Assembly: GCF_900456975.1 (NCBI RefSeq)
Contig: NZ_UGYM01000002.1
Location: 4,030,001 to 4,094,000, forward strand
Source of the DNA: Shewanella baltica
GTDB lineage: Bacteria; Pseudomonadota; Gammaproteobacteria; Enterobacterales; Shewanellaceae
Direction: 5' to 3'
Length of the DNA: 64,000 nucleotides
Of this stretch, positions 1 through 64,000 are shown one piece after another (position 1 is the stretch's first letter; each line of letters begins with the position of its first letter). The position numbers and the translations under genes were made by a program. The notes beneath the pieces were generated by a model. It saw only the letters and a program-made list of their open reading frames with translations, did no database searches and was not told the origin of the DNA.

Positions 1-65
1 ACATCGGCTTGGGTTATGCGCCCTTTGAGATGACAAACTGTGCCTTGTTGCACAAATTCAATCAC
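1..65 (-). CDS. mlaB: MlaB STAS-domain protein (partial, N-terminus only)
   Basis: Only the first 21 or so codons are inside the window. The frame opens with a GTG that overlaps the mlaC stop codon (GTGA) and reads MIEFVQQGTVCHLKGRITQ. This position and reading fit MlaB, the cytoplasmic STAS-domain subunit that binds the MlaF ATPase in the MlaFEDB inner-membrane complex. The call rests mostly on position: mlaB follows mlaC in the conserved mlaFEDCB order, and translational coupling by a 4-base overlap is typical. The rest of the gene lies beyond the left edge. Confidence 0.7.
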   Translation of the reverse strand, partial: MIEFVQQGTVCHLKGRITQAD

Positions 66-724
66 GACTGCGACTTCCCTGATTTAGCCTTGATGGTCAC
101 TTTTTCTTTGGTGCGATCTTCGAGCATCTTAATCACAGGATCGATACCCTGCTGGCGAATCAGATTCGAGATTTCAGACTGCTTAGAAGACAATAAGCTC
201 ACACCTTCGGCGACTAAGTCGAATGCCTTCCATGAGTCATCTTTCAAACGGCGTGCCTTAAACAGCAGTTTGATTGGCGGACGGCCGGCTTCGATGATCT
301 GCACGTTCACATCCACCATTTTCTCTTTGCTGAAATCAACCCCAGGTGAAAATTCCACTTTTTGATTGGTATATTCAGTAAAAGCTTGGGCATAAGTCGA
401 CACTAAATAACCTTCAAAGGCATCGACGAAACGATTACGCTGATCTTCGGTTGAATCCTTAAGATACTGGCCTAAGACTTTGTAAGATGCGTATTTATAA
501 TCGACATAAGGCATTAGTTCTTCACGAACGATCACCTTTAAATGATCTGAGTCAGCATCGATTAACGCTTTATCTTTATGAAAACGATCAAAGGTTTTAT
601 TGGCAACGGCTTTCACCATGGCATACGGATCATTAGTGTCGACCACCACATCGGCGGCAACAGCGCTCGTTGTCCCTAAAACCATCACTAACGGCAGTAA
701 AAAACGAGATAAGTTTTTAAACAT
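62..724 (-). CDS. mlaC: MlaC periplasmic phospholipid shuttle protein
   Basis: A 220-residue protein with an N-terminal signal peptide: MFKNLSRF, a hydrophobic core, then an Ala-rich cleavage area near residue 24. It carries phospholipid across the periplasm between the outer-membrane MlaA-porin complex and the inner-membrane MlaFEDB complex, helping to keep outer-leaflet lipid asymmetry. The mature part has the MlaC features: an early helical region (DRFHKDKALIDAD), the LGQYLKDSTEDQRNRFVDAF segment and a basic Lys-rich tail. Length matches the family (about 210 residues). It lies 11 bases after mlaD, overlaps mlaB and is surely part of the same transcript. Confidence 0.93.
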   Translation of the reverse strand: MFKNLSRFLLPLVMVLGTTSAVAADVVVDTNDPYAMVKAVANKTFDRFHKDKALIDADSDHLKVIVREELMPYVDYKYASYKVLGQYLKDSTEDQRNRFVDAFEGYLVSTYAQAFTEYTNQKVEFSPGVDFSKEKMVDVNVQIIEAGRPPIKLLFKARRLKDDSWKAFDLVAEGVSLLSSKQSEISNLIRQQGIDPVIKMLEDRTKEKVTIKAKSGKSQS

Positions 725-735
725 AGCGGTAACCC

Positions 736-1209
736 CTATTTATCCTTCGAACCCATACTATATAAGAACTGACCAATCAGTTCCTCCAACACTAATGCCG
801 AGCGCGTGTCATCAATCTTGTCGCCATCTTTGAGCATACTGACATCATCGTCGACAAAACCCGGTGTTAACCCTAAGAATTGCTCGCCCAATAAACCCGA
901 AGTCAAAATAGCTAAACTACTGGTTTCTGGGAATTTATCGTAACGCTTATCCATCACTAAGGTGACCACAGCCACTAACTTAACGGGATCTAAATCAATG
1001 CCACTGACGCGGCCAACCACAACACCGCCAACCTTAACGGGCGAACGTACCTTCAAGCCACCAATATTGGTGAAATTGGCTTTTATGGTATAAGTGCTAT
1101 CGCTGCTTTTAACTTCAATATTGGCGACGTTAAAGACTAAGACCAAAAAAGCGGCCAATCCCGTTAAAAGAAACACACCCACTAATAATTCAATTTTTCG
1201 TGTCAACAT
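736..1209 (-). CDS. mlaD: MlaD MCE-domain phospholipid transport subunit
   Basis: A 157-residue protein with one N-terminal membrane anchor (about residues 7-27) followed by an MCE domain (about 38-120) that begins YTIKANFTNIGGLKVRSPVK. MlaD forms a periplasmic homohexameric ring on the MlaE permease and passes lipids to or from MlaC. The VRSPVKVGGVVVGRV segment is the usual MCE signature. It is somewhat shorter than E. coli MlaD (183 residues); the difference is in the C-terminal tail. The gap to mlaE (56 bases) is the largest within this operon, but no terminator is visible in it. Confidence 0.94.
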   Translation of the reverse strand: MLTRKIELLVGVFLLTGLAAFLVLVFNVANIEVKSSDSTYTIKANFTNIGGLKVRSPVKVGGVVVGRVSGIDLDPVKLVAVVTLVMDKRYDKFPETSSLAILTSGLLGEQFLGLTPGFVDDDVSMLKDGDKIDDTRSALVLEELIGQFLYSMGSKDK

Positions 1210-1265
1210 GTTCGGCTACCACTCTGTTAATCCATCTTACCTGTGTCGAAATCCGCAGTGTTCCG

Positions 1266-2051
1266 TTAGCGGCCAAACATCAGGGCTGTCAGTAAAAAAT
1301 CTAATGCCAATACAGCAAGGCTCGACTGAACCACAGTCTGAGTCGTTGCACGGCTGATGCCTTCCGGATTTGGGATCACTTGATAACCGCGATATAACGC
1401 AATCCAAGTCACCACTACGGCAAACACACCACTCTTGATCAAGCAGTTAACTATGTCCTGACGCCATTCGACCGACGCCTGCAGAATCGACCAAAACGCC
1501 CCGCTGTCGATTCCCTTCCATTCCACGCCGACTATGTGACCACCGTAAATACCCACAGCGGTAAACATTAACGCCAGCAATGGCATACTGATCACCCCAG
1601 CCCAAAAGCGCGGTGCAATAATCTGCCTTAATGGGTCGATAGCCATCATCTCTAAACTCGATAGCTGCTCAGTACTTTTCATTAAACCAATTTCAGCGGT
1701 TAAGGCTGAACCCGCACGTCCCGCAAACAAAAGTGCGGTAACCACTGGCCCTAACTCACGCAGTAAACTGAGCGCCACCATAGGGCCTAAGCTTTCTTCG
1801 GTGCCAAAACCAACTAAGATGTTGTAGCCTTGCAGCGCCAACACCATGCCGATAAAAAGCCCTGAGACTAAAATAATCACCATAGATTGCACGCCGACCA
1901 CATAAATCTGGCGTACTAATAATGGAAAGCCTTTGCGCACGCGTGGCCAGCGAAAAATCGCGCCCCACAGCATAAGGCCTGCACGGCCAAAACCGAGCAC
2001 TAGCTCAATCGCGCTGCGGCCTAAGTCGGCAATACTGTCGATTAACTTCAC
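1266..2051 (-). CDS. mlaE: MlaE lipid ABC permease
   Basis: A 261-residue polytopic inner-membrane protein of the MlaE/Trigalactosyldiacylglycerol-1 permease family. It forms the membrane channel of the MlaFEDB importer/exporter. Seen in the sequence: an amphipathic N-terminal helix, the conserved [19 protein letters not shown] stretch near residue 60 and the family motif [18 protein letters not shown] near 95-112, followed by three further membrane segments. The start is a GTG overlapping the mlaF stop (GTGA), so ATPase and permease translation are probably coupled. Confidence 0.95.
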
Positions 2052-2866
2052 TTGCCAACTCCTTTTGCCATTAATTCTTGCTGGTAATCATTTGCCGGAT
2101 AATGGAACGGCACGGGGCCGTCCGGAGCACCTTGAATAAACTGTTTTAGCTGTGGATTATCAGCGTACTTTAATTCTTCAGGGGTACCGTGGGCGATGAC
2201 TTTTTTGTCAGCCACCACATATACATAATCGGCAATACCGAGGACTTCATCTACATCGTGGGACACTACAATTGAAGTCAGATTCAGCGCATCGGATAAC
2301 TCACGGATCAGCTTCACTAACACGCCCATAGAGATAGGATCTTGGCCGGCAAAAGGTTCATCGTACATCACCATTTCAGGCTCAAGCGCGATGGCTCTGG
2401 CCAATGCCGCGCGGCGCTGCATACCACCGGATAATTCACTTGGCATCATCTGGGCGGCACCACGTAAACCTACGGCTTCAAGCTTCATCAGCACGATAGT
2501 GCGAATAATGTCTTCTGGCAGACCTGAATGTTCGCGCAGCGCAAAGGCCACGTTATCGAACACATTAATGTCGGTAAACAGCGCGCCGCTTTGAAACAGC
2601 ATGCTCATCCGCTTACGCAGACTAAATAATTCATTGCGACTCACGCCATGGATATCGTGGCCATCAAATAGCACTTGTCCGTGGTCAGGCGTTAACTGGC
2701 CGCCGATCAACTTTAACAGGGTCGTTTTGCCTATGCCGCTCGGCCCCATGATCGCCGTCACCTTGCCCCTTGGAATGGACAGGCTAATATCTTCATATAT
2801 CACACGCTGACCGCGGCTAAACCCCAAATTACGGATCTCAACCAACGGCGTTTGTTCTTGAGTCAT
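2048..2866 (-). CDS. mlaF: MlaF lipid ABC transporter ATPase
   Basis: The ATPase that powers the Mla phospholipid transporter. Walker A is GPSGIGKTT, the signature is [11 protein letters not shown], Walker B is [10 protein letters not shown] and the H-loop is VVSHD. I chose the ATG at 2866 ([13 protein letters not shown]), which gives 272 residues, close to E. coli MlaF (269), and has GGAA seven bases upstream. An ATG at 2881 and a TTG at 2920 are in frame; the TTG would leave almost no leader behind the promoter at 2935-2963. First gene of the mla operon. A yrbG-type antiporter, which adjoins mlaF in E. coli, is absent here. Confidence 0.93.
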
Positions 2867-2934
2867 GCTTGATTCCGACATTTGCAAAAGAGGTGATCCT
2901 AGTCTTCCTAGACTGACCAATCGAAGAGCCGCAA

Positions 2935-2963
2935 ATTGTACGTAATTGCGCTTTAACCTACAA
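2935..2963 (-). promoter_or_regulatory. Candidate sigma-70 promoter of the mla operon
   Basis: On the minus strand a -35-like TTGTAG (2958-2963) is separated by exactly 17 bases from a -10-like TACAAT (2935-2940, five of six matches to TATAAT). Transcription would begin near 2928, about 60 bases before the mlaF ATG. It was found by eye; the -35 match is weak. Confidence 0.5.
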
Positions 2964-2966
2964 CCG

Positions 2967-3510
2967 AATCGACACTATCGCCCTGCGATACTTTCAATTT
3001 GCCTCATTTACAGCGAAAATGCGCCCTAAGTTTTCACTCTGCACAGGTAAAATGTTACTTAATGTTTTCAACCTAGTTGCAGAATTGGCGATATTGGCTA
3101 ATTCGTTCGCACTTAGCTCGCTCTTCGTCCACTTTTAGGTGCGATGAGTCGATATACGAGTGTGAAATAGAGGCATCCCGTGCGGTAATACCCGCCGCGA
3201 TACGGGATAAATCCATTGAAATAAACGACAAAGACGATGATATTGCTCAAGACCTTCGACCGCTAAACAGGTTATTGTGCATGAATAGCTGCCGCAGCTG
3301 AACTTGACGAGTCGGATCAATCGCTCTAGCCTGCCGCAATTGTTTTGTTGCTTTAGGGAATTCACCACAACAAGACATAAGCTAAATCGTCTGAAAACAA
3401 ACTAAAACTTGGCAGAAAGCCTATTACATATCATCTTTATCGCGTACCAAATTGTGCTATTCCAATCCCATCAATGGGGCGACAAAGACAATGCAAAAAG
3501 AGAGATAGAC
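2967..3510. other. Gene-free stretch between mlaF and kdsD
   Basis: About 540 bases between divergent operons with no convincing gene. Two 70-odd-codon open frames on opposite strands have poor starts and no recognisable composition. One stem-loop is visible: TCCCGT (3176-3181) pairs with ACGGGA (3202-3207), with GCGG/CCGC inside. The kdsD ribosome-binding area (AAAAGAGAG) lies at the right end. Confidence 0.5.
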
Positions 3511-4488
3511 ATGGTAGACAAATCACAACTGCGCCAATGGGGCTGTAAAGTTATCGACATTGAAAAGTCAGCCCTAGACAATCTTTATCAATATGTTGAT
3601 TCGGCCGAATTTGCAGAAGCTTGCGAGTTGATCCTTAACTGCACAGGCAAAGTGATTGTCATGGGAATGGGCAAGTCGGGCCATATCGGCAATAAGATTT
3701 CTGCCACCCTCGCCAGCACAGGAACGCCCGCATTTTTTGTGCATCCGGGTGAGGCCAGCCACGGCGATCTCGGTGTATTAGCCGATAACGATGTGATTTT
3801 AGCGATTTCAAATTCCGGTGAGTCGAGCGAAATACTCACCTTAATGCCCGTCATCCAACGTATGGGCGTGCCCGTTATCGCGGTAACAGGTAAACCCGAA
3901 TCGAACATGGCGCGCTTATCTAAAGTACATTTATGTATTGAAGTACCCGAAGAGGCTTGCCCACTGGGACTCGCGCCAACGTCAAGTACTACCGCGACCT
4001 TAGTAATGGGCGATGCGATTGCCATTGCGCTACTACAAGCGAAAGGCTTTACCCGTGATGACTTTGCTATGTCCCATCCTGGCGGCGCTTTAGGGCGTAA
4101 GTTATTGTTAAAAGTCTGCGATGTCATGCATAGCGGTGATGACTTACCGCTCGTTAACCACGATATTTGCATCACAGAAGCCCTGTACGAAATCTCCAAA
4201 AAAGGCTTAGGCATGACGGCGATTATCGATGATCAGCGCAAGCTGGTTGGTATCTTCACCGATGGTGATTTACGCCGCGTTATCGATGCCGAAGTGAATC
4301 TACGCACTACGCCCATCGCCGATGTGATGACCCGTAACTGCGTGACCATCACAGACGGTGTGTTGGCCGCCCAAGCGCTGCAAGTGATGGACTCAAAAAA
4401 CATCAACGGATTAATTGTTATCGATAAAGACCGCCATCCAATCGGCGCTCTTAACATGCTAGACATGGTTAAAGCAGGAGTCATTTAA
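3511..4488 (+). CDS. kdsD: KdsD arabinose-5-phosphate isomerase
   Basis: A 325-residue cytoplasmic enzyme that interconverts D-ribulose 5-phosphate and D-arabinose 5-phosphate, the first step towards Kdo for LPS. It has a SIS sugar-isomerase domain (about residues 35-170, with VMGMGKSGHIGNKISATLAS and ISNSGESSEI) and two CBS domains (about 205-325, VCDVMHSGDDLP and IADVMTRNCVTI). The frame is open to an upstream TTG at 3409, but the ATG at 3511 has a purine-rich ribosome-binding site and gives the family length. The stop overlaps the kdsC start (TAATG). Confidence 0.95.
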   Translation: MVDKSQLRQWGCKVIDIEKSALDNLYQYVDSAEFAEACELILNCTGKVIVMGMGKSGHIGNKISATLASTGTPAFFVHPGEASHGDLGVLADNDVILAISNSGESSEILTLMPVIQRMGVPVIAVTGKPESNMARLSKVHLCIEVPEEACPLGLAPTSSTTATLVMGDAIAIALLQAKGFTRDDFAMSHPGGALGRKLLLKVCDVMHSGDDLPLVNHDICITEALYEISKKGLGMTAIIDDQRKLVGIFTDGDLRRVIDAEVNLRTTPIADVMTRNCVTITDGVLAAQALQVMDSKNINGLIVIDKDRHPIGALNMLDMVKAGVI

Positions 4489-5039
4489 TGCCACAGCAAG
4501 GATTTTACGGCCCAATCAGTGATGATGTGTGGCAACGCGCGCAAAAGATTAAACTGTTGATCTGTGACGTCGACGGGGTGTTTTCAGATGGTCGTATTTA
4601 CCTAAGCAATAGCGGCGAAGAGCTAAAAGCCTTCCACACTCGCGACGGCTATGGCGTGCGCTCGATACTCACCAGCGGCTTTAATCTTGCCGTTATCACT
4701 GGACGTCAATCCAAAATCGTTGAAAACCGTATGACGGCGCTTGGCGTAACCCATATTTACCAAGGCGTAGACAATAAGTTCGAGCCCTATGAAGCATTGC
4801 TCGCACTCTATGGTGTTACCCCAGAAGAAGTGGCGTATATCGGTGATGATATTGTCGATCTGCCAGTGATGAATGTCGTCGGTTTAGCAGTCAGCGTAGC
4901 CGATGGTCATCCCTATGTTCGTCAGCACGCCCACTTTGTGACTACGCTCAATGGCGGCCACGGTGCCTTGCGTGAACTCACAGATCTATTGCTACTCAGT
5001 CAAAATAAATTCACTTCGGCCCATGGAATGAGTATATGA
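4488..5039 (+). CDS. kdsC: KdsC 3-deoxy-D-manno-octulosonate 8-phosphate phosphatase
   Basis: A 183-residue HAD-superfamily phosphatase that removes phosphate from Kdo-8-phosphate to give Kdo. HAD motif I is CDVDGVFSDG (about residues 26-35), motif II is around VITGRQS, and motif IV is YIGDDIVDLPVM. Its small C0-type cap-less architecture and length fit KdsC tetramers. It overlaps kdsD by one base and lptC by four, so expression with the Kdo and Lpt genes is tightly linked. Confidence 0.95.
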   Translation: MPQQGFYGPISDDVWQRAQKIKLLICDVDGVFSDGRIYLSNSGEELKAFHTRDGYGVRSILTSGFNLAVITGRQSKIVENRMTALGVTHIYQGVDNKFEPYEALLALYGVTPEEVAYIGDDIVDLPVMNVVGLAVSVADGHPYVRQHAHFVTTLNGGHGALRELTDLLLLSQNKFTSAHGMSI

Positions 5040-5596
5040 GTCGTGTGACACTCGCGATTATCGCTTTTTTTGGAACTGCATTAGTGCTTTATTGGCAAGT
5101 GCAGAACAAACACAGCGGTGATACCGATAACAGAGTAAAAGATCAAAATACCCCAGATTTCATCGTTGAAGATCTGCGCAGTGTTGAGTTCAATGAACAA
5201 GGGCTAGTCAATAGCCGTGTGACGGCGAAACACATGGAACATTATGATTCAACGAATCAAACTTACTTTACTCAACCTGTTTATCTTGTTTATCCAGACC
5301 AAGGTAAAGCACAATGGCAACTCAGAGCAGATCAGGGCAAGCTAAACAAGGAAACGGGCAAGGTTGTATTAGAAAACAATGTTATTATTGATGCCATTAG
5401 CCCAGAAGAACCGATCCAGACCTTGTCCACCAGTTATCTGGAACTCGATCTCAATACGATGATAATGACCTCTGACCGCACCATTTACGTCACAGGGAAA
5501 GATTTTAATATTCAAGGCCAAGGCCTTTATGCCGACCTCAACGCGCAAGAAGTGCAATTGACCAGTCAGGTAGTAGGAACATATGAAGCAAAATAA
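5036..5596 (+). CDS. lptC: LptC LPS export protein
   Basis: A 186-residue protein with one N-terminal membrane helix (about residues 5-20) and a periplasmic beta-jellyroll. LptC takes LPS from the LptBFG extractor and passes it to LptA. The sequence pattern FIVEDLRSVEFNEQGLVNSRVTA is typical of the LptC entry region. It starts inside the end of kdsC (four-base overlap), and its end overlaps lptA by 14 bases. LptF and LptG are not in the window, as is usual because they are encoded elsewhere. Confidence 0.92.
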   Translation: MSRVTLAIIAFFGTALVLYWQVQNKHSGDTDNRVKDQNTPDFIVEDLRSVEFNEQGLVNSRVTAKHMEHYDSTNQTYFTQPVYLVYPDQGKAQWQLRADQGKLNKETGKVVLENNVIIDAISPEEPIQTLSTSYLELDLNTMIMTSDRTIYVTGKDFNIQGQGLYADLNAQEVQLTSQVVGTYEAK

Positions 5597-6137
5597 CGTA
5601 TTACTTGCCAGCCTAATGCTAATAATGAGCATGAGCGCCTTTGCTAAAGTTGACGACCTGAAACAGGAAGTCAAAATCAAGGCTGTGAGCCAAACGGCAG
5701 ATATCAAGAACAACCAGATCATCTTCTTTGGTCCGGTTGAAGTCACCCAAGGTTCGATTAAAATCCATGCAGATCAACTGCGTGCATTTTCTGCCGAAGG
5801 TGAAAATAGCAAAATTTTAGTGGCCACTGGCAACCCTGCGACGTACAGCCAAGTATTAGACGATGGCCGTCCAGCCTCGGCGAGCGCGAAAGAAATTCGT
5901 TACGATATGGCGAGCCGCACCCTGACACTTAAAGGCAAAGCCTCGTTAGATCAAGCGGGCAGCCAAGTGACGGGTAATTTGATCCGCTACAACATCATCC
6001 AGCAAAAATTGATTGCTGAGAGCACCGGCAGTGGTGACGATCGCGTGATAACGATTATTCAGCCAGAAAGCTATCAAGATGATGCCAAACCAGACGCGCC
6101 AGCAGATAAACCTGTGAAAAAGCAGGACTCTAAATGA
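5583..6137 (+). CDS. lptA: LptA periplasmic LPS bridge protein
   Basis: A 184-residue protein with a signal peptide (about residues 1-22, cleaved after the AFA-type site). LptA stacks into the beta-jellyroll bridge that carries LPS to LptDE. The OstA/LptA fold is recognisable from repeated beta-strand segments such as [19 protein letters not shown] and [18 protein letters not shown]. The tail is Asp/Lys-rich and of low complexity. It overlaps lptC by 14 bases and lptB by four. Confidence 0.92.
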
Positions 6138-6865
6138 CCCAAATCACCCTAAGAGCACAAAATCTGGCGAAGAGTTACAAGAGTCGCCAAGTGGTTAAAG
6201 ACGTTAGTCTGACGGTAAAAACCGGTCAAGTCGTTGGCCTACTCGGCCCGAACGGCGCGGGTAAAACCACAACCTTTTACATGGTCGTTGGTCTGGTTAA
6301 AAGCGATAAAGGCCATATCTTTATCGACGATGATGATTTAACCGCAGATCCTATGCACCTGCGTGCCCGCAAAGGCATAGGTTACTTGCCGCAGGAAGCC
6401 AGTATCTTCCGTAAACTGACCGTCCATGACAACATCATGGCCGTGCTGCAAACGCGTAAAGAACTGAAAAAAGAGCAAAGGGAAGAAGAGCTAGAACATC
6501 TGCTTGAAGAGTTCCACATCACCCATATCCGTGACAGCCAAGGCATGTCATTGTCGGGCGGTGAACGTCGCCGTGTCGAAATTGCGCGGGCGTTAGCAGC
6601 AAATCCTAAGTTCATTTTGCTCGATGAACCCTTTGCTGGTGTCGATCCGATTTCGGTTATCGACATTAAAAAGATTATCGAACAGCTCAAAAGTCGTGGC
6701 CTTGGCGTGTTGATCACAGACCACAATGTCCGTGAGACATTAGATGTGTGTGAACATGCCTATATCGTGAGTCACGGAAACTTGATTGCCGAAGGAACAC
6801 CCGCAGAGATCTTAGACAATCAGCAAGTTAGGGCTGTGTACTTAGGTGAACAATTCAGGCTATAG
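6134..6865 (+). CDS. lptB: LptB LPS export ABC ATPase
   Basis: A 243-residue ATPase that powers LPS extraction by LptB2FGC at the inner membrane. Walker A is [13 protein letters not shown], the Q-loop region is [13 protein letters not shown], the signature is [15 protein letters not shown], Walker B is [13 protein letters not shown], and the switch is [11 protein letters not shown]. Length and motifs match LptB closely. It starts four bases inside lptA. It is the last gene of the kds-lpt run before the 107-base gap leading to rpoN. Confidence 0.96.
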
Positions 6866-6875
6866 TTAATCAAGC

Positions 6876-6913
6876 GGAGCCAATGCAGGCAATTTATGCC
6901 AACATTGGACTCC
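6876..6913 (+). other. Nested inverted repeat between lptB and rpoN
   Basis: A 38-base stem-loop: GGAG (6876-6879) pairs with CTCC (6910-6913), CAATG (6881-6885) with CATTG (6903-6907), and GGCA (6888-6891) with TGCC (6897-6900). No T-run follows, so it does not look like a standard terminator. It could be a processing site or a partial transcription block between lptB and rpoN. Confidence 0.6.
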
Positions 6914-6972
6914 ACTCAAGATGATAACAAGCGACCTCATCCAACAATAATAACGTAGGGATCAGCGGTAAC

Positions 6973-8451
6973 ATGAAAGCGTCACTCCAGCTCAAACTGG
7001 GTCAACAGTTAACCATGACGCCACAATTACAACAGGCCATACGTCTGTTGCAACTGTCGTCATTAGAACTGCAGCAAGAGATCCAGCAAGCCTTAGATTC
7101 TAATCCCCTTCTCGAGCTGGAAGAGGATCAATTCGACGCCACTAAAGACCCTGTAAACCAAACGCTATCCGATACGGATTTCAGTGAATCTAGCACCCTG
7201 CCGCCAGAAAAAGACAGCTCCACCATAGACACGGCAGAGTCGCTCACGAAAGAGTCCATGCCCGACGAACTCCCCATGGACACCACATGGGATGAAGTGT
7301 TCACCGCCTCACCCAATTCTGGCCCCGGCGGCAGTCGTGAAGACGATATGCCCTTCCAAGGTGAGACCAGTGAAGGCTTGTATGAACACTTAGAATGGCA
7401 AAAAAACCTCACGCCGTTTTCTGAAACCGATTTAGCCATTGCCACCGCCATTATTGATGCCATCGACGATCAAGGCTATCTCACCCAAAGCACTGACGAA
7501 ATCCTCGAAGCCATGGGCAATTCGGAGGTCGAGCTCGACGAAGTCGAAGCCGTACTCAAGCGCATTCAACATTTTGATCCCATTGGTGTTGCCGCCCGCG
7601 ATTTAAGCGAGTGCCTGTTGATCCAACTGTCGCATTTCGCCGCTGACACGCCCAACCTAGAAAACGCCCGCATGCTGATCAAAGATCATTTAGATCTGAT
7701 CGCCACCCGCGATTTTAGATTGTTGATGCGTAAGACTAAATTAAAAGAGGATGAGTTAAGAGACGGCATCGCGCTTATCCAAACCCTCAATCCCCGCCCA
7801 GGTTTATTGATTACGCCCAACGATGACGAATACGTCATCCCAGATGTGTCAGTGTCGAAGAAAAATGGCCGCTGGGTGGTTGAGCTGAATCCTGACTGCA
7901 TGCCAAAAATCAATGTAAACCAACATTATGCCTCGATGGCGCGCAGCACTAAAAGCCAAGCCGATAGCCAATTTATTCGTGGTCATCTGCAAGAGGCTAA
8001 ATGGTTTATCAAGAGTTTAGAGAGCCGTAATGATACCCTGTTGAAGGTGGCGAACTGTATCGTCCAATATCAGCAAGGTTTCTTTGAATACGGTGAAGAA
8101 GCCATGAAACCTATGGTGCTTAACGATATTGCCGAAGCGGTAGAAATGCATGAGTCGACCATCTCACGAGTGACGACACAGAAATACATGCATACCCCTA
8201 AGGGACTTTTTGAACTAAAATACTTCTTCTCTAGCCACGTCGGTACTGACGATGGTGGGGAGTGCTCATCCACAGCAATCAGAGCCTTCATTAAGAAACT
8301 GGTTGCAGCGGAAAACCAGAAAAAACCATTGAGCGACAGTAAGATGGCGCAACTTCTGGCAGAACAAGGGATCAACGTAGCCCGCAGAACCATTGCGAAG
8401 TACCGAGAGGCTATGCTCATTCCGCCTTCTAATCAGCGTAAAAGTTTATAA
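6973..8451 (+). CDS. rpoN: RNA polymerase sigma-54 factor
   Basis: A 492-residue alternative sigma factor that directs RNA polymerase to -24/-12 promoters and needs AAA+ activators. Region I is Gln/Leu-rich ([20 protein letters not shown], residues 4-23). An acidic region II (about 55-130) is followed by the core-binding domain. The C-terminus carries the HTH and the RpoN box ([10 protein letters not shown], about residues 469-478). Length is typical. Downstream genes hpf-ptsN-rapZ-ptsO are the usual rpoN companions. Confidence 0.97.
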
Positions 8452-8479
8452 CCTACAGTGGATATCGGAGGACGTTTCT

Positions 8480-8767
8480 ATGCAAATAAACCTGAGTGGA
8501 CACCATGTCGAAATTACCGAATCGTTACGCGCATATGTAGAAGAAAAGTTTTCAAAACTTGAACGCCATTTCGAACAGATCAATAATGTGCACGTTGTGC
8601 TCAATGTCGAGAAAATGCAACAGATTGCCGAAGCGAGAATAAATCTTATCGGTGGTGAAGTTTTTGCTACTTCAGAGCATGCTGACATGTATGCCGCTAT
8701 AGACGCCCTGATTGACAAGCTTGATCGTCAGGTTATTAAACACAAAGAGAAGTTAACAAAACACTAA
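8480..8767 (+). CDS. hpf: Ribosome hibernation promoting factor (short form)
   Basis: A 95-residue HPF/YfiA-family protein that binds the 30S subunit in slow growth and promotes inactive 100S ribosome dimers. Family features are MQINLSGHHVEITESLRAYV at the start and LIGGEVFATSEHADMYAAID towards the middle. The frame runs open upstream into rpoN, but the ATG at 8480 has a strong GGAGG ten bases before it. Short-form HPF fits its place just after rpoN, as in E. coli. Confidence 0.94.
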   Translation: MQINLSGHHVEITESLRAYVEEKFSKLERHFEQINNVHVVLNVEKMQQIAEARINLIGGEVFATSEHADMYAAIDALIDKLDRQVIKHKEKLTKH

Positions 8768-8769
8768 TA

Positions 8770-9213
8770 ATGGAACTTTGTACCATACTGCGGCCGGAGT
8801 GCACTACCTGCGCCACTCCGGGCAGCAAGAAAAAGGTACTGGAACTCATCAGCGACTTAGTCGCTGCCCAGTACCCGACCCTCTCATCTCAAGAGATATT
8901 CGAAAGCCTAGTGGCGCGCGAAAAGATGGGGAGCACAGGTATAGGTAACGGCATCGCCATTCCACATGGTCGACTAGCCGATATAGATCAGCCCATTGCC
9001 ATACTCATTAAGTGTGAAGAGCCGATAGCATTCGATGCTATCGATAAGCAACCTGTTGATATTTTATTTGCACTACTGGTGCCTGCTGACCAATGTCAGC
9101 AACACTTAAGTACCTTGTCTTGCATGGCCGAAAAGCTGAGCGACAAGCAAATATTAAAGCAATTACGCAAGACGCATGATGAAACGGAACTCTATCAGGT
9201 AATCACTGGATGA
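8770..9213 (+). CDS. ptsN: PtsN, EIIA component of the nitrogen PTS
   Basis: A 147-residue EIIA-type phosphocarrier that regulates potassium uptake, sigma-54-linked and stress functions rather than importing sugar. The phosphoryl-accepting His is in [13 protein letters not shown] (about residue 66). Two bases separate it from hpf, and it overlaps rapZ by four bases. PtsO (NPr), its phospho-donor, is encoded two genes on; PtsP is not in the window. Confidence 0.94.
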
Positions 9214-10064
9214 AACTGGTCATAGTGTCGGGCCGCTCAGGCTCAGGCAAATCTGTCGCCCTAAGGGTACTCGAAGATCTCGGCTATTATTGTGTCGATA
9301 ACCTTCCCTTGCCCTTAATCGGCACTTTGCTTGAGCAACTCAAAGGCAGTAACGATCTCGTCGCCATCAGTGTCGACGTGCGTAACATGCCTGAGCAGGA
9401 CAAGGTCTTAGTGAAGCAACTGGCGAGCCTGCCTCCTGATACTGAGTTAACCAGCTTCTTCCTCAATTCCAGCGATAAAATTCTGCTCAAGCGTTACAGC
9501 GAAACCCGCCGTTTGCATCCTTTGTCGAAGAGCCAAGTCTCTTTGCAAGAAGCGATAAAGCTGGAAGGGAAACTGCTCGAGCCTATGTCAAAACTGGTCG
9601 ATCACTACATAGATACGTCGAATTTGAATATCTATGATTTAAGCGATCAAGTGAGACAAATTCTGCTCGGCAGCGTCGATAAAGAGTTAGTGATTAACTT
9701 CGAGTCCTTTGGCTTTAAGCACGGAATGCCAACTGAAGCCGACTTTATGTTTGATGTACGCTTTCTGCCTAACCCACACTGGGAACTGGCGCTGCGTCCA
9801 TTGACAGGCTTAGATGAGCCCGTGGCTGAGTTCTTAAATCGTCAACCACTTGTGAATAAGTTCATCTGGCAAATCGAAAATTTGCTGGAAACTTGGCTGC
9901 CACATCTCGAGCGCAACAATCGCAGTTATTTAACTGTGGCGATTGGCTGCACGGGTGGGCAACACAGATCGGTTTACGTCGCAGAGCAATTGGCTAAACG
10001 CTTTAGTAACGGTAAACATAAAGTTTATGCCCGCCATCGAGAGCTGAATAATGCCAAAGCTTGA
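9210..10064 (+). CDS. rapZ: RapZ RNase adapter protein
   Basis: A 284-residue P-loop protein. In enterobacteria RapZ directs RNase E to the sRNA GlmZ and so sets GlmS (glucosamine-6-phosphate synthase) levels. Walker A is GRSGSGKS at residues 8-15. The C-terminal domain has the family hallmarks [20 protein letters not shown] and [10 protein letters not shown]. Whether this organism has GlmZ/GlmY cannot be judged from the window. It overlaps ptsN (4 bases) and ptsO (14 bases). Confidence 0.94.
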
Positions 10065-10326
10065 ACGTCAGATCACCATCTGTAACAAACTGGGATTACA
10101 TGCCCGTGCCGCCACTAAGTTGGTGGTACTGGCATCCGAGTTTGATGCGACCATCACCTTAATACAAGGCGATAAACAGGCATCTGCCGCCAGCGTGCTC
10201 GGCTTATTGATGCTTGAGACTGGCATGGGTAAAACCATTAAACTTATCGCCGAAGGCCCAGATGCTGAGCCCGCTCTGGATGCCATTTGTGCCTTAATCG
10301 ACGCTAAGTTTGACGAAGCCTGTTAG
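10051..10326 (+). CDS. ptsO: NPr, HPr-like phosphocarrier of the nitrogen PTS
   Basis: A 91-residue HPr-fold protein. The active-site His is in [12 protein letters not shown] (His about 17), and the regulatory Ser region is present near [17 protein letters not shown]. It passes phosphate from EI-Ntr (PtsP) to PtsN. It begins inside the 3' end of rapZ and closes the rpoN cluster; 340 bases of non-coding DNA follow. Confidence 0.93.
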
Positions 10327-10666
10327 TTTGATTTCATACTCAGTGTTCCACACAGGCACTCAGATCAGTACACATCACACTTAGCACTGCTTATTTGTGC
10401 AGTTCACATCTCGTTTCAAAAGCTTGGCGACATATTTGTCGCTCGACGGCACGAACCATAGGCGATTACACTAGCGAGCATTACCGCTGACTCACCTTAG
10501 TTTTAGCCGCCTTAATCTATGCGTAAAACGCATGACCTATGCCAGAGCGCTCTATCTGTGACTGAAGCATAGTTATCGCGAAGTCACCGCTAAGTCTCAG
10601 CCCTGCGCCAAGCAGCGCACTCTCGAACCAATTTGCCGCACAGTGGCGGACAACTATGGAGGACAA
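10327..10666. other. Non-coding leader region before mgtE
   Basis: 340 bases between ptsO and mgtE. Two small hairpins are visible: GCGACA tatt TGTCGC (10427-10442) and ATGCGT aaa ACGCAT (10519-10533). I looked for M-box or yybP-ykoY riboswitch features and did not recognise either. The mgtE ribosome-binding site GGAGG is at the right end. Confidence 0.5.
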
Positions 10667-12031
10667 ATGCCCGTAGATAATTCAGAAAACGATCACACCG
10701 GACATAGTCTCGACCAGTTAAACCAAGCGCTTAGCAGTGGCATGTTTGTGCACGTGCGTAACATGCTGCAAAAAATGGCCGCCTCAGATATCGCGCTGAT
10801 CTTAGAATCCTCACCACCCAGCGCCAGACAAGTGCTGTGGCAGCTTATCGATCAAGAACAAATAGGCGACATACTCGACGAGTTAAGCGAGGAACTCAAA
10901 GATCCGCTGATCCGCAGCATGAGTCCTGAGCGAGTTGCGAAAGCGACGGCGAGCATGGACACCGATGATCTGGCCTATATTCTGCGTAGTCTTCCCGATG
11001 CCGTTTACAAGCAAGTGCTGCAGTCGATGACGGAACAAAACCGCCAGCGGGTAGAACAGGCCTTATCCTATCCCGATGAAACCGCCGGCAGCTTGATGAA
11101 CACAGATACCGTCACCTTAAGACCCGATGTAAATATCGATGTGGTGCTGCGCTATCTTCGCCAAAGGGGCAACCTGCCAGACACCACAGATACCTTATAT
11201 GTCGTCGATAAACAGGACAAAGTGCTCGGCGGTGTCAGGCTGGCAGATCTACTGACTTGCGCGCCAAGCACCACAATTCGCAACATCATGGACCCCGATA
11301 TCCAAAGTATTCCTGTGAGCATGTCCGACAGTGAAGTGGCGCAGAAATTCGAACGCAATGACTGGGTATCAGCTCCCGTTGTTGATAGCGATGGCAAGCT
11401 GCTAGGACGAATAACAATCGATGACGTGGTCGATGTTATCCGCGAAGATGCCGAACATTCCATGATGGGGATGGCGGGGATGGACGATGACGAGGATACT
11501 TTTGGCCCTGTGCTAAAAAGTACCCTACGTCGCTCACTCTGGCTCACGATTAACTTGTTCGCGGCACTGCTCGCCTCCTCTGTCAGCAATATGTTTGAAG
11601 GCACTATCGAGCAATTTGCCACTATCGCTATCTTGATGACAATTGTCCCTAGCATGGGCGGTGTGGCTGGTAATCAAACCTTAGCGCTCGTGATCCGCGG
11701 TATTGCCTTAGGCCATATCGGCCAAAGCAACGCCCGTTGGCTTATCGGTAAAGAATTATCGATTGGCTTTCTCAATGGCTTAATGTGGTCGATTTTAGTC
11801 TTTGTTGCCGTGTTGCTGTGGAAGGATGATATGGCACTGGCGGGATTAATTGGCAGTGCCATGCTGATCAACATGACAGTGGCTGGGCTTGCAGGTGCGA
11901 GTATTCCATTGATTTTAAAACGCCTTAAAATCGATCCCGCCCTCGCTGGCGGCATGGTGCTCACCACAGTCACTGACGTGGTTGGCCTGTTCGCCTTCCT
12001 CGGGTTAGCGACGCTCTATCTGATGCACTAA
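10667..12031 (+). CDS. mgtE: MgtE-type magnesium channel/transporter
   Basis: A 454-residue Mg2+ channel. It has a cytoplasmic N-domain (about residues 20-130, helical, acidic), two CBS domains (about 135-260, SLMNTDTVTLRPDVNIDVVL and NIMDPDIQSIPVSMSDSEVA), a plug helix, and five membrane helices (about 285-454). The pore-lining TM2/TM5 signatures are seen in GVAGNQTLALVIRG and GMVLTTVTDVVGLFAFLG. The frame is open to a GTG at 10643, but ATG 10667 follows GGAGGA at a good distance. It ends 15 bases before a short tandem repeat and a bidirectional terminator. Confidence 0.94.
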   Translation: MPVDNSENDHTGHSLDQLNQALSSGMFVHVRNMLQKMAASDIALILESSPPSARQVLWQLIDQEQIGDILDELSEELKDPLIRSMSPERVAKATASMDTDDLAYILRSLPDAVYKQVLQSMTEQNRQRVEQALSYPDETAGSLMNTDTVTLRPDVNIDVVLRYLRQRGNLPDTTDTLYVVDKQDKVLGGVRLADLLTCAPSTTIRNIMDPDIQSIPVSMSDSEVAQKFERNDWVSAPVVDSDGKLLGRITIDDVVDVIREDAEHSMMGMAGMDDDEDTFGPVLKSTLRRSLWLTINLFAALLASSVSNMFEGTIEQFATIAILMTIVPSMGGVAGNQTLALVIRGIALGHIGQSNARWLIGKELSIGFLNGLMWSILVFVAVLLWKDDMALAGLIGSAMLINMTVAGLAGASIPLILKRLKIDPALAGGMVLTTVTDVVGLFAFLGLATLYLMH

Positions 12032-12045
12032 CGCACTAATGTTTT

Positions 12046-12080
12046 AACGCTTTAACGCTTTAACGCTTTAACGCTTTAAC
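12046..12080. repeat. 8-bp tandem repeat (AACGCTTT), about 4.4 units
   Basis: Four perfect copies of AACGCTTT plus a final AAC lie between the mgtE stop and its terminator. A half-match (AACGCACT) precedes them. Such short arrays can change in copy number by slippage; being after the stop codon it should not affect the protein. Confidence 0.9.
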
Positions 12081-12096
12081 AATTTGAGTTTATAAC

Positions 12097-12126
12097 AAAA
12101 ACGGCACCGAAAGGGTGCCGTTTTTT
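12097..12126. terminator. Bidirectional rho-independent terminator (mgtE / ModA-like gene)
   Basis: Stem ACGGCACC / GGTGCCGT with an A-run before and a T-run of six after. It lies between the 3' ends of mgtE (plus) and the ModA-like gene (minus), so it can serve both. Confidence 0.9.
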
Positions 12127-12150
12127 ATCTCGCTGAAAAACTAAATAAGG

Positions 12151-12993
12151 CTATTTTGCCGGAGGTTGAAAGCCATAACTGCTCAGTATAGCTTGGCCTT
12201 TTGCCGATAGAATAAACTCAGCTAACGGCGTTGCGGCAGCATTAGCGCCCTGCAAAACCAGCAAACCATAGTCGGCCCCCACGGCGAGTTCCTGCGGTAA
12301 GTCGATGATTTGTAGACTCGGCACTTCTTTTTTAGCCAGCACAGCATTGGTGCAATAGGTTAAAAAGATATCTGCTTGCTTGTTTTCCATCACCCAGCCA
12401 TAAGGATTGCGATCTTTAGGTGGTTTAGCACTTTCAGGGCCGCCCGTCAGTTGCAATGCCTTGGTCTCTAACGCGGCTTTCGCATTGGGTTTTACCGCTT
12501 CGGCCTTAGCAAAAACGGCCCAGGCATAATCACCCGCCGGATCGGCTTTCGGGGTTGAGGTGCCAACTTTGACCTTAGGATCTAATAAGGTATCGAGTAG
12601 CGTTGCGCTCGTCACCTGAACATTATCCTGAGCAACTGCGCAGAGTTGATTACGGGCAAACATTTGCACCGCTTTCCCCTGACCCGCATCCACTAATGCC
12701 TGCGGATGTTTCATATTCGCCGAGGCAAAAATATCGACTTTTTCCCCCTCTTGAATGCGTTTTAACAGTAAACCAGATGGAGCATATTGTGCCGCAACAC
12801 TCGTTTGCGACTCGGCTTGATAAGCGGCAATAATATCTTTCATAGCAGTCTTTAAACTGCCTGCGGCGCGCAGCTCTATCGGCGCAGCTCCTGTGGTCAC
12901 TTCGGCTTTCATCGGCATTCCTTGTACAGCAGCCACCATGATGACAGGGCTTAAACTCAAGGCAACTAACACGTGTTTTCTTATCATAGTCAT
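12151..12993 (-). CDS. ModA-like periplasmic molybdate/oxyanion-binding protein (orphan)
   Basis: A 280-residue exported protein with a signal peptide (about residues 1-25) and a type-2 periplasmic-binding fold of the ModA family: LRAAGSLKTAMKDIIAAYQ, YAPSGLLLKRIQEGEKVDIFASANMK and a late PLAEFILSAKGQAILSSYGF. Molybdate or tungstate is the likely ligand, but closely related proteins bind other anions. No modB or modC lies beside it, so a distant permease would be needed. GAGGAG lies just before the chosen ATG (MTMIRKH). A ModF-type ATPase occurs elsewhere in the window (39.1-40.6 kb). Confidence 0.75.
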   Translation of the reverse strand: MTMIRKHVLVALSLSPVIMVAAVQGMPMKAEVTTGAAPIELRAAGSLKTAMKDIIAAYQAESQTSVAAQYAPSGLLLKRIQEGEKVDIFASANMKHPQALVDAGQGKAVQMFARNQLCAVAQDNVQVTSATLLDTLLDPKVKVGTSTPKADPAGDYAWAVFAKAEAVKPNAKAALETKALQLTGGPESAKPPKDRNPYGWVMENKQADIFLTYCTNAVLAKKEVPSLQIIDLPQELAVGADYGLLVLQGANAAATPLAEFILSAKGQAILSSYGFQPPAK

Positions 12994-13104
12994 ATTCTCC
13001 TCTGGGCGCTAAAAGTCATTCTTGTGACTTATCCCCATACAGAACGTGAAATCGATAAAGGGATCAAGCTGAACTCATCCCGAAGCAAACTGCTGTGATG
13101 TGAT

Positions 13105-13120
13105 TGTGGTGCAGATCACC
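13105..13120 (-). promoter_or_regulatory. Possible CRP-type site upstream of the ModA-like gene
   Basis: TGTGG-TGCAGA-TCACC matches the CRP consensus TGTGA-N6-TCACA at eight of ten positions. It is centred about 120 bases upstream of the ModA-like start. A by-eye match only. Confidence 0.25.
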
Positions 13121-13201
13121 CAAAACACAGGTTAGAGAGGACAAATTGTCTAGCTAAAATCTGCGGGGCACTTATCGCTAAATATACCTATTACAGAAAC
13201 A

Positions 13202-13227
13202 AAAAAGTCGCCCTCTGGCGACTTTTG
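13202..13227 (-). terminator. Rho-independent terminator of the OmpA-like gene
   Basis: AAAAGTCGCC (13203-13212) pairs with GGCGACTTTT (13217-13226). On the minus strand a T-run follows, 20-odd bases after the stop of the OmpA-like lipoprotein. Confidence 0.88.
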
Positions 13228-13248
13228 TAAAACTAGAATGCTTAATGT

Positions 13249-13941
13249 CTATTGACCCGTCGGCGTTAATACAATCTCAACGCGGCGGTTTTGGGCGCGG
13301 CCATTGGCATTAGCATTTGATGCGATAGGACTCGCTTCACCCATGCCTTTTGATTTTACACGAGCAGAGGCGACGTCTTTGCTCATCAAGTAATTACCCA
13401 CTTCACCCGCACGTACTTGTGACAGACGTAAGTTGTAAGAGTCTGAGCCACTGCTGTCGGTATAACCTAATACGTTAAGCTGCGTTTTGCTGTATTCCTT
13501 GGCCACAACCGCCATTGAGTTCAGCACGCGTTTAGCGCCGTCGCTTAACTCGGTTTGATCTACGCCGAAGGTGACTTCATTAGGCATGTTCAAAATGATG
13601 TTATCGCCGCTACGGGTCACACTCACGCCCGTTGAGGCGAGTTGTTGGCGTAATTTGGTCTCTTGCACATCCATGTAATAACCAATACCACCACCGACTG
13701 CCGCGCCTGATGCAGCACCAATTAAAGCACCTTTACCGCGGTCGCTTTTGCTCGAAGAGACTACGCCAATGGCAGCCCCTGCGACGGCACCAATCAATGC
13801 ACCACTGGTCGCTTTAGCGGTTTGTTGTTCGTTTGAATAGGGATTGATTGTTGTACAACCCGATGCAACTAGCGCGGTCGTCAATACCACTATGGCTAAC
13901 AGGGATGGTTTAGATTGCACTGCCTGAAAACACTTCATCAT
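13249..13941 (-). CDS. OmpA-family lipoprotein with glycine-zipper segment
   Basis: A 230-residue outer-membrane lipoprotein (YiaD-like). The lipobox is LVASGC (Cys about 29). A Gly/Ala-zipper region follows (about 45-90, SGALIGAVAGAAIGVV and GALIGAASGAAVGGGIGYY). The C-terminal OmpA domain (about 120-225) has the peptidoglycan-binding features YTDSSGSDSYNLRLSQVRA and NRRVEIVL. It probably ties the outer membrane to peptidoglycan. Transcribed alone: terminator 20 bases downstream, and AGAGGT upstream of the double ATG. Confidence 0.9.
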   Translation of the reverse strand: MMKCFQAVQSKPSLLAIVVLTTALVASGCTTINPYSNEQQTAKATSGALIGAVAGAAIGVVSSSKSDRGKGALIGAASGAAVGGGIGYYMDVQETKLRQQLASTGVSVTRSGDNIILNMPNEVTFGVDQTELSDGAKRVLNSMAVVAKEYSKTQLNVLGYTDSSGSDSYNLRLSQVRAGEVGNYLMSKDVASARVKSKGMGEASPIASNANANGRAQNRRVEIVLTPTGQ

Positions 13942-14292
13942 TTATGACCTCTTTATATGATTGATGACTGTGAATACCGCTCAAAGGGCAAGAAATATCA
14001 CTTCACACTAAGTAATACGAATGACCTAGGGATTGCCACAAGGCAGGCAGTATATAAGCAATTACGCTCGAGACAATCCTTTATCCATATTCAATTCTGC
14101 TAATCCAGATTTTAGTCAGCAAAGATACAGATTTCGGGCTTCAATCTTGGCTTAGACCGCCCAGCTCCATATCAAGCCGATGGCACCGAAATAGTGCGTC
14201 TTGCACCTTTTTTGTCAGCACTAAAAAATCACGCCGTTTTAATTCAATATACAAACTAATGATTTTAAACATTAAAATTAAAATTAGAATAT

Positions 14293-14308
14293 TGGCACGA
14301 ATTTTACA
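14293..14308 (+). promoter_or_regulatory. Candidate sigma-54 (-24/-12) promoter
   Basis: TGGCACG (14293-14299), four bases, then TTACA (14304-14308) matches the sigma-54 consensus TGGCACG-N4-TTGCW except that the -12 G is A. It lies 140 bases upstream of a 35-codon gene with a strong ribosome-binding site and the HTH gene after it. The 500-base gap before it (13942-14447) holds no other recognisable feature. Confidence 0.4.
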
Positions 14309-14447
14309 TACTACTAAGTGAGTAGACAGTTAGACGCGGTAGAAATCGCCGAAAACTCAAGTCGACTTCAACAGGATTAATCCAAATTAAATGGACCTAT
14401 CGAGACAGAAAATGAACTCGAGAATTTAAGGCCATGAAGGAGGAAGT

Positions 14448-14555
14448 ATGAAAACAGTCATGAACTTTATCGCACTATGTCGCCACGAATGGATTTGTCT
14501 GCGCCACCTAGGTCTGAGCCAGTGGGATTTAGAACAGCGTCAATATCATCAATAA
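14448..14555 (+). CDS. Small protein, 35 residues, function unknown
   Basis: An ATG with a near-perfect ribosome-binding site (AAGGAGGAAGT directly upstream) opens a 35-residue frame beginning MKTVMNFIALCRHEWICLRH and ending in a Gln/His-rich tail. It has four His, two Cys and three Trp and no obvious signal peptide or membrane helix. It lies 55 bases before the HTH gene at 14611 and could be in the same transcript. I do not recognise a family. The strong initiation signal is the main evidence that it is real. Confidence 0.5.
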   Translation: MKTVMNFIALCRHEWICLRHLGLSQWDLEQRQYHQ

Positions 14556-14610
14556 AAGGCAACGCAAACGGTCATATTTTAGTTAGAAAGCAGTAAAAGA
14601 GGGAACGCTC

Positions 14611-14844
14611 ATGGGAATCGCAGAAAATAGTCTCAAGCTACATGTTATCACCGAGGTTAAAGTGCAAGGTCGCTTACTGTCGGATGTTGCACGTCAATAC
14701 GGTTTATCTGCCAAGGCAGTCTATCAATGGGTGCGGGAAAGCGATCTGCAACCCCAGCAAAGAGAATGCGCATTAATGAGCGAGATTGCCCAACTGCAGA
14801 AAAGGATTAAACAGCTCAATAACGAGCTACGCACCATAGGTTAA
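14611..14844 (+). CDS. Transposase OrfA-like HTH protein (77 residues)
   Basis: A short protein with an N-terminal helix-turn-helix of the HTH_8/IS3-OrfA kind (LSDVARQYGLSAKAVYQWVRE, about residues 23-43) and a C-terminal Leu-heptad coiled coil (about 55-75). OrfA proteins are usually about 90-100 residues and precede an OrfB integrase gene; no OrfB follows here. It is either an IS remnant or an OrfA-derived regulator kept on its own. A GAGGGA ribosome-binding site and an intact frame favour an expressed gene. Confidence 0.6.
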   Translation: MGIAENSLKLHVITEVKVQGRLLSDVARQYGLSAKAVYQWVRESDLQPQQRECALMSEIAQLQKRIKQLNNELRTIG

Positions 14845-14895
14845 GCGCTGCATGGCAATTGAGTGCCAGTACAACAAGTTAAACGTGCCCGAATA

Positions 14896-14999
14896 GACAA
14901 GGCCGGACGAGATTGCATATCGCCCTGCTGATAACGCTAACGATGTAAAAGATGTGCTAACAACAATAATAACAGCGCCCTTTTTAGTCCGGCCTTGTC
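14896..14999. repeat. Inverted repeat with 13-bp perfect arms
   Basis: GACAAGGCCGGAC (14896-14908) and its exact complement GTCCGGCCTTGTC (14987-14999) enclose 78 non-coding bases. It lies 50 bases after the HTH gene. It could be the ends of a small MITE-like element or a long-range transcript stem. Confidence 0.7.
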
Positions 15000-15077
15000 G
15001 TCCAAATTGATGAACCCAGCGAAGATTGGGAAATAGTATTAAAACCGACAAACCAAACGAACAAAGACAATGCAAAA

Positions 15078-15184
15078 GTTTCGGCAAGACTGGGGAGGGA
15101 GTTATCTCCCCCAAGATCAAATATGTGAATTGTGCTCCCCCAAGTCATGAACATATTTCTCTCTCTAGTCTTGTCATTTTATTC
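15078..15184. repeat. Duplicated hairpin repeat, copy 1
   Basis: About 107 bases, repeated 205 bases further on. The central 47 bases (15119-15165) are identical in the two copies. Within it AAATATGT pairs with ACATATTT around the sequence GTGCTCCCCCAAGTCATG. Frames through the repeat (SPKIKYVNCAPPSHEHISLS) are open in both copies but have no credible start. Confidence 0.85.
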
Positions 15185-15283
15185 ACAGGATCAATGATGA
15201 TCCAGCGCTATAACGAGTGTGGCGCGCCAAGGAAGGCTGTGATTTAGTGTGCTGTTTTATAGATTGACTGAAGAGTTACCAAG

Positions 15284-15388
15284 GTTTCGGCAAGGATTGA
15301 GGGAGTTGTCTTCCCCAAAGATTAAATATGTGAATTGTGCTCCCCCAAGTCATGAACATATTTCTCTCTCAGCTCTTGTCCTTTTATT
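15284..15388. repeat. Duplicated hairpin repeat, copy 2
   Basis: Second copy of the repeat at 15078-15184. Identity is perfect across 15324-15370 and falls away towards both sides. The stretch 14845-15550 as a whole holds no recognisable gene. Confidence 0.85.
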
Positions 15389-15550
15389 ACACTGTTCGAT
15401 GATTGCTAGCTTGTTTATAGCAACAAGGATGGACCCAGCTCCAATCGGAGATTAAGCCAAGGGTTGGCTAACGCCAAAAATTAAATAACAATAATAAAAT
15501 CAGTAATAAAATCAACAATAAAAATAATAGTGACACTTAATTTTTAGCAT

Positions 15551-15580
15551 AAAAAAGACGCTACTTTGAGCGTCTTTTTT
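15551..15580 (-). terminator. Rho-independent terminator of the RIO kinase gene
   Basis: A perfect 12-bp stem, AAAAAAGACGCT / AGCGTCTTTTTT, with a 6-base loop, 22 bases after the stop codon at 15603. The stem ends are A/T runs, so it can act on either strand. Confidence 0.9.
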
Positions 15581-15602
15581 ATGGGCGAAAAACGACTGAC
15601 AA

Positions 15603-16463
15603 TTAATAGTCTTCTTCGTTTGCCTCTTGGATCCTTTGTTTACGCTCTTGCGCCTCTTCAAAGGCCGCTTGAATTTCCTCGAACACGGCACTGACATCGG
15701 CTTCGACCAACACTTCGGTAAACTCACCGGTTAATGGCGTTTCAGGCTTCAATTCACCCGCTTCAAACAGGGCCCAAATCTCTTTGGCATATTGTGTTTT
15801 CAACAGCTCAGGAGCATACAAGCCATAGTATTGGGTCATGTTATTCACATCACGCGCTAACATCCATTTGGCATGGTTATTCGCCGCGGCATCGACGGCC
15901 TGAGGCAAGTCGATAATCACTGGCCCTTCACTATCGACTAACACGTTAAACTCAGACAAGTCACCGTGCACTAAACCTGCACAGAGCATACGTTTGACAT
16001 AGGTCATCACCAACGCATGATCGTTCAGGGCTTTTTCTGCCGACATACTCACATCGTTCAATCTCGGTGCGACATTGCCCTCGGCATCCGTCACTAACTC
16101 CATCAGCAACACGCCATCAAAACAACCATAGGGCGTTGGCACGCGCACACCCGCATTCGCTAAACGATAAAGCGCTTCAACCTCGGCATTTTGCCAAGCT
16201 TCTTCCTGCTGATCGCGACCAAATTTAGAGCCTTTCTCCATCGCACGTGCACGACGGCTGTTGCGGACTTTTCGGCCTTCTTGATACAACACAGCTTGCT
16301 TAAAACTGCGCTTGTCCGCTTCTTTATAGACTTTGGCACAGCGGATATCATCACCACTGCGTACAACGTACACAGTGGCTTCTTTACCGCTCATTAACTG
16401 GCTAATGACCTCATCGACCAGTCCTTCATCAACCAGGGGTTGGATTCGTTTCGGAGTTTTCAT
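15603..16463 (-). CDS. RIO1-type atypical serine kinase
   Basis: A 286-residue RIO-family protein kinase/ATPase. Seen: the nucleotide-binding region EVISQLMSGKEATVYVVRSG (about residues 18-37, replacing the usual Gly-rich loop), the conserved Lys in RCAKVYKE, the catalytic loop HGDLSEFNVLV and the metal-binding IIDLPQAVD. RIO1 matures the small ribosomal subunit in archaea and eukaryotes. Bacterial members are common in Shewanella and relatives, but their substrate is not established. The C-terminal tail (about 250-286) is Glu/Gln-rich and probably helical. It is a single-gene unit with its own terminator. Confidence 0.9.
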   Translation of the reverse strand: MKTPKRIQPLVDEGLVDEVISQLMSGKEATVYVVRSGDDIRCAKVYKEADKRSFKQAVLYQEGRKVRNSRRARAMEKGSKFGRDQQEEAWQNAEVEALYRLANAGVRVPTPYGCFDGVLLMELVTDAEGNVAPRLNDVSMSAEKALNDHALVMTYVKRMLCAGLVHGDLSEFNVLVDSEGPVIIDLPQAVDAAANNHAKWMLARDVNNMTQYYGLYAPELLKTQYAKEIWALFEAGELKPETPLTGEFTEVLVEADVSAVFEEIQAAFEEAQERKQRIQEANEEDY

Positions 16464-16655
16464 AGCGCCCTTATACCTTACTTAGGCATGATATGGAATA
16501 CTGCGGGCAAATCTTCATACAAAAGCGGTCTCCAGCGGAAGTTTGATGAATATAGTTCAGGATTGTTAAACGAATTTTAAGTAAAAACTAATGCACTTGC
16601 GTGTTAAACACAATACCAGATTTACTGAGGACTTTGGCAAAGAAAGAGACTGAAA

Positions 16656-16766
16656 ATGAAGCTTAAACTAAAAGAATATTCTTTTCCGCCAACCTGTATA
16701 AAGCAAGAGGTAAAACCACTGCCACTCTCCTACAGCGAACATTCAAATTCAAGATCGCTCAAATAG
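16656..16766 (+). CDS. Possible small protein, 36 residues
   Basis: An ATG with GAGA eight to eleven bases upstream opens a frame beginning MKLKLKEYSFPPTCIKQEVK and ending RSLK. It is basic and has no membrane segment. It is the only candidate gene in the 335-base gap 16464-16798. The evidence is limited to the start signal and an uninterrupted frame; it may be chance. Confidence 0.22.
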   Translation: MKLKLKEYSFPPTCIKQEVKPLPLSYSEHSNSRSLK

Positions 16767-16798
16767 GTATCCTAGCTAACATTTAGCAAAAACTTAAC

Positions 16799-17116
16799 TC
16801 ACACAAATAAGGCAATCACACTTCCCACGGTCGCCGCCGCTTTCAATATTTGGCCAGCGCTGTAATACGTGTCGTTCGAATCATTCGCGTCATTAGGGGC
16901 TGTATCGGGAGTAGGCGCCTCAGTTTTGCTCATCGCAGCAACATCGGAACTGGGCTCAGCTTTGGGAGCCGCCAAGCCCAATGCGCCATAGGTAAAGGAT
17001 TTCAGTCCACTTGGCTCCGCCGTATCACTAGATTGATGAACCGATTTGGCCGTCGGTAATGAAGCAGAATGCGCCGATGAAACGGGTGAAATCATAGCTA
17101 ACCCCAAAGCAGACAT
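16799..17116 (-). CDS. Hypothetical exported protein with C-terminal hydrophobic helix
   Basis: At least 105 residues. The N-terminus is a signal-peptide-like hydrophobic stretch ending in SSAHSAS (about residue 20). The middle is a Pro/Ala/Ser/Asp-rich, probably unstructured linker (about 45-82), and the C-terminus is hydrophobic (AAATVGSVIALFV). The ATG has no ribosome-binding site, and the signal sequence seems to lack its basic start. In frame upstream the codons read FAINTL and then reach a stop, so the true start may be a rare codon or may have been lost. I do not recognise a family. Confidence 0.4.
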   Translation of the reverse strand: MSALGLAMISPVSSAHSASLPTAKSVHQSSDTAEPSGLKSFTYGALGLAAPKAEPSSDVAAMSKTEAPTPDTAPNDANDSNDTYYSAGQILKAAATVGSVIALFV

Positions 17117-17295
17117 TAAAGTGTTAATCGCAAACTAACACAATATCAGCCTGTTATCATGCATTCATCCACTAAACTGTGATGGATTCTGCCCAACAAA
17201 ATGCATCTATGACAGTATAAACGGCGGTATATAAAACTAGATCTCCCCCATAAGAGCCTTTATCCTAAACGCCACAGCATATAGAGAACTTGTCC

Positions 17296-17844
17296 ATGCA
17301 TTATCCTAGCCTTTTCCTCGCCCTTTCGGTCCTATCACTCACTCAATGCAGCAGCTTATCGATTGAAGAATGCGCCAATAGTGATTGGTTTGCCCTAGGA
17401 ATGGCCGATGGCAACCGTGGGACTAGCGCAGGGCAATTGAATCAATATCAAAAAGATTGCCGAGAATTTAATCTCAGCGTCGATACCGGACAATGGAAAC
17501 AAGGATACCAGCAAGGGTTAGCCAGTTACTGTCTTCCCGAAAATGGCTACCGCGTGGGCTTAGCGGGAGAAAGCTATTATGGGGTTTGCAGCAATAACGC
17601 CTTCGTTGAACGTTATAATCAAGGCCATCAACAATATCTGACTAACAAACGCTTATCTGAAATAGCCGATCGCTTAAATGCCATCGATAGAGAGATAAGC
17701 AGTCTTGATGGCAAGATCAATAATCTCACCGATAAGGCCGACTTATTGAAACAGAAAAACAGCCTACTCAATGAGAAGAACCAACTGTTAGATGAAAGAT
17801 CTCGCCTACGCAGACCCGATATGCGCTTCGAATTCAGATTCTAA
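17296..17844 (+). CDS. DUF2799 lipoprotein
   Basis: A 182-residue lipoprotein with the lipobox SLTQC at about residue 18. The DUF2799 pattern DWFALGMADGNRGTSAGQL is followed by QWKQGYQQGLASYC and NGYRVGLAGESYYGVC, so four Cys are spaced through the domain. The C-terminal 55 residues form a heptad-like coiled coil (IADRLNAIDREISSLDGKIN onward). Function of the family is unknown; the location is probably the outer-membrane inner face. I took the ATG at 17296 rather than the TTG six bases earlier. A strong terminator follows. Confidence 0.85.
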   Translation: MHYPSLFLALSVLSLTQCSSLSIEECANSDWFALGMADGNRGTSAGQLNQYQKDCREFNLSVDTGQWKQGYQQGLASYCLPENGYRVGLAGESYYGVCSNNAFVERYNQGHQQYLTNKRLSEIADRLNAIDREISSLDGKINNLTDKADLLKQKNSLLNEKNQLLDERSRLRRPDMRFEFRF

Positions 17845-17850
17845 GCCATA

Positions 17851-17883
17851 AAAAAACACTGAGCCCAATTGGACTCAGTGTTT
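17851..17883. terminator. Bidirectional terminator between DUF2799 and PAP2 genes
   Basis: AAACACTGAG pairs with CTCAGTGTTT, with CC/GG inside around an AATT loop, preceded by A-run and followed by T-run. The two flanking genes converge on it. Confidence 0.88.
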
Positions 17884-17920
17884 AGGTTAATCACATAGGT
17901 TATGTCAGTTTCACAGTCCG

Positions 17921-18712
17921 CTATTTTTGTGTTAATCCAGCAGTGGATTTAACATTGACTCTTTGGCTAACATCGGCCAATTTAGCTTTTTTTAACCCTG
18001 ATGGGCGAAGGAAAAAACCATAGTAAAGTAGACTCGCCGACGTCCATGCAATAGCTAAACTCCATAAATCATGGCTCAAGAAATGGGCACCGCGTAACTC
18101 TTGGCCGATACCGAACACTAGGCCTAAACTCACCCCGAAAATCAAACCAAACTTAGCTAAATGCGGACGATACTCACGCAAAACGTAATACAAGGCAACC
18201 CAAGCAAACCCTCCGCTGGCATGGCCGCCAGGGAAACATTGGCCAAATTCAGCGCCTTCAGGTAAACGGGCAAACAGGGAGGAATGCAGCATACGGCCGC
18301 CAAACTCAATCACATCCCACGGGCAAGTCATATGGGTAAAACTCTTGCCAATGCGTACCAGCAACACACTGGCCAATACGCTACAAAATAGATAAATCAA
18401 CCCTTTGCGGTACGGCTTAATCCTGTCACTTCGAAAACTAAAGGCAATGCCGACTACAACGCTCACCGCCAGCAAGATAACAAAGTTACGCCCAGCAACG
18501 TGCAATACATTTTCGGTCAGCCAATGGCCTCTTAATGGCCAAGAGTCGACGCCACCCTGCCAATGAAATAACAAGGTCGCCACTTTCATATCGGCGTGAG
18601 TCCATTCAAGCCCAAAGATGATCACCGCAAACACTAAAAGTGGCGCGATTAAATGCCCTTTGGCAAAATCGATAAATGTCATCCTAACATTATTTTTCAA
18701 ATAGTTACTCAC
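17921..18712 (-). CDS. PAP2-family membrane phosphatase
   Basis: A 263-residue polytopic inner-membrane protein with about six hydrophobic segments. PAP2 motif 1 appears as KSFTHMTCPWD (Lys-x6-Cys-Pro, the variant of KX6RP seen in one PAP2 subgroup), motif 2 as FPGGHASGG and motif 3 as RGAHFLSHD. Such enzymes remove phosphate from lipid A, undecaprenyl pyrophosphate or phosphatidylglycerol phosphate; the substrate here is not known. The GTG at 18712 is preceded by GGATT; an ATG ten codons in is an alternative. Confidence 0.85.
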   Translation of the reverse strand: MSNYLKNNVRMTFIDFAKGHLIAPLLVFAVIIFGLEWTHADMKVATLLFHWQGGVDSWPLRGHWLTENVLHVAGRNFVILLAVSVVVGIAFSFRSDRIKPYRKGLIYLFCSVLASVLLVRIGKSFTHMTCPWDVIEFGGRMLHSSLFARLPEGAEFGQCFPGGHASGGFAWVALYYVLREYRPHLAKFGLIFGVSLGLVFGIGQELRGAHFLSHDLWSLAIAWTSASLLYYGFFLRPSGLKKAKLADVSQRVNVKSTAGLTQK

Positions 18713-18906
18713 TTATGAATCCAATGACAAGAACATTTGGTGATAGCGTAGCGCTGAATTCTTATCTAAAACTTAAGAGATTCAATTGCGCCATCGCTAA
18801 CACAAAATTTACATCGTAATACAACTAAATTTATTCAAAAAACTCACAACATGAGTAAAAAGACTATAGTTTATAAATAATATTGCGCCTCTAGGACTGA
18901 GCATTC

Positions 18907-20847
18907 ATGCCATACAATCTCGCCATTAATCAGTCTCAAAAAGATCGTTTATTCGCCGACATTGCTATCGACACAGACAAAATCGTGGTTCCCCAAATAA
19001 TGGTTGATAACTGGCAACAAACCTTAGATTTGCTCTCTGAATTGGTCGACACTCCCGCGGCTTTAATCATGCGTGTTCATCAAACCGATATAGAAGTGTT
19101 TACCTCGAGCCGCACTCAGGGGAATCCCTATAAAAAACACGACAAAGACAGTTTAGGCCACGGACTTTACTGCGAGACAGTGATAAAAGGAGGCAAGGAA
19201 CTCCACATTCCGAATGCCCTAAAAGATAAAAACTGGGATAAAAATCCTGATATAAAACTCGGCATGATTGCCTACTGTGGCTTACCTTTACGCTGGCCCG
19301 ATAACAGCGCCTTTGGCACTATCTGCATGCTCGATAACAAAGAGCATAATTACAGCCAATCGTTTCGCAGCTTACTCGCTCGTTTTCAAAATGGTATCGA
19401 AGCCAACCTCGTCACCCTCTATCAACAGGCAAAGCTGCAACTGCACAACCAAGAGTTAGAGCAAAAAGTGCAACAACGCACCCATGAACTCGCCGAACTC
19501 AGTGGCAAACTCATCAAAGAAATCGAAAATCGGACCTCCACCGAAACCTCACTGGAATACCATAAAAGCTATGATCCACTGACGGGATTACCGAATCGCA
19601 TCAATTTGATTAATAGCCTTTCGACTATGCTCGAAGAAGTGAATCGCAAGGAAAAGATTTCAGTACTCTATCTGGGGCTGCGTAATTTCAAGTCCATCAA
19701 CGACAGTTATGGCTATCTGATTGGCGATAAAATCCTCACCATTCTCAGCCAACGTTTACAACACTATGCCGATGAAAATACCTTCATCGCCCGTATTGCC
19801 GGCGCCGAGTTTGTGATTATTCAAGCCCATAAACCTTCGAACAACGAAACCAACAGACTCATCAATAAAGTGCTTAGCTGCTGTAATACCCCATTTGGCG
19901 TGGCGGATTTTGTGATCACGATTCCGTCGAGCATGGGTATAGCTCAAGCGCCCATCGATGGCATAGATGCCGCCATTCTGCTGCAAAAAGCAGGGGCTGC
20001 GATGACGATCAGCAAAGCCGATGGCTCAACTCACAGCTTCTTTAATCAAGATACTCAAGCGGCTTTGAATCTACGCTATCAACTGGAATCTCACTTAGTC
20101 GATGCATTGAACAAAAACGAGTTAAGCCTTCATTACCAACCCTTTATTAACTTAAAAACTCAAAAAGTGATAGGCGCCGAAGCCCTGCTGCGCTGGCACA
20201 ACCCGATTCTAGGCAATGTCGCCCCAGACAGATTTATCGCCTTAGCAGAACGTAATGGGCAGATTATAGATATTGGCAATTTTGTATTGCATACCGCCCT
20301 AGCTCAGGCGGCAAAATGGTGTCGTGAGCTAGATCAGGAGTTTAAAATCGCCATCAATATCTCCCCTTTGCAAATGCGCAATCCCCGTTTTAGCGAGCAC
20401 ATAGCTGACTTACTCACCCTCTATCAATTGCCACCGACCGCCCTAGAGCTTGAAATCACCGAAGGCATGTTGATGCAGGACGAGCACATTGCCCACAACG
20501 CCATCCAAAAACTGCAGGAACTCGGGATCCGCATCTCCTTAGATGACTTTGGTACTGGCTATTCATCCCTAAGTTATCTACAAAAATACTCTTTCGATAC
20601 TTTAAAAATCGATCGCTGTTTTATCAATAAACTCGAAGAAAACGAACAAGATAGGGAGCTCACTAAAGCGATTATTGCCATAGGCAAGAAACTGAACTTA
20701 GTCGTGATCGCCGAAGGCGTGGAAACCCTAGAACAAGATGCCTTTATTCGTCACGAGGAATGCGACTTAGGCCAAGGCTACCTCTACGGTAAACCCATCA
20801 CCGCACAAGAGTTTGAGCAGGAATTTATCCATAAAAAAGAGCATTAA
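18907..20847 (+). CDS. GAF-GGDEF-EAL protein, probable c-di-GMP phosphodiesterase
   Basis: A 646-residue cytoplasmic protein. It has a GAF sensor (about residues 35-175, with YCGLPLRWPDNSAFGTICML), a coiled-coil linker (about 178-215), a GGDEF domain (about 220-385) and an EAL domain (about 395-640). The GGDEF signature is degenerate (ARIAGAEFV), so cyclase activity is unlikely. The EAL domain keeps GAEALLRW, ELEITEGML, LDDFGTGYSSL, LKIDRCFI and VVIAEGVET, as expected of an active phosphodiesterase. The GAF domain is of the kind that binds small ligands. Single-gene unit with a terminator overlapping its stop. Confidence 0.93.
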   Translation: MPYNLAINQSQKDRLFADIAIDTDKIVVPQIMVDNWQQTLDLLSELVDTPAALIMRVHQTDIEVFTSSRTQGNPYKKHDKDSLGHGLYCETVIKGGKELHIPNALKDKNWDKNPDIKLGMIAYCGLPLRWPDNSAFGTICMLDNKEHNYSQSFRSLLARFQNGIEANLVTLYQQAKLQLHNQELEQKVQQRTHELAELSGKLIKEIENRTSTETSLEYHKSYDPLTGLPNRINLINSLSTMLEEVNRKEKISVLYLGLRNFKSINDSYGYLIGDKILTILSQRLQHYADENTFIARIAGAEFVIIQAHKPSNNETNRLINKVLSCCNTPFGVADFVITIPSSMGIAQAPIDGIDAAILLQKAGAAMTISKADGSTHSFFNQDTQAALNLRYQLESHLVDALNKNELSLHYQPFINLKTQKVIGAEALLRWHNPILGNVAPDRFIALAERNGQIIDIGNFVLHTALAQAAKWCRELDQEFKIAINISPLQMRNPRFSEHIADLLTLYQLPPTALELEITEGMLMQDEHIAHNAIQKLQELGIRISLDDFGTGYSSLSYLQKYSFDTLKIDRCFINKLEENEQDRELTKAIIAIGKKLNLVVIAEGVETLEQDAFIRHEECDLGQGYLYGKPITAQEFEQEFIHKKEH

Positions 20848-20869
20848 GTTCATCCTTAATGCTCTTTTT
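20834..20869 (+). terminator. Rho-independent terminator overlapping the stop codon
   Basis: A 15-bp perfect stem, AAAAAGAGCATTAAG (20834-20848) with its complement (20855-20869), ends in a T-run. The stem contains the last codons and stop of the GAF-GGDEF-EAL gene. Confidence 0.88.
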
Positions 20870-21145
20870 ATCTTACGAATAAAAATCGACTGCACAATGC
20901 TGCGTGAATTGTTATTTCCACAGACAGTTATAAATTACATTGGGATAGATATGTGTTGAAGACTAATGTTTGGGACCAGTAATTTTAGTCGTTAGCAGTT
21001 TAGCGTTTGCTGATGTCAACTCATACAGGTTTACCACGGTATTAGCGTAACCTGTAGATTTAAAAGCCTTACGCAGCACACTTTTGGGACAATTCCGAGT
21101 TAGACTTTTAGCTCGAATTAGTGAGTTTCGAATTTAAATATCTAT

Positions 21146-21249
21146 GTATAACAAACTTTTAACAGGGAAATGGTGTTTGGCTATAATTTTGGAACATAGA
21201 GATAAAAGCCAAACAGTATTTGTCCCTGTTGAACAGCTTGTATGTTACC
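21146..21249 (-). repeat. attC-like integron recombination site (downstream of the cassette gene)
   Basis: Read on the minus strand: GGTAACA at the gene's stop codon, then AACAGGGA (21223-21230) and TGTTTGGCT paired with AGCCAAACA (21174-21182) and TCCCTGTT (21161-21168), ending in GTTATAC (21146-21152). Imperfect, long inverted arms with an AAC box at one end and GTTATRY at the other are the hallmarks of attC. The stop codon lying in the first box is also usual. Confidence 0.65.
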
Positions 21250-21577
21250 GCTTCTTGATTACGTTACCGTATCTATCTCTCCAACCTTCAATTTCAGGCG
21301 TTGAGAGCAAATATGCGTGAAAAGTGATAATACCATGTGTTTTTCTAATAGTTTCAGCCCACCAAATACCCACAATAAAACCGAGACCTGATGCTCCGTA
21401 CACAATGTTCAATGCCGTATTGAATTCGAAAAAATAAAAGCTAAATAAACTGGGCATACAAAATAATGCTGTTGCCGAAAGAATTATTTGGAAATACAAC
21501 CAAGCGAATATAAGCCAAGCTGTTAAATGTAGGTAGCCCTCAAGTGGCTTAATTATGATTAATTTTAGATACTTCAT
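21245..21577 (-). CDS. Small membrane protein, apparent integron cassette gene
   Basis: A 110-residue protein with two or three hydrophobic segments (about residues 14-45, 50-72) and a hydrophilic basic C-terminus (GWRDRYGNVIKKR). I do not recognise a family. Its DNA is visibly more A/T-rich than its neighbours, and it is bounded on both sides by attC-like sites in the same orientation, so it looks like one integron gene cassette of about 450 bases. No integrase gene is in the window. Cassette membrane proteins are usually uncharacterised. Confidence 0.65.
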   Translation of the reverse strand: MKYLKLIIIKPLEGYLHLTAWLIFAWLYFQIILSATALFCMPSLFSFYFFEFNTALNIVYGASGLGFIVGIWWAETIRKTHGIITFHAYLLSTPEIEGWRDRYGNVIKKR

Positions 21578-21593
21578 GCAATTCCATTTGGTA

Positions 21594-21653
21594 ACATAAC
21601 GTCTTAGTATTTATGCGCTGCGCTGTTTGCAGGGCATAAATCGCTTGTTCACT
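21594..21653 (-). repeat. attC-like integron site (upstream of the cassette gene)
   Basis: Sixty bases. On the minus strand AGTGAAC (21647-21653) begins the site, ATTTATGC (21634-21641) pairs with GCATAAAT (21609-21616), CTGC/GCAG lie inside, and GTTATGT (21594-21600) ends it, 17 bases before the cassette gene's ATG. Length equals the classical 59/60-base element. Confidence 0.6.
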
Positions 21654-21847
21654 AAATCTCAAATATGGCCGCTGCCACATCCATGTCAATTGGTATAAAT
21701 GATGCTATAGGAATTTACTTTTTTGCGGTAGCGGTTTTTTATCCAGTTTGATGGGTAATCACTTGATATCGTTTTAGCTTTCTCATTTTTAGCGCTTATT
21801 TTTTGCTGATGAATCGCTATCTAACGACTCAAAACTCCAAGGAATAC

Positions 21848-22078
21848 ACCTCCCCTCGGAGTTGCCGCAGGGCGAATAGACAAATTGCGTGAGTTCGGTC
21901 ATGGATGACCGACTAGCTTTCGCAGGTGCAGGGACGCATCCTTCGGAAGCGATAGCAAATTTGGCCATGAGCACAAGGGGCTTTCAACTCCGCTAGGGGC
22001 GTCTTGGAGCATCCAAGGAGGATAGGACGAGCTGTCCTCCTTGGTCGGGTGTGGGGTGAAGCCCCACGACTTTGATTT
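21848..22078 (+). repeat. ~250-bp modular palindromic element, copy 1
   Basis: One of three copies in the window (others at 44583-44830 and 48234-48477). The conserved right part has CCAAGGAGGA paired with TCCTCCTTGG and then GTGGGG-tga-aGCCCCAC. The left part holds variable small hairpins such as CGGTCATGGATGACCG. The element accounts for much of the 640-base gene-free stretch 21578-22216. Frames through it (ending RAVLLGRVWGEAP-like) are not genes. Confidence 0.88.
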
Positions 22079-22216
22079 TGATTAAAGCATTCAAACTACG
22101 AAACACACTTTGGGGCAACAGCTTCTAGCTAAAGGAGTCGTTAGGATTATTAAAGCAACAACCATCAACGGATAGTCGCTGCTTTACATCTCACTCATAG
22201 GGATATGGAAACGAGA

Positions 22217-23047
22217 CTAGTCTGCTTTGATGACTGCTTGTTTTAGTATTTCTTGGTCATTTTTAAACACCACTAGCTCGCCTGGAGGGCTATCGCTGGT
22301 GCCTAAGACGGTGACATAACAATGATACTGGTATGGGCCGCTGCGAAATTGGAATGAATGATTCCCACCGCTACCATCGAATACGAGCTTGCCTTTATTC
22401 AGCACTAGATCTGGCTTTTCGCTCAATGGCTTACCCTTTGCCCAAGCGGCATAACGGTATTGATCATTCCCCATATTATCGACACGAATCGTAAACTTAG
22501 CGGTTTCCCAAGTTAATTCTGGGCTCACAAACTCACTCACGCTCGCATGTAATCCCGTTTTTTGCTTAGCGATCAGCTCAGCTTTCAATTTTGCCTCTGC
22601 GGGTGTTTGGTAGTTAATGGCTATGATCTTGCCATCAAAATCCAGCCATACGACACCGCTGCCGAGCATAATGCCGCGCCAGCCCATAATCTGCCAATCA
22701 GCATCAATCTTAGAATTCGCAATCAGTTCAATTAGTTGCGAATCGAATACTTGATCGAATCGTGCGACCATTTCCTGGGTATTTTGAATCGCTGGGATCG
22801 GATATTCACGTTTAAGTGGGTAAGCCAATCGCTTAACAATGGCTTCTGGATCGTTCGCCTTAGCCGCATCGATAAGCCCTTGCACCAGAGGAATATATTC
22901 CTTTGGCAAAGCCTCATCGGCGGCATTCACTGTGCTACTCAAACCCATAGCACCAAATATCAAGGCGGCATAACACGCGATTTGCATTAGTTTAGCTTGG
23001 CCGAAAACTGCTAATTTTATTGCCTTTAGTGGTGAGGCGAGTGACAT
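22217..23047 (-). CDS. Exported protein of unknown function
   Basis: A 276-residue protein with a long signal peptide (hydrophobic core about residues 22-40, cleavage near VNAADE). The first half of the mature part is helical (QGLIDAAKANDPEAIVKRLAYPLKREY). The second half looks beta-rich (FTIRVDNMGNDQYRYAAWAKG, HSFQFRSGPYQYHCYVTVLG). It ends after GELVVFKNDQEILKQAVIKAD. The position suggests a periplasmic protein, but I do not recognise a family and no neighbour gives a clear hint. It is transcribed alone. Confidence 0.75.
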   Translation of the reverse strand: MSLASPLKAIKLAVFGQAKLMQIACYAALIFGAMGLSSTVNAADEALPKEYIPLVQGLIDAAKANDPEAIVKRLAYPLKREYPIPAIQNTQEMVARFDQVFDSQLIELIANSKIDADWQIMGWRGIMLGSGVVWLDFDGKIIAINYQTPAEAKLKAELIAKQKTGLHASVSEFVSPELTWETAKFTIRVDNMGNDQYRYAAWAKGKPLSEKPDLVLNKGKLVFDGSGGNHSFQFRSGPYQYHCYVTVLGTSDSPPGELVVFKNDQEILKQAVIKAD

Positions 23048-23145
23048 CTTTATCCCTTACATCCAAACGTCTCTACTGAGACCAAAGGCAAAGAATAACA
23101 TAAATGCACAGGACTAAAACCTAAGCTGATTGACGCAATGCCTGA

Positions 23146-23853
23146 CTAAGCCGTCAGCAACAGGTTAGCGTAAATCGCCAGCGCGACTGACATAAAGATG
23201 ACACCAATAATTGCATCGATAATCGGTGTCAGTCGCTGCAATTTAAGTTGCACCTGCGCCTTAGATAACATCACAGCCAAAAAGCCAAACCATGCCAGCG
23301 ACAGCGATAACAACAAGACAGCGGAGGCAATTTTAGTGCTAGTGGTGACGCTTGGGGTAATCAAGGCCGAAAACAGCGTTAAGAAAAACACCAATGCTTT
23401 GGGATTCAATAGATTGGTATAAAGCCCAGTCAAAAAACCTTGCCTGCGCGACATAGCGCCACCTAAGCCACCAGCAATAGACGCAGTGCCTTCAACGTCA
23501 GCAGAAAGAGCATCAACATGTGTCCCAGCATTTGTACTGGCACTCGCTTTACGTTTAGCCAGTATCGCAAGGCCTGCACGCAGGGCACCAAACCCCATCC
23601 AAGCTAAGTAAGAAGCGCCCACAATTTGCACTAATAGATACAGGGTATGCGAACTTTTAATAAGCAGACTCACGCCAGTCAGACTTAAAATCGTGTGGGC
23701 TAAAATGGCGATTGAAATCCCCACGGCTGCGGCAATCGCCGTGCTTCGCGACTGCTGAGTCGCAATCTTCACCATAATAGCGAAATCGGGTCCGGGGCTG
23801 ATCAAGGCAACCGAGTGGATCACGGCCAAGGTGAGTAATAAAGATAAATCCAT
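23146..23853 (-). CDS. LysE/RhtB-family amino-acid exporter
   Basis: A 235-residue inner-membrane protein with six hydrophobic segments. The family N-terminal signature is SPGPDFAIMVKIATQQSR (about residues 21-38), with GASYLAWMGFGALRAG in TM3 and NLLNPKALVFFLTLF at about residue 145. Members export amino acids or homoserine lactones; the substrate here is unknown. I used the ATG at 23853; the frame is open to a TTG six codons earlier. The AraC-type gene 137 bases upstream on the same strand is the likely regulator. Confidence 0.9.
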   Translation of the reverse strand: MDLSLLLTLAVIHSVALISPGPDFAIMVKIATQQSRSTAIAAAVGISIAILAHTILSLTGVSLLIKSSHTLYLLVQIVGASYLAWMGFGALRAGLAILAKRKASASTNAGTHVDALSADVEGTASIAGGLGGAMSRRQGFLTGLYTNLLNPKALVFFLTLFSALITPSVTTSTKIASAVLLLSLSLAWFGFLAVMLSKAQVQLKLQRLTPIIDAIIGVIFMSVALAIYANLLLTA

Positions 23854-23990
23854 AGAAATGCGGCTCCGCAAAAAAGGTGATAAACGATAACTGAGGCTGC
23901 CAGTATGGCCATTTGTCGCCGGGCTGAATTGTAATAAATTGCATGATTCTGTTTTATTCGAATCAGCAATCGTCGAAAGACGGGGGAAAA

Positions 23991-24833
23991 CTAGAGCATA
24001 CGTCGCTGAAATTGCACCGGCGATAATAGGAATGCCTGCTTAAAGGCTTTATTTAAATGGCTCTGGTCAAAAAATCCGAATTGCTGCGCCACATCCGCCA
24101 CTAGAGCGCCATGACTTAAGGATTTTTTCGCCAACTCTAAACGCACCCGCTTGAGATAAGCATGGGGTGTCATCCCTGTTGCCTGTTTAAATTGCCGCAA
24201 AAACTGAAACTTACTTAAGCTCACTTCATTGGCTAAGGTTTCAAGCTGAGTATTATGCCAAGGCTCATCGTGAATTCGCTGCTTGACTAAGCTCACCTGC
24301 AACTTAGATAACCCCTGCGGTTGATTCGGCTTAGTGATGCTAGATGAAACGCCGCTGGGGTAACGATCCAGCAGCAGATGAATAAAGTTCAGTAAATGGG
24401 ACTCGCCCACGAGCGCACTGCATTGGCCTTGGATCAATAGCTCGTGTAGCTGAATAAAGTATTGATAAAGCGTTGGGTCATCCACCATGGGCGCGCTGAA
24501 AAAGTGCTCCTTCAACCCCAGTTCTTGGCTGACTTCATTCATGTATTCCACGGGGATCGACATGACTTTCACCCGATAACCGTCGGCATCGCGGCTCTGG
24601 CCATCGTGGGTTTCGTCGGGATTTAAGGTCGATAGACTGTGCTGACCGAGTTGATAACTGCTGCCCTTATTCACAAACTGCTGCGCACCTTGGGTGACCA
24701 CACCTAAGTGGTAATCCAGATGCACATGTTTATCGAAGCTAAAATGCGTGAATTCCGCCTGACTCAGTTCTATGCCTGATAAGCTGGGATGGCGCCAATA
24801 GTTAATGTTTTCAATGGGTGTTGCTGTACTCAT
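23991..24833 (-). CDS. AraC-family transcriptional regulator
   Basis: A 280-residue regulator with an N-terminal cupin-like ligand domain (about residues 20-150, HLDYHLGVVTQGAQQF) and two C-terminal HTH motifs (about 180-280, LANEVSLSKFQFLRQFKQAT, then DVAQQFGFFDQSHLNKAFK). The signature MTPHAYLKRVRLELAKKSL is typical. It sits upstream of and in the same direction as the LysE-type exporter, an arrangement common for exporter-regulator pairs, so it probably controls that gene in response to an amino acid. Confidence 0.9.
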   Translation of the reverse strand: MSTATPIENINYWRHPSLSGIELSQAEFTHFSFDKHVHLDYHLGVVTQGAQQFVNKGSSYQLGQHSLSTLNPDETHDGQSRDADGYRVKVMSIPVEYMNEVSQELGLKEHFFSAPMVDDPTLYQYFIQLHELLIQGQCSALVGESHLLNFIHLLLDRYPSGVSSSITKPNQPQGLSKLQVSLVKQRIHDEPWHNTQLETLANEVSLSKFQFLRQFKQATGMTPHAYLKRVRLELAKKSLSHGALVADVAQQFGFFDQSHLNKAFKQAFLLSPVQFQRRML

Positions 24834-24983
24834 CGCTCGCGGCTATTACCTATAACATCAGTTTTAACACTGGGAAAACTCAAATCCACTAAGGTTCATT
24901 CTAGCCTTCATTGTCAGCGCGGCAATAGTAAATTATTGCAGTCATATCGTTTGCTGGAATGTGCGCATAGATTCGCGCTGAAG

Positions 24984-25012
24984 AAAAACAAAAACGCCCA
25001 ACTCTGTGGGCG
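24984..25012 (-). terminator. Rho-independent terminator
   Basis: On the minus strand CGCCCA pairs with TGGGCG around a 6-base loop, followed by TTTTTGTTTTT. It is 90 bases after the stop of the gene ending at 25100. Confidence 0.8.
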
Positions 25013-25099
25013 CTTATAAATGCAGACTGGCTTACGTTATAAGTTTTACTCAGCGCTAAGCTCGTCAGTATCACTTAAACTTAATATCAATTAAATCGA

Positions 25100-25828
25100 T
25101 TAATGCGAATGGCTGCCGTGTCCGCCTTGAGCTTCAATCGATTGGCCTTCGCTATTGTAAAAACCGCTACCGCCATGTTCAATAAAGCCTTGGTTGATCA
25201 TCTTAGCGATAAAAGGATCGGACTCACTGTCGCCAACATCGGCAAAATCAATATCTTGATAATCTTGGGTTAATACCACAAAAGCATCGCTATCAAATGG
25301 CTCTACGTCCACAAGCTTGTAAGCTAGATTCGGCTGAGATTGACCTAAGATAAACTCAGCGGGCAGTCCGATAGCATCAATCCATACCAGCTCACTCTCT
25401 AAACCGTTAACCTTGCCTTTAAAGCCTTGAGTCGCAAAACACGCCTCTTGCTTAGCTTGTGTCTTGGTCATGTGGATCGGCAATGCTGGCGATACTACAT
25501 GGTACAACTGGTCGCGATCGTGCTGAATGTTGAGTGCGCGCAAATCACCTTTGCGGTAAGTCACAGAACGTTTTTCAGCGGGGAAATAACGCACGTACTC
25601 GCCATTGCTCGACCATTCTTCAAATGTTGAACCATCACGCTGAATAATAAAGTCTTGTCCATTACGGATGAGGGTCATTTGCCATTGCTGGCCCTTGCCA
25701 TTGGTCACTTGATATTGAGCCTTTAAATGCTCGGCTTGTAGCGTTGGACACTGAGCCTCTTGCGCTGCCATAGCAACATTGGGCAGAACTAAGCTGGATA
25801 ACATTAGAGCCAATAGACGGTTTTTCAT
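25100..25828 (-). CDS. Exported protein of unknown function with His-rich tail
   Basis: A 242-residue protein with a clear signal peptide (MKNRLLALMLSSLVLPNVAMA, residues 1-21). The mature part looks beta-rich (QVTNGKGQQWQMTLIRNGQD, SVTYRKGDLRALNIQHDRDQ) with three Cys and ends in GGHGSHSH, a possible metal-binding tail. The fold resembles outer-membrane lipoprotein-sorting-like beta sheets, but this is a guess. The ATG at 25828 has GAGAAG before it; the frame is open to a GTG four codons earlier. It lies downstream of the two alkaline phosphatases, on the same strand, after a hairpin. Confidence 0.7.
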   Translation of the reverse strand: MKNRLLALMLSSLVLPNVAMAAQEAQCPTLQAEHLKAQYQVTNGKGQQWQMTLIRNGQDFIIQRDGSTFEEWSSNGEYVRYFPAEKRSVTYRKGDLRALNIQHDRDQLYHVVSPALPIHMTKTQAKQEACFATQGFKGKVNGLESELVWIDAIGLPAEFILGQSQPNLAYKLVDVEPFDSDAFVVLTQDYQDIDFADVGDSESDPFIAKMINQGFIEHGGSGFYNSEGQSIEAQGGHGSHSH

Positions 25829-25906
25829 TAGACTTCTCACTTGCTGAACAGGGTAAACACTTAAGCTTTTGTAAACGCTTTGGTATGTTAAATCGTTAGG
25901 CTAAAG

Positions 25907-25936
25907 GCCGATGGATGACGTATGCCATCCATCGGC
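25907..25936 (-). terminator. Stem-loop after the alkaline phosphatase genes (probable terminator)
   Basis: GCCGATGGAT pairs with ATCCATCGGC around a 10-base loop, 64 bases past the stop at 26000. On the minus strand only CTTTAG follows, so the T-run is poor. Confidence 0.5.
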
Positions 25937-25999
25937 ACTGCTTTTACTTAACTATTTCTGCACTATGTCTTACTTCACTATGCAGAGACTAAGCGGGTC

Positions 26000-27637
26000 T
26001 TACTTAACGGCAGCCGCTTCAGCTTTAGCCACTAAATTTGCCGCGCGGTTCATCACGTGGAAAATGTGGTTCTGCTCAACCGTACCTTGGATAAGATCCG
26101 AACTTGGGCCGCGGGCGAAAATCGCCACGTCTTCCCCTGCATGGGTCTCATCGCTTAATGGCACTAGGGCTTCTTGATGGAATCCTGCACTTTGGGTATC
26201 AACAAAGTTCAAGTCCTTACGGCCTGCGTCCACTGGGAAGTTGTAACGCTCATCGCCACCTGTAGCTAATGACGCATAGCCCATGCCGTTAGCGTAACCG
26301 ACTGTGGTATATGGCAAACCGTTAGCATCGGTAGAGTTAGTCACTTCAGCAACGCCGTTGGCGTCGTTCGACTTCACTAAACCTAGGATAGGGTTACCGC
26401 GAGTTGGATAACCTGCGATGGTGAACACATGGCTGTGATCCGCTGTAACCATTAACAAGGTATCGTTTGCCGAGGTTTTTTCCATCGCCACACGCACCGC
26501 TTCAGACAATGCCATTGTGTCATAAAGCGCACGCGCCGCATTACCTGCATGGTGAGCGTGGTCGATACGGCCAGCTTCAACAATCAGCACGAAGCCTTTT
26601 GAGTTTTTCTTCAGAATATCAATCGACTTAGCCGTCATTTCCGCCAGTGATGGCTCGCCAGTCACGCCGGCTTCTTTACGATCGTAGTCGTATTCCATGT
26701 GCGATGAGTTGAATAGGCCAAGCAAATGATCTGTGCTTGCCGCATCCACACTGAGGAAACCGTCCCTGTCTTGCACGTAAGCGGCGTTAGTGTATTTGGT
26801 CATCCACTCAGCAGTGAGGTCGCGACCATCGTTACGCTTACCCGCTTTACCTTCTGGATCAACGGTCGTCTTAGGAATAAAGGCGCGGCGACCGCCACCC
26901 ATCATCACGTTAAGACCGCTGCCATAGTTAAAGTCGAGCATTTGCGCGGCGATATCTTTACAGCCGTTAGTCACAGCTTCTGCTGGCAGGTTTGAATCGG
27001 CTTCCCAATCACGTTCTGGCACATGGGCGTAAGTTGCCGCAGGGGTTGCGTGGGTTAAACGCGCAGTCGTTACCACACCCGTTGCCATTCCCGCCATTGC
27101 AGCAAGCTCTAATGATGTCACGAGATTTTGATCTTTAGTCGAAGCACAGTTAGCACGAACTACGCCTTCAGCTTGTGAAATCACGCCCACGTCGGTTTTT
27201 ACACCTGTCATCATCGCTGACATAGTGCCTGCAGAATCCGGCGTTTGGCCGTCGACGTTATAGGTTTTAGAAAGACCCACATAAGGCAGAGTTTCGAAAG
27301 ATAACGAGTTTTCTTCACCCGTTTTGCCTTTTAGCTGGCCTTCTAAAATACGTGCGGCAGTAATGGTCGATACACCCATACCGTCACCCACAAACAGGAT
27401 CACGTTTTTCGCGGCGCCAACATCATTGTTAACAGTTAAGCCTTCGGCTTTGGTCACGCGAGCTTGTGCATCGACATACCACTGATTCACAGCAGTCCAA
27501 TCTTTGCCATTGCTACCGTTAGACCCATTTGATCCATTGCTACCCGGTGTTCCCGCGGTACCGTTATCACCATCGCTACCGCATGCGGCTAAACCCAGCA
27601 TGGCTGAAATCGCGACTACTAGTAATTTCTTATTCAT
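26000..27637 (-). CDS. Alkaline phosphatase (PhoA superfamily), lipoprotein form
   Basis: A 545-residue phosphomonoesterase. The signal ends in a lipobox, LGLAAC (Cys 19), followed by a short GSN-repeat linker (four tandem Gly-Ser-Asn) that would hold the enzyme off the membrane. Metal and catalytic motifs are present: FVGDGMGVSTITAAR, the nucleophile Ser in PDSAGTMSAMMTGVKT, EAGRIDHAHHAGNAARAL and TADHSHVFTIAGYP. I chose the ATG at 27637 (MNKKLLVV), which has TGGAGC upstream. It lies 40 bases after the paralogous phosphatase gene and is about 55-60% similar by eye. Confidence 0.92.
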   Translation of the reverse strand: MNKKLLVVAISAMLGLAACGSDGDNGTAGTPGSNGSNGSNGSNGKDWTAVNQWYVDAQARVTKAEGLTVNNDVGAAKNVILFVGDGMGVSTITAARILEGQLKGKTGEENSLSFETLPYVGLSKTYNVDGQTPDSAGTMSAMMTGVKTDVGVISQAEGVVRANCASTKDQNLVTSLELAAMAGMATGVVTTARLTHATPAATYAHVPERDWEADSNLPAEAVTNGCKDIAAQMLDFNYGSGLNVMMGGGRRAFIPKTTVDPEGKAGKRNDGRDLTAEWMTKYTNAAYVQDRDGFLSVDAASTDHLLGLFNSSHMEYDYDRKEAGVTGEPSLAEMTAKSIDILKKNSKGFVLIVEAGRIDHAHHAGNAARALYDTMALSEAVRVAMEKTSANDTLLMVTADHSHVFTIAGYPTRGNPILGLVKSNDANGVAEVTNSTDANGLPYTTVGYANGMGYASLATGGDERYNFPVDAGRKDLNFVDTQSAGFHQEALVPLSDETHAGEDVAIFARGPSSDLIQGTVEQNHIFHVMNRAANLVAKAEAAAVK

Positions 27638-27677
27638 TTTTTGCTCCAAAAGTGAGGACTCAGTAACTAATACGTGA

Positions 27678-29183
27678 TTAGTACTTAGTGCCGCCAAGCT
27701 GCTGCGCTTGGTTGATAATGTGGAAGATCACGTTCTGCTCAATCACGCCCTGAACCAGATTCGAACCTGGACCTCTGGCATGTAAGCTGATGTCTTCACC
27801 GGCGTGAGTCTCACTTTCCATTGGGATAAGCGCTTGTTGCATAAAATCTTTATCTTGCGTATCGACTGAGGTTAAGTCGTCACGCACACCCACCACAGCA
27901 CCAGGGCCGTTGGTATAAGCCAGCGTGGTGTAAGGCTTGTTGTCATTCGCCGTCGCTAATGTGCCATCGACGTTATGCACTAAACCTAAGATAGGGTTAC
28001 CGCGTTTTGGGTAGCCTGCGATAGTGAACACATGGCTGTGATCCGCTGTTACCATGATCAAGGTATCATCGCTGCTCGTCGCATCCATTGCCGCTTTCAC
28101 TGCGTTAGATAATTCAACCGCATCGGTCAACGCGCGGCTCGCATTGCCCGCATGGTGACCATGGTCGATACGGCCAGATTCAACGATCAGCAAGTAGCCT
28201 TTGTCGTTCTTCTTCAAAATATCGAGGGATTTAGCGGTCATTTCAGTTAGTGATGGCTCACCACCGACGTCATCAGCGCGGTCTGCTTCGTATTCCATGT
28301 GTGATGGATTGAATAGGCCGAGTAAATGATCTGTGTTGGCAGCATCAATGGCGTCGAAGCCTTTTTTGTCCCACACGTAAGCAGATTTGCTGAAATTATC
28401 GACCCAAGCTTTAGTTAAGTCTTTACCGTCTTTACGTTTACCGGCTTTGTTCTCGCCATCTTTCACTGTTGTGGGTAGGAAGTAGCTACGTCCGCCACCT
28501 AATGCCACAGTTAACGAATTGGCTTCATCACGCATCACTAATTGGCTTGCGATGTCGGTACAACCGTTCGCAACCGCTTCGGCAGGTAAGTTGAAATCGC
28601 CTTCCCAATCGCGCTCAGGGGTTTTGGCATAGGTTGCCGCTGGCGTGGCGTGGGTTAAACGCGCCGTAGTGACTATGCCTGTTGATAATCCTTTGGCATT
28701 AGCAAGGTCGACCAGTGAAACAAGTTCATTGCCTTTTGAAGACAAACAGTTACCACGTAAGCTGGTATCTGAAATAGAGATAATACCCGCCTTGGTTTTA
28801 ACGCCTGTCGCCATGGCTGTCATAGTGCCCGCAGAATCTGGCGTTTGTTGGTTAGTGTTATAGGTTTTCACTAACGCCGTGTGGGGGAACTGTTCGAAAC
28901 TTAAGAAGTTTTCTTCGCCGCCTTGATTGTCAGCTTTATCCTGCCCTTGCAGAATACGGGCTGCCGTTAGCGTCGAAATACTCATGCCGTCACCGACAAA
29001 TAAAATCACATTTTTAGCGGTTTTTTTAGTGTCGACTTGGGCTTTAGCCACCACGTTTGCCGCACTGTCTTTAAACCACTGGCTGTCTGTTTGTGTTGCG
29101 GGCAGGACTGCAGCATGAGCTACAACCGTCATTAAGCTGCAGGAGATAGCTGCAGCGATCCGTTTAATATTCATCACGTTCAT
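27678..29183 (-). CDS. Alkaline phosphatase (PhoA superfamily), soluble periplasmic form
   Basis: A 501-residue enzyme with a cleavable signal peptide (about residues 1-24, ending VVAHAA). It has the same catalytic layout as the next gene: FVGDGMSISTLTAAR, PDSAGTMTAMATGVKT (nucleophile Ser), ESGRIDHGHHAGNASRAL and TADHSHVFTIAGYP. It releases phosphate from organic phosphomonoesters in the periplasm. A GTG codon directly precedes the ATG used. No convincing Pho box was seen upstream, so phosphate control is not shown by the sequence. Confidence 0.92.
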   Translation of the reverse strand: MNVMNIKRIAAAISCSLMTVVAHAAVLPATQTDSQWFKDSAANVVAKAQVDTKKTAKNVILFVGDGMSISTLTAARILQGQDKADNQGGEENFLSFEQFPHTALVKTYNTNQQTPDSAGTMTAMATGVKTKAGIISISDTSLRGNCLSSKGNELVSLVDLANAKGLSTGIVTTARLTHATPAATYAKTPERDWEGDFNLPAEAVANGCTDIASQLVMRDEANSLTVALGGGRSYFLPTTVKDGENKAGKRKDGKDLTKAWVDNFSKSAYVWDKKGFDAIDAANTDHLLGLFNPSHMEYEADRADDVGGEPSLTEMTAKSLDILKKNDKGYLLIVESGRIDHGHHAGNASRALTDAVELSNAVKAAMDATSSDDTLIMVTADHSHVFTIAGYPKRGNPILGLVHNVDGTLATANDNKPYTTLAYTNGPGAVVGVRDDLTSVDTQDKDFMQQALIPMESETHAGEDISLHARGPGSNLVQGVIEQNVIFHIINQAQQLGGTKY

Positions 29184-29471
29184 CACCGATTTATTATTGA
29201 GTGTATGAGGGTATTCCCTGTAGAGGCGACCCGATTTTCAGGCATTTATGTGACGAATAGGCGTGATTTGGATGGCGGTTTTATTGCAGCTAAGTGTCAG
29301 ATTTATTTCAACTAACAATATGCAAGACGTTAAGTTTGACCACCAGCAGATCACGTTTTAATGTCCTAGTGATGCGAGTTCATGGAAACGGATGATTAAA
29401 CTTGAATAAAAATGAACCCATTTATCAGGCTAGCTATACTCTAGTTAACTCAACACGGCTAGGAACAGGTT

Positions 29472-30287
29472 ATGCAGCGACGGAGCAATATGCGCATTTG
29501 GAGTGTGTTGATAGGCTTATTTTTTTGTATCTCTGTTCATGCGACCAGTAAATCCACAGCAGAAACTACAGCGGTACTTGCTGATAAACCTATCATTACC
29601 ATGGCGTTTTATGAGGACCCCAAACACAACTTCTACTTTAAATGGGCTGAACTGATTTACACCCAAGCTTTTGAACGCTTAGGGTATGGCTTCTCCTATC
29701 AAGTGGTTCCCGCTGCCCGCGCCAGTAAGATGGCGGACTCAGGAAAAGTGGATTGTGAGCCGGGGCGCGTATTTCGTTATGGCGAGAAGTTTACCAACCT
29801 CATTCGCATCGAGGAACCGGTTGTCGATACCCATTTAATTGCCTTCGCACACAATCCCAAAATCAAGATTACCAACTGGCAAGCACTGCAAAAGAGTCGA
29901 TATAAGATCGAATACTATCGAGGCGTGTTCCTCGCAGAACAAAAGCTAAAGGGACTCATTCCAGAGGAGCGCCTGACGGAATCCTCATCCCCTGTGAGCT
30001 CTTTTCGTAAAATGCTCCGCGACCGAATCGATATCTATATTGATACAGAGGCAAGCTCATTGGATCTATTACAAACCCCAGAATTTCAAGGTAGCGAGAT
30101 CATCGCGATTGCCACCCTAGAAGAACTCACTAGCTATGGTTACCTGAATAAACGTCACGCGGCACTCGCCGTAAATCTTGCTCGGGAGCTAAAACAGATG
30201 AAACAAGAAGGCATATTTGAAACCTATAAACAGCAGGCGCGAAAATCGCTTAATGATGTAATAAATAATGGCGATACCCCACAATAA
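29472..30287 (+). CDS. Periplasmic solute-binding protein (family 3-like)
   Basis: A 271-residue exported protein with a signal peptide (hydrophobic core about residues 9-22, ending in VHATS). The fold appears to be the bacterial extracellular solute-binding family 3 type: ITMAFYEDPKHNFYFKWAEL, VPAARASKMADSGKVDCEPG (the Arg that would hold a carboxylate) and a late YLNKRHAALAVNLARELKQM. No permease genes adjoin it. The next gene on the strand is a diguanylate cyclase with a periplasmic domain, so it may feed a signal to that protein, though this is only suggested by position. Confidence 0.75.
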   Translation: MQRRSNMRIWSVLIGLFFCISVHATSKSTAETTAVLADKPIITMAFYEDPKHNFYFKWAELIYTQAFERLGYGFSYQVVPAARASKMADSGKVDCEPGRVFRYGEKFTNLIRIEEPVVDTHLIAFAHNPKIKITNWQALQKSRYKIEYYRGVFLAEQKLKGLIPEERLTESSSPVSSFRKMLRDRIDIYIDTEASSLDLLQTPEFQGSEIIAIATLEELTSYGYLNKRHAALAVNLARELKQMKQEGIFETYKQQARKSLNDVINNGDTPQ

Positions 30288-30511
30288 CGCAATCAGTATC
30301 GCCAATCTTTTTTAAATTATTTCATTGACTTAATTTCAAAGCGTTTTAGTGTTATCTAAAGTATGTCGCTGACATATATGGCTTAACTGACAGTACATTA
30401 CTTAATTGGCAATACATTAATTAACTGACAGTGCATTGCCCAACGAAGAGGCTGACCCGCAACCAAGCGGTACTTTGATTTAGCATGTGGAACAATCAAT
30501 CTAAGGAACAG

Positions 30512-30616
30512 ATGAACAACAAAATAACCTTCAAAAATAGCAGGCAAATTGATTCACTCCTTCTCCCTAAGCTGCCCACTCTAGAGTGGCGCCACTGTAT
30601 TGGTTGTGGAGCGTAA
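30512..30616 (+). CDS. Candidate leader peptide, 34 residues, before the diguanylate cyclase
   Basis: AAGGAACAG precedes an ATG opening a 34-codon frame (starts MNNKITFKNSRQIDSL, ends RHCIGCGA). Its stop codon lies two bases before the ATG of the cyclase gene, so ribosomes ending here could restart there. It has no family resemblance. The good start signal and the tight spacing suggest a translated leader. Confidence 0.45.
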   Translation: MNNKITFKNSRQIDSLLLPKLPTLEWRHCIGCGA

Positions 30617-30618
30617 GG

Positions 30619-32613
30619 ATGGGGACTCAGTTCGCGCGCACATTAGCTATTTTACGGCAACGAACTCGCTCAACCGTTGCTAAGGTTCTGTTGATCATCA
30701 GCATGTTTATCGGGATCTGCATCGCCCTCGTCGCACTTGTGTATATTCAAGGCAATATATTTGATGGTGTACGCACCTATGTCCGCGGTGAAGGCTTGTG
30801 GGCCAAGGCGCAAAAAGATGCGGTACTTTATCTCACCCACTATTCACACACCCAAAATGATGTGGACTTTCAGCGTTATCGTGCAGCGACGAGCGTCATG
30901 GAAGGCGATCATCGAGCTAGACAAGCCCTACTCGCCACACCCATTGATGAACAAGCCGCCAAACTGGGTTTTATTCAGGGCCTCAATGACGAACGCGATA
31001 CCGACTCACTGATCTGGTTCTTCCGTCACTTTCAATCCAATTCCTATATGCGGCAAGCGATTCAGCTGTGGGGCTTAGCCGATCAACGCTTCGAGTTTGT
31101 AATGCAACTCGCCGAGAATATGCGTATTGAAATCAATCAACTGGGTGGGAGACCCGAAGTCCTCGCGCAATACCGCCAGCAATTGATTGATGTAAATGAA
31201 GAATTACTCAGCCTAGAAATTGAATTTTCCGCTGTGCTCAGTGAAGGCGCGCGCTGGGTCAAGCAAATGACCTGGTTGATTAGCCTTGGCGCCCTACTGC
31301 TGTTTATCAGTATTGGGATCTTCGCCAGTCGGCAGATCATTCGTAACATCGCCAAGTCTGAACGGCAGTTACTGATCAGTGAATCTCGCTTCACTAGCCT
31401 GAAAAACTCCGACACCATAGGGATTATTTCTTGGCAGCTCGATGGCACCCTCCATGATGCCAATGATCATTTCCTCAATATGCTCAATTTTGACCGCGCG
31501 GATTTGACCTCAGGCTTAATCAACTGGCGCTCAATTACCCCACCAGAATATGAAACACGAGATGCCATTGCGATTGCAGAGTTAGAACAGTTTGGTCACT
31601 GCCAACAATATGAAAAACAACTTATTAGCAAGAGTGGTGCCTTAGTGCCTGTGATGCTAGCGGCCAGTTTTTTAAATGGCAGCAAATGTGAAGGCGTGGC
31701 CTACTTTATGGATCTCACCGCCAGTAAACAGGCCGAAGATAAACTCAGGCTCGCGGCAACCGTGTTTAATGCCAGCACCGACGGCATAATGATCACCGAT
31801 CCCCTGCTGAGTATTATTTCTATCAATCAAGCCTTTACTCATATTACTGGCTTTACCCAGCAGGATTTGCACGGCGATGCCAACCACTTCCTCAATGACG
31901 GGCACAATAGTGATGACGCCCGCCAAGCCATGCTAAATCTGCTTCAACAGGGCGAGCAATGGCAGGGGGAATTACTCAAACAAGTTAAATCGGGCGACTT
32001 ACTGCCGCTCAGTGTGCGCATCAATACAGTGCGCAATGAGCATGACCGCCTGACTCATTTTGTCATTGTGATTACCGACATTGCCGAACGTAAGGCAGAG
32101 GAGGAATATCTGCGTCATATCGCCCATCACGACGCCCTGACTAACCTGCCTAATCGTGTGTTATTCCACACTAAACTTGAACAAGCCATAGTGCACGCTC
32201 AAAGGTCTGATGATATTTTTGCAATCCTTTTCTTAGACTTAGATAACTTTAAGCCAGTGAATGACCAGTTTGGTCACGATGTGGGAGATAAACTATTACA
32301 GGAAGTCGCGAAACGGCTTTCATCTGGGATTCGCCAAATGGATACCATCACTCGCCTCGGAGGCGATGAGTTTGTGATCCTGCTAGAACACCTTGCCAAT
32401 ACACACAGAATCGGCCAACTGATCCCTCAGATAAGCCAAGCTATTTGCGCGCCTTACACTATCAATGGTCATCAAATCCATATCGGTGTCAGCGTCGGTT
32501 TGGCGATTTATCCAGAAAACGGCACAGATGCAAAAAGCCTGATCAATCATGCTGATCAGGCCATGTATTCGATGAAAAAAACCAATAAGACTCACCTGCA
32601 AAGCCTAGGTTAA
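30619..32613 (+). CDS. Membrane diguanylate cyclase with two PAS domains
   Basis: A 664-residue protein. It has a membrane helix (about residues 20-40), a periplasmic helical sensor (about 45-205), a second helix (about 215-240), two PAS domains (about 250-375 and 385-490) and a C-terminal GGDEF domain (about 500-660). The active site RLGGDEFVILLEH is intact, so it should make c-di-GMP. The open frame extends 11 codons upstream to a GTG, but ATG 30619 has GGAG nine bases before it. A solute-binding protein gene and a small leader frame lie directly upstream. Confidence 0.92.
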   Translation: MGTQFARTLAILRQRTRSTVAKVLLIISMFIGICIALVALVYIQGNIFDGVRTYVRGEGLWAKAQKDAVLYLTHYSHTQNDVDFQRYRAATSVMEGDHRARQALLATPIDEQAAKLGFIQGLNDERDTDSLIWFFRHFQSNSYMRQAIQLWGLADQRFEFVMQLAENMRIEINQLGGRPEVLAQYRQQLIDVNEELLSLEIEFSAVLSEGARWVKQMTWLISLGALLLFISIGIFASRQIIRNIAKSERQLLISESRFTSLKNSDTIGIISWQLDGTLHDANDHFLNMLNFDRADLTSGLINWRSITPPEYETRDAIAIAELEQFGHCQQYEKQLISKSGALVPVMLAASFLNGSKCEGVAYFMDLTASKQAEDKLRLAATVFNASTDGIMITDPLLSIISINQAFTHITGFTQQDLHGDANHFLNDGHNSDDARQAMLNLLQQGEQWQGELLKQVKSGDLLPLSVRINTVRNEHDRLTHFVIVITDIAERKAEEEYLRHIAHHDALTNLPNRVLFHTKLEQAIVHAQRSDDIFAILFLDLDNFKPVNDQFGHDVGDKLLQEVAKRLSSGIRQMDTITRLGGDEFVILLEHLANTHRIGQLIPQISQAICAPYTINGHQIHIGVSVGLAIYPENGTDAKSLINHADQAMYSMKKTNKTHLQSLG

Positions 32614-32616
32614 GCC

Positions 32617-33579
32617 TTACTGGCTGGCGAGTTTACGCCAACGTAATCCATCACGAATCACCTCATACCCAGGGAACATAGCGGCAATCACTAGACTATA
32701 ACTGAGCCATTTATCTAGCTGCAGTAACGTAAATATCCCCTGCAATTCAGGTCCTTGGTTCTGTACTTGGGTTTGTAATAGTGGCGAACTAAATGCCAGA
32801 AAGACTAAGAACGAGGCATAAGCAAGATTGATCCCCATATTCACCAGTAACAATTCATTGGTCCACACTCTGCGGCGTAGTTGCCAGAGACTATTGCCCA
32901 TAGACAGCAAAATAATAGGGCTAAACCATTGCAGTAATTGCTGAGTATTGGCGCTAAAAATCACGGTACGTGTAGCTAATTGCTCGCTACTCATCCACAC
33001 AGAACACCAGATCACGAGCAAGAGGAAGAGATACGTCGCCAGATCGGCAAACACATCGCTTAAACTAATATGCTGCCAACCGGGGCCGACCTTTGGCAAA
33101 TTCTGCGGCTGCCATTTTTGACAATTACTGCCAGATAGCGGTTTTCCTTGAGCCGAAAAGCTCCAAAAAGACAAGCCAATTGCAGTAAACGCAAGACAAG
33201 CATCGCCGATAAAACCTTTGGCAATATGATGGATAAATCCGAATAGATTTCCCTCTGCCGAGCCCAGCCATTGCGTCGTGCCGCCTACCACCTGCAGCAC
33301 AAATAAAACACCAAGCACCATGAAAAGTGTATGTTTAAAAAGCGGAATATCCTCAGAGGCAATAATAGGCACTGCCGGTACAAATTGCTGCGCGACCTTA
33401 CAGGGATGACCCATTTGCTTTAATACATCGGCAATTTGCGATTCGGTCAATTCACCTTGTTCAGATAAGGCATCCAATTGGTCGCAGATATTGGCTTTTA
33501 ATTCACGACCAATTTCCTGACGTTTGTTCTCGGGCAATTCACGCTGCACCGCGGCGATATAGCGATCGACTAATTCCAT
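32617..33579 (-). CDS. PadR-associated membrane protein (DUF1700/HAAS-like)
   Basis: A 320-residue protein. The cytoplasmic N-terminus (about residues 1-75, MELVDRYIAAVQRELPENKR, LTESQIADVLKQMGHPCKVAQQF) is the helical HAAS-type domain often coupled to PadR regulators. Five or so hydrophobic segments follow (about 90-310). Function is unknown; such proteins are thought to work with their PadR partner in envelope responses. Its ATG is one base after the PadR stop, with AGGAG inside the end of padR, so the two are co-translated. The 384-codon open frame upstream is only the shadow of padR. Confidence 0.8.
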   Translation of the reverse strand: MELVDRYIAAVQRELPENKRQEIGRELKANICDQLDALSEQGELTESQIADVLKQMGHPCKVAQQFVPAVPIIASEDIPLFKHTLFMVLGVLFVLQVVGGTTQWLGSAEGNLFGFIHHIAKGFIGDACLAFTAIGLSFWSFSAQGKPLSGSNCQKWQPQNLPKVGPGWQHISLSDVFADLATYLFLLLVIWCSVWMSSEQLATRTVIFSANTQQLLQWFSPIILLSMGNSLWQLRRRVWTNELLLVNMGINLAYASFLVFLAFSSPLLQTQVQNQGPELQGIFTLLQLDKWLSYSLVIAAMFPGYEVIRDGLRWRKLASQ

Positions 33580-33580
33580 A

Positions 33581-33967
33581 TCAAATCTCCTCTGCGCTCT
33601 CGTCTGAGCAGTTAATATCAGAGCCATTAGTGTCAGCGCTTTGCTCCAGCAAAAAAGCCAAGGCGCCATTAAGTTGCTGCCATTCATCGGTAAGTTGACT
33701 GAGTAACTCAGCCCCCAATGACGACAATTGGTAATAACGACGCTCACGCCCTTCGGCCTGTCGCCACTCACTATCCAACAATCCTTGATCGGCTAGGCGG
33801 CGCACTAAGGGATACAGAGTCCCCTCGTCAATATCGATACCGCCTTCCTGCAACTGTTTGCGGAGCGAATAACCGTAGTGGGGTTGTTTTAATAATCCCA
33901 GTACCGCCAACACTAATACCCCACGGCGCAACTCGAGTCGCATTTTGACTAGCTGTGAACTTGTCAT
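33581..33967 (-). CDS. PadR-family transcriptional regulator
   Basis: A 128-residue winged-helix regulator. The family pattern is clear: LELRRGVLVLAVLGLLKQPHYGYSLRKQL, then IDIDEGTLYPLVRRLADQGLL and EGRERRYYQLSSLG (about residues 10-90). PadR proteins usually repress their own operon and respond to a small molecule or to phosphorylation. The C-terminal tail after about residue 105 is Asp/Ser-rich. It shares an operon with the membrane protein that follows, and has a cluster of inverted repeats before its start. Confidence 0.92.
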   Translation of the reverse strand: MTSSQLVKMRLELRRGVLVLAVLGLLKQPHYGYSLRKQLQEGGIDIDEGTLYPLVRRLADQGLLDSEWRQAEGRERRYYQLSSLGAELLSQLTDEWQQLNGALAFLLEQSADTNGSDINCSDESAEEI

Positions 33968-33988
33968 AGTCGAATTCCTATCCTGAAC

Positions 33989-34040
33989 ACTGTGTCACAC
34001 ACACTGTGCACCACACAGCAAATACTATGCAGCACACAGT
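33989..34040 (-). promoter_or_regulatory. Inverted-repeat cluster before padR, possible operator
   Basis: ACTGTGT (33989-33995) and ACACAGT (34034-34040) form an inverted pair, and CTGTG/CACAG (34004-34018) form another inside. The cluster is 20-70 bases upstream of padR. PadR-type autoregulation would fit, but the usual ATGT-N8-ACAT form is not seen. The rest of the gap to 34378 holds nothing I can name. Confidence 0.4.
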
Positions 34041-34378
34041 AAGATTGCAAGTTCTCATTGCACACTTTTTGCTCTTTATGTTCAAAATAAACACAAGCAA
34101 TTGTTTGTATTGAATTTAGAAAAATGCCAACCGTTTCTGCTATATGCTCACATATCCCCTACTCCATACGCTCAAAGCGAATGACTCACACATAAGCAAA
34201 TTCAGGATAAAAAATTGCAAAACTTCCTATGCTTGAGTAACTTAGCAGCCAACACTGGATAATCGACCAGTCAACCTAAGGACGGTTTACTCCTCAAAGG
34301 GGATAAATCGGATCGACTCAAGTAAGTGTTGATATTCAATAACTAAAATATTAAACCGTTAAATTAAGGACATAGAAA

Positions 34379-35032
34379 ATGCTCATGGATAGAGGCGTGC
34401 TGGTACGCTGGAACGATGAAAAGGGATTTGGCTTTATTCAGCCTGAAAAAAACGCCGCCCAAGATGTGTTTATTCACATTTCAGTGCTGAAAAAGATGGC
34501 GAGAAAACCCATAGTGGGCGACAGCATTCTGTTTCAAACTGAAGTGCAAAATGACGGCAAAAGAAAAGCGGTTATCGCCTCGATTGAAGGCGTCGCTGTT
34601 ATTGCAGCGAGTGCTACACCGCGCTCCCACTCTCATGTCCAATCACGCAATGAAAACTTCAACTTCAATAACAAAAACAAAGCCCATTACCATAGCCCAC
34701 GAAAATCTTCATTTAATACAATAATCCCGCTGCTAATAATCGTGACCATAGTTATCTTTGGCTTTAAACAATACCAAGAGTTCAATGAAGCTCCTGCAAT
34801 CGATGAAGTACCAGTCCTCACTAATGAGGACATTCAGAGAATGCCCATGTATGAAACTAAAGTGATAACTCAAACACCTGCAACGCCAAGATTCCAATGT
34901 GAAGCGGGTAAAACCCATTGCAGCCACATGAGTTCCTGTACTGAAGCGACTTTCTATATCCAACATTGCCCCAATACTCAAATGGATGGTGACGATGATG
35001 GCATTCCCTGCGAGCGCCAGTGGTGCAGTTAG
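34379..35032 (+). CDS. Cold-shock domain – membrane helix – Excalibur fusion protein
   Basis: A 217-residue protein in three parts. Residues 1-70 are a cold-shock (OB-fold) domain with the RNA-binding GFGFI (RNP1-like) and DVFIHIS (RNP2-like) motifs. After a His/Asn-rich linker, one membrane helix (about 113-133) follows. The C-terminal 45 residues are an Excalibur-type domain with FQCEAGKTHCSHMSSC and the calcium-loop-like MDGDDDGIPCE. A nucleic-acid-binding cytoplasmic head would thus be tied to an extracytoplasmic Cys-rich metal-binding tail. AAGGA lies 13 bases before the ATG; the ATG two codons in is an alternative. Confidence 0.8.
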   Translation: MLMDRGVLVRWNDEKGFGFIQPEKNAAQDVFIHISVLKKMARKPIVGDSILFQTEVQNDGKRKAVIASIEGVAVIAASATPRSHSHVQSRNENFNFNNKNKAHYHSPRKSSFNTIIPLLIIVTIVIFGFKQYQEFNEAPAIDEVPVLTNEDIQRMPMYETKVITQTPATPRFQCEAGKTHCSHMSSCTEATFYIQHCPNTQMDGDDDGIPCERQWCS

Positions 35033-35083
35033 CGATACGACACCCATTAATTCATACCCATAACAACTTCTAAATGGCAACGC

Positions 35084-35431
35084 ATGTACACCGATATCAT
35101 TACGCAAATTGATTCACCTGAGATACTGGAGTCCATGTTAACTGAGCATGCGGCGGTGCTGTTGTTATTTGGCGCGCCGGACTGCGGTGTGTGTCAAACG
35201 CTCAAACCAAGAATTGCTGAGATGTTAGCGCAAGCGTTCCCGCAGATGCGGATGGCCTATATTGATTGCCAAGCCCAAGGTGAGATAGCGGCGAGCCGCA
35301 ATGTATTTGCCTTGCCTGTGGTGGAATGTGTGTTTTATGGCAAAACCTTTGGACGTTTTTCCAAGGTGTTTTCGTTAGCGGATATTCGAGGGGCGCTTGC
35401 CCGCCCCTATGGTTTAATCGTGACGGAATAA
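35084..35431 (+). CDS. Thioredoxin-fold protein
   Basis: A 115-residue cytoplasmic protein with a thioredoxin fold. The redox site is GAPDCGVCQTLKP (CGVC, Cys about 33 and 36), and the cis-Pro is in FALPVVECVFYG. It is close in size to thioredoxin but lacks the WCGPC signature, so it is better described as a thioredoxin-like thiol protein. The ribosome-binding site is weak. It converges with the NifX-like gene, with 20 bases between the stops. Confidence 0.82.
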   Translation: MYTDIITQIDSPEILESMLTEHAAVLLLFGAPDCGVCQTLKPRIAEMLAQAFPQMRMAYIDCQAQGEIAASRNVFALPVVECVFYGKTFGRFSKVFSLADIRGALARPYGLIVTE

Positions 35432-35450
35432 TCCAAATTAAACGATGATA

Positions 35451-35966
35451 TTATTTGTTTACCAGCGGCCTAAACCCAGCGTAATGCACTGACTTATCGA
35501 GCTTAACCTGTACTACTGGCGTGCTTATAAGACGTGTTGAGCCAGGTGCTGCTTTAGCTTTACCGCTGCAACCACAGCCGTCACCTGTAGAATGACAACA
35601 TCCGCCCTTGGCGGCATGTTTGAGTGAAGCGCGACCTTGGGATGCATCAGTCAACCTAAGATTCAAATCCGCTGTTTGTGCAAGTAAAGTCGCCACTGTT
35701 TGACTGGCACTGCCTTTACTCACGCTAATCCCCGCATCGAGCAACTTTCCCAACATGCGCTCACCGATATTCTGTACAAGTACAATATTGGTACCCTGTT
35801 GAATAATCAGCTCTAGTAAGGCTTTTTTAGCACTACAGTCACCTTCAATTGCCGGGTTATCGACCAGCTTGATCAGCTGAAGCTGTTCGTTATAAAAACC
35901 AATCTGTAGGGCTTTAGTAAAGTGACTGGCGAGGCGTTCGCGGCTCATCGGCATGGCAATAATCAT
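35451..35966 (-). CDS. NifX/NafY-like (dinitrogenase FeMo-cofactor biosynthesis domain) protein
   Basis: A 171-residue protein whose N-terminal 100 residues match the dinitrogenase iron-molybdenum cofactor domain family (MIIAMPMSRERLASHFTKAL, NIVLVQNIGERMLGKLLDAGISV). A Cys-rich insert follows (GGCCHSTGDGCGCSGK, about residues 122-137), perhaps for metal or FeS binding. These proteins occur widely without nitrogenase. Its start overlaps the DUF134 gene by four bases, a standard pairing, and the two are probably functionally linked. Confidence 0.85.
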   Translation of the reverse strand: MIIAMPMSRERLASHFTKALQIGFYNEQLQLIKLVDNPAIEGDCSAKKALLELIIQQGTNIVLVQNIGERMLGKLLDAGISVSKGSASQTVATLLAQTADLNLRLTDASQGRASLKHAAKGGCCHSTGDGCGCSGKAKAAPGSTRLISTPVVQVKLDKSVHYAGFRPLVNK

Positions 35967-36259
35967 GATAAATCCTTGTCTGTTTGGGTTGGCAGTCTCA
36001 AGGCTTGACCTTGAGTAATGGCCGTCGCCACCTTTTTACGGGCATTGGCGAGAAGGTAACCAAAGGTTTGCCGAGAGATCCCCATCAAGGCTGCGGCTTC
36101 GATCTGGCTTAATCTTTTCACATCACCCAGTTCGAGGGCCTCAAACTCATCGGCTTCTAATTGAATATGGGTTAATTCAACCGCAGGGATCCCATTAGGC
36201 TTAAATAGGCTACAGGGCACACAGCTCGATAATTGACGGCATTTTTTGGGTCTTGGCAT
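35963..36259 (-). CDS. DUF134-family DNA-binding protein
   Basis: A 98-residue protein with MPRPKKCRQL at the start, a Cys pair (SCVPCSLFKPNG) and a sigma-70 region-4-like HTH (LSQIEAAALMGISRQTFGYLLANARKKVA, about residues 50-78). DUF134 proteins regularly sit beside NifX-like proteins, as here, and probably regulate or sense metal-cofactor status. It is translationally coupled to the NifX-like gene. Confidence 0.88.
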   Translation of the reverse strand: MPRPKKCRQLSSCVPCSLFKPNGIPAVELTHIQLEADEFEALELGDVKRLSQIEAAALMGISRQTFGYLLANARKKVATAITQGQALRLPTQTDKDLS

Positions 36260-36441
36260 AATGTTTATATCTTTAACTAATTTTTAAATAGTCTTTATCT
36301 ATTGAAATAGTGTTTTAGATCTTAGTGCACGTTTATGCACACATAGTGAAACTCGGGCTCACTTAGCCAACGCAGTAAATGGATATAAACGATTCGCAAG
36401 CTTGATGGCTAAGTTCAGTTGATGAACCACAATAATCATCG

Positions 36442-36465
36442 AGTTTCTGGCCTAGGCCAGAAACT
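36442..36465. promoter_or_regulatory. Perfect 24-bp palindrome
   Basis: A gapless palindrome centred on CCTAGG (arms AGTTTCTGGCCT and its complement), in the 457-base gap between the DUF134 gene and the M1 peptidase terminator. It lies 183 bases upstream of the DUF134 start. The lack of any loop favours a dimeric-protein operator over an RNA hairpin. The rest of the gap (36260-36660) shows no gene. Confidence 0.6.
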
Positions 36466-36664
36466 ATTATTCACGCCAGTGGCATAACAAACTGCAACAC
36501 AGCTCACAGTTAGTTATATCAAGCATGGCTAATTCAACGCCTTAAGCGGAGTGCAAACCCAAGCAACTGCTTGTGCATTAAATGGATTAAGTCATTGTTA
36601 TAGCTATTATTCAAATAAAAATTCCGTTATAAAAACCCAGCCATAAAACCCGTCACAAAAAGCC

Positions 36665-36692
36665 TATAAAAAAAGCGCCACTAGGGCGCTTT
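36665..36692 (-). terminator. Rho-independent terminator of the M1 peptidase gene
   Basis: AAAGCGCC (36672-36679) pairs with GGCGCTTT (36685-36692); a seven-base T-run follows on the minus strand, about 25 bases after the stop codon. Confidence 0.88.
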
Positions 36693-36716
36693 CGGTATTT
36701 TCAACACTAAAGCCGA

Positions 36717-38684
36717 TTACAAGATCAGGCTATTATTGCTGCGGTCGGCGTCGGGTAATTTATGCTCGGGATCCAGTGTCGCCATCTTCACAGGTTTAGT
36801 CACGGGTAAGACAATCGTTGGCGAAACACGGTGCATCCAGGTTTCAACCGGAATACGAAAATCTTCACTCGTTCCATCAACATATTGCAAACTCAGCGTG
36901 GCAGGCATGACCAACTTTTGTTTACTGGTCAAACTGATAGCAGTGCCTTTTCCATGTTTATCATCCACAGCTTTTACGCCAGTAACCGCCATATCCAACT
37001 GCCAATTATTGAGATACCAGCCACGCCACCACCATGCGAGATCTTCACCAGCGGCGCTTTCCATAAAGCGGAAAAAGTCCGATGGCGTAGGATGCTTAAA
37101 CGCCCAAGTAGCAATGTATTCTTTAAAGGCGGGATCGAATCTATCAGGCCCTAAAATCTGCTCACGCAGCAAGACCAGTCCTAAGGCACCTTTAAAGTAA
37201 CTAACTGAATGGCGATAGGTTTCAGCAACCGCTTCCGAGGGTGCCATCAGAGTTGGCGCTTCTGCATCGGCCAACACAGACAAGATTTCATCCACAGGAT
37301 TGCCGCCCTTAGGCGCATATTCGCTGTCGCGTTTAGGTGCAAACTCGCCTTGATTGAAAGCATCCGAGGCATACACATCGATAAAGGTATTAAACCCTTC
37401 GTCCATAAAGGCGTGGCGACGCTCGTCTGAGCCCACAATCATAGGGAACCAGTTGTGGCCGAGTTCATGGGCGGTGATCCAAAACAGCAGATCGTCCTTA
37501 TCGTCCATGCCATCAAACACTATGCCGGGATATTCCATGCCAGCGCCCTGACCGCCGAGGTTGACCGCTGCAGGCCAAGGATAGGGATACCATTGGGAAA
37601 AATGCTCGATATTGGCTTTCACATACTCAGTGGCGCGATCCCACTTATTCGAGCCCACACCTTCGGCGGGATAGGCGGACATCGCCAGCGACGTTTTGCC
37701 ATTGGGTAGATTAATCCGCGCCGCATCAATTACAAACGCGGGCGATGCCGCAAAGGCCACATCGCGGGTGTGCTCCATACGGAAATGCCAATCTAAGGTT
37801 TTGCTCGCGCTAGGTCGACTGTCGGTTTTGGTAAGATCTTCTAAGGTGCGGATATACACAGTTTTATCGCTTTGCTTGGCCGCGGCGAATCTCTGCTGCT
37901 CGGTTTTGGTTAGCACATCTTTAGGATTCACTAACTCGCCAGAACCCACCACCCAATAGTTACCCGGCACTGTGACCGTGTAATCTATGGTGCCGTATTC
38001 CAAGTAAAACTCAGAGCCTATGTAGGGATTGTTGTTCCAGCCATGGAGATCGTCATATACCGCCATGCGTGGAAACCACTGGGCGATTTCAAAAATCTTG
38101 CCATTAGTCGACGGCGTGACTGAAGTACGGCCGCCCCAAGTGCCGGGAACTTGATAGCTATAATCGATTTGCAGTTGTAGCTTGCCGCCGTTCGCCGCTA
38201 GAGGCTCGGCCAAGTCCACCCGCATACGGGTATCATCGATTAAGAATTTAGCATCATAGCGTTTACCGCCAATCAACACTGTGACCTTATCGAATTGATA
38301 TCCATCGGTAAATTGACCACGACGCCATTCGGACGCCACAGTACTGCGGGAGTCCTTGCGGTACATGTTTTGATCTAACTGCACCCACAGCGTTGGTAAG
38401 GCATCTGGACTGTTATTGGTGTAAGTGATGACTTCTTTGCTGCTTAACTTATCGTTTTGCGTATCGATAGTGGCGTGCAAACTGTAATCAACGCGATTCT
38501 GCCAAAACATGCTGCTCGGTTTACCCGCGCCATTACGTAGCGCTGTCGCGGGATAGGGTAACGACAGCGGCGCAAATAAGGTTTGTGGATCAAAGTGTGA
38601 AGGTTCGGAGGTGCTGGGCGCAGCAACGGCAAGCGCCGAGCAGCCAGCCCACAGGATGGCAGTTGCCCTGAGCCAATGAGGCAT
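36717..38684 (-). CDS. M1-family zinc metallopeptidase, exported
   Basis: A 655-residue aminopeptidase-like enzyme. It has a signal peptide (about residues 1-22, ending AVAAP) and an N-terminal beta domain. The exopeptidase motif appears as GAGMEYPG (about 395-402). The zinc site is HELGHNWFPMIVGSDERRHAFMDEGF (HExxH about 426-430, third ligand Glu in DEGF), and a C-terminal helical region follows. It probably trims peptides in the periplasm or outside. The open frame extends 24 codons upstream, but ATG 38684 starts the signal peptide. Confidence 0.9.
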   Translation of the reverse strand: MPHWLRATAILWAGCSALAVAAPSTSEPSHFDPQTLFAPLSLPYPATALRNGAGKPSSMFWQNRVDYSLHATIDTQNDKLSSKEVITYTNNSPDALPTLWVQLDQNMYRKDSRSTVASEWRRGQFTDGYQFDKVTVLIGGKRYDAKFLIDDTRMRVDLAEPLAANGGKLQLQIDYSYQVPGTWGGRTSVTPSTNGKIFEIAQWFPRMAVYDDLHGWNNNPYIGSEFYLEYGTIDYTVTVPGNYWVVGSGELVNPKDVLTKTEQQRFAAAKQSDKTVYIRTLEDLTKTDSRPSASKTLDWHFRMEHTRDVAFAASPAFVIDAARINLPNGKTSLAMSAYPAEGVGSNKWDRATEYVKANIEHFSQWYPYPWPAAVNLGGQGAGMEYPGIVFDGMDDKDDLLFWITAHELGHNWFPMIVGSDERRHAFMDEGFNTFIDVYASDAFNQGEFAPKRDSEYAPKGGNPVDEILSVLADAEAPTLMAPSEAVAETYRHSVSYFKGALGLVLLREQILGPDRFDPAFKEYIATWAFKHPTPSDFFRFMESAAGEDLAWWWRGWYLNNWQLDMAVTGVKAVDDKHGKGTAISLTSKQKLVMPATLSLQYVDGTSEDFRIPVETWMHRVSPTIVLPVTKPVKMATLDPEHKLPDADRSNNSLIL

Positions 38685-38921
38685 AGTGGAGATTCCTTTA
38701 TTATTTTTAGATAGATGCACACAACAGCAGTAGCGCTTTAGACTGACGCTAAACATGGGCTATACGATATCAACTCAAGCCAAATGAGGCAGCCCTTAAA
38801 ATGCCTTTGAACACCGAGGAATTGTTACAAAGGGTGTGCTGTACGGGTTACATCGAGTGAAATAGTAAGCTTGTGATAGATAGATCTGGTGGCAGATAGC
38901 TGGTGATAGATAGCTTGTAAT

Positions 38922-38967
38922 AAAAGCTCAATGGGATGGCAAGCCTTAGGCTTTCCATCCCAGCTTT
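38922..38967 (-). terminator. Long stem-loop downstream of modF (probable terminator)
   Basis: AAAGCT/AGCTTT, GGGATGG/CCATCCC and AAGCC/GGCTT nest around a TTA loop (38923-38967). On the minus strand it is followed by TTTATTA, about 100 bases after the modF stop. An imperfect GATAGATAG tandem motif lies just left of it (38875-38918). The gap 38685-39069 holds no gene. Confidence 0.6.
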
Positions 38968-39069
38968 GCATAACAACACTTCCAACACCGATATACATTA
39001 CAAGCTCAGCAAACAGCTAAGTAGCCGTGACTCGCCAGCGGTTGCTGATGCTTGCTTGCTAAGACGGGC

Positions 39070-40566
39070 TCAATCCTTGGACTCGCTATCACTCACCTGC
39101 ACCGAATAACCGTCGCCCTGCTTAATAAAATCCACGAAATGATGGATAGCGGGCAGCGCATCTTCCCTATGGTGCGACACGTAAAGCAATTGGCTCAGAT
39201 GATGCTCGGCTATCATCTCCAACGCCCGCATCACTAAGGTGCGATTGATAAAATCTAAGCCCTGATACGGCTCATCTAAAATCAGCAACAGTGGCTGTTT
39301 AATCAGGGCGCGACCTATTAGCAATAATCGCTGCTGACCATAATCGAGCTTCTTAAAGCTCGTGCTCGCCAGCCCCGTCATGTGCAAAATAGCCAACCAT
39401 TCCTTCGCCAAATCTAGCTGAGGTTTAGTGGGTTTCTGGTATAGACCAATAGAGTCAAAAAAGCCTGAAAGCAGCACATCTAATGCCGAGCAACTGACGC
39501 GATACTGTAAGTGCAGCGCCGACGATACTATGCCAATCCGTTGTTTAATCTGCCAAATACTCTCGCCGCTTCCGCGAGGTCGGCCAAAGAGCGTGATGTC
39601 ATTGCTATAGCATTGGGGATGGTCGCCTAAAATCAGCCCTAGCAAAGTGCTTTTGCCGCAGCCATTTGGGCCGCGAACTTGCCAATGTTGCCCCGCCTCG
39701 ATGCGCCAATTCACGCCACTGAAAATCAGCCCACTGACATATTCCACTTTGCCATTTTTAATCTCGACCAGAGGATCAAACGCCTCTGCGTTGTGTCTTT
39801 GCCGCTCCATCAAGGCCAAGAGTTCATCACTACGCTGCGCCGATAACGCATTCAACTGCGCCATCACAGGATGATTGTGCCATTGCTCAATCGACATCGA
39901 CGGGCTGAGTTTGTGCACACTCTGCCCCGATTTGAGCATCTCGCCATTAAACAGCGCCACATGGCTGATACACGGCGGCAATTCTTCTTGGCGCGAAGTG
40001 ATGATCAGCAACTGAGTATGCTCAGCCACTTCACTCAGCAGCTCAGATAAGCTCGCCTGATGTTCAACATCGAGCCCAGCATAAGGGTCATCTAAGATCA
40101 GCAATTGCGGTAATATTGCCAGCGCACGCGCCAACATGACTCGGCGCGTTTCGCCCGTAGATAACTGCCGAAAACCACGCAGGCGCAGCGGCTCAAGCCC
40201 AACCTTTTGTAATAGTGGCGCGAGTTGTGCGGCATCTTGGCAGCATTCCAACACTAAGGATTCGACACTCGAACCGTAATCCAACTCGTCTTTTTCTAAC
40301 TCGCGCTCCAGCAATGCTTGTTGCAAGCCAAGTGACACCCAGCCGATACGTTGCGGCAGGCCAGCAATCGTCCCTTCATCGGGCTGAATATCACCGGTTA
40401 ATATTCGCCCGAGCAAGGAACCACAATAACTGTCGGTCGCGAAAATCGCCCAGTGTTCAGCAGGATGCAGTTGCCACTCATCGACGACTAGCACCTCATT
40501 ATCACGCCCATATCGCAACTGTTTAACCACAATACTTTTGTCTTGGTTCGCGACAACATCAAGCAT
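39070..40566 (-). CDS. modF: ModF-type double ABC ATPase
   Basis: A 498-residue protein with two ABC domains. The C-terminal half is close to E. coli ModF: GPNGCGKSTLLGLILGDHPQ, NDITLFGRPRGSGESIW, YGQQRLLLIGRAL, LLILDEPYQG. The N-terminal half keeps a signature (LSTGETRRVMLARAL) and Walker B (LLILDDPYAG), but its Walker A is degenerate (ATDSYCGSLLG, no Lys), so one site probably does not hydrolyse ATP. The role of ModF is not settled; in E. coli it sits by the molybdate transporter. Here no modABC adjoins. ATG 40566 has AAGGAA before it. Confidence 0.88.
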   Translation of the reverse strand: MLDVVANQDKSIVVKQLRYGRDNEVLVVDEWQLHPAEHWAIFATDSYCGSLLGRILTGDIQPDEGTIAGLPQRIGWVSLGLQQALLERELEKDELDYGSSVESLVLECCQDAAQLAPLLQKVGLEPLRLRGFRQLSTGETRRVMLARALAILPQLLILDDPYAGLDVEHQASLSELLSEVAEHTQLLIITSRQEELPPCISHVALFNGEMLKSGQSVHKLSPSMSIEQWHNHPVMAQLNALSAQRSDELLALMERQRHNAEAFDPLVEIKNGKVEYVSGLIFSGVNWRIEAGQHWQVRGPNGCGKSTLLGLILGDHPQCYSNDITLFGRPRGSGESIWQIKQRIGIVSSALHLQYRVSCSALDVLLSGFFDSIGLYQKPTKPQLDLAKEWLAILHMTGLASTSFKKLDYGQQRLLLIGRALIKQPLLLILDEPYQGLDFINRTLVMRALEMIAEHHLSQLLYVSHHREDALPAIHHFVDFIKQGDGYSVQVSDSESKD

Positions 40567-40906
40567 AACCACAGTTCCTTTCTATTTTTAAGGGATGATA
40601 AAAGCGGCATGGCGCAGCTCCGCACTATCTAATGCAACAAATATCCACGGCCAAAATATCTAGAGCCCCAACATCCAATGCAACGGCTCAAGATGCACAA
40701 TGCACGACAGTCGCTCAGGTTTTTATCGGCAGATTTGGGGGAATACGTCACCAGAGTAAAGCTTATTGGGGATAAAATCTAATGCGCTTAATGGCATAGG
40801 CAAGGCGTGGCAAAATCCAACGAGTACCCATGTGTGGGGCAACCACTCTGGCAGAATTGTGATAAAATCGGCACCTGTTTAACTTTCATATCAACAAGGT
40901 AATGCA
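40567..40906. other. Gene-free stretch between modF and the DUF2999 gene
   Basis: 340 bases between divergent genes. I see no hairpin, repeat or gene that I can support. Promoters for both flanking genes should lie here. Confidence 0.5.
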
Positions 40907-41158
40907 ATGAATCCCATTATTGCCATCTTAAAAGAACACAACGTCAGTGACGCTAAAATCCAAGAACTGTTTCAAACATTAACCGAAAATCCATTAATGG
41001 CGATGGGTACGCTCGGTCAATTAGGCATCCCAGCCGAAAAATTACAACAACTGCTGGGGCTAGTGATGCAGAAACCGGCCTTGATCAAAGAAGCCGTGCT
41101 TGAACTCGGTTTGGATTTCTCAAAAGTAGAAGCCGCAAAAGCCCAGCTACAAAAATAA
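40907..41158 (+). CDS. DUF2999 family protein
   Basis: An 83-residue, all-helical, cytoplasmic protein matching DUF2999, a small family of Shewanella, Vibrio and relatives (MNPIIAILKEHNVSDAKIQELF, then LGQLGIPAEKLQQLLGLVMQKP and LGLDFSKVEAAKAQL). Two helical repeats seem to be present. No function is known. AAGGTAA precedes the ATG. Confidence 0.8.
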   Translation: MNPIIAILKEHNVSDAKIQELFQTLTENPLMAMGTLGQLGIPAEKLQQLLGLVMQKPALIKEAVLELGLDFSKVEAAKAQLQK

Positions 41159-41419
41159 GCGCAGACTTTTCAAGTTTGTAGCTATTTTAGTGGAAAGGGT
41201 GACTGCCTCGCCAGCCCCTTCCCACGCACTCAACCACATATACTCTCCGTCACTATTTCAAGCCCTCATCCTCAAACCAACCTAATATCTTTACTCGCAG
41301 CATAACATTTAGAGTACGCAACTCCATTGTAAGGCGAGTACATGAGATCTGAGTCGCCCAAGCCAGAAATATTCTGATACAGTGTAGTGACTCTGCATTG
41401 ATACAAAAAGGAATTATGC

Positions 41420-41866
41420 ATGCGCACCTTTACAGCCATCTTTTTATCCTTACTTATTACGCTGTTTGTCGTGGGGTGTAATGATAAATCCCAGCCGCAG
41501 CCCCCCTCGGAGCAGCCAGTAACAGACTCCAGTGTGCCTGTTGCGCCCTTGGGCCAGACAACAGAGACTAATGTCGTAGATGCTCAACCCAGTATTTCAA
41601 TAAAAAAAGGGATAGTTATGTATCAAGGAACGGTTAGGTATATGAATTTAGAAGGCGGTTTTTGGGGCATAATTACCGATAGCAGCCAAAAACTCTTGCC
41701 ACAAAATCTGCCCAGTGAATATAAAAAAGATGGACTGCGCCTTAGTTTTAACGCAAAAGAAATAAAGGGCATGATGACAATTCAGCAATGGGGGACACTA
41801 TCGAGCCTAAGCGATATTACCGTTATCGGCCAAGTCGATAGTAAAGCAAGCGACCCTCGGATTTAA
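41420..41866 (+). CDS. Hypothetical lipoprotein
   Basis: A 148-residue protein with a lipobox LFVVGC (Cys 20), a Pro/Gln/Ser/Thr-rich linker (about residues 25-60) and a small C-terminal domain that looks beta-rich (GTVRYMNLEGGFWGIITD onward, about 70-140). The C-terminal domain resembles small OB-like folds, but I do not recognise a family. AAAGGAA precedes the ATG. Single gene. Confidence 0.75.
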   Translation: MRTFTAIFLSLLITLFVVGCNDKSQPQPPSEQPVTDSSVPVAPLGQTTETNVVDAQPSISIKKGIVMYQGTVRYMNLEGGFWGIITDSSQKLLPQNLPSEYKKDGLRLSFNAKEIKGMMTIQQWGTLSSLSDITVIGQVDSKASDPRI

Positions 41867-42099
41867 AAGGTTCTCATCCCTCATTAATTGAAAAGTTTAG
41901 GGCTGTTATTATCAACAGGCCCTTTCCTATAATGACGAATAACGTGCCCTCATCAGTAAAAGATACGGCCATGGTCATTTTTACAACCTTGTTAAAGAAT
42001 CAAAAAACAGGCTTATAGACCCAGCTTCACTGCGTTTACTCTGGTCAAAACGCCGATAACTTTCTATAGTGACAAGAAATAAATATTATAAAGCAGTGA

Positions 42100-43488
42100 G
42101 TGGTTGTGCCAGACATTTATCCTTTTTTATCGCAGCGCCCCCATAAACATGCGGCGGTGATTGTCGCCCTCTTACTGCTAACATCAGCTCTTGTGATCTC
42201 TCCTTTTATTTCAATACCTTTACCTGATATTGCCCCATTTTTACCTGTGTACGGCACCACAGTAGTGCTACTCGAAAGTATCACAGCGTATTTATTGCTG
42301 TCACAGTTTGCCAGTAATAGGCAAGTTTTCGCAGGTTTTGTCGCCAGTGCGTATTTGTTTCTTATCCCCTTAGTCACAGTTCAGCTTTTAGTGTTTCCAG
42401 GAGTCTTTGCCCCCAAGGGGTTACTCAATGCCGGAGCACAAAGTGCAGTTTGGATCTGGGTCTTCTGGCATGCATCGTTTCCAACCTTAATCCTGCTGGC
42501 TTTGATGGCTCAACAGAAGTTAACAACACAGCAAGTTGCACCGATGCAACTGAAATATTGGCTGTGGGGTTTTGTATTAATCCCAGTGTTGTGCAGTTTA
42601 GCACTGGCTTTGTTTGCAACATGGGGTAGCCACTGGTTACCAATCCTGATCGCTAAAAATAGCTATAAACAGTTATTACACAGCCCTTATGCCTTACTCG
42701 TATGGGGACTAAACGCAGTGGCTTTACTCTGTATGATACGGCGCGCCCGCAGCAACAATGTGCTCTATACATGGCTGAGTGTGGCGCTGCTGGCCAGCCT
42801 GATTGATGTCACGTTAACCTTATTCGCTGGCGCCCGCTTTAGTCTAGGTTGGTACGCCGCAAGGATTAGCAGTTCGGTCTCCTCTATGGTCTTACTCTGC
42901 GCCTTACTATGGGAAGTCAACAGACTGTATGTCGCAACCCAAAGGGCGAATGAGTCGCTGTACCAGCAGAGTGTCAAAGACACCTTAACAGGCTTATTTA
43001 ACCGCCGTTATCTAGAATCTCAGCTAGCAATACACATAGACCATGCGAAAAGGCATAAAGAGCCACTGTGCTTGTTAGTGCTCGATGTCGATCACTTTAA
43101 AGCTTTTAACGACCAGCATGGCCATTTGGCTGGGGACGACTGCCTAGTGGCCGTCGCAAAACAACTGGAGCAGAGTTTATATAGACCCGCGGATTTCATC
43201 GCCCGTTATGGTGGTGAAGAGTTTGTCGTGGTATTGCCGCATACCGATGCAAAAGACGGCATGCAGATAGCAGAACGATTGCGGCTAAACGTCAGCGCAG
43301 AAAAGATTGAATATCAAGGTCAGTTACTTAGCGTCACAATCAGTATAGGTTGTGCAGTATTGCGGCACAGTGAAGAGACCGCCCAAAGCTTACTGATTGC
43401 AGCCGATAGCGCCTTATATCAAGCTAAAGCCGCTGGCCGAAATTGCGTAAAAGTCGCGGTCGACGAACCAGACATAACTCCCCCATAG
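42100..43488 (+). CDS. Membrane diguanylate cyclase (MASE-type sensor + GGDEF)
   Basis: A 462-residue protein with an N-terminal integral-membrane sensor of about eight helices (residues 15-275, MASE-like) and a GGDEF domain (about 290-455). The active site ARYGGEEFVVVLPH is intact, so it should synthesise c-di-GMP. The start is GTG (MVVPDIYPF); a second GTG two codons later is equally possible. It is a single-gene unit. The sensor's ligand is not evident. Confidence 0.9.
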   Translation: MVVPDIYPFLSQRPHKHAAVIVALLLLTSALVISPFISIPLPDIAPFLPVYGTTVVLLESITAYLLLSQFASNRQVFAGFVASAYLFLIPLVTVQLLVFPGVFAPKGLLNAGAQSAVWIWVFWHASFPTLILLALMAQQKLTTQQVAPMQLKYWLWGFVLIPVLCSLALALFATWGSHWLPILIAKNSYKQLLHSPYALLVWGLNAVALLCMIRRARSNNVLYTWLSVALLASLIDVTLTLFAGARFSLGWYAARISSSVSSMVLLCALLWEVNRLYVATQRANESLYQQSVKDTLTGLFNRRYLESQLAIHIDHAKRHKEPLCLLVLDVDHFKAFNDQHGHLAGDDCLVAVAKQLEQSLYRPADFIARYGGEEFVVVLPHTDAKDGMQIAERLRLNVSAEKIEYQGQLLSVTISIGCAVLRHSEETAQSLLIAADSALYQAKAAGRNCVKVAVDEPDITPP

Positions 43489-43561
43489 CCATGCTCATCA
43501 GCTCAGCCATTCGATTAACCGCGCTTAATTAAATGGTTGCTCAGGCATAAAAGGCAGGTGA

Positions 43562-43855
43562 CTACCAGCGGGTATCATTTTCACATGGCTCACCATCATG
43601 GTCGCCATCCATCTTTGTATTGGGGCAGTATTTAACGAAAAACTCCGCCTCTGCACGTGAGGTCATTTGGCTGCAATACTGACGACCATCACACCTGAAA
43701 TTATGAGACATTATCGCCGCAGCCTCCTTCGCTTTATCAATAGCCTGACTATCGATAATCGGCTCTTGTGCAGCCTCGTAGGACTCATACTCCGCCTTGC
43801 CGTAATAATGCCAAACACCGTAGCCAATGAGCGCTAATAACAATATCCGTTTCAC
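43562..43855 (-). CDS. Excalibur-domain protein with one membrane anchor
   Basis: A 97-residue protein: an N-terminal hydrophobic anchor (about residues 3-17), a short helical linker, then an Excalibur-type domain (FRCDGRQYCSQMTSRAEAEF, MDGDHDGEPCE). The domain is clearly related to the tail of the cold-shock fusion at 34379-35032, sharing the Cys spacing and the Asp-rich calcium-like loop. Thirteen bases separate it from the lipoprotein upstream on the same strand, so the two are probably one operon. Confidence 0.82.
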   Translation of the reverse strand: MKRILLLALIGYGVWHYYGKAEYESYEAAQEPIIDSQAIDKAKEAAAIMSHNFRCDGRQYCSQMTSRAEAEFFVKYCPNTKMDGDHDGEPCENDTRW

Positions 43856-43868
43856 CTGACATCCCCCA

Positions 43869-44273
43869 TTATTTTTGTTTTTCAGTATGCGAGCTTAAGC
43901 CAGTTAGCTCAATACTGCTATAGCTACAGACCCTTGTGATTGACGTGCCTGCGGAGTTAATACGTCGTTCATCATTGAGTTTTAGTGTTGTATGGATTAA
44001 ATACTGGCAGTTTGCATCACTGTCGATGGATTCCAACTGTATAAAAGTAGGTAGCTTATTTGGTTTATATTCAAGGAGTAAAGGTTCGATACCAAATTCA
44101 TTACGTAACCACTGCAAGAAAATGTCGTAGCTGTCATCAAACTTAAGTTGCCGCTCAATGCGTTCTTGCCAAATCCCATCCTTAATTTTCACCTCTCCGA
44201 TTTTTGGATCTGGGGCATTACAACCATACACCGAACTAAATATCAGCAATATCACAAGCAAGCATTTCAACAT
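43869..44273 (-). CDS. Hypothetical lipoprotein
   Basis: A 134-residue protein with a lipobox SVYGC (Cys 18). The mature part mixes helix (RIERQLKFDDSYDIFLQWLRNEFG) and strand (TFIQLESIDSDANCQYLIHT) and has two further Cys. I do not recognise a family. It is A/T-richer than its neighbours and lies at the left edge of the repeat-rich accessory stretch. Co-transcribed with the Excalibur gene. Confidence 0.7.
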   Translation of the reverse strand: MLKCLLVILLIFSSVYGCNAPDPKIGEVKIKDGIWQERIERQLKFDDSYDIFLQWLRNEFGIEPLLLEYKPNKLPTFIQLESIDSDANCQYLIHTTLKLNDERRINSAGTSITRVCSYSSIELTGLSSHTEKQK

Positions 44274-44348
44274 CGAGTAACCTTGTTATCTAATTTAATG
44301 GTTCAAACAAACAGTTTAAAAAGCCAAAGCGGCATACTAACAATAAAT

Positions 44349-44482
44349 GCAGAAAAAGAGAGCGACGATACCACAGAGGTCGAAAATTGATCCTTATCTT
44401 CCCCCTTTGTCTCGGCCAAGAGGCACTAGATGAAATGGCATGAGCGAGACATGGCTGCCCAAAAAGATATGCCTGTCCTCGG
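44349..44482. repeat. ~134-bp direct repeat, left copy
   Basis: Begins GCAGAAAAAG and includes GATCCTTATCTTCC and GATATGCCT; repeated at 44888-45021, 539 bases on, with roughly three-quarters identity by eye. It flanks the inverted palindromic element at 44583-44830. Confidence 0.75.
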
Positions 44483-44582
44483 TTTCTTTCTCAGAAAGAA
44501 ATGTGTCTGTCCTCGCTTTCGATCTTATCAAAGGTTGACAGACTATTTTGCTGCTCGTTTGCAGCTTAACAGCCGAAGTAAA

Positions 44583-44830
44583 TCAAGATCGTGGTGCTTC
44601 ACCCCACACCCGACCAAGGAGGACTGCTCGTCCTATCCTCCTTGGATGCTGCAAGACGCCCCTAGCGAAGTTACATGCATTAGTTACTGGTCTCATACTC
44701 CAATAAAAATTGCCTAACGGCTCAGATGGGACATCCCTGTCCCCCCGAGCCTGCGCCATCATCCATGATGTCGCCACGGCATTTTTATCTGCGTATTTCG
44801 ACAACTTCGCAGGGGAAGGTGAACTCCTGT
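44583..44830 (-). repeat. ~250-bp modular palindromic element, copy 2 (inverted)
   Basis: Same family as 21848-22078 and 48234-48477, in the opposite orientation. It has CCAAGGAGGA/TCCTCCTTGG and, on its own strand, TCCCCTGCGAAGTTG at its start and variable hairpins such as GGGACAGGGATGTCCC. With copy 3 it forms an inverted pair around the SMC-like gene. Confidence 0.87.
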
Positions 44831-44887
44831 CGCTTTGGTGTTGCCTGCTATTTGCTAAAAAATGTGCACATCCCGTCTTCGATAAAA

Positions 44888-45021
44888 GCAGAAAAAGCGA
44901 GCGACCAAAGCACTAAGGTCGAAGACTGATCCTTATCTTCCACCATTGGTTCCGCAAAGAGACATTAAATCAAATGGTATGAACGAAACATAGATGCCAA
45001 AAAACGATATGCCTACCCCAC
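44888..45021. repeat. ~134-bp direct repeat, right copy
   Basis: Partner of 44349-44482. After it, up to 45491, are 470 bases with no gene or repeat that I can support, apart from the ribosome-binding site of the SMC-like gene. Confidence 0.75.
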
Positions 45022-45491
45022 TTTCTGCATTTTGCCTGTCCTCGCTTTCTACAATTTATCGCCATCCAACCCTAAAGAAGCTTATCCTACTCAACTAAAT
45101 GATTTATACACCTGTCTAATAGCCTTTAGCTGTTCTGTATCATTTGTGAGCTTATCTAAGGTTATGTTAATCGCAAACTGGTAACTTTGGTTTTACGCTG
45201 AGAAGACTTTTAACAAATATTTGTTGGAATTGGCATGCTCTGTAGAAGCAAGAATTCCATGTCACAAATCAGTCGGGATTAAATTTAGCCTGCCCCGTTT
45301 ATTTGCAGAAAGTGGCAAATGGTCTCAGGCATGAGGCGAGTAATAATGTGGCCCTAGCTTGCAGTCTGAAAGTCAAAACCATGGACGGTAGCCGTCACTA
45401 ATGGCAGAGATAGAGTTGAAGATGTCTGACTCTTTCAAAGTCAAAAAGGCTATGCCTGAACACAGCAATGTCAGTTACAAAGGAGATTCGG

Positions 45492-48137
45492 ATGGCATCA
45501 GCAGAACACGATTATCAGCTTTTTATTCAATGGCTTCATCAACCTGACAGAGAGACGCCAGAGGACGTTCGCCGCTTTGCTCGGCTCGTACTGGACAACT
45601 TTGAAAGCGTCTGTGCAACTACCCGTCATCGCAGTCAACGGTCAGTACATTTGGTTGACCTAGCACGTCAACGGTTCACCACGACAGATCCAGATCAACC
45701 TCAGATGGACGCCATTGCGGTAGGGGCTGGATGGAGCTGGCAGACATTGTGCCATATCTCTCTTGGACCATTCAGGGGCTTTAGGAATGTTGAAGACTTT
45801 GATCTCTCACGACGCATAGTATTGTTTTATGGCCCCAATGGCAGCGGCAAGACAAGTCTTTGCGAGGCGCTCGAGTTTGCCCTGCTCGGAGCAGTTGATG
45901 AGGGGGCACAAAAACGGATCGATGCAACTCAGTACCTAAGCAATATCCATGAAGGTCGGTTTGTACCTCCTCAGTTAGCGGCATTGGACGCACAAGGTCA
46001 GCGAGTTGTCGTTCAAGCGGATGCCGATGCATATCGTTTTTGCTTCATTGAGAAAAACCGTATTGACTCCTTCTCTAGGATTGCTGCAAAACCTACAGGC
46101 CAGAAAACCGAGCTAATAGCAGCGTTGTTCGGTATGGACGACTTCAATGAGTTTGTAGGGCAATTTAATGAATCGATTGATACACAGCTCTCGATTCAGC
46201 CTGTTCAAGGTCAGGAGCTAACACAAAGACGCCAAGCAATTGCTCATGACACCGAACTACTTGTTGGTGAAGCAGCCTCTATCGCAGCATTCGAGCGGGT
46301 TGAGCGAGAGTACGCAGATGCTTTCCAGACAGGATTGACATATGCGCAGTTGCAACAGGCGGTGGGTTCTGCCGAGGTTCCCTGTCGATTACAGACTTTG
46401 ATAGAAATATTAAATCAACCTGCGCCAGCCCTTTACGGCATACGGCATCAGGACCTCCTTGCTGCATTTAGTGTTGCAGATGAGGCTCAAAAGCTCGTTG
46501 AGGAGCTTGTTGGCAAGTTGGCATTACAGCAAGATGGTGCAGCATACCAAAACCTCTACTGCGCAGTTCTTGAACTACAGGCACTTTCTCCTGACCATTG
46601 CCCAGCATGCGATACTACAATTGTTGGGGAACTACACGTTCATGCCAATCCTTTTATAAAGGCTGAACAAGGTCTGGTACATCTGCGGGAGCTGACTCTG
46701 CTCAAACAACGATACCAAGCAGCTATTGATCAAAGGCGAGTCGCCTCAGATAACTTGCGCAGGTACTTCGCTAATTTTTCCCAGCGTGTTGGAGCCACTG
46801 TCAATAGTGAGCATGAGCTACTCCGCTATCTGGCAAATCCAGGTTTTCAACCTGATACTGCATGGTGGAAGATCGGGTACAACCCTACTGCCGGAGGCGT
46901 ATCGCTATCACAACAGGCGGTCAACTACGCACTTCAGTTAGAGGCGGCTGATACCGCTATCCAGCAAAATCTTAAGCAACGTGCCCAACTTATTACTGAG
47001 CGAGATCGTCTTTTCGAAGCGCGTATCGCATTGGCTGAGCATGCTGAACGACGCAAACAAGCTAGTGTAGCAATTGCAAAGGCTCGTCAACGCGTCGATG
47101 TTTTTGAAGCACAAAATACGGCACTGATCACTGCAGTTGTGGAGGAGGAGACCCGCATTGCAGCGGAGGTAAGAATTCAAGTTGCCTACAATAAATTATT
47201 GAGTCTGCTACGGCATTACCGCTCGGAGTTACCTGGAACGTTGATGGCGGGTTTGAACGACTTGGCTATGGAGCTGTACAACGAATTCAATGTCCGTGAT
47301 GCAGCAGAAGATAAGCTGGCAGCTCTACACCTCCCTGTTACTGGGGACGGTCGTATTGAGTTGAGCTTCCAAGGCTCTCCAGAAGCTCGTGTTGATGCTC
47401 TTCAGGTTCTGAGTGAAGGGCATGTCAGATGCCTTGGGTTGGCCATCCTATTAGCAAAAGCTTCTCACATCAAGGCACCTACAGTGATCTTCGATGATGC
47501 AATAAATGCTATCGACCATGAGCATCGTCAGGGTATTCGGGAGGCATTGTTCCAGAGCGAGCGCTTTGCCAATACGCAGATCATCGTGACCTGCCACAGC
47601 AATGAATTCATCAAAGACATCCAGAATCATATTGATCGTGCCCAGTGGTTATCTTACACGTTCCGTCATCACACTGGGGATCATCATCCGCGTGTTCTGC
47701 GGGATTTGCCTGCACAAGCCTATCTTATAAACGCTAGGGCTGCTATTGACCGAGGTGACCATCGTGGGGCTCTTCAACCATGTAGACAGGCGTTAGAAAT
47801 GCTCGCTAACAAGATATGGCGATGGCTCGGGCAGTGTAACCAAGGCGTAATTAGTGTCAAGTTGGCAGGCATCGGAGATCAACCCTCGCTACGAAATTTG
47901 TGCGACGGTCTTCGCGCAAGACTGAATGGTGCACGCACATTCGAACATGTTGATAAACAGCCTTTACTTGATGCAATTAATCAAATTCTCGGAATACCTG
48001 AGCAGACATTGCTATGGCAGTATTTAAATAAAGGGACACATGAGGAGCAGGATCGAGAAGATTTTGATGAAGGTGTGGTTGAACAGTTGGTTGCTTTAAT
48101 GGAGACAATAAATAGTTTGAGGCTACGTAATCCCTAA
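45492..48137 (+). CDS. SMC/Rad50-like ATPase with CxxC hook and HEPN-like C-terminus (candidate defence protein)
   Basis: An 881-residue protein. Its N-terminal ~95 residues match nothing I know. Walker A is GPNGSGKTSL (about 114-123). Long helical arms meet at a central CPACD (Cys370/373), like a zinc hook. The ABC signature is LSEGH (about 640), Walker B is TVIFDDAINAID (Asp668-Asp669, with Asp where Glu is usual), and the H-loop is VTCHSNEF (His702). The last ~150 residues are a separate helical domain with RQALE (Arg765/Glu769) and NKGTH (His850), recalling the R-x3-E...H pattern of PrrC/RloC anticodon nucleases; this likeness is inferred. AAAGGAG precedes ATG 45492. It stands alone between inverted repeats. 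Confidence 0.8.
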   Translation: MASAEHDYQLFIQWLHQPDRETPEDVRRFARLVLDNFESVCATTRHRSQRSVHLVDLARQRFTTTDPDQPQMDAIAVGAGWSWQTLCHISLGPFRGFRNVEDFDLSRRIVLFYGPNGSGKTSLCEALEFALLGAVDEGAQKRIDATQYLSNIHEGRFVPPQLAALDAQGQRVVVQADADAYRFCFIEKNRIDSFSRIAAKPTGQKTELIAALFGMDDFNEFVGQFNESIDTQLSIQPVQGQELTQRRQAIAHDTELLVGEAASIAAFERVEREYADAFQTGLTYAQLQQAVGSAEVPCRLQTLIEILNQPAPALYGIRHQDLLAAFSVADEAQKLVEELVGKLALQQDGAAYQNLYCAVLELQALSPDHCPACDTTIVGELHVHANPFIKAEQGLVHLRELTLLKQRYQAAIDQRRVASDNLRRYFANFSQRVGATVNSEHELLRYLANPGFQPDTAWWKIGYNPTAGGVSLSQQAVNYALQLEAADTAIQQNLKQRAQLITERDRLFEARIALAEHAERRKQASVAIAKARQRVDVFEAQNTALITAVVEEETRIAAEVRIQVAYNKLLSLLRHYRSELPGTLMAGLNDLAMELYNEFNVRDAAEDKLAALHLPVTGDGRIELSFQGSPEARVDALQVLSEGHVRCLGLAILLAKASHIKAPTVIFDDAINAIDHEHRQGIREALFQSERFANTQIIVTCHSNEFIKDIQNHIDRAQWLSYTFRHHTGDHHPRVLRDLPAQAYLINARAAIDRGDHRGALQPCRQALEMLANKIWRWLGQCNQGVISVKLAGIGDQPSLRNLCDGLRARLNGARTFEHVDKQPLLDAINQILGIPEQTLLWQYLNKGTHEEQDREDFDEGVVEQLVALMETINSLRLRNP

Positions 48138-48233
48138 AAAACTCACAAGAAAATGCAACAAGCAGATTGAAAAGATGGAGCTAGTGGCTCTCTGTCCTTT
48201 AGAAATTAACCTGCAACACCGAGACCACAGAAG

Positions 48234-48477
48234 TTCACCATCCCCTGCGAAGTTGCTGAAGGGTGTTGAAGAAAATCGCGTAGCGCAGACAGGACGTCTG
48301 CGTAGCTTTCGGGGTACAGGATGTACCATCGGAAGCGTTAGCGATTTTCGAATAAGCACGAAGCCACTAACCAATGCATATAACTTCGCTAGGGGCGTCT
48401 TGGAGAATCCAAGGAGGATAGGACGAGCAGTCCTCCTTGGTCGGGTGTGGGGTGAAGCCCCACGACTTTGATTTGCT
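48234..48477 (+). repeat. ~250-bp modular palindromic element, copy 3
   Basis: Starts TCCCCTGCGAAGTTG and ends GGTGAAGCCCCACGAC. It contains CAGGACGTCTG, GGTACAGGATGTACC and CCAAGGAGGA/TCCTCCTTGG hairpins. The last ~90 bases are nearly identical to copies 1 and 2. It lies 97 bases after the SMC-like gene's stop. Confidence 0.88.
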
Positions 48478-48534
48478 TTTAGAAGCAATCAAGAATGATG
48501 AGACAACCTGAACCACTATTACCAGACCAAAAAC

Positions 48535-48568
48535 AAAACCCCGACTCAGTTACCCGAGTCGGGGTTTT
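48535..48568. terminator. Strong bidirectional terminator between SMC-like gene and groL
   Basis: AAAACCCCGACTC pairs with GAGTCGGGGTTTT around an 8-base loop, with T-runs on both sides. The 170 bases between it and the groL stop hold a smaller inverted motif (GGCG...CGCC, about 48653-48703) but no gene. Confidence 0.88.
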
Positions 48569-48739
48569 CATTTTTCTCTTACAAGAATTTAGGTTTAAGC
48601 GATTAAGCTAAAGACCGCAGATGTTTTTGTGCAGGATAAAACGTTCAGTACAAGGCGCTGTGAGCGTAGCATACGTTGTGTGTATGTGAGCGAGCAGCAA
48701 CGCCGTAATCACCGATTTAAACCAGCAAAAAAGCAAAAA

Positions 48740-50398
<1,659 letters not shown>

Positions 50399-50443
50399 TT
50401 AAATTTTTAATGATTAATTGGAATGTCGAATTGATGCTGAGGA

Positions 50444-50734
50444 TTAACCCACTACTGCCATCAGGTCAGCTTCCGACAGGATCAAGACTTCTTGACCGTC
50501 GATTTTTTCTTTCTTAACGCCGTAACCTTCGTTGAAGATCACCACGTCACCCACTTTGACATCCAGTGGCTTAACTGTGCCATTTTCTAAAATACGGCCA
50601 TTGCCCACAGCAAGGATTTCACCGCGAGTTGATTTTTCAGCGGCGCTACCGGTCAGTACTATGCCACCCGCTGATGTTGATTCAACTTCTAGACGCTTAA
50701 CGATTACGCGGTCATGTAATGGACGAATATTCAT
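50444..50734 (-). CDS. groS: GroES co-chaperonin
   Basis: A 96-residue lid subunit of GroEL. The sequence is typical: [19 protein letters not shown], mobile loop [21 protein letters not shown], and [27 protein letters not shown] lies upstream of its ATG. First gene of the groSL operon. The leader carries a sigma-32 promoter and a terminator-like hairpin. Confidence 0.98.
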
Positions 50735-50786
50735 CTATGAACTCTCCTAATGATTTGATGCCCTACAATCGAGCCTATTTGTGATT

Positions 50787-50809
50787 AAAAAAACAGACAC
50801 GTCGGTCTG
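50787..50809 (-). other. Terminator-like hairpin inside the groS leader
   Basis: On the minus strand CAGAC (50805-50809) pairs with GTCTG (50794-50798) around a 6-base loop, followed by seven T (50787-50793). It lies between the heat-shock promoter and groS, so it would sit in the leader RNA. It may attenuate transcription or be a weak remnant. Confidence 0.45.
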
Positions 50810-50826
50810 CTCTTTTGCTGTCTGAG

Positions 50827-50855
50827 ATATGGGGCTGATAGTGTCGAGATCCAAG
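50827..50855 (-). promoter_or_regulatory. Sigma-32 (heat-shock) promoter of groSL
   Basis: On the minus strand CTTGGAT (50849-50855), 14 bases, CCCCATAT (50827-50834). This matches the sigma-32 consensus CTTGAAA-N13/15-CCCCATNT well. Transcription should start near 50818, 80-odd bases before the groS ATG. Confidence 0.85.
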
Positions 50856-50958
50856 GGCATTTACAAAAAAAACTTCAATTTTTTGATGTCGGTTTTTTCA
50901 AGTCGGCACAATCCTGCTAGAATCTCGCCTCCGCTCGCTAACAAGGCACTATTTTTCC

Positions 50959-52320
50959 ATGAAAGACAGACACGGGCTGCTAACAGCGCCAATTGGTCGT
51001 GTACTGCTCAACATGAGCCTCCCCAACTTAATTGGCATTATGACCATTCTAGGTTTCAGCCTCGCTGACACTTTTTTTATCAGCCAATTGGGCACCGAAG
51101 CCTTAGCCGCCATCAGTTTTACCTTTCCGGTGACCTTAGTGATCTCGAGCATCGCCATTGGTATTGGCGCTGGAGTCTCGACCAATTTAGGTCGGCTTAT
51201 CGGTTCGGGTAATGCCCACAAGGCCAAAGTATTCTTGCATGATGCCTTATTACTGACCTTTGGCTTGATTGCCAGTTTAGCCGCCCTGGGTAGCATTTTT
51301 ATCGAGCCACTGTTTCGCTTACTCGGAGCAAACGATGACAGCTTGCCGCTGATCCACGACTATATGATTTACTGGTATGTCGGTGCGCCGCTGCTGGTGT
51401 TGTTGATGGTGGGTAATCAGGGCTTACGTTCCACCGGCGATACTCGCTCGCCCGCGATGATTATGGCATTGGCGGCGGTCATCAATCTGATCCTCGACCC
51501 ATTATTGATCTTCGGTATTGGGCCGTTTCCACGCCTAGAAATCCAAGGCGCCGCGATTGCGACCCTGTTCGCTTGGTTGATTGCCTTATCTTTGTCGGGC
51601 TATTTGTTGATTGTTAGGCGCAAGATGCTCGAATGGGCGGCCTTTGACATCGACAGAATGCGCGCCAACTGGACTAAATTAGCCCATATCGCCCAGCCGG
51701 CAGCGCTAATGAATTTAATCAATCCATTAGCCAATGCCGTTATCATGGCGATGTTGGCACATATCGACCACAGCGCAGTGGCAGCCTTTGGGGCTGGAAC
51801 TCGCTTAGAGTCAGTGCTGTTAATAGTAGTGATGGCACTATCGTCGAGCTTAATGCCCTTTATCGCGCAGAACTTAGGGGCAGGACAGCCACAAAGAGCG
51901 AAAGAAGCCCTGCTATTATCGATAAAATTTATTTTTGTTTTCCAAACCTTACTCTATATCCCGCTGATCTTTTTAGCTGAGCCTATTGCGCACTTATTCA
52001 GTACCGATCCGCTGGTGATCGAGTGGTTGAGTTTTTATATCTTAGTGCTGCCCTGCGCCTACGGACCTTTAGGTATAGTGATTATTGTCGCAACGTCGCT
52101 CAATGCTTACCACAGACCTATGAGTTCACTGGTGATCAACCTGTGCCGCTTAGTGCTACTTATGCTACCGTTGGCGGCCTTGGGATCGTACATAGGTGAC
52201 GTGAAAGGCCTGCTGCTGGCGCTGCCTGTGACCAATATTTTGATGGGGATTGCCTGTTACTGGCTGGCGCAGCGGATCTGTGAACCGACAAAGGTCACAA
52301 CCGCTAACGCCATGAGCTAA
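50959..52320 (+). CDS. MATE-family multidrug exporter
   Basis: A 453-residue inner-membrane protein with twelve hydrophobic segments in two six-helix halves. MATE features include LSLPNLIGIMTILGFSLADTFF-like opening, GNQGLRSTGDTRSPAMIMALAA in the first half and AAFGAGTRLESVLLIVVMALSSSLMPFIAQNLGAGQ-like sequence in the second. Substrate and coupling ion are unknown. It is divergent from groS and convergent with the LysR gene, sharing four bases at the stops. Confidence 0.9.
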   Translation: MKDRHGLLTAPIGRVLLNMSLPNLIGIMTILGFSLADTFFISQLGTEALAAISFTFPVTLVISSIAIGIGAGVSTNLGRLIGSGNAHKAKVFLHDALLLTFGLIASLAALGSIFIEPLFRLLGANDDSLPLIHDYMIYWYVGAPLLVLLMVGNQGLRSTGDTRSPAMIMALAAVINLILDPLLIFGIGPFPRLEIQGAAIATLFAWLIALSLSGYLLIVRRKMLEWAAFDIDRMRANWTKLAHIAQPAALMNLINPLANAVIMAMLAHIDHSAVAAFGAGTRLESVLLIVVMALSSSLMPFIAQNLGAGQPQRAKEALLLSIKFIFVFQTLLYIPLIFLAEPIAHLFSTDPLVIEWLSFYILVLPCAYGPLGIVIIVATSLNAYHRPMSSLVINLCRLVLLMLPLAALGSYIGDVKGLLLALPVTNILMGIACYWLAQRICEPTKVTTANAMS

Positions 52321-53318
52321 AGGGAAACGAGTTCGATTTTTTGCCTAGAAAGTGGCAAAACATCATCTGAAAACGCTTCTGAAGAGGCTTTGCAGGAGCG
52401 ACGTGTACCTTGCTCGCTCATGTTAGTCGGCACGCCATTTGGCACTAACTCTTGCATTATGTAGTCGATAAAGCGTCGGCTGGCTAAACTCACATAACGT
52501 CTTGATGGATAAGCTAAGAAGCACTCGCCTTGGTGGGGCTGGATTTCAGGTAACAGCGTCACCAACTCACCGCTTTGGACATATTCCTCTACCACTTCAA
52601 CGGGCGCATACACGATACCGCGCCCTTGCAACGCAAACTCAACTGCCACTTCGACACTGTTGGAGCAGAAATTGCCTCTGACTCTCACCTCTTGCTCTGA
52701 TCCTATCCATAACTCATTGAAAATTTTTCCGTTGGATAATCGGAACAAGGAAACATTATGCGATTCAATTTGTTGTGGTGTTTTAGGTGTGCCGTGCGCC
52801 GCTAAATATTTAGGACTGGCGTAAAAACGTAAGTCAGTGGTAAAAATCGGCCGCACCACTAAATCTAAGGTATCCAACGCGGGCTCGACCACAAAAGCCA
52901 CATCGAGATTATGTTTCACCATATCGACGGATTCTGAGCTACTGATGACTTCTAAGGTGAGTTTTGGGTGCATATCCATAAAGCGGAAAATGGCTTGCAT
53001 CAAGATTTTCATGCTATGGATGGGGAACATTTGAATGCGCAGATGGCCACTGATCTCAGCATCATCATTGGTCATTTCAAATAGGGTTTCATCGAGCTGG
53101 GCCAGAATGTTTTGCGAGCGCTGGTAGAAATGGCTGCCCGCAGAGGTGAGCGTCATGGAGCGGCTCTGGCGGTGGAACAATTTAATATTCAGCTCATCTT
53201 CCAAGGCTTGCAAACGTCGACTCACGGTCGATTTGGGTAAGTTAAGTAAATCAGCCGCTTCAATCAAACTACCGGTTTCAGCAATTCGGTGGAATAACGC
53301 TAAGTCCTCTGTCTTCAT
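52317..53318 (-). CDS. LysR-family transcriptional regulator
   Basis: A 333-residue regulator with an N-terminal HTH (FHRIAETGSLIEAADLLNLPKSTVSRRLQ, about residues 8-36), a linker helix and a periplasmic-binding-type effector domain (about 90-295). It has a 30-residue tail (SCKASSEAFSDDVLPLSRQK region) beyond the usual end, whose DNA overlaps the MATE stop. I chose ATG 53318 (MKTEDLALF), because the frame upstream to 53363 adds an atypical leader. It is divergent from the RND pump genes 128 bases away and likely controls them. Confidence 0.88.
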   Translation of the reverse strand: MKTEDLALFHRIAETGSLIEAADLLNLPKSTVSRRLQALEDELNIKLFHRQSRSMTLTSAGSHFYQRSQNILAQLDETLFEMTNDDAEISGHLRIQMFPIHSMKILMQAIFRFMDMHPKLTLEVISSSESVDMVKHNLDVAFVVEPALDTLDLVVRPIFTTDLRFYASPKYLAAHGTPKTPQQIESHNVSLFRLSNGKIFNELWIGSEQEVRVRGNFCSNSVEVAVEFALQGRGIVYAPVEVVEEYVQSGELVTLLPEIQPHQGECFLAYPSRRYVSLASRRFIDYIMQELVPNGVPTNMSEQGTRRSCKASSEAFSDDVLPLSRQKIELVSL

Positions 53319-53446
53319 TTTGGCCTTAAGTTCAATCTCATTATGTGGGACTGATAATCCCAAAGTATCCCGTTTATTGCAACTACTTTAGCTGTTATCT
53401 TCGCGCTCAGAAATGCTGACAACTTGTTAACTAGGAAATCGCTACC

Positions 53447-54530
53447 ATGAAATCATATCGACTCTTGCCACTGGCTATGCTGCTTCCAGCCCTGCTCAGT
53501 GGTTGTTCGCCAGCGGAAAGTTCAGTGCAAGTGGACACTGTCCGTCCGGTTAAACTGTTTGAAGTGCTCAACGTAGAAGCTGGAGATTTCAGAACCTTTC
53601 CCGCCCGCGTTGCCGCCAATAGCCGCGCCGAATTGTCGTTCCGTATTTCTGGGCAACTCACCGAACTGACATTAGTCGAAGGCCAAAGAGTCGCTCAAGG
53701 TAGTCTGCTCGCCCAGCTTGACGATAGGGATGCCAAAAATAACTTAATGACCCGTGAGGCAGAGCACGAACTGTTAGCCGCCGACTTTAAACGTAAGGCC
53801 GAGCTGCTCAATCGTAAGCTGATTTCACAATCTGAGTTTGATAGCACACAAGCGCAGCTCAAATCGGCCAAGGCCGCCCTTGCGGCAGCACGCGATCAGC
53901 TGAGTTACACTCGCTTAACCGCGCCCTTTAGCGGCACGATTGCTAAACGTTTAGTGGATAACCACCAAATAGTGCAGGCTAATCAAGGGGGTGTTAACAC
54001 TGCAAAACAACAACTTGCTCGATGTGAGCATTCAAGTGCCCGAGGCGATGGCAGCGGGGCTGAAGCAATATACCGATCAAGCTCACTTTGCAGCTAAAGT
54101 GCGTTTTAGCGCCTTTCCCGAGCAGAGTTTCGACGCCAAATTTAAAGAATACTCCACCCAAGTCACCCCAGGTACTCAAGCCTATGAAGTAGTGTTTTCA
54201 TTGCCTCAACCTCAAGATATTCAATTACTTCCGGGGATGAGCGCCAAGTTAACCTTAGCCTTAGTTAAAGATCCAAGCGCCCTTGCATCCAGCATAGTGC
54301 CCGTGACTGCCATCGATAAACGCAATCAAGATGGCCAAGTGCAAGTATGGGTTTATCAAACCCAATCGGGTGAAGTCAAACCCACTATGGTGACGCTAGG
54401 ACGCGTAAGTAACCAAGGTGTTGAGATTTTAACGGGTATCAACAAGGGCGATCTTATCGTCAGCGCTGGGGTGTCTCAATTATCCGCAGGCATGAAAGTC
54501 AAACCACTACGCTGGCAGCGTGGAGTGTAA
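53447..54530 (+). pseudogene. RND membrane-fusion protein gene, frameshifted in a G5 run
   Basis: A periplasmic adaptor gene split by one base. The first frame (from 53447) has a lipobox LLSGC, the biotinyl-lipoyl and hairpin parts (AELSFRISGQLTELTLVEGQ, LTAPFSGTIAKRLVDN) and runs out of frame after VQANQGG. The second (VLTLQNNNLLDVSIQVPE onward) carries the beta-barrel and membrane-proximal domains to GMKVKPLRWQRGV. Removing one G from the five at 53987-53991 restores a 360-residue protein, the family length. As it stands the adaptor would be truncated at about 216 residues. It may be a real mutation, slippage or a sequencing error. Ends four bases before the pump gene. Confidence 0.85.
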
Positions 54531-54533
54531 TTG

Positions 54534-57500
54534 ATGAACATTGCAGAGTATTCGATACGCCACAAAGTCATCAGTTGGATGTTTGTGTTGCTGCTACTCG
54601 TGGGTGGCGGCGTGAGTTTTACCGGTTTGGGGCAATTAGAATTCCCCGAATTTACCATTAAAGAAGCTTTAGTGATCACGGCTTACCCCGGCGCATCACC
54701 TGAACAAGTTGAAGAAGAAGTCACACTGCCGCTCGAAGATGCCCTCCAGCAACTCGATGCCATTAAGCATGTGACCTCGATTAACAGTGCGGGCCTGTCA
54801 CAAATCCAAATCGAGATTAAAGAAAGCTACGACAAAACCACCCTGCCACAGGTCTGGGATGAAGTGCGTCGTAAGGTCAACGACACGGCGGGCAACTTGC
54901 CTCCGGGCACCACTGCGCCGCAGGTGATGGACGACTTTGGCGATGTGTATGGCATTTTATTTAATCTCTCTGGGCCTGATTACAGCAACCGCGAGTTAAG
55001 CAATTACGCCGACTATCTGCGCCGTGAACTCGTGCTCGTGCCCGGGGTGAAAAAAGTTTCAGTTGCAGGCAGCGTCACCGAGCAAGTCGTGATTGAAATC
55101 TCCCAGCAAAAGCTGTCGGCACTGGGATTAGATCAAAGCTATATCTATGGTTTAGTGAACAATCAAAACGTGGTCTCCAACGCGGGCAGTTTAGTGATTG
55201 GCGATAACCGTATCCGCATTCATCCCACGGGCGAATTTAGCAATGTGCAGGATCTGGCGCGCTTGATTGTCAGCCCACCGGGTAGCACTGAGCTGATTTA
55301 CCTTGGCGACATTGCCAATATCGAAAAGGATTACGACGAAACCCCGAATGTGCTTTACCACAACAAGGGCGAAGCGGCGTTATCACTGGGGATTTCTTTC
55401 TCTAGTGGCGTGAACGTGGTCGAAGTTGGACAAAAGGTCAGTGACCGTTTAGCAGAGCTTGAATCCCAACGCCCTATCGGCATGAATTTAGCGACGGTTT
55501 ACAACCAGAGTCAGGCGGTCGATGAGACAGTTAACGGCTTCTTAATCAACTTATTAGAATCCATTGCTATCGTGATCACCGTGCTCCTGCTGTTTATGGG
55601 GCTGCGCTCGGGTATGTTGATGGGCCTGATCTTACTGCTGACGATTCTAGGTACCTTTATCGTGATGAAAGTGCTGGGGATTGAGCTGCAACTCATCTCC
55701 CTCGGCGCACTCATTATTGCCCTTGGCATGTTGGTCGATAACGCGATTGTGGTCACCGAAGGTATTTTAATTGGCCTGCGCCGTGGTAAAACGCGCCTCG
55801 AAGCCGCCAAGCAAATTGTGGCTCAAACCCAGTGGCCGCTATTGGGCGCGACTGTCATTGCCATTATTGCCTTTGCGCCCATTGGCTTATCGCAAAATGC
55901 CGCCGGTGAATTCTGCCGTTCTTTATTTCAAGTGTTGATGATTTCGCTGTTTATCAGCTGGATAACCGCCATCACCTTAACGCCGTTCTTCTGCCATCTG
56001 TTATTTAAGGATGCGCCGAGCGATGAAGAAGCCCAAGACCCCTACAAGGGCTGGTTCTTCAGCTTATATCGCGCAAGTTTAACCCTAGCGCTGCGCTTTA
56101 GATTGGTGAGTATTCTGCTGGTTGTCGCCATGCTGTTCAGCGCTGTGGTGGGCTTTGGTCATATTAAAAATGTGTTCTTCCCTGCCTCTAACACGCCGAT
56201 TTTCTTTGTGGATATCTGGATGCCAGAAGGGACAGATATTAAAGCGACCGAACGCTTTACCGCTGATATCGAAAAGTTAATGCTCTCGCTGAACGAGCAA
56301 AAAGACGTAGGGCTAAAACACTTAACAACCGTTATTGGCCAAGGCTCGCAGCGTTTCGTCCTGCCTTATCAACCGGAAAAAGGCTATCCCGCCTTTGCCC
56401 AGTTGATTGTTGAAATGCAAGATTTGGCAGCCGTTAAAGCTTATATGCCAGAGTTAGAAACCTTGTTAAATCAACGTTTCCCACAGGCACAATATCGCTT
56501 AAAAAACATGGAAAACGGCCCTTCGCCCGCCGCCAAAATTGAGGCACGCTTCTACGGCGACAATCCTGAAGTGCTGCGCGCTTTAGGCGCCCAAGCCGAG
56601 GCCATTTTCCACGCCGAACCGAGCATGGATGGCATACGCCACAACTGGCGCAACCAAGTGCCCTTGATCCGTCCGCAACTGGAAAATGCCCAAGCGCGGG
56701 AAACGGGGATCAGTAAGCAAGATCTCGACAATGCCCTATTGGTTAACTTTAGCGGTAAGCAAATTGGTTTATACCGAGAAACCAGCCACTTGTTACCCAT
56801 CGTCGCCAGAGCGCCCGCCGAAGAGCGTTTGCAGGCCGACAGCCTATGGAAGTTGCAAATTTGGAGTAGCGAACACAACACCTTTGTGCCAGCCACCCAA
56901 GTGGTGAGTAGCTTTAACACTGAGTGGGAAAACCCGCTGGTGATGCGCCGAGATCGTATGCGTATGCTCGCTGTAATGGCCGATCCTAAGCTTGGCAGTG
57001 ATGAAACCGCCGACTCTGTACTGCGTAAAGTAAAAGACAAGGTCGAAGCGATCGGCCTACCCGCAGGTTATCACTTGGAATGGGGCGGTGAATTTGAAAC
57101 CGCAGGCGAAGCGCAAACCGCGGTATTCAGCTCGATTCCCATGGGTTATCTGGCGATGTTTTTAATCACAGTATTCCTGTTCAACTCAGTGCGTCAGCCC
57201 TTAGTGATCTGGTTTACTGTGCCCTTGGCCTTGATTGGTGTGTCTGCGGGACTCTTGTTATTCGACGCACCTTTCAGCTTTATGGCACTACTCGGCCTGC
57301 TGAGTTTGTCGGGCATGGTGATTAAAAACGGTATCGTCTTGGTCGATCAAATTAACCTCGAACTCAGTGAAGGTAAACCCGCTTATTTCGCCTTGGTCGA
57401 TTCCTGTGTCAGCCGCGTACGCCCCGTCATGATGGCGGCGATTACCACTATGCTCGGGATGATCCCGCTGATCTCAGACGCCTTTTTCGGTTCAATGGCG

Positions 57501-57623
57501 ATTACGATTATCTTCGGTCTTGGTTTTGCTTCACTGCTAACACTCATAGTACTGCCAGTGATGTACAGCCTAGTATTCAATATTAAAGCGACAGCGATAG
57601 GAGGTGAGTCACCTAACAAATAA
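54534..57623 (+). CDS. RND-family efflux pump (HAE1/AcrB-like)
   Basis: A 1029-residue inner-membrane transporter with the RND plan: TM1 (about residues 11-31), a large periplasmic loop, TM2-6, a second loop, and TM7-12. The TM4 relay region is MLVDNAIVVTEG (one Asp, as in one subgroup; AcrB has two). TM10 is GMVIKNGIVLVDQINLE. It would expel drugs or similar compounds with proton entry, using the adaptor encoded just before it and an outer-membrane channel from elsewhere. ATG 54534 was chosen over the TTG one codon before. Probably controlled by the divergent LysR protein. Confidence 0.93.
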   Translation: MNIAEYSIRHKVISWMFVLLLLVGGGVSFTGLGQLEFPEFTIKEALVITAYPGASPEQVEEEVTLPLEDALQQLDAIKHVTSINSAGLSQIQIEIKESYDKTTLPQVWDEVRRKVNDTAGNLPPGTTAPQVMDDFGDVYGILFNLSGPDYSNRELSNYADYLRRELVLVPGVKKVSVAGSVTEQVVIEISQQKLSALGLDQSYIYGLVNNQNVVSNAGSLVIGDNRIRIHPTGEFSNVQDLARLIVSPPGSTELIYLGDIANIEKDYDETPNVLYHNKGEAALSLGISFSSGVNVVEVGQKVSDRLAELESQRPIGMNLATVYNQSQAVDETVNGFLINLLESIAIVITVLLLFMGLRSGMLMGLILLLTILGTFIVMKVLGIELQLISLGALIIALGMLVDNAIVVTEGILIGLRRGKTRLEAAKQIVAQTQWPLLGATVIAIIAFAPIGLSQNAAGEFCRSLFQVLMISLFISWITAITLTPFFCHLLFKDAPSDEEAQDPYKGWFFSLYRASLTLALRFRLVSILLVVAMLFSAVVGFGHIKNVFFPASNTPIFFVDIWMPEGTDIKATERFTADIEKLMLSLNEQKDVGLKHLTTVIGQGSQRFVLPYQPEKGYPAFAQLIVEMQDLAAVKAYMPELETLLNQRFPQAQYRLKNMENGPSPAAKIEARFYGDNPEVLRALGAQAEAIFHAEPSMDGIRHNWRNQVPLIRPQLENAQARETGISKQDLDNALLVNFSGKQIGLYRETSHLLPIVARAPAEERLQADSLWKLQIWSSEHNTFVPATQVVSSFNTEWENPLVMRRDRMRMLAVMADPKLGSDETADSVLRKVKDKVEAIGLPAGYHLEWGGEFETAGEAQTAVFSSIPMGYLAMFLITVFLFNSVRQPLVIWFTVPLALIGVSAGLLLFDAPFSFMALLGLLSLSGMVIKNGIVLVDQINLELSEGKPAYFALVDSCVSRVRPVMMAAITTMLGMIPLISDAFFGSMAITIIFGLGFASLLTLIVLPVMYSLVFNIKATAIGGESPNK

Positions 57624-57819
57624 CACTCAACTTTTTAGCTCCGCAATTGTTCCAAAAACGCTTCCCGGCGCGGCCGGTCAGTCACTCGTGGCTGGCTGGT
57701 CATTTCTAATACATGTCCCACCCCTAGCTATTGCGATCTGTTGCGCTTATCTGACTTGCCATTTACACTTGATGGCGAGCGACAAGCTCAAGGAAGTGAT
57801 TATTAAATAAGGAAGTTAT

Positions 57820-58356
57820 ATGAAGCTCATCAAGCTAGCTGTGCTGCTCGGCCTCGTTTTTATGGCGTATCAAAAATGGTATGCGGTCAAACCCCTCGAA
57901 TCCCATGTATTAACTTCTGTCCCCGTAAAAGTGCACATGTTACCTAATCCCAAGGCGCTACATAAAAACTCGGGACAAGTCAGCGTTGAAACCATCACCA
58001 CTCAAAAGCAAGCTCAAGAACCGCTGGTATTGAGCGTTATCGCCTACAGCTCCCAGTTTGAAACCATAGACGAAGAAGACATTACCGAGCTTTCCTTCGA
58101 TGACACCAACACGCTAGCGAAAAAGTTTAAAGAGATGCAGGGAACAGATGAGCTGAAATTGACGCGCGGATATATCGAACACGGCGGGCAGCGGGGTTAT
58201 GAGATCAGTATGGATATGGGTAAAGATCTTGGCACTTTAGTGCAGCATGCCTATGCCTACAATAATCACCTGCTGATTTTAACCGCCAGCTATGATGACA
58301 ACGGCCAAAACCGCCGCACCGCAGAAGCCTTTCTCAACTCAGTAGAATTTTTATAA
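57820..58356 (+). CDS. Hypothetical membrane-anchored protein
   Basis: A 178-residue protein with an N-terminal anchor or uncleaved signal (about residues 4-20). The remainder looks like a mixed alpha/beta extracytoplasmic domain (SVIAYSSQFETIDEEDITEL, TRGYIEHGGQRGYEISMDMG, HLLILTASYDDNGQNRRTAE), resembling PsbP/DUF1795-type folds, though this is tentative. AAGGAAG precedes the ATG. It lies 196 bases after the RND gene and may be expressed separately. Confidence 0.72.
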   Translation: MKLIKLAVLLGLVFMAYQKWYAVKPLESHVLTSVPVKVHMLPNPKALHKNSGQVSVETITTQKQAQEPLVLSVIAYSSQFETIDEEDITELSFDDTNTLAKKFKEMQGTDELKLTRGYIEHGGQRGYEISMDMGKDLGTLVQHAYAYNNHLLILTASYDDNGQNRRTAEAFLNSVEFL

Positions 58357-58483
58357 CGAGTGGATGAAATGCACCAGCGGCGCAGCTCAGAGGATTCTGA
58401 AGGCCGCAGGTATTGAAGCGAGGTTTGGGTAGAAGCTCAAACGAATAAACGCGCAAACCAAATTAGCTAAACCATAAAACAGA

Positions 58484-59092
58484 TTAAGGCTTAGGATCTT
58501 TATCCTGCGCGTTATCTTGTTCTTTATTCTGATCTTTATCAGGCAGCTGATGGCTCGCGGGCTTGATATCACTCGGATCGACTTTATGTTCGAAGTCGCC
58601 CTCAAACACATTACCGTCTTTCTTCACGCTATCATCAAACGGCGCTTGGCCAAATGGGTCCTGCGGTTTAGGCCCAAAGGGACTTTGGCCCGCTTGAAAG
58701 CCACCGTGCATTCCGCCCTGTAACCCCGCCACAACCCGCAACTGCATGCGCTTGAACAGCAAGGCAGCAATGGGACGACGGGTGAATGGCGTCAGCAATA
58801 ATAGGCCAATGGCATCGGTCACAAAACCGGGGATCACCAGTAAAATACCCGCCATGGCTAACATCATGCCTTCGACGATTTCTTGCCCCGGCGCTTCACC
58901 GCGAGCGAGTTTTTGCTGTACTTGCATTAAAGTGCTTAAACCTTGGCTGCGAACCAAGGAGACCCCGAGCACGGCGGTAAACAGCACTAAACCTATGGTA
59001 GTCCAAGTGCCAAGCACTTCACCCACACGGATCAGCACCGACAGCTCTATTACTGGGATCAGCACAAAGAGTAAAAATATAATGAAAAACAT
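58484..59092 (-). CDS. fxsA: FxsA-family membrane protein
   Basis: A 202-residue inner-membrane protein. FxsA features are MFFIIFLLFVLIPVIELSVLIRVG, GTWTTIGLVLFTAVLGVSLVRSQGL and MLAMAGILLVIPGFVTDAIGLLLL in the first 110 residues, with four hydrophobic stretches. In E. coli, FxsA over-production relieves F exclusion of phage T7, but its normal role is unknown. The C-terminal 85 residues are Gln/Asp/Lys-rich and disordered. Divergent from cutA. Confidence 0.93.
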   Translation of the reverse strand: MFFIIFLLFVLIPVIELSVLIRVGEVLGTWTTIGLVLFTAVLGVSLVRSQGLSTLMQVQQKLARGEAPGQEIVEGMMLAMAGILLVIPGFVTDAIGLLLLTPFTRRPIAALLFKRMQLRVVAGLQGGMHGGFQAGQSPFGPKPQDPFGQAPFDDSVKKDGNVFEGDFEHKVDPSDIKPASHQLPDKDQNKEQDNAQDKDPKP

Positions 59093-59343
59093 ACCGACCT
59101 CAGGTTTATCTGACTATCTGTGTAAACTAAATGGGGACTATCCGGTCTTAATTCAAGTCAGGCTAAGCATTGCGACAGACTAAAGGGCTAATAACCTCTG
59201 ATTGAGCAACGGATTTAACAACTGATATTTAGCTCACCCTTTTGTTAACGCGCTAATGTATGAGACCATTAAAACACGTAAAGTAGCCTAACTCAGTTGG
59301 CTTAAGCGAACTTTAAGATTCTTAAGAGACGATACCTAATACC

Positions 59344-59667
59344 ATGCAGCATCAGTATTTAATGGTTAGCACTACCTGCCCCGATGAAGTACAAGCCAAT
59401 ACCTTGGCTCGGGCTTTAGTTGAGTCGCGTATTGCCGCTTGTGTTCATATCTCCGCCCCGATACGTTCAATTTATGCTTGGGAAGGGAAAATCTGCGAAG
59501 AACAAGAATTTAGCTTACAGATTAAATGTTTACAAAGTCGATATTCAGAGTTAGAACAACTTGTGCTTAGACTCCACCCTTATCAAGTACCCGAAATTAT
59601 TGCCGTGCCTGTGACTCACGGGCTACCAGCCTACTTAGATTGGATAAAAGACAACACTCAGCCATGA
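59344..59667 (+). CDS. cutA: CutA divalent-cation tolerance protein
   Basis: A 107-residue cytoplasmic trimeric protein of the CutA1 family (YLMVSTTCPDEVQANTLARALVESRIAACV, SIYAWEGKICEEQEFSLQIK, LHPYQVPEIIAVPVTHGLP). It was first linked to copper tolerance, but its biochemical role is unsettled. Four bases overlap the dsbD start, the same cutA-dsbD pairing as in E. coli. Confidence 0.95.
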   Translation: MQHQYLMVSTTCPDEVQANTLARALVESRIAACVHISAPIRSIYAWEGKICEEQEFSLQIKCLQSRYSELEQLVLRLHPYQVPEIIAVPVTHGLPAYLDWIKDNTQP

Positions 59668-61523
59668 AAAAACTACTCAGCCTTATTTTCACGTCTTTAT
59701 TGCTCCTCACGCCCTTAGCGCACAGTGAAGGGGTTTTCGGTAACAAATTCGACTTCATGAAGAGTGAACCGGAATTGATGCCTGTCGATCAAGCATTTGC
59801 CTTCGATTTCAAGCAAGAAGGTAATCAGGTCAAACTCAATTGGGTGATTGCCGACGGTTACTACATGTACCGCGACAAGCTTAAATTTACTGTCAATGGC
59901 GCCGAGCTAGGCACAGTGGCGCTGCCCAAGGGCAAGCCCCATGAAGATGAGTATTTTGGCGAGCAAGAAGTCTATTACACCTATGTGGATATTCCCGTTG
60001 CGTTAAAACAGGCAGATGAAAATGCCACGCTTACCGTCACTTTTATGGGCTGTGCCGAAGGCAAGTTGTGTTATCCACCGACCAAACGTGACGTCGTGCT
60101 AAAAGCGATTGCCGCCAACGATGGCTTGATCGCAGGTGCCGAAGCGAGCGAATCGACCGCCGCAGCAAAGCCTGCCAGCACTGAGTCAGCCAGCAATGAG
60201 CCGAGCACGGCCGACAAAGCCAATACCCAACCTATTACTCAGCAAGATACCCTGAGCCAAATGCTGTCAAACGACAGCCTGATTTGGACCTTAGTGATCT
60301 TCTTTGGTCTAGGTGTCGGTCTGGCATTAACGCCTTGCGTGTTCCCTATGTACCCGATTTTGTCTGGCATTATTGTTGGCCAAGGGCAAAAACTCTCAAC
60401 CGCGAAAGCCTTTACCTTGTCTATGGCCTACGTGCAAGGCATGGCAATCACTTACTCTATCTTAGGGTTAGTGGTCGCATCGGCAGGACTGAAATACCAA
60501 GCGGCGTTGCAACATCCCGCCGTGTTAGTGGTTCTGGCGATTCTGTTCTTTGTGCTCAGCTTATCTATGTTTGGCCTGTACGATTTAAAACTGCCATCGA
60601 GCTGGCAGGAGAAGATGAACTCAGTATCGAACAACCAAAAAGGCGGCAACTTAGTTGGCGTATTCTTGATGGGCGTGATTTCTGGCCTTGTCGCATCACC
60701 TTGTACTACCGCGCCGCTATCGGGTGCGCTCGTTTATGTGGCGCAAACCGGCGACTTACTCCAAGGCTTCCTAGCTCTGTATGTGCTGAGTATGGGCATG
60801 GGTTTACCTCTGCTGATTATCGGCACCTCAGGCGGTAAATTATTACCTAGAGCGGGCGCTTGGATGGACATCATCAAGACTGTCTTCGGCTTCCTGTTGA
60901 TCGCTGTGTCTATCGTAATGCTCGGTCGCATTTGGACGGGTGTGGTATCCGATGTGCTTTGGTCACTGTGGGGCGTGAGCTTCACAGGCTACTTGATGCA
61001 TCAGAACAAACTCAGTCCCTTCAACTGGAAACAAACTGTCCGTTCAGTGCTATTAACTCTGACGCTACTGGCGAGTTTCTCCTACGGATTCCAAGCTGTG
61101 ATGGGCCACTTGGGTTTTAATCACAATCCCGTAGGCACTGCGGCGACGACCGAAGAAGCCCATGGCTTTAAACGGATTAAATCCATTGAAGATCTTGAGC
61201 AAGAAATCGCCGCCGCTGCCGCCCAAGGTAAGCCTGTGATGCTGGATCTCTACGCCGATTGGTGTGTTGCCTGTAAAGAGTTCGAAGCCATCACCTTTAA
61301 GGATGCCGACGTGTTAGCCCGCATGAATAAAATCGTGCTGCTGCAAGCCGATGTGACTAAGAGTGACAAGGTCGATGTCGCCTTACTCGAAAAATACAAT
61401 GTGCTCGGTTTGCCTACGTTGTTGATGTTTAACGAACAAGGTGAGCAAAGGGAAGATTTACGAGTGACTGGTTTTATGGGTCCTAAAGATTTTGCCGCCC
61501 ATTTAGATCATCTGGTGAAATAG
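59664..61523 (+). CDS. dsbD: DsbD thiol:disulfide interchange protein
   Basis: A 619-residue inner-membrane enzyme that passes electrons from cytoplasmic thioredoxin to periplasmic DsbC/DsbG and cytochrome c maturation. It has a signal peptide (about residues 1-22), an n-terminal domain with GCAEGKLCYPP (the Cys pair), eight membrane helices (about 205-480) with PCVFPMYPILSG and SPCTTAPLSGAL, and a C-terminal thioredoxin domain with DWCVACKEFEA. All six active Cys are present. The ATG lies in the ATGA overlap with cutA. In cytochrome-rich Shewanella it should matter for cytochrome c assembly. Confidence 0.96.
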   Translation: MKKLLSLIFTSLLLLTPLAHSEGVFGNKFDFMKSEPELMPVDQAFAFDFKQEGNQVKLNWVIADGYYMYRDKLKFTVNGAELGTVALPKGKPHEDEYFGEQEVYYTYVDIPVALKQADENATLTVTFMGCAEGKLCYPPTKRDVVLKAIAANDGLIAGAEASESTAAAKPASTESASNEPSTADKANTQPITQQDTLSQMLSNDSLIWTLVIFFGLGVGLALTPCVFPMYPILSGIIVGQGQKLSTAKAFTLSMAYVQGMAITYSILGLVVASAGLKYQAALQHPAVLVVLAILFFVLSLSMFGLYDLKLPSSWQEKMNSVSNNQKGGNLVGVFLMGVISGLVASPCTTAPLSGALVYVAQTGDLLQGFLALYVLSMGMGLPLLIIGTSGGKLLPRAGAWMDIIKTVFGFLLIAVSIVMLGRIWTGVVSDVLWSLWGVSFTGYLMHQNKLSPFNWKQTVRSVLLTLTLLASFSYGFQAVMGHLGFNHNPVGTAATTEEAHGFKRIKSIEDLEQEIAAAAAQGKPVMLDLYADWCVACKEFEAITFKDADVLARMNKIVLLQADVTKSDKVDVALLEKYNVLGLPTLLMFNEQGEQREDLRVTGFMGPKDFAAHLDHLVK

Positions 61524-61605
61524 TCACGATTTAGACTTAGACCACTAAAGCGATTTAACTCGCGCCGGTTTTAACCAGCAAGTGTATTTGCCGCAACACC
61601 AATAG

Positions 61606-61640
61606 AAAGCGGACTTTTTTCATTAAAAGTCCGCTTTTTT
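61606..61640 (+). terminator. Rho-independent terminator of cutA-dsbD
   Basis: AAAGCGGACTTTT (61606-61618) pairs with AAAAGTCCGCTTT (61625-61637) and runs into six T. It is 83 bases after the dsbD stop. Confidence 0.9.
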
Positions 61641-61704
61641 GTTCCAGTGTCATAGATTTCTTATACAATCACTCATAATTTTGGACTTTTTAGATTGGAG
61701 CATC

Positions 61705-63360
61705 ATGGAACCCGGTATCCTCATTATCACACTCATCTGCGGCATGCTCGTCAGCCGTATAGGACTGCCACCGCTCATCGGCTACTTAGTGGCGGGCTTT
61801 GTACTATTCGTCCTCGGGATAGATAAAGAAAGCCTGCCATTGCTGCAAGAACTCGCCAGCCTAGGCGTGACTTTGCTGCTGTTTGCTATTGGTTTAAAAC
61901 TCGATATTCGCAGCCTGTTCAAGGCCGAAGTGTGGGCGGGTTCGAGTGTGCACTTAGTTCTCTCAATCGTGGTTTTTGTGCCGATTCTGAAACTCTTCGG
62001 CTTACTGGGTTTAAGCCAACTCACGAGCCTTAACCTTGAGCAACTGACGTTAATCGCCTTCGCGTTAAGCTTCTCCAGTACCGTATTTGCGGTCAAAGTG
62101 TTAGAAGATAAGGGCGATGTCCAATCCCTCTACGGCCGGGTCGCCATTGGTATCTTGATTATGCAGGATATCTTCGCCGTACTGTTTTTAACAATTTCTA
62201 AGGGCGATGTACCTTCGGTATGGGCCTTCGCATTACTCTTACTGCCACTGGCTAAGCCGCTCATTTATAAAGCCTTCGACCGTGTCGGCCACGGTGAACT
62301 GTTAGTCCTGTTTGGTCTAGTGATGGCACTTGTGGTTGGCGCTTGGTTATTTGAATCTGTTGGCCTGAAACCCGATCTCGGCGCACTGATCATAGGGATC
62401 TTGTTGGCGGGCCACAAAAAGTCCTCAGAGCTGGCAAAATCCCTATTCTATTTTAAAGAACTCTTCCTCGTGGCCTTCTTCTTAACGATTGGTCTCAACG
62501 GTTTACCTACAGTATCGGATATCGTTCTCGCAGCACTGTTAGTGCTGCTAGTACCACTTAAAATCCTGCTGTTTGTTTACATTCTTACCCGCTTTAAGCT
62601 GCGTTCACGTACCTCTATGTTGGGCTCGTTCAACCTAGGTAACTTCAGTGAATTCGGTTTGATTGTCGCCGCCGTCGCCACCTATAAAGGCTGGTTACCT
62701 CCCGAGTGGCTAGTGATCATCGCCGTAGCATTAAGCTTTAGTTTTTTACTCGCCGCGCCGCTTAACGCTACCGTAGGTAACATCTATCAACGATTCCAGC
62801 AGCGTTTAATCAAGCTTGAAAAACGCCCATTGCATCCAGAAGACAGACCGATAGCCATTGGCAACCCACGCTTCTTAATCTTAGGTATGGGCCGCATTGG
62901 TAGCGGCGCCTACGATGAACTCAGGGAACAATTTGACGGCGAAATCCTCGGCATTGAGCACAAGCAAGACTTAGTCGATTTACATAAAGCCAAGGGCCGC
63001 AACGTAGTGCAAGGTGACGCCGCGGATACCGACTTTTGGGAGAAACTCGACAGAGCACCTAATCTTGAATTAGTGCTGCTGGCCATGCCGCACCACGCGG
63101 GAAATATGTTTGCGGTTGAGCAACTTAAGAAACTGAATTACCAAGGCAAGATCAGTGCGATTGTGCAGTACAGTGACGATGCTGCAGCACTTCGCGAATC
63201 GGGCGTACACAGTGTTTACAACCTGTACGAAGCTGCGGGTGCCGGTTTTGTGGATCATGTGATTTACGAGCTGTTGCAAGACTCAGAAAAAAACGCCGCG
63301 CAAGCGGAAGAAACAGCGCAAGTGGCTGATCCTAAAATTAATGCAGAGTCCAATAGTTAA
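61705..63360 (+). CDS. Kef-type cation:proton antiporter with TrkA-N domain
   Basis: A 551-residue inner-membrane protein. About twelve hydrophobic segments (residues 3-375) form a CPA2-type antiporter with LGVTLLLFAIGLKLDIRSLF and ALSFSSTVFAVKVLEDKGD. The C-terminal RCK/TrkA-N domain (about 390-510) has the nucleotide-binding GMGRIGSGAYDEL and ends in an acidic loop. It probably exchanges K+ for H+, gated by NAD(H) or a thiol. It resembles YbaL/KefB-type proteins but the exact homologue is not clear. The ATG at 61705 has TTGGAG before it; the frame is open 22 codons further up. Confidence 0.9.
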   Translation: MEPGILIITLICGMLVSRIGLPPLIGYLVAGFVLFVLGIDKESLPLLQELASLGVTLLLFAIGLKLDIRSLFKAEVWAGSSVHLVLSIVVFVPILKLFGLLGLSQLTSLNLEQLTLIAFALSFSSTVFAVKVLEDKGDVQSLYGRVAIGILIMQDIFAVLFLTISKGDVPSVWAFALLLLPLAKPLIYKAFDRVGHGELLVLFGLVMALVVGAWLFESVGLKPDLGALIIGILLAGHKKSSELAKSLFYFKELFLVAFFLTIGLNGLPTVSDIVLAALLVLLVPLKILLFVYILTRFKLRSRTSMLGSFNLGNFSEFGLIVAAVATYKGWLPPEWLVIIAVALSFSFLLAAPLNATVGNIYQRFQQRLIKLEKRPLHPEDRPIAIGNPRFLILGMGRIGSGAYDELREQFDGEILGIEHKQDLVDLHKAKGRNVVQGDAADTDFWEKLDRAPNLELVLLAMPHHAGNMFAVEQLKKLNYQGKISAIVQYSDDAAALRESGVHSVYNLYEAAGAGFVDHVIYELLQDSEKNAAQAEETAQVADPKINAESNS

Positions 63361-63403
63361 GTGCCTGCTAATGCTGCATTGAATTAAAATCACGCCATAA
63401 TAG

Positions 63404-63446
63404 GCCGCACAAACGAGCAGTAACCTCCTCTGCAAGTTTGTGCGGC
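63404..63446. other. Long hairpin between the antiporter and galK
   Basis: GCCGCACAAAC (63404-63414) pairs perfectly with GTTTGTGCGGC (63436-63446), with GCAG/CTGC inside. No T-run follows on either strand, so it is not a usual terminator. Confidence 0.65.
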
Positions 63447-63655
63447 ATCCAACTAACTACTGACTAATCTTTACAAATCAATCGACTAGATAACGCACTG
63501 AATACGTTATTTTGACTTCCTATCACAGTCTCGATTTTCTCATTGCCGCCCATCGCCATTTCAGCAAAAAATCTCAGTTACATCACCGACTCAGTCGTGA
63601 TATAAATCGATGACGGTAACGAAATTAGCTCAGCTTTTTTGGAATTTTTTACAGC

Positions 63656-64000
63656 ATGTCAAACCCTGCGCAGCGCGCCACAAAGTTATTTGTCCAAACC
63701 TTTGGCACTAAAGCCGACGATTTATATCAAGCCCCTGGGCGCGTCAATCTGATCGGTGAATACACGGATTACAACGACGGTTTTGTACTCCCGGCAGCCA
63801 TTAATTTTCATACAGTTATTGCGGTAAAACGCCGTGACGACACTAAGTTTCGTGCCGTTGCCGATGCCTTTCCCGGACAAATTAAAGAGTGGACCTTCGG
63901 TCAAGAAAACGACATGGACCCGCAAGATGGCTGGGTGAATTACCTCAAAGGTTTTACTGCGGCTATGGCGCAAACGGGCTTATTAGCCAAGGGTTTAGAC
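63656..64000 (+). CDS. galK: GalK galactokinase (partial, 5' part only)
   Basis: The first 115 codons of a galactokinase, which phosphorylates D-galactose to galactose 1-phosphate in the Leloir pathway. The GHMP-kinase galactokinase signature GRVNLIGEYTDYNDGFVLP is at about residues 28-46, directly after the catalytic-site beta-strand. The ATG at 63656 follows AGC-rich DNA without an obvious ribosome-binding site. The rest of the gene lies beyond the right edge. Confidence 0.93.
   Translation, partial: MSNPAQRATKLFVQTFGTKADDLYQAPGRVNLIGEYTDYNDGFVLPAAINFHTVIAVKRRDDTKFRAVADAFPGQIKEWTFGQENDMDPQDGWVNYLKGFTAAMAQTGLLAKGLD

Follow-up and report, generated by a model that had tools for sequence, protein, structure and literature searches.

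The window (the whole 64,000-nucleotide stretch analyzed here, positions 4030001–4094000 of one contig in a 5.3 Mb, two-contig Shewanella baltica genome) holds an open, intact reading frame at 45468–48137 on the plus strand. Translation from an in-frame ATG at 45468 would use the full frame, 889 residues. The likely product, however, is an 881-residue protein (45492–48137), since AAGGAG lies upstream of the ATG at 45492 and 68 of 120 listed homologues share precisely this length; we describe it as an RloC-like ABC ATPase with a zinc hook and a predicted C-terminal HEPN-fold domain. An earlier, sequence-only reading had assigned to it Walker A, a CxxC hook, LSEGH, and a D-D Walker B, and all of these motifs are present, with the residues named below invariant in 77 of 77 homologues (the window protein plus 76 picked from 259 listed, among them a protein from Bacillus and relatives of one encoded on a Liquorilactobacillus plasmid). 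Behind an N-terminal helical extension (residues 1–82; 45492–45737; R50 in 76 of 77) come, all on the plus strand, Walker A GPNGSGKT (residues 114–121; 45831–45854), the CPAC zinc-hook motif (370–373; 46599–46610), the ABC signature LSEGH (640–644; 47409–47423), and Walker B with the D-loop, FDDAINAID (667–675; 47490–47516). K120, C370, C373, S641–H644, D668, D669, and H702 of the H-loop are found in all 77.

Pfam recognizes SMC_N (60.6 bits) as well as AAA_23 and AAA_21, and these domains together with the head fold place the protein in the SMC/Rad50 head superfamily. Among the PADLOC and NCBIfam matches listed, all are partial or below cut-off, including every NCBIfam housekeeping equivalog (recF, 50.2 against 172; sbcc, 16.1 against 478.5; RecN, 16.8 against 418). 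Presence at this site in all relatives or a clear match to a housekeeping repair family would have told against the sequence-only reading; instead, a full-length homologue occurs in 2 of 129 genus genomes, its own included, and no housekeeping equivalog exceeds its cut-off.

The helical C terminus that the same reading had set apart is borne out by structure prediction, in which residues 742–876 (47715–48119, plus strand) adopt the HEPN helical bundle. Residues R765, E769, W842, N846, K847, G848, H850, and E852 are invariant in all 77 homologues. R765-x3-E769 (47784–47798) and N-K-G-T-H-E-E (residues 846–852; 48027–48047), the latter an RloC-type N-x2-[STC]-H motif by homologue alignment and pattern search, provide concrete candidates for catalytic residues, namely R765, E769, N846, and H850. 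The canonical HEPN motif R-x4-6-H, typical of most, though not all, HEPN domains, is absent from the tail, where residues 843–850 read QYLNKGTH. Against Pfam at E values up to 10, the tail gave nothing convincing (the best match, EspG at 0.0088, came from one of eight sequences). Against PDB sequences, it matched a poly-alanine model at 7.8e-07, which we take as an artefact, with five weaker matches from 0.06. Profile comparison with PDC-S06 and with the L007 family gave Prob below 1, both profiles being very thin and the second in effect L007 plus junk.

Repeats and the variable side of groL

Two copies of a hairpin-rich repeat stand in inverted orientation around the ATPase gene, as the sequence-only reading had noticed: copy 2 at 44577–44823 on the minus strand and copy 3, beside groL, at 48234–48477 on the plus strand. 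Their arms are 90% complementary over 124 nt, and copy 3 forms hairpins beyond chance, as segment 48234–48380 folds as single-stranded DNA with z = -4.07. Such a pair could mark the two boundaries of a mobile unit that carries the ATPase. Yet the repeat has 20 matches in the genome, full and partial, so this pair is nothing peculiar to the ATPase, and the two copies are only 78% alike (over 244 nt), whereas a composite transposon would have matched ends specific to the unit. Moreover, copy 3 lies beside groL with other genes in related genomes (L062, 92% over 48197–49355; L065, 84%; L061, 76%; and in part L055), and inspection by eye recognized no transposase in the ORFs that the arms enclose. 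Copy 3 goes with groL rather than with the ATPase. The notion of a repeat-bounded unit thus has to be given up as highly improbable. Two further duplications were observed in the window: direct repeats at 44343–44465 and 44882–45004 (123 nt, 80% alike) flank copy 2, and 26375–28691 is duplicated at a period of about 1.6 kb, its pieces being 73–90% alike. No known RNA family was found in 43500–49000 at E values up to 0.1.

The fixed side of the locus is groL itself (48740–50386, minus strand), present in 129 of 129 genus genomes, and the DNA at its 3′ side is highly variable. We compared the groL-downstream regions of 120 of these genomes. In the 116 regions having an ORF of at least 200 residues within 6 kb of groL, the first such ORFs fall into 90 clusters. 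In 20 relatives, the first ORF on the far side of groES always belongs to the same cluster (20 of 20), while the groL side of these 20 yields 18 clusters. Alignments through groL begin at 48518–48535, just before or at a terminator-like hairpin downstream of groL (48535–48568), in 30 of 120 relatives, further out in 3, and nearer groL in 87; the hairpin is therefore a common but not universal border of the variable site.

What occupies this site is often recognizable. At E values up to 1e-50, PADLOC assigns the 116 first ORFs to 49 families (25 listed), including Avs2, GajA, HerA, dCTPase, RT_IV/V/VI, methyltransferases, PDC-S06, and PDC-S73; among 105 control ORFs 9–14.5 kb away, RtcR models alone pass. 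Counted by name, these matches amount to about 14 of 116 proteins at the groL site, fewer if one protein has two names, and to two RtcR models, presumably one protein, of 105 in the control (Fisher p = 0.0008 for 14/116 versus 1/105, a name-based estimate). At 1e-15 there are 165 families versus 12, which overstates the contrast because related models match one protein. A per-protein sample at this threshold (5 of 31, the first ten not random) showed no significant excess over a control set at 8 of 105, a chosen value for 12 single-member families under 7 names, with a true number of at most 12. The case for a hotspot thus rests on the strong PADLOC matches and the turnover. Together these point to the groL 3′ side as a hotspot at which immune genes, known ones among them, are exchanged between species of one genus.

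Individual occupants illustrate the exchange. The closest relative by groL (G063, 98%; locus L055) carries a retron there, with a 311-residue reverse transcriptase and an NDT_II-A effector. A homologue in G056 (hereafter the sister ATPase), 34% identical over the full length, directly adjoins groL, as does the window ATPase. An RloC-type protein lies at the site in G055 (L132, L178), the only one there of 19 proteins in the genus that match PF13166. PDC-S06 is present in L062 and L132, and L121, L138, and L153 are assigned to it because they cluster with L062. A cluster that is NYN/LabA-like by eye occurs in 14 of 120 regions, including beside the sister ATPase in L127.

A possible origin of the hotspot lies in a P4-type integrase cluster, which 6 of 120 regions (L056, L093, L096, L135, L136, and L148) carry at 218–272 bases from groL. 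Both members tested by Pfam, two of the six, have integrase and arm domains, and it is plausible that such an integrase founded the site. No integrase was recognized beside the window ATPase. An attachment-site duplication around the ATPase was considered and set aside, as groL-end DNA, when searched against the DNA downstream of it, matched nothing but the repeat in the window; in other genomes, the same search gave scattered matches with no common core recognized. Separately, groL-end DNA recurs about 12.5 kb away in L135 as an 85-base copy (81%) that may be an attachment duplication. In L058, a 108-base, 92% copy of window 48519–48626 lies some 6 kb from groL; the region also holds an ORF that is phage-type integrase-like by eye. 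The sequence-only reading had proposed that relatives with groL directly beside the lipoprotein genes and the segment missing would mark it as mobile. No clean empty site was found among the relatives compared, and the left-flank genes ABC500 and small83, where found, are separated from groL by 4 to 15 kb, in regions with different cargo. We found no description of groL as an immune hotspot in open-licence literature, and the groL 3′ side in further strains would be a cheap place to look for new immune systems.

Occurrence and neighbors of the homologues

The ATPase is rare among relatives and widely scattered beyond them. At E values up to 1e-20, 4 of 129 genus genomes match (its own, G056, G012, and G071), the G012 and G071 proteins being 26% identical, of another subfamily, and, in G071, far from groL. 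Across the class, 3 of 369 genomes match at 1e-60, its own included. Listed homologues include proteins of Pseudomonas and Iodobacter (82–83% identical), Shewanella xiamenensis (79%), Klebsiella oxytoca (76%), and Stenotrophomonas (74%). Of 8000 scored database candidates, 1708 match at E values up to 1e-3, although the remote ones may be other ABC families. Among 72,556 plasmids, 30 match the ATPase, 23 of them typed as conjugative; in 23 of the 30, the match covers 80% or more of the query. A search of 50,697 phage records gave no match to the ATPase. When window 43500–48800 was compared with plasmids, Acinetobacter accounted for 59 of 81 matching records.

Neighbors were surveyed for seven contig homologues, with ten neighboring proteins tested. 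They include a NACHT protein (L009), a TnsA-like/rve, TniB, and TniQ set (L011), phage-type integrases (L010, L013, and L014), and a DNA methylase (L015); in L012, only a small HigBA-like pair was seen by eye. A patchy, mobile, and defense-associated occurrence of the ATPase is supported by these settings. Within 5 kb of the ATPase in 20 loci, 993 ORFs yield one cluster common to 3 loci and nine common to 2, which upholds the claim that the ATPase stands alone, at least within this distance. By the same ORF clustering, no neighboring gene recurs in more than 3 of the 20 loci, which speaks against an Mre11/SbcD partner of the SbcC/Rad50 type. The cluster common to 3 loci includes a gene annotated umuC in L195, and three plasmids (L021, L022, and L195) carry its members at most 5 kb from the ATPase; umuD-type genes occur on L022 and L195.

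These neighbors bear on a different account, in which a plasmid-spread SMC/RecN-like protein serves DNA repair or plasmid maintenance rather than defense. The SMC_N match would fit, as would annotations of umuD, umuC, S24 peptidase, or SOS-associated peptidase near the ATPase on three plasmids, an ORF of the umuC cluster on one more plasmid, and a LexA-like CTGT-N8-ACAG located 41–42 bases upstream of the ATPase start in L009 and L010, from two other genera. However, the exact box is absent in 20 of 22 loci, and LexA control of the ATPase was rejected on that count; the window has it with one mismatch (45450–45465), the remaining 19 loci have at least two, and near-matches in the window are no commoner than chance. 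The protein is also found in few relatives, no repair equivalog reaches its cut-off, and HEPN-fold tails are not known to act in repair, which counts against this account as well. We consider it improbable.

Probable one-protein immunity and comparison with known systems

We think that the ATPase is probably an abortive-type immune system made up of a single protein, which combines an ABC ATPase, a zinc hook, and a HEPN domain and works like RloC. By sequence and model, the motifs, the Rad50-like head, the HEPN-like tail fold, and the invariant polar residues of the tail suggest as much; in addition, homologues occur in patchy mobile and defense settings, and the groL hotspot holds known immune genes. 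In the mechanism we envisage, two subunits would pair through their heads and the CPAC hook, and the ATP-bound heads would engage foreign or damaged DNA, such as replication products or ends of phages and plasmids. An ATP-driven rearrangement would then bring two HEPN domains together, with N846, H850, and R765/E769 forming the active site, and RNA, most likely tRNA, would be cut. Translation would halt, preventing spread of the invader.

A more ambitious possibility, toward which we lean less than evenly, is that the ATPase represents a widespread, unnamed one-gene immune family, on chromosomes and conjugative plasmids from Pseudomonadota to Bacillota, with its own HEPN site (R-x3-E plus N-K-G-x-H-[ED]-E), its own sensor extension, and a target that differs from the tRNA anticodon loop cut by RloC. 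If so, plasmids may carry the ATPase to exclude phages and rival plasmids.

Both proposals take the tail to be a nuclease. Alternatively, the HEPN-fold tail might bind RNA or protein while the ATPase senses or tethers DNA and blocks foreign DNA itself or recruits a host nuclease. The tail does lack the canonical R-x4-6-H, certain HEPN domains are thought to be non-catalytic (PMC3710099), and no partner nuclease recurs near the ATPase in 20 loci. Nevertheless, six polar residues of the tail are fixed in 77 of 77 homologues, across phyla, the PF13166 proteins share the N-x3-H variant with the ATPase tail, and the Geobacillus kaustophilus RloC is a demonstrated tRNase that requires its Arg, Glu, and His (PMC2610378). 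A non-nuclease tail is therefore unlikely, though less so than a repair role.

The nuclease reading also draws on motif comparison with the 19 PF13166 proteins, which come from 17 of 129 genus genomes, some nearly identical. Their C-terminal motifs (WINDGSH, FINKYSH, and YINRESH, for example) resemble YLNKGTH of the window ATPase. A strict pattern devised after inspecting both protein groups, [FWY][ILM]N..[STC]H, matches 16 of 19 PF13166 proteins, 59 of 77 ATPase homologues, and 5 of 893 hotspot-locus ORFs, three of the five being the window ATPase, the sister ATPase, and an RloC-type protein; a loose form matches 18 of 19, 66 of 77, and 26 of 893.

It does not follow that the ATPase belongs to RloC. 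It has the ABC ATPase head with a CxxC zinc-hook coiled coil that characterizes RloC, and it scores 28.5 bits against PF13166 (AAA_13), below the cut-off of 36. RloC was described with Arg-X3-Glu-X36-52-His, a triad whose mutation abolishes tRNase activity (PMC2610378), whereas the ATPase has R765-x3-E769-X80-H850, with 76–83 residues between E769 and H850 across homologues. The alternative R801-x3-D805-X44-H850 fits the RloC spacing, but R801 is not invariant and the acid varies. Profile matches between the tail and RloC-type tails are weak (Prob 0.1 in one comparison; 38, with E 3.3e-4, in another), and the Prob-38 alignment places the RloC R-x3-E on R801, not R765. Because of the missing R-x4-6-H, the 76–83 span, and the weak profile match, we claim RloC-like working and not RloC membership. 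The phage-defense reading proposed from sequence is accordingly retained in its architecture (a predicted HEPN-fold tail, RloC/PrrC nuclease domains being HEPN according to PMC3710099) and in its patchy, mobile, defense-associated occurrence, and loses its repeat-bounded unit. We did not find the family described in the available text of open-licence literature on RloC and HEPN (including PMC2610378, PMC3710099, PMC13092281, and PMC10853773).

Of known systems, Rad50, SbcC, RecF, and SMC share the head fold, and Rad50 and SbcC the hook, but the ATPase differs in having no recurring partner gene, an extra HEPN-fold tail, and a patchy distribution. The PADLOC candidate PDC-S06 likewise comprises hook ATPases that end in a C-terminal tail, and it too occurs at the groL site; the window ATPase, however, reaches at best 43.2 bits, over residues 625–726 only, and the label covers a mixture of RloC-type (L132) and other hook ATPases. 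The APECO1_4465 and ERFG_01251 ABC–HEPN groups, compared by description, likewise place an ABC domain before a C-terminal HEPN domain, and the APECO1_4465 group is frequent in mobile islands (both from PMC3710099). RloC and PrrC (PF13166) share with the ATPase an ABC ATPase, a C-terminal HEPN domain, a single gene, and N-x2-[STC]-H, as well as, in RloC, the zinc hook. The window ATPase differs from them in its N-terminal extension of about 82 residues, and its family in about 30–45 extra residues between E and H, in a K-G-x-H-[ED]-E that all 77 homologues retain, and in tails that align weakly by profile. On these sequence features, the ATPase is best viewed as an RloC-like ABC–HEPN protein of a distinct family, a new variant that is most likely immune, and it would add a distinct, testable family to the ABC–HEPN proteins.
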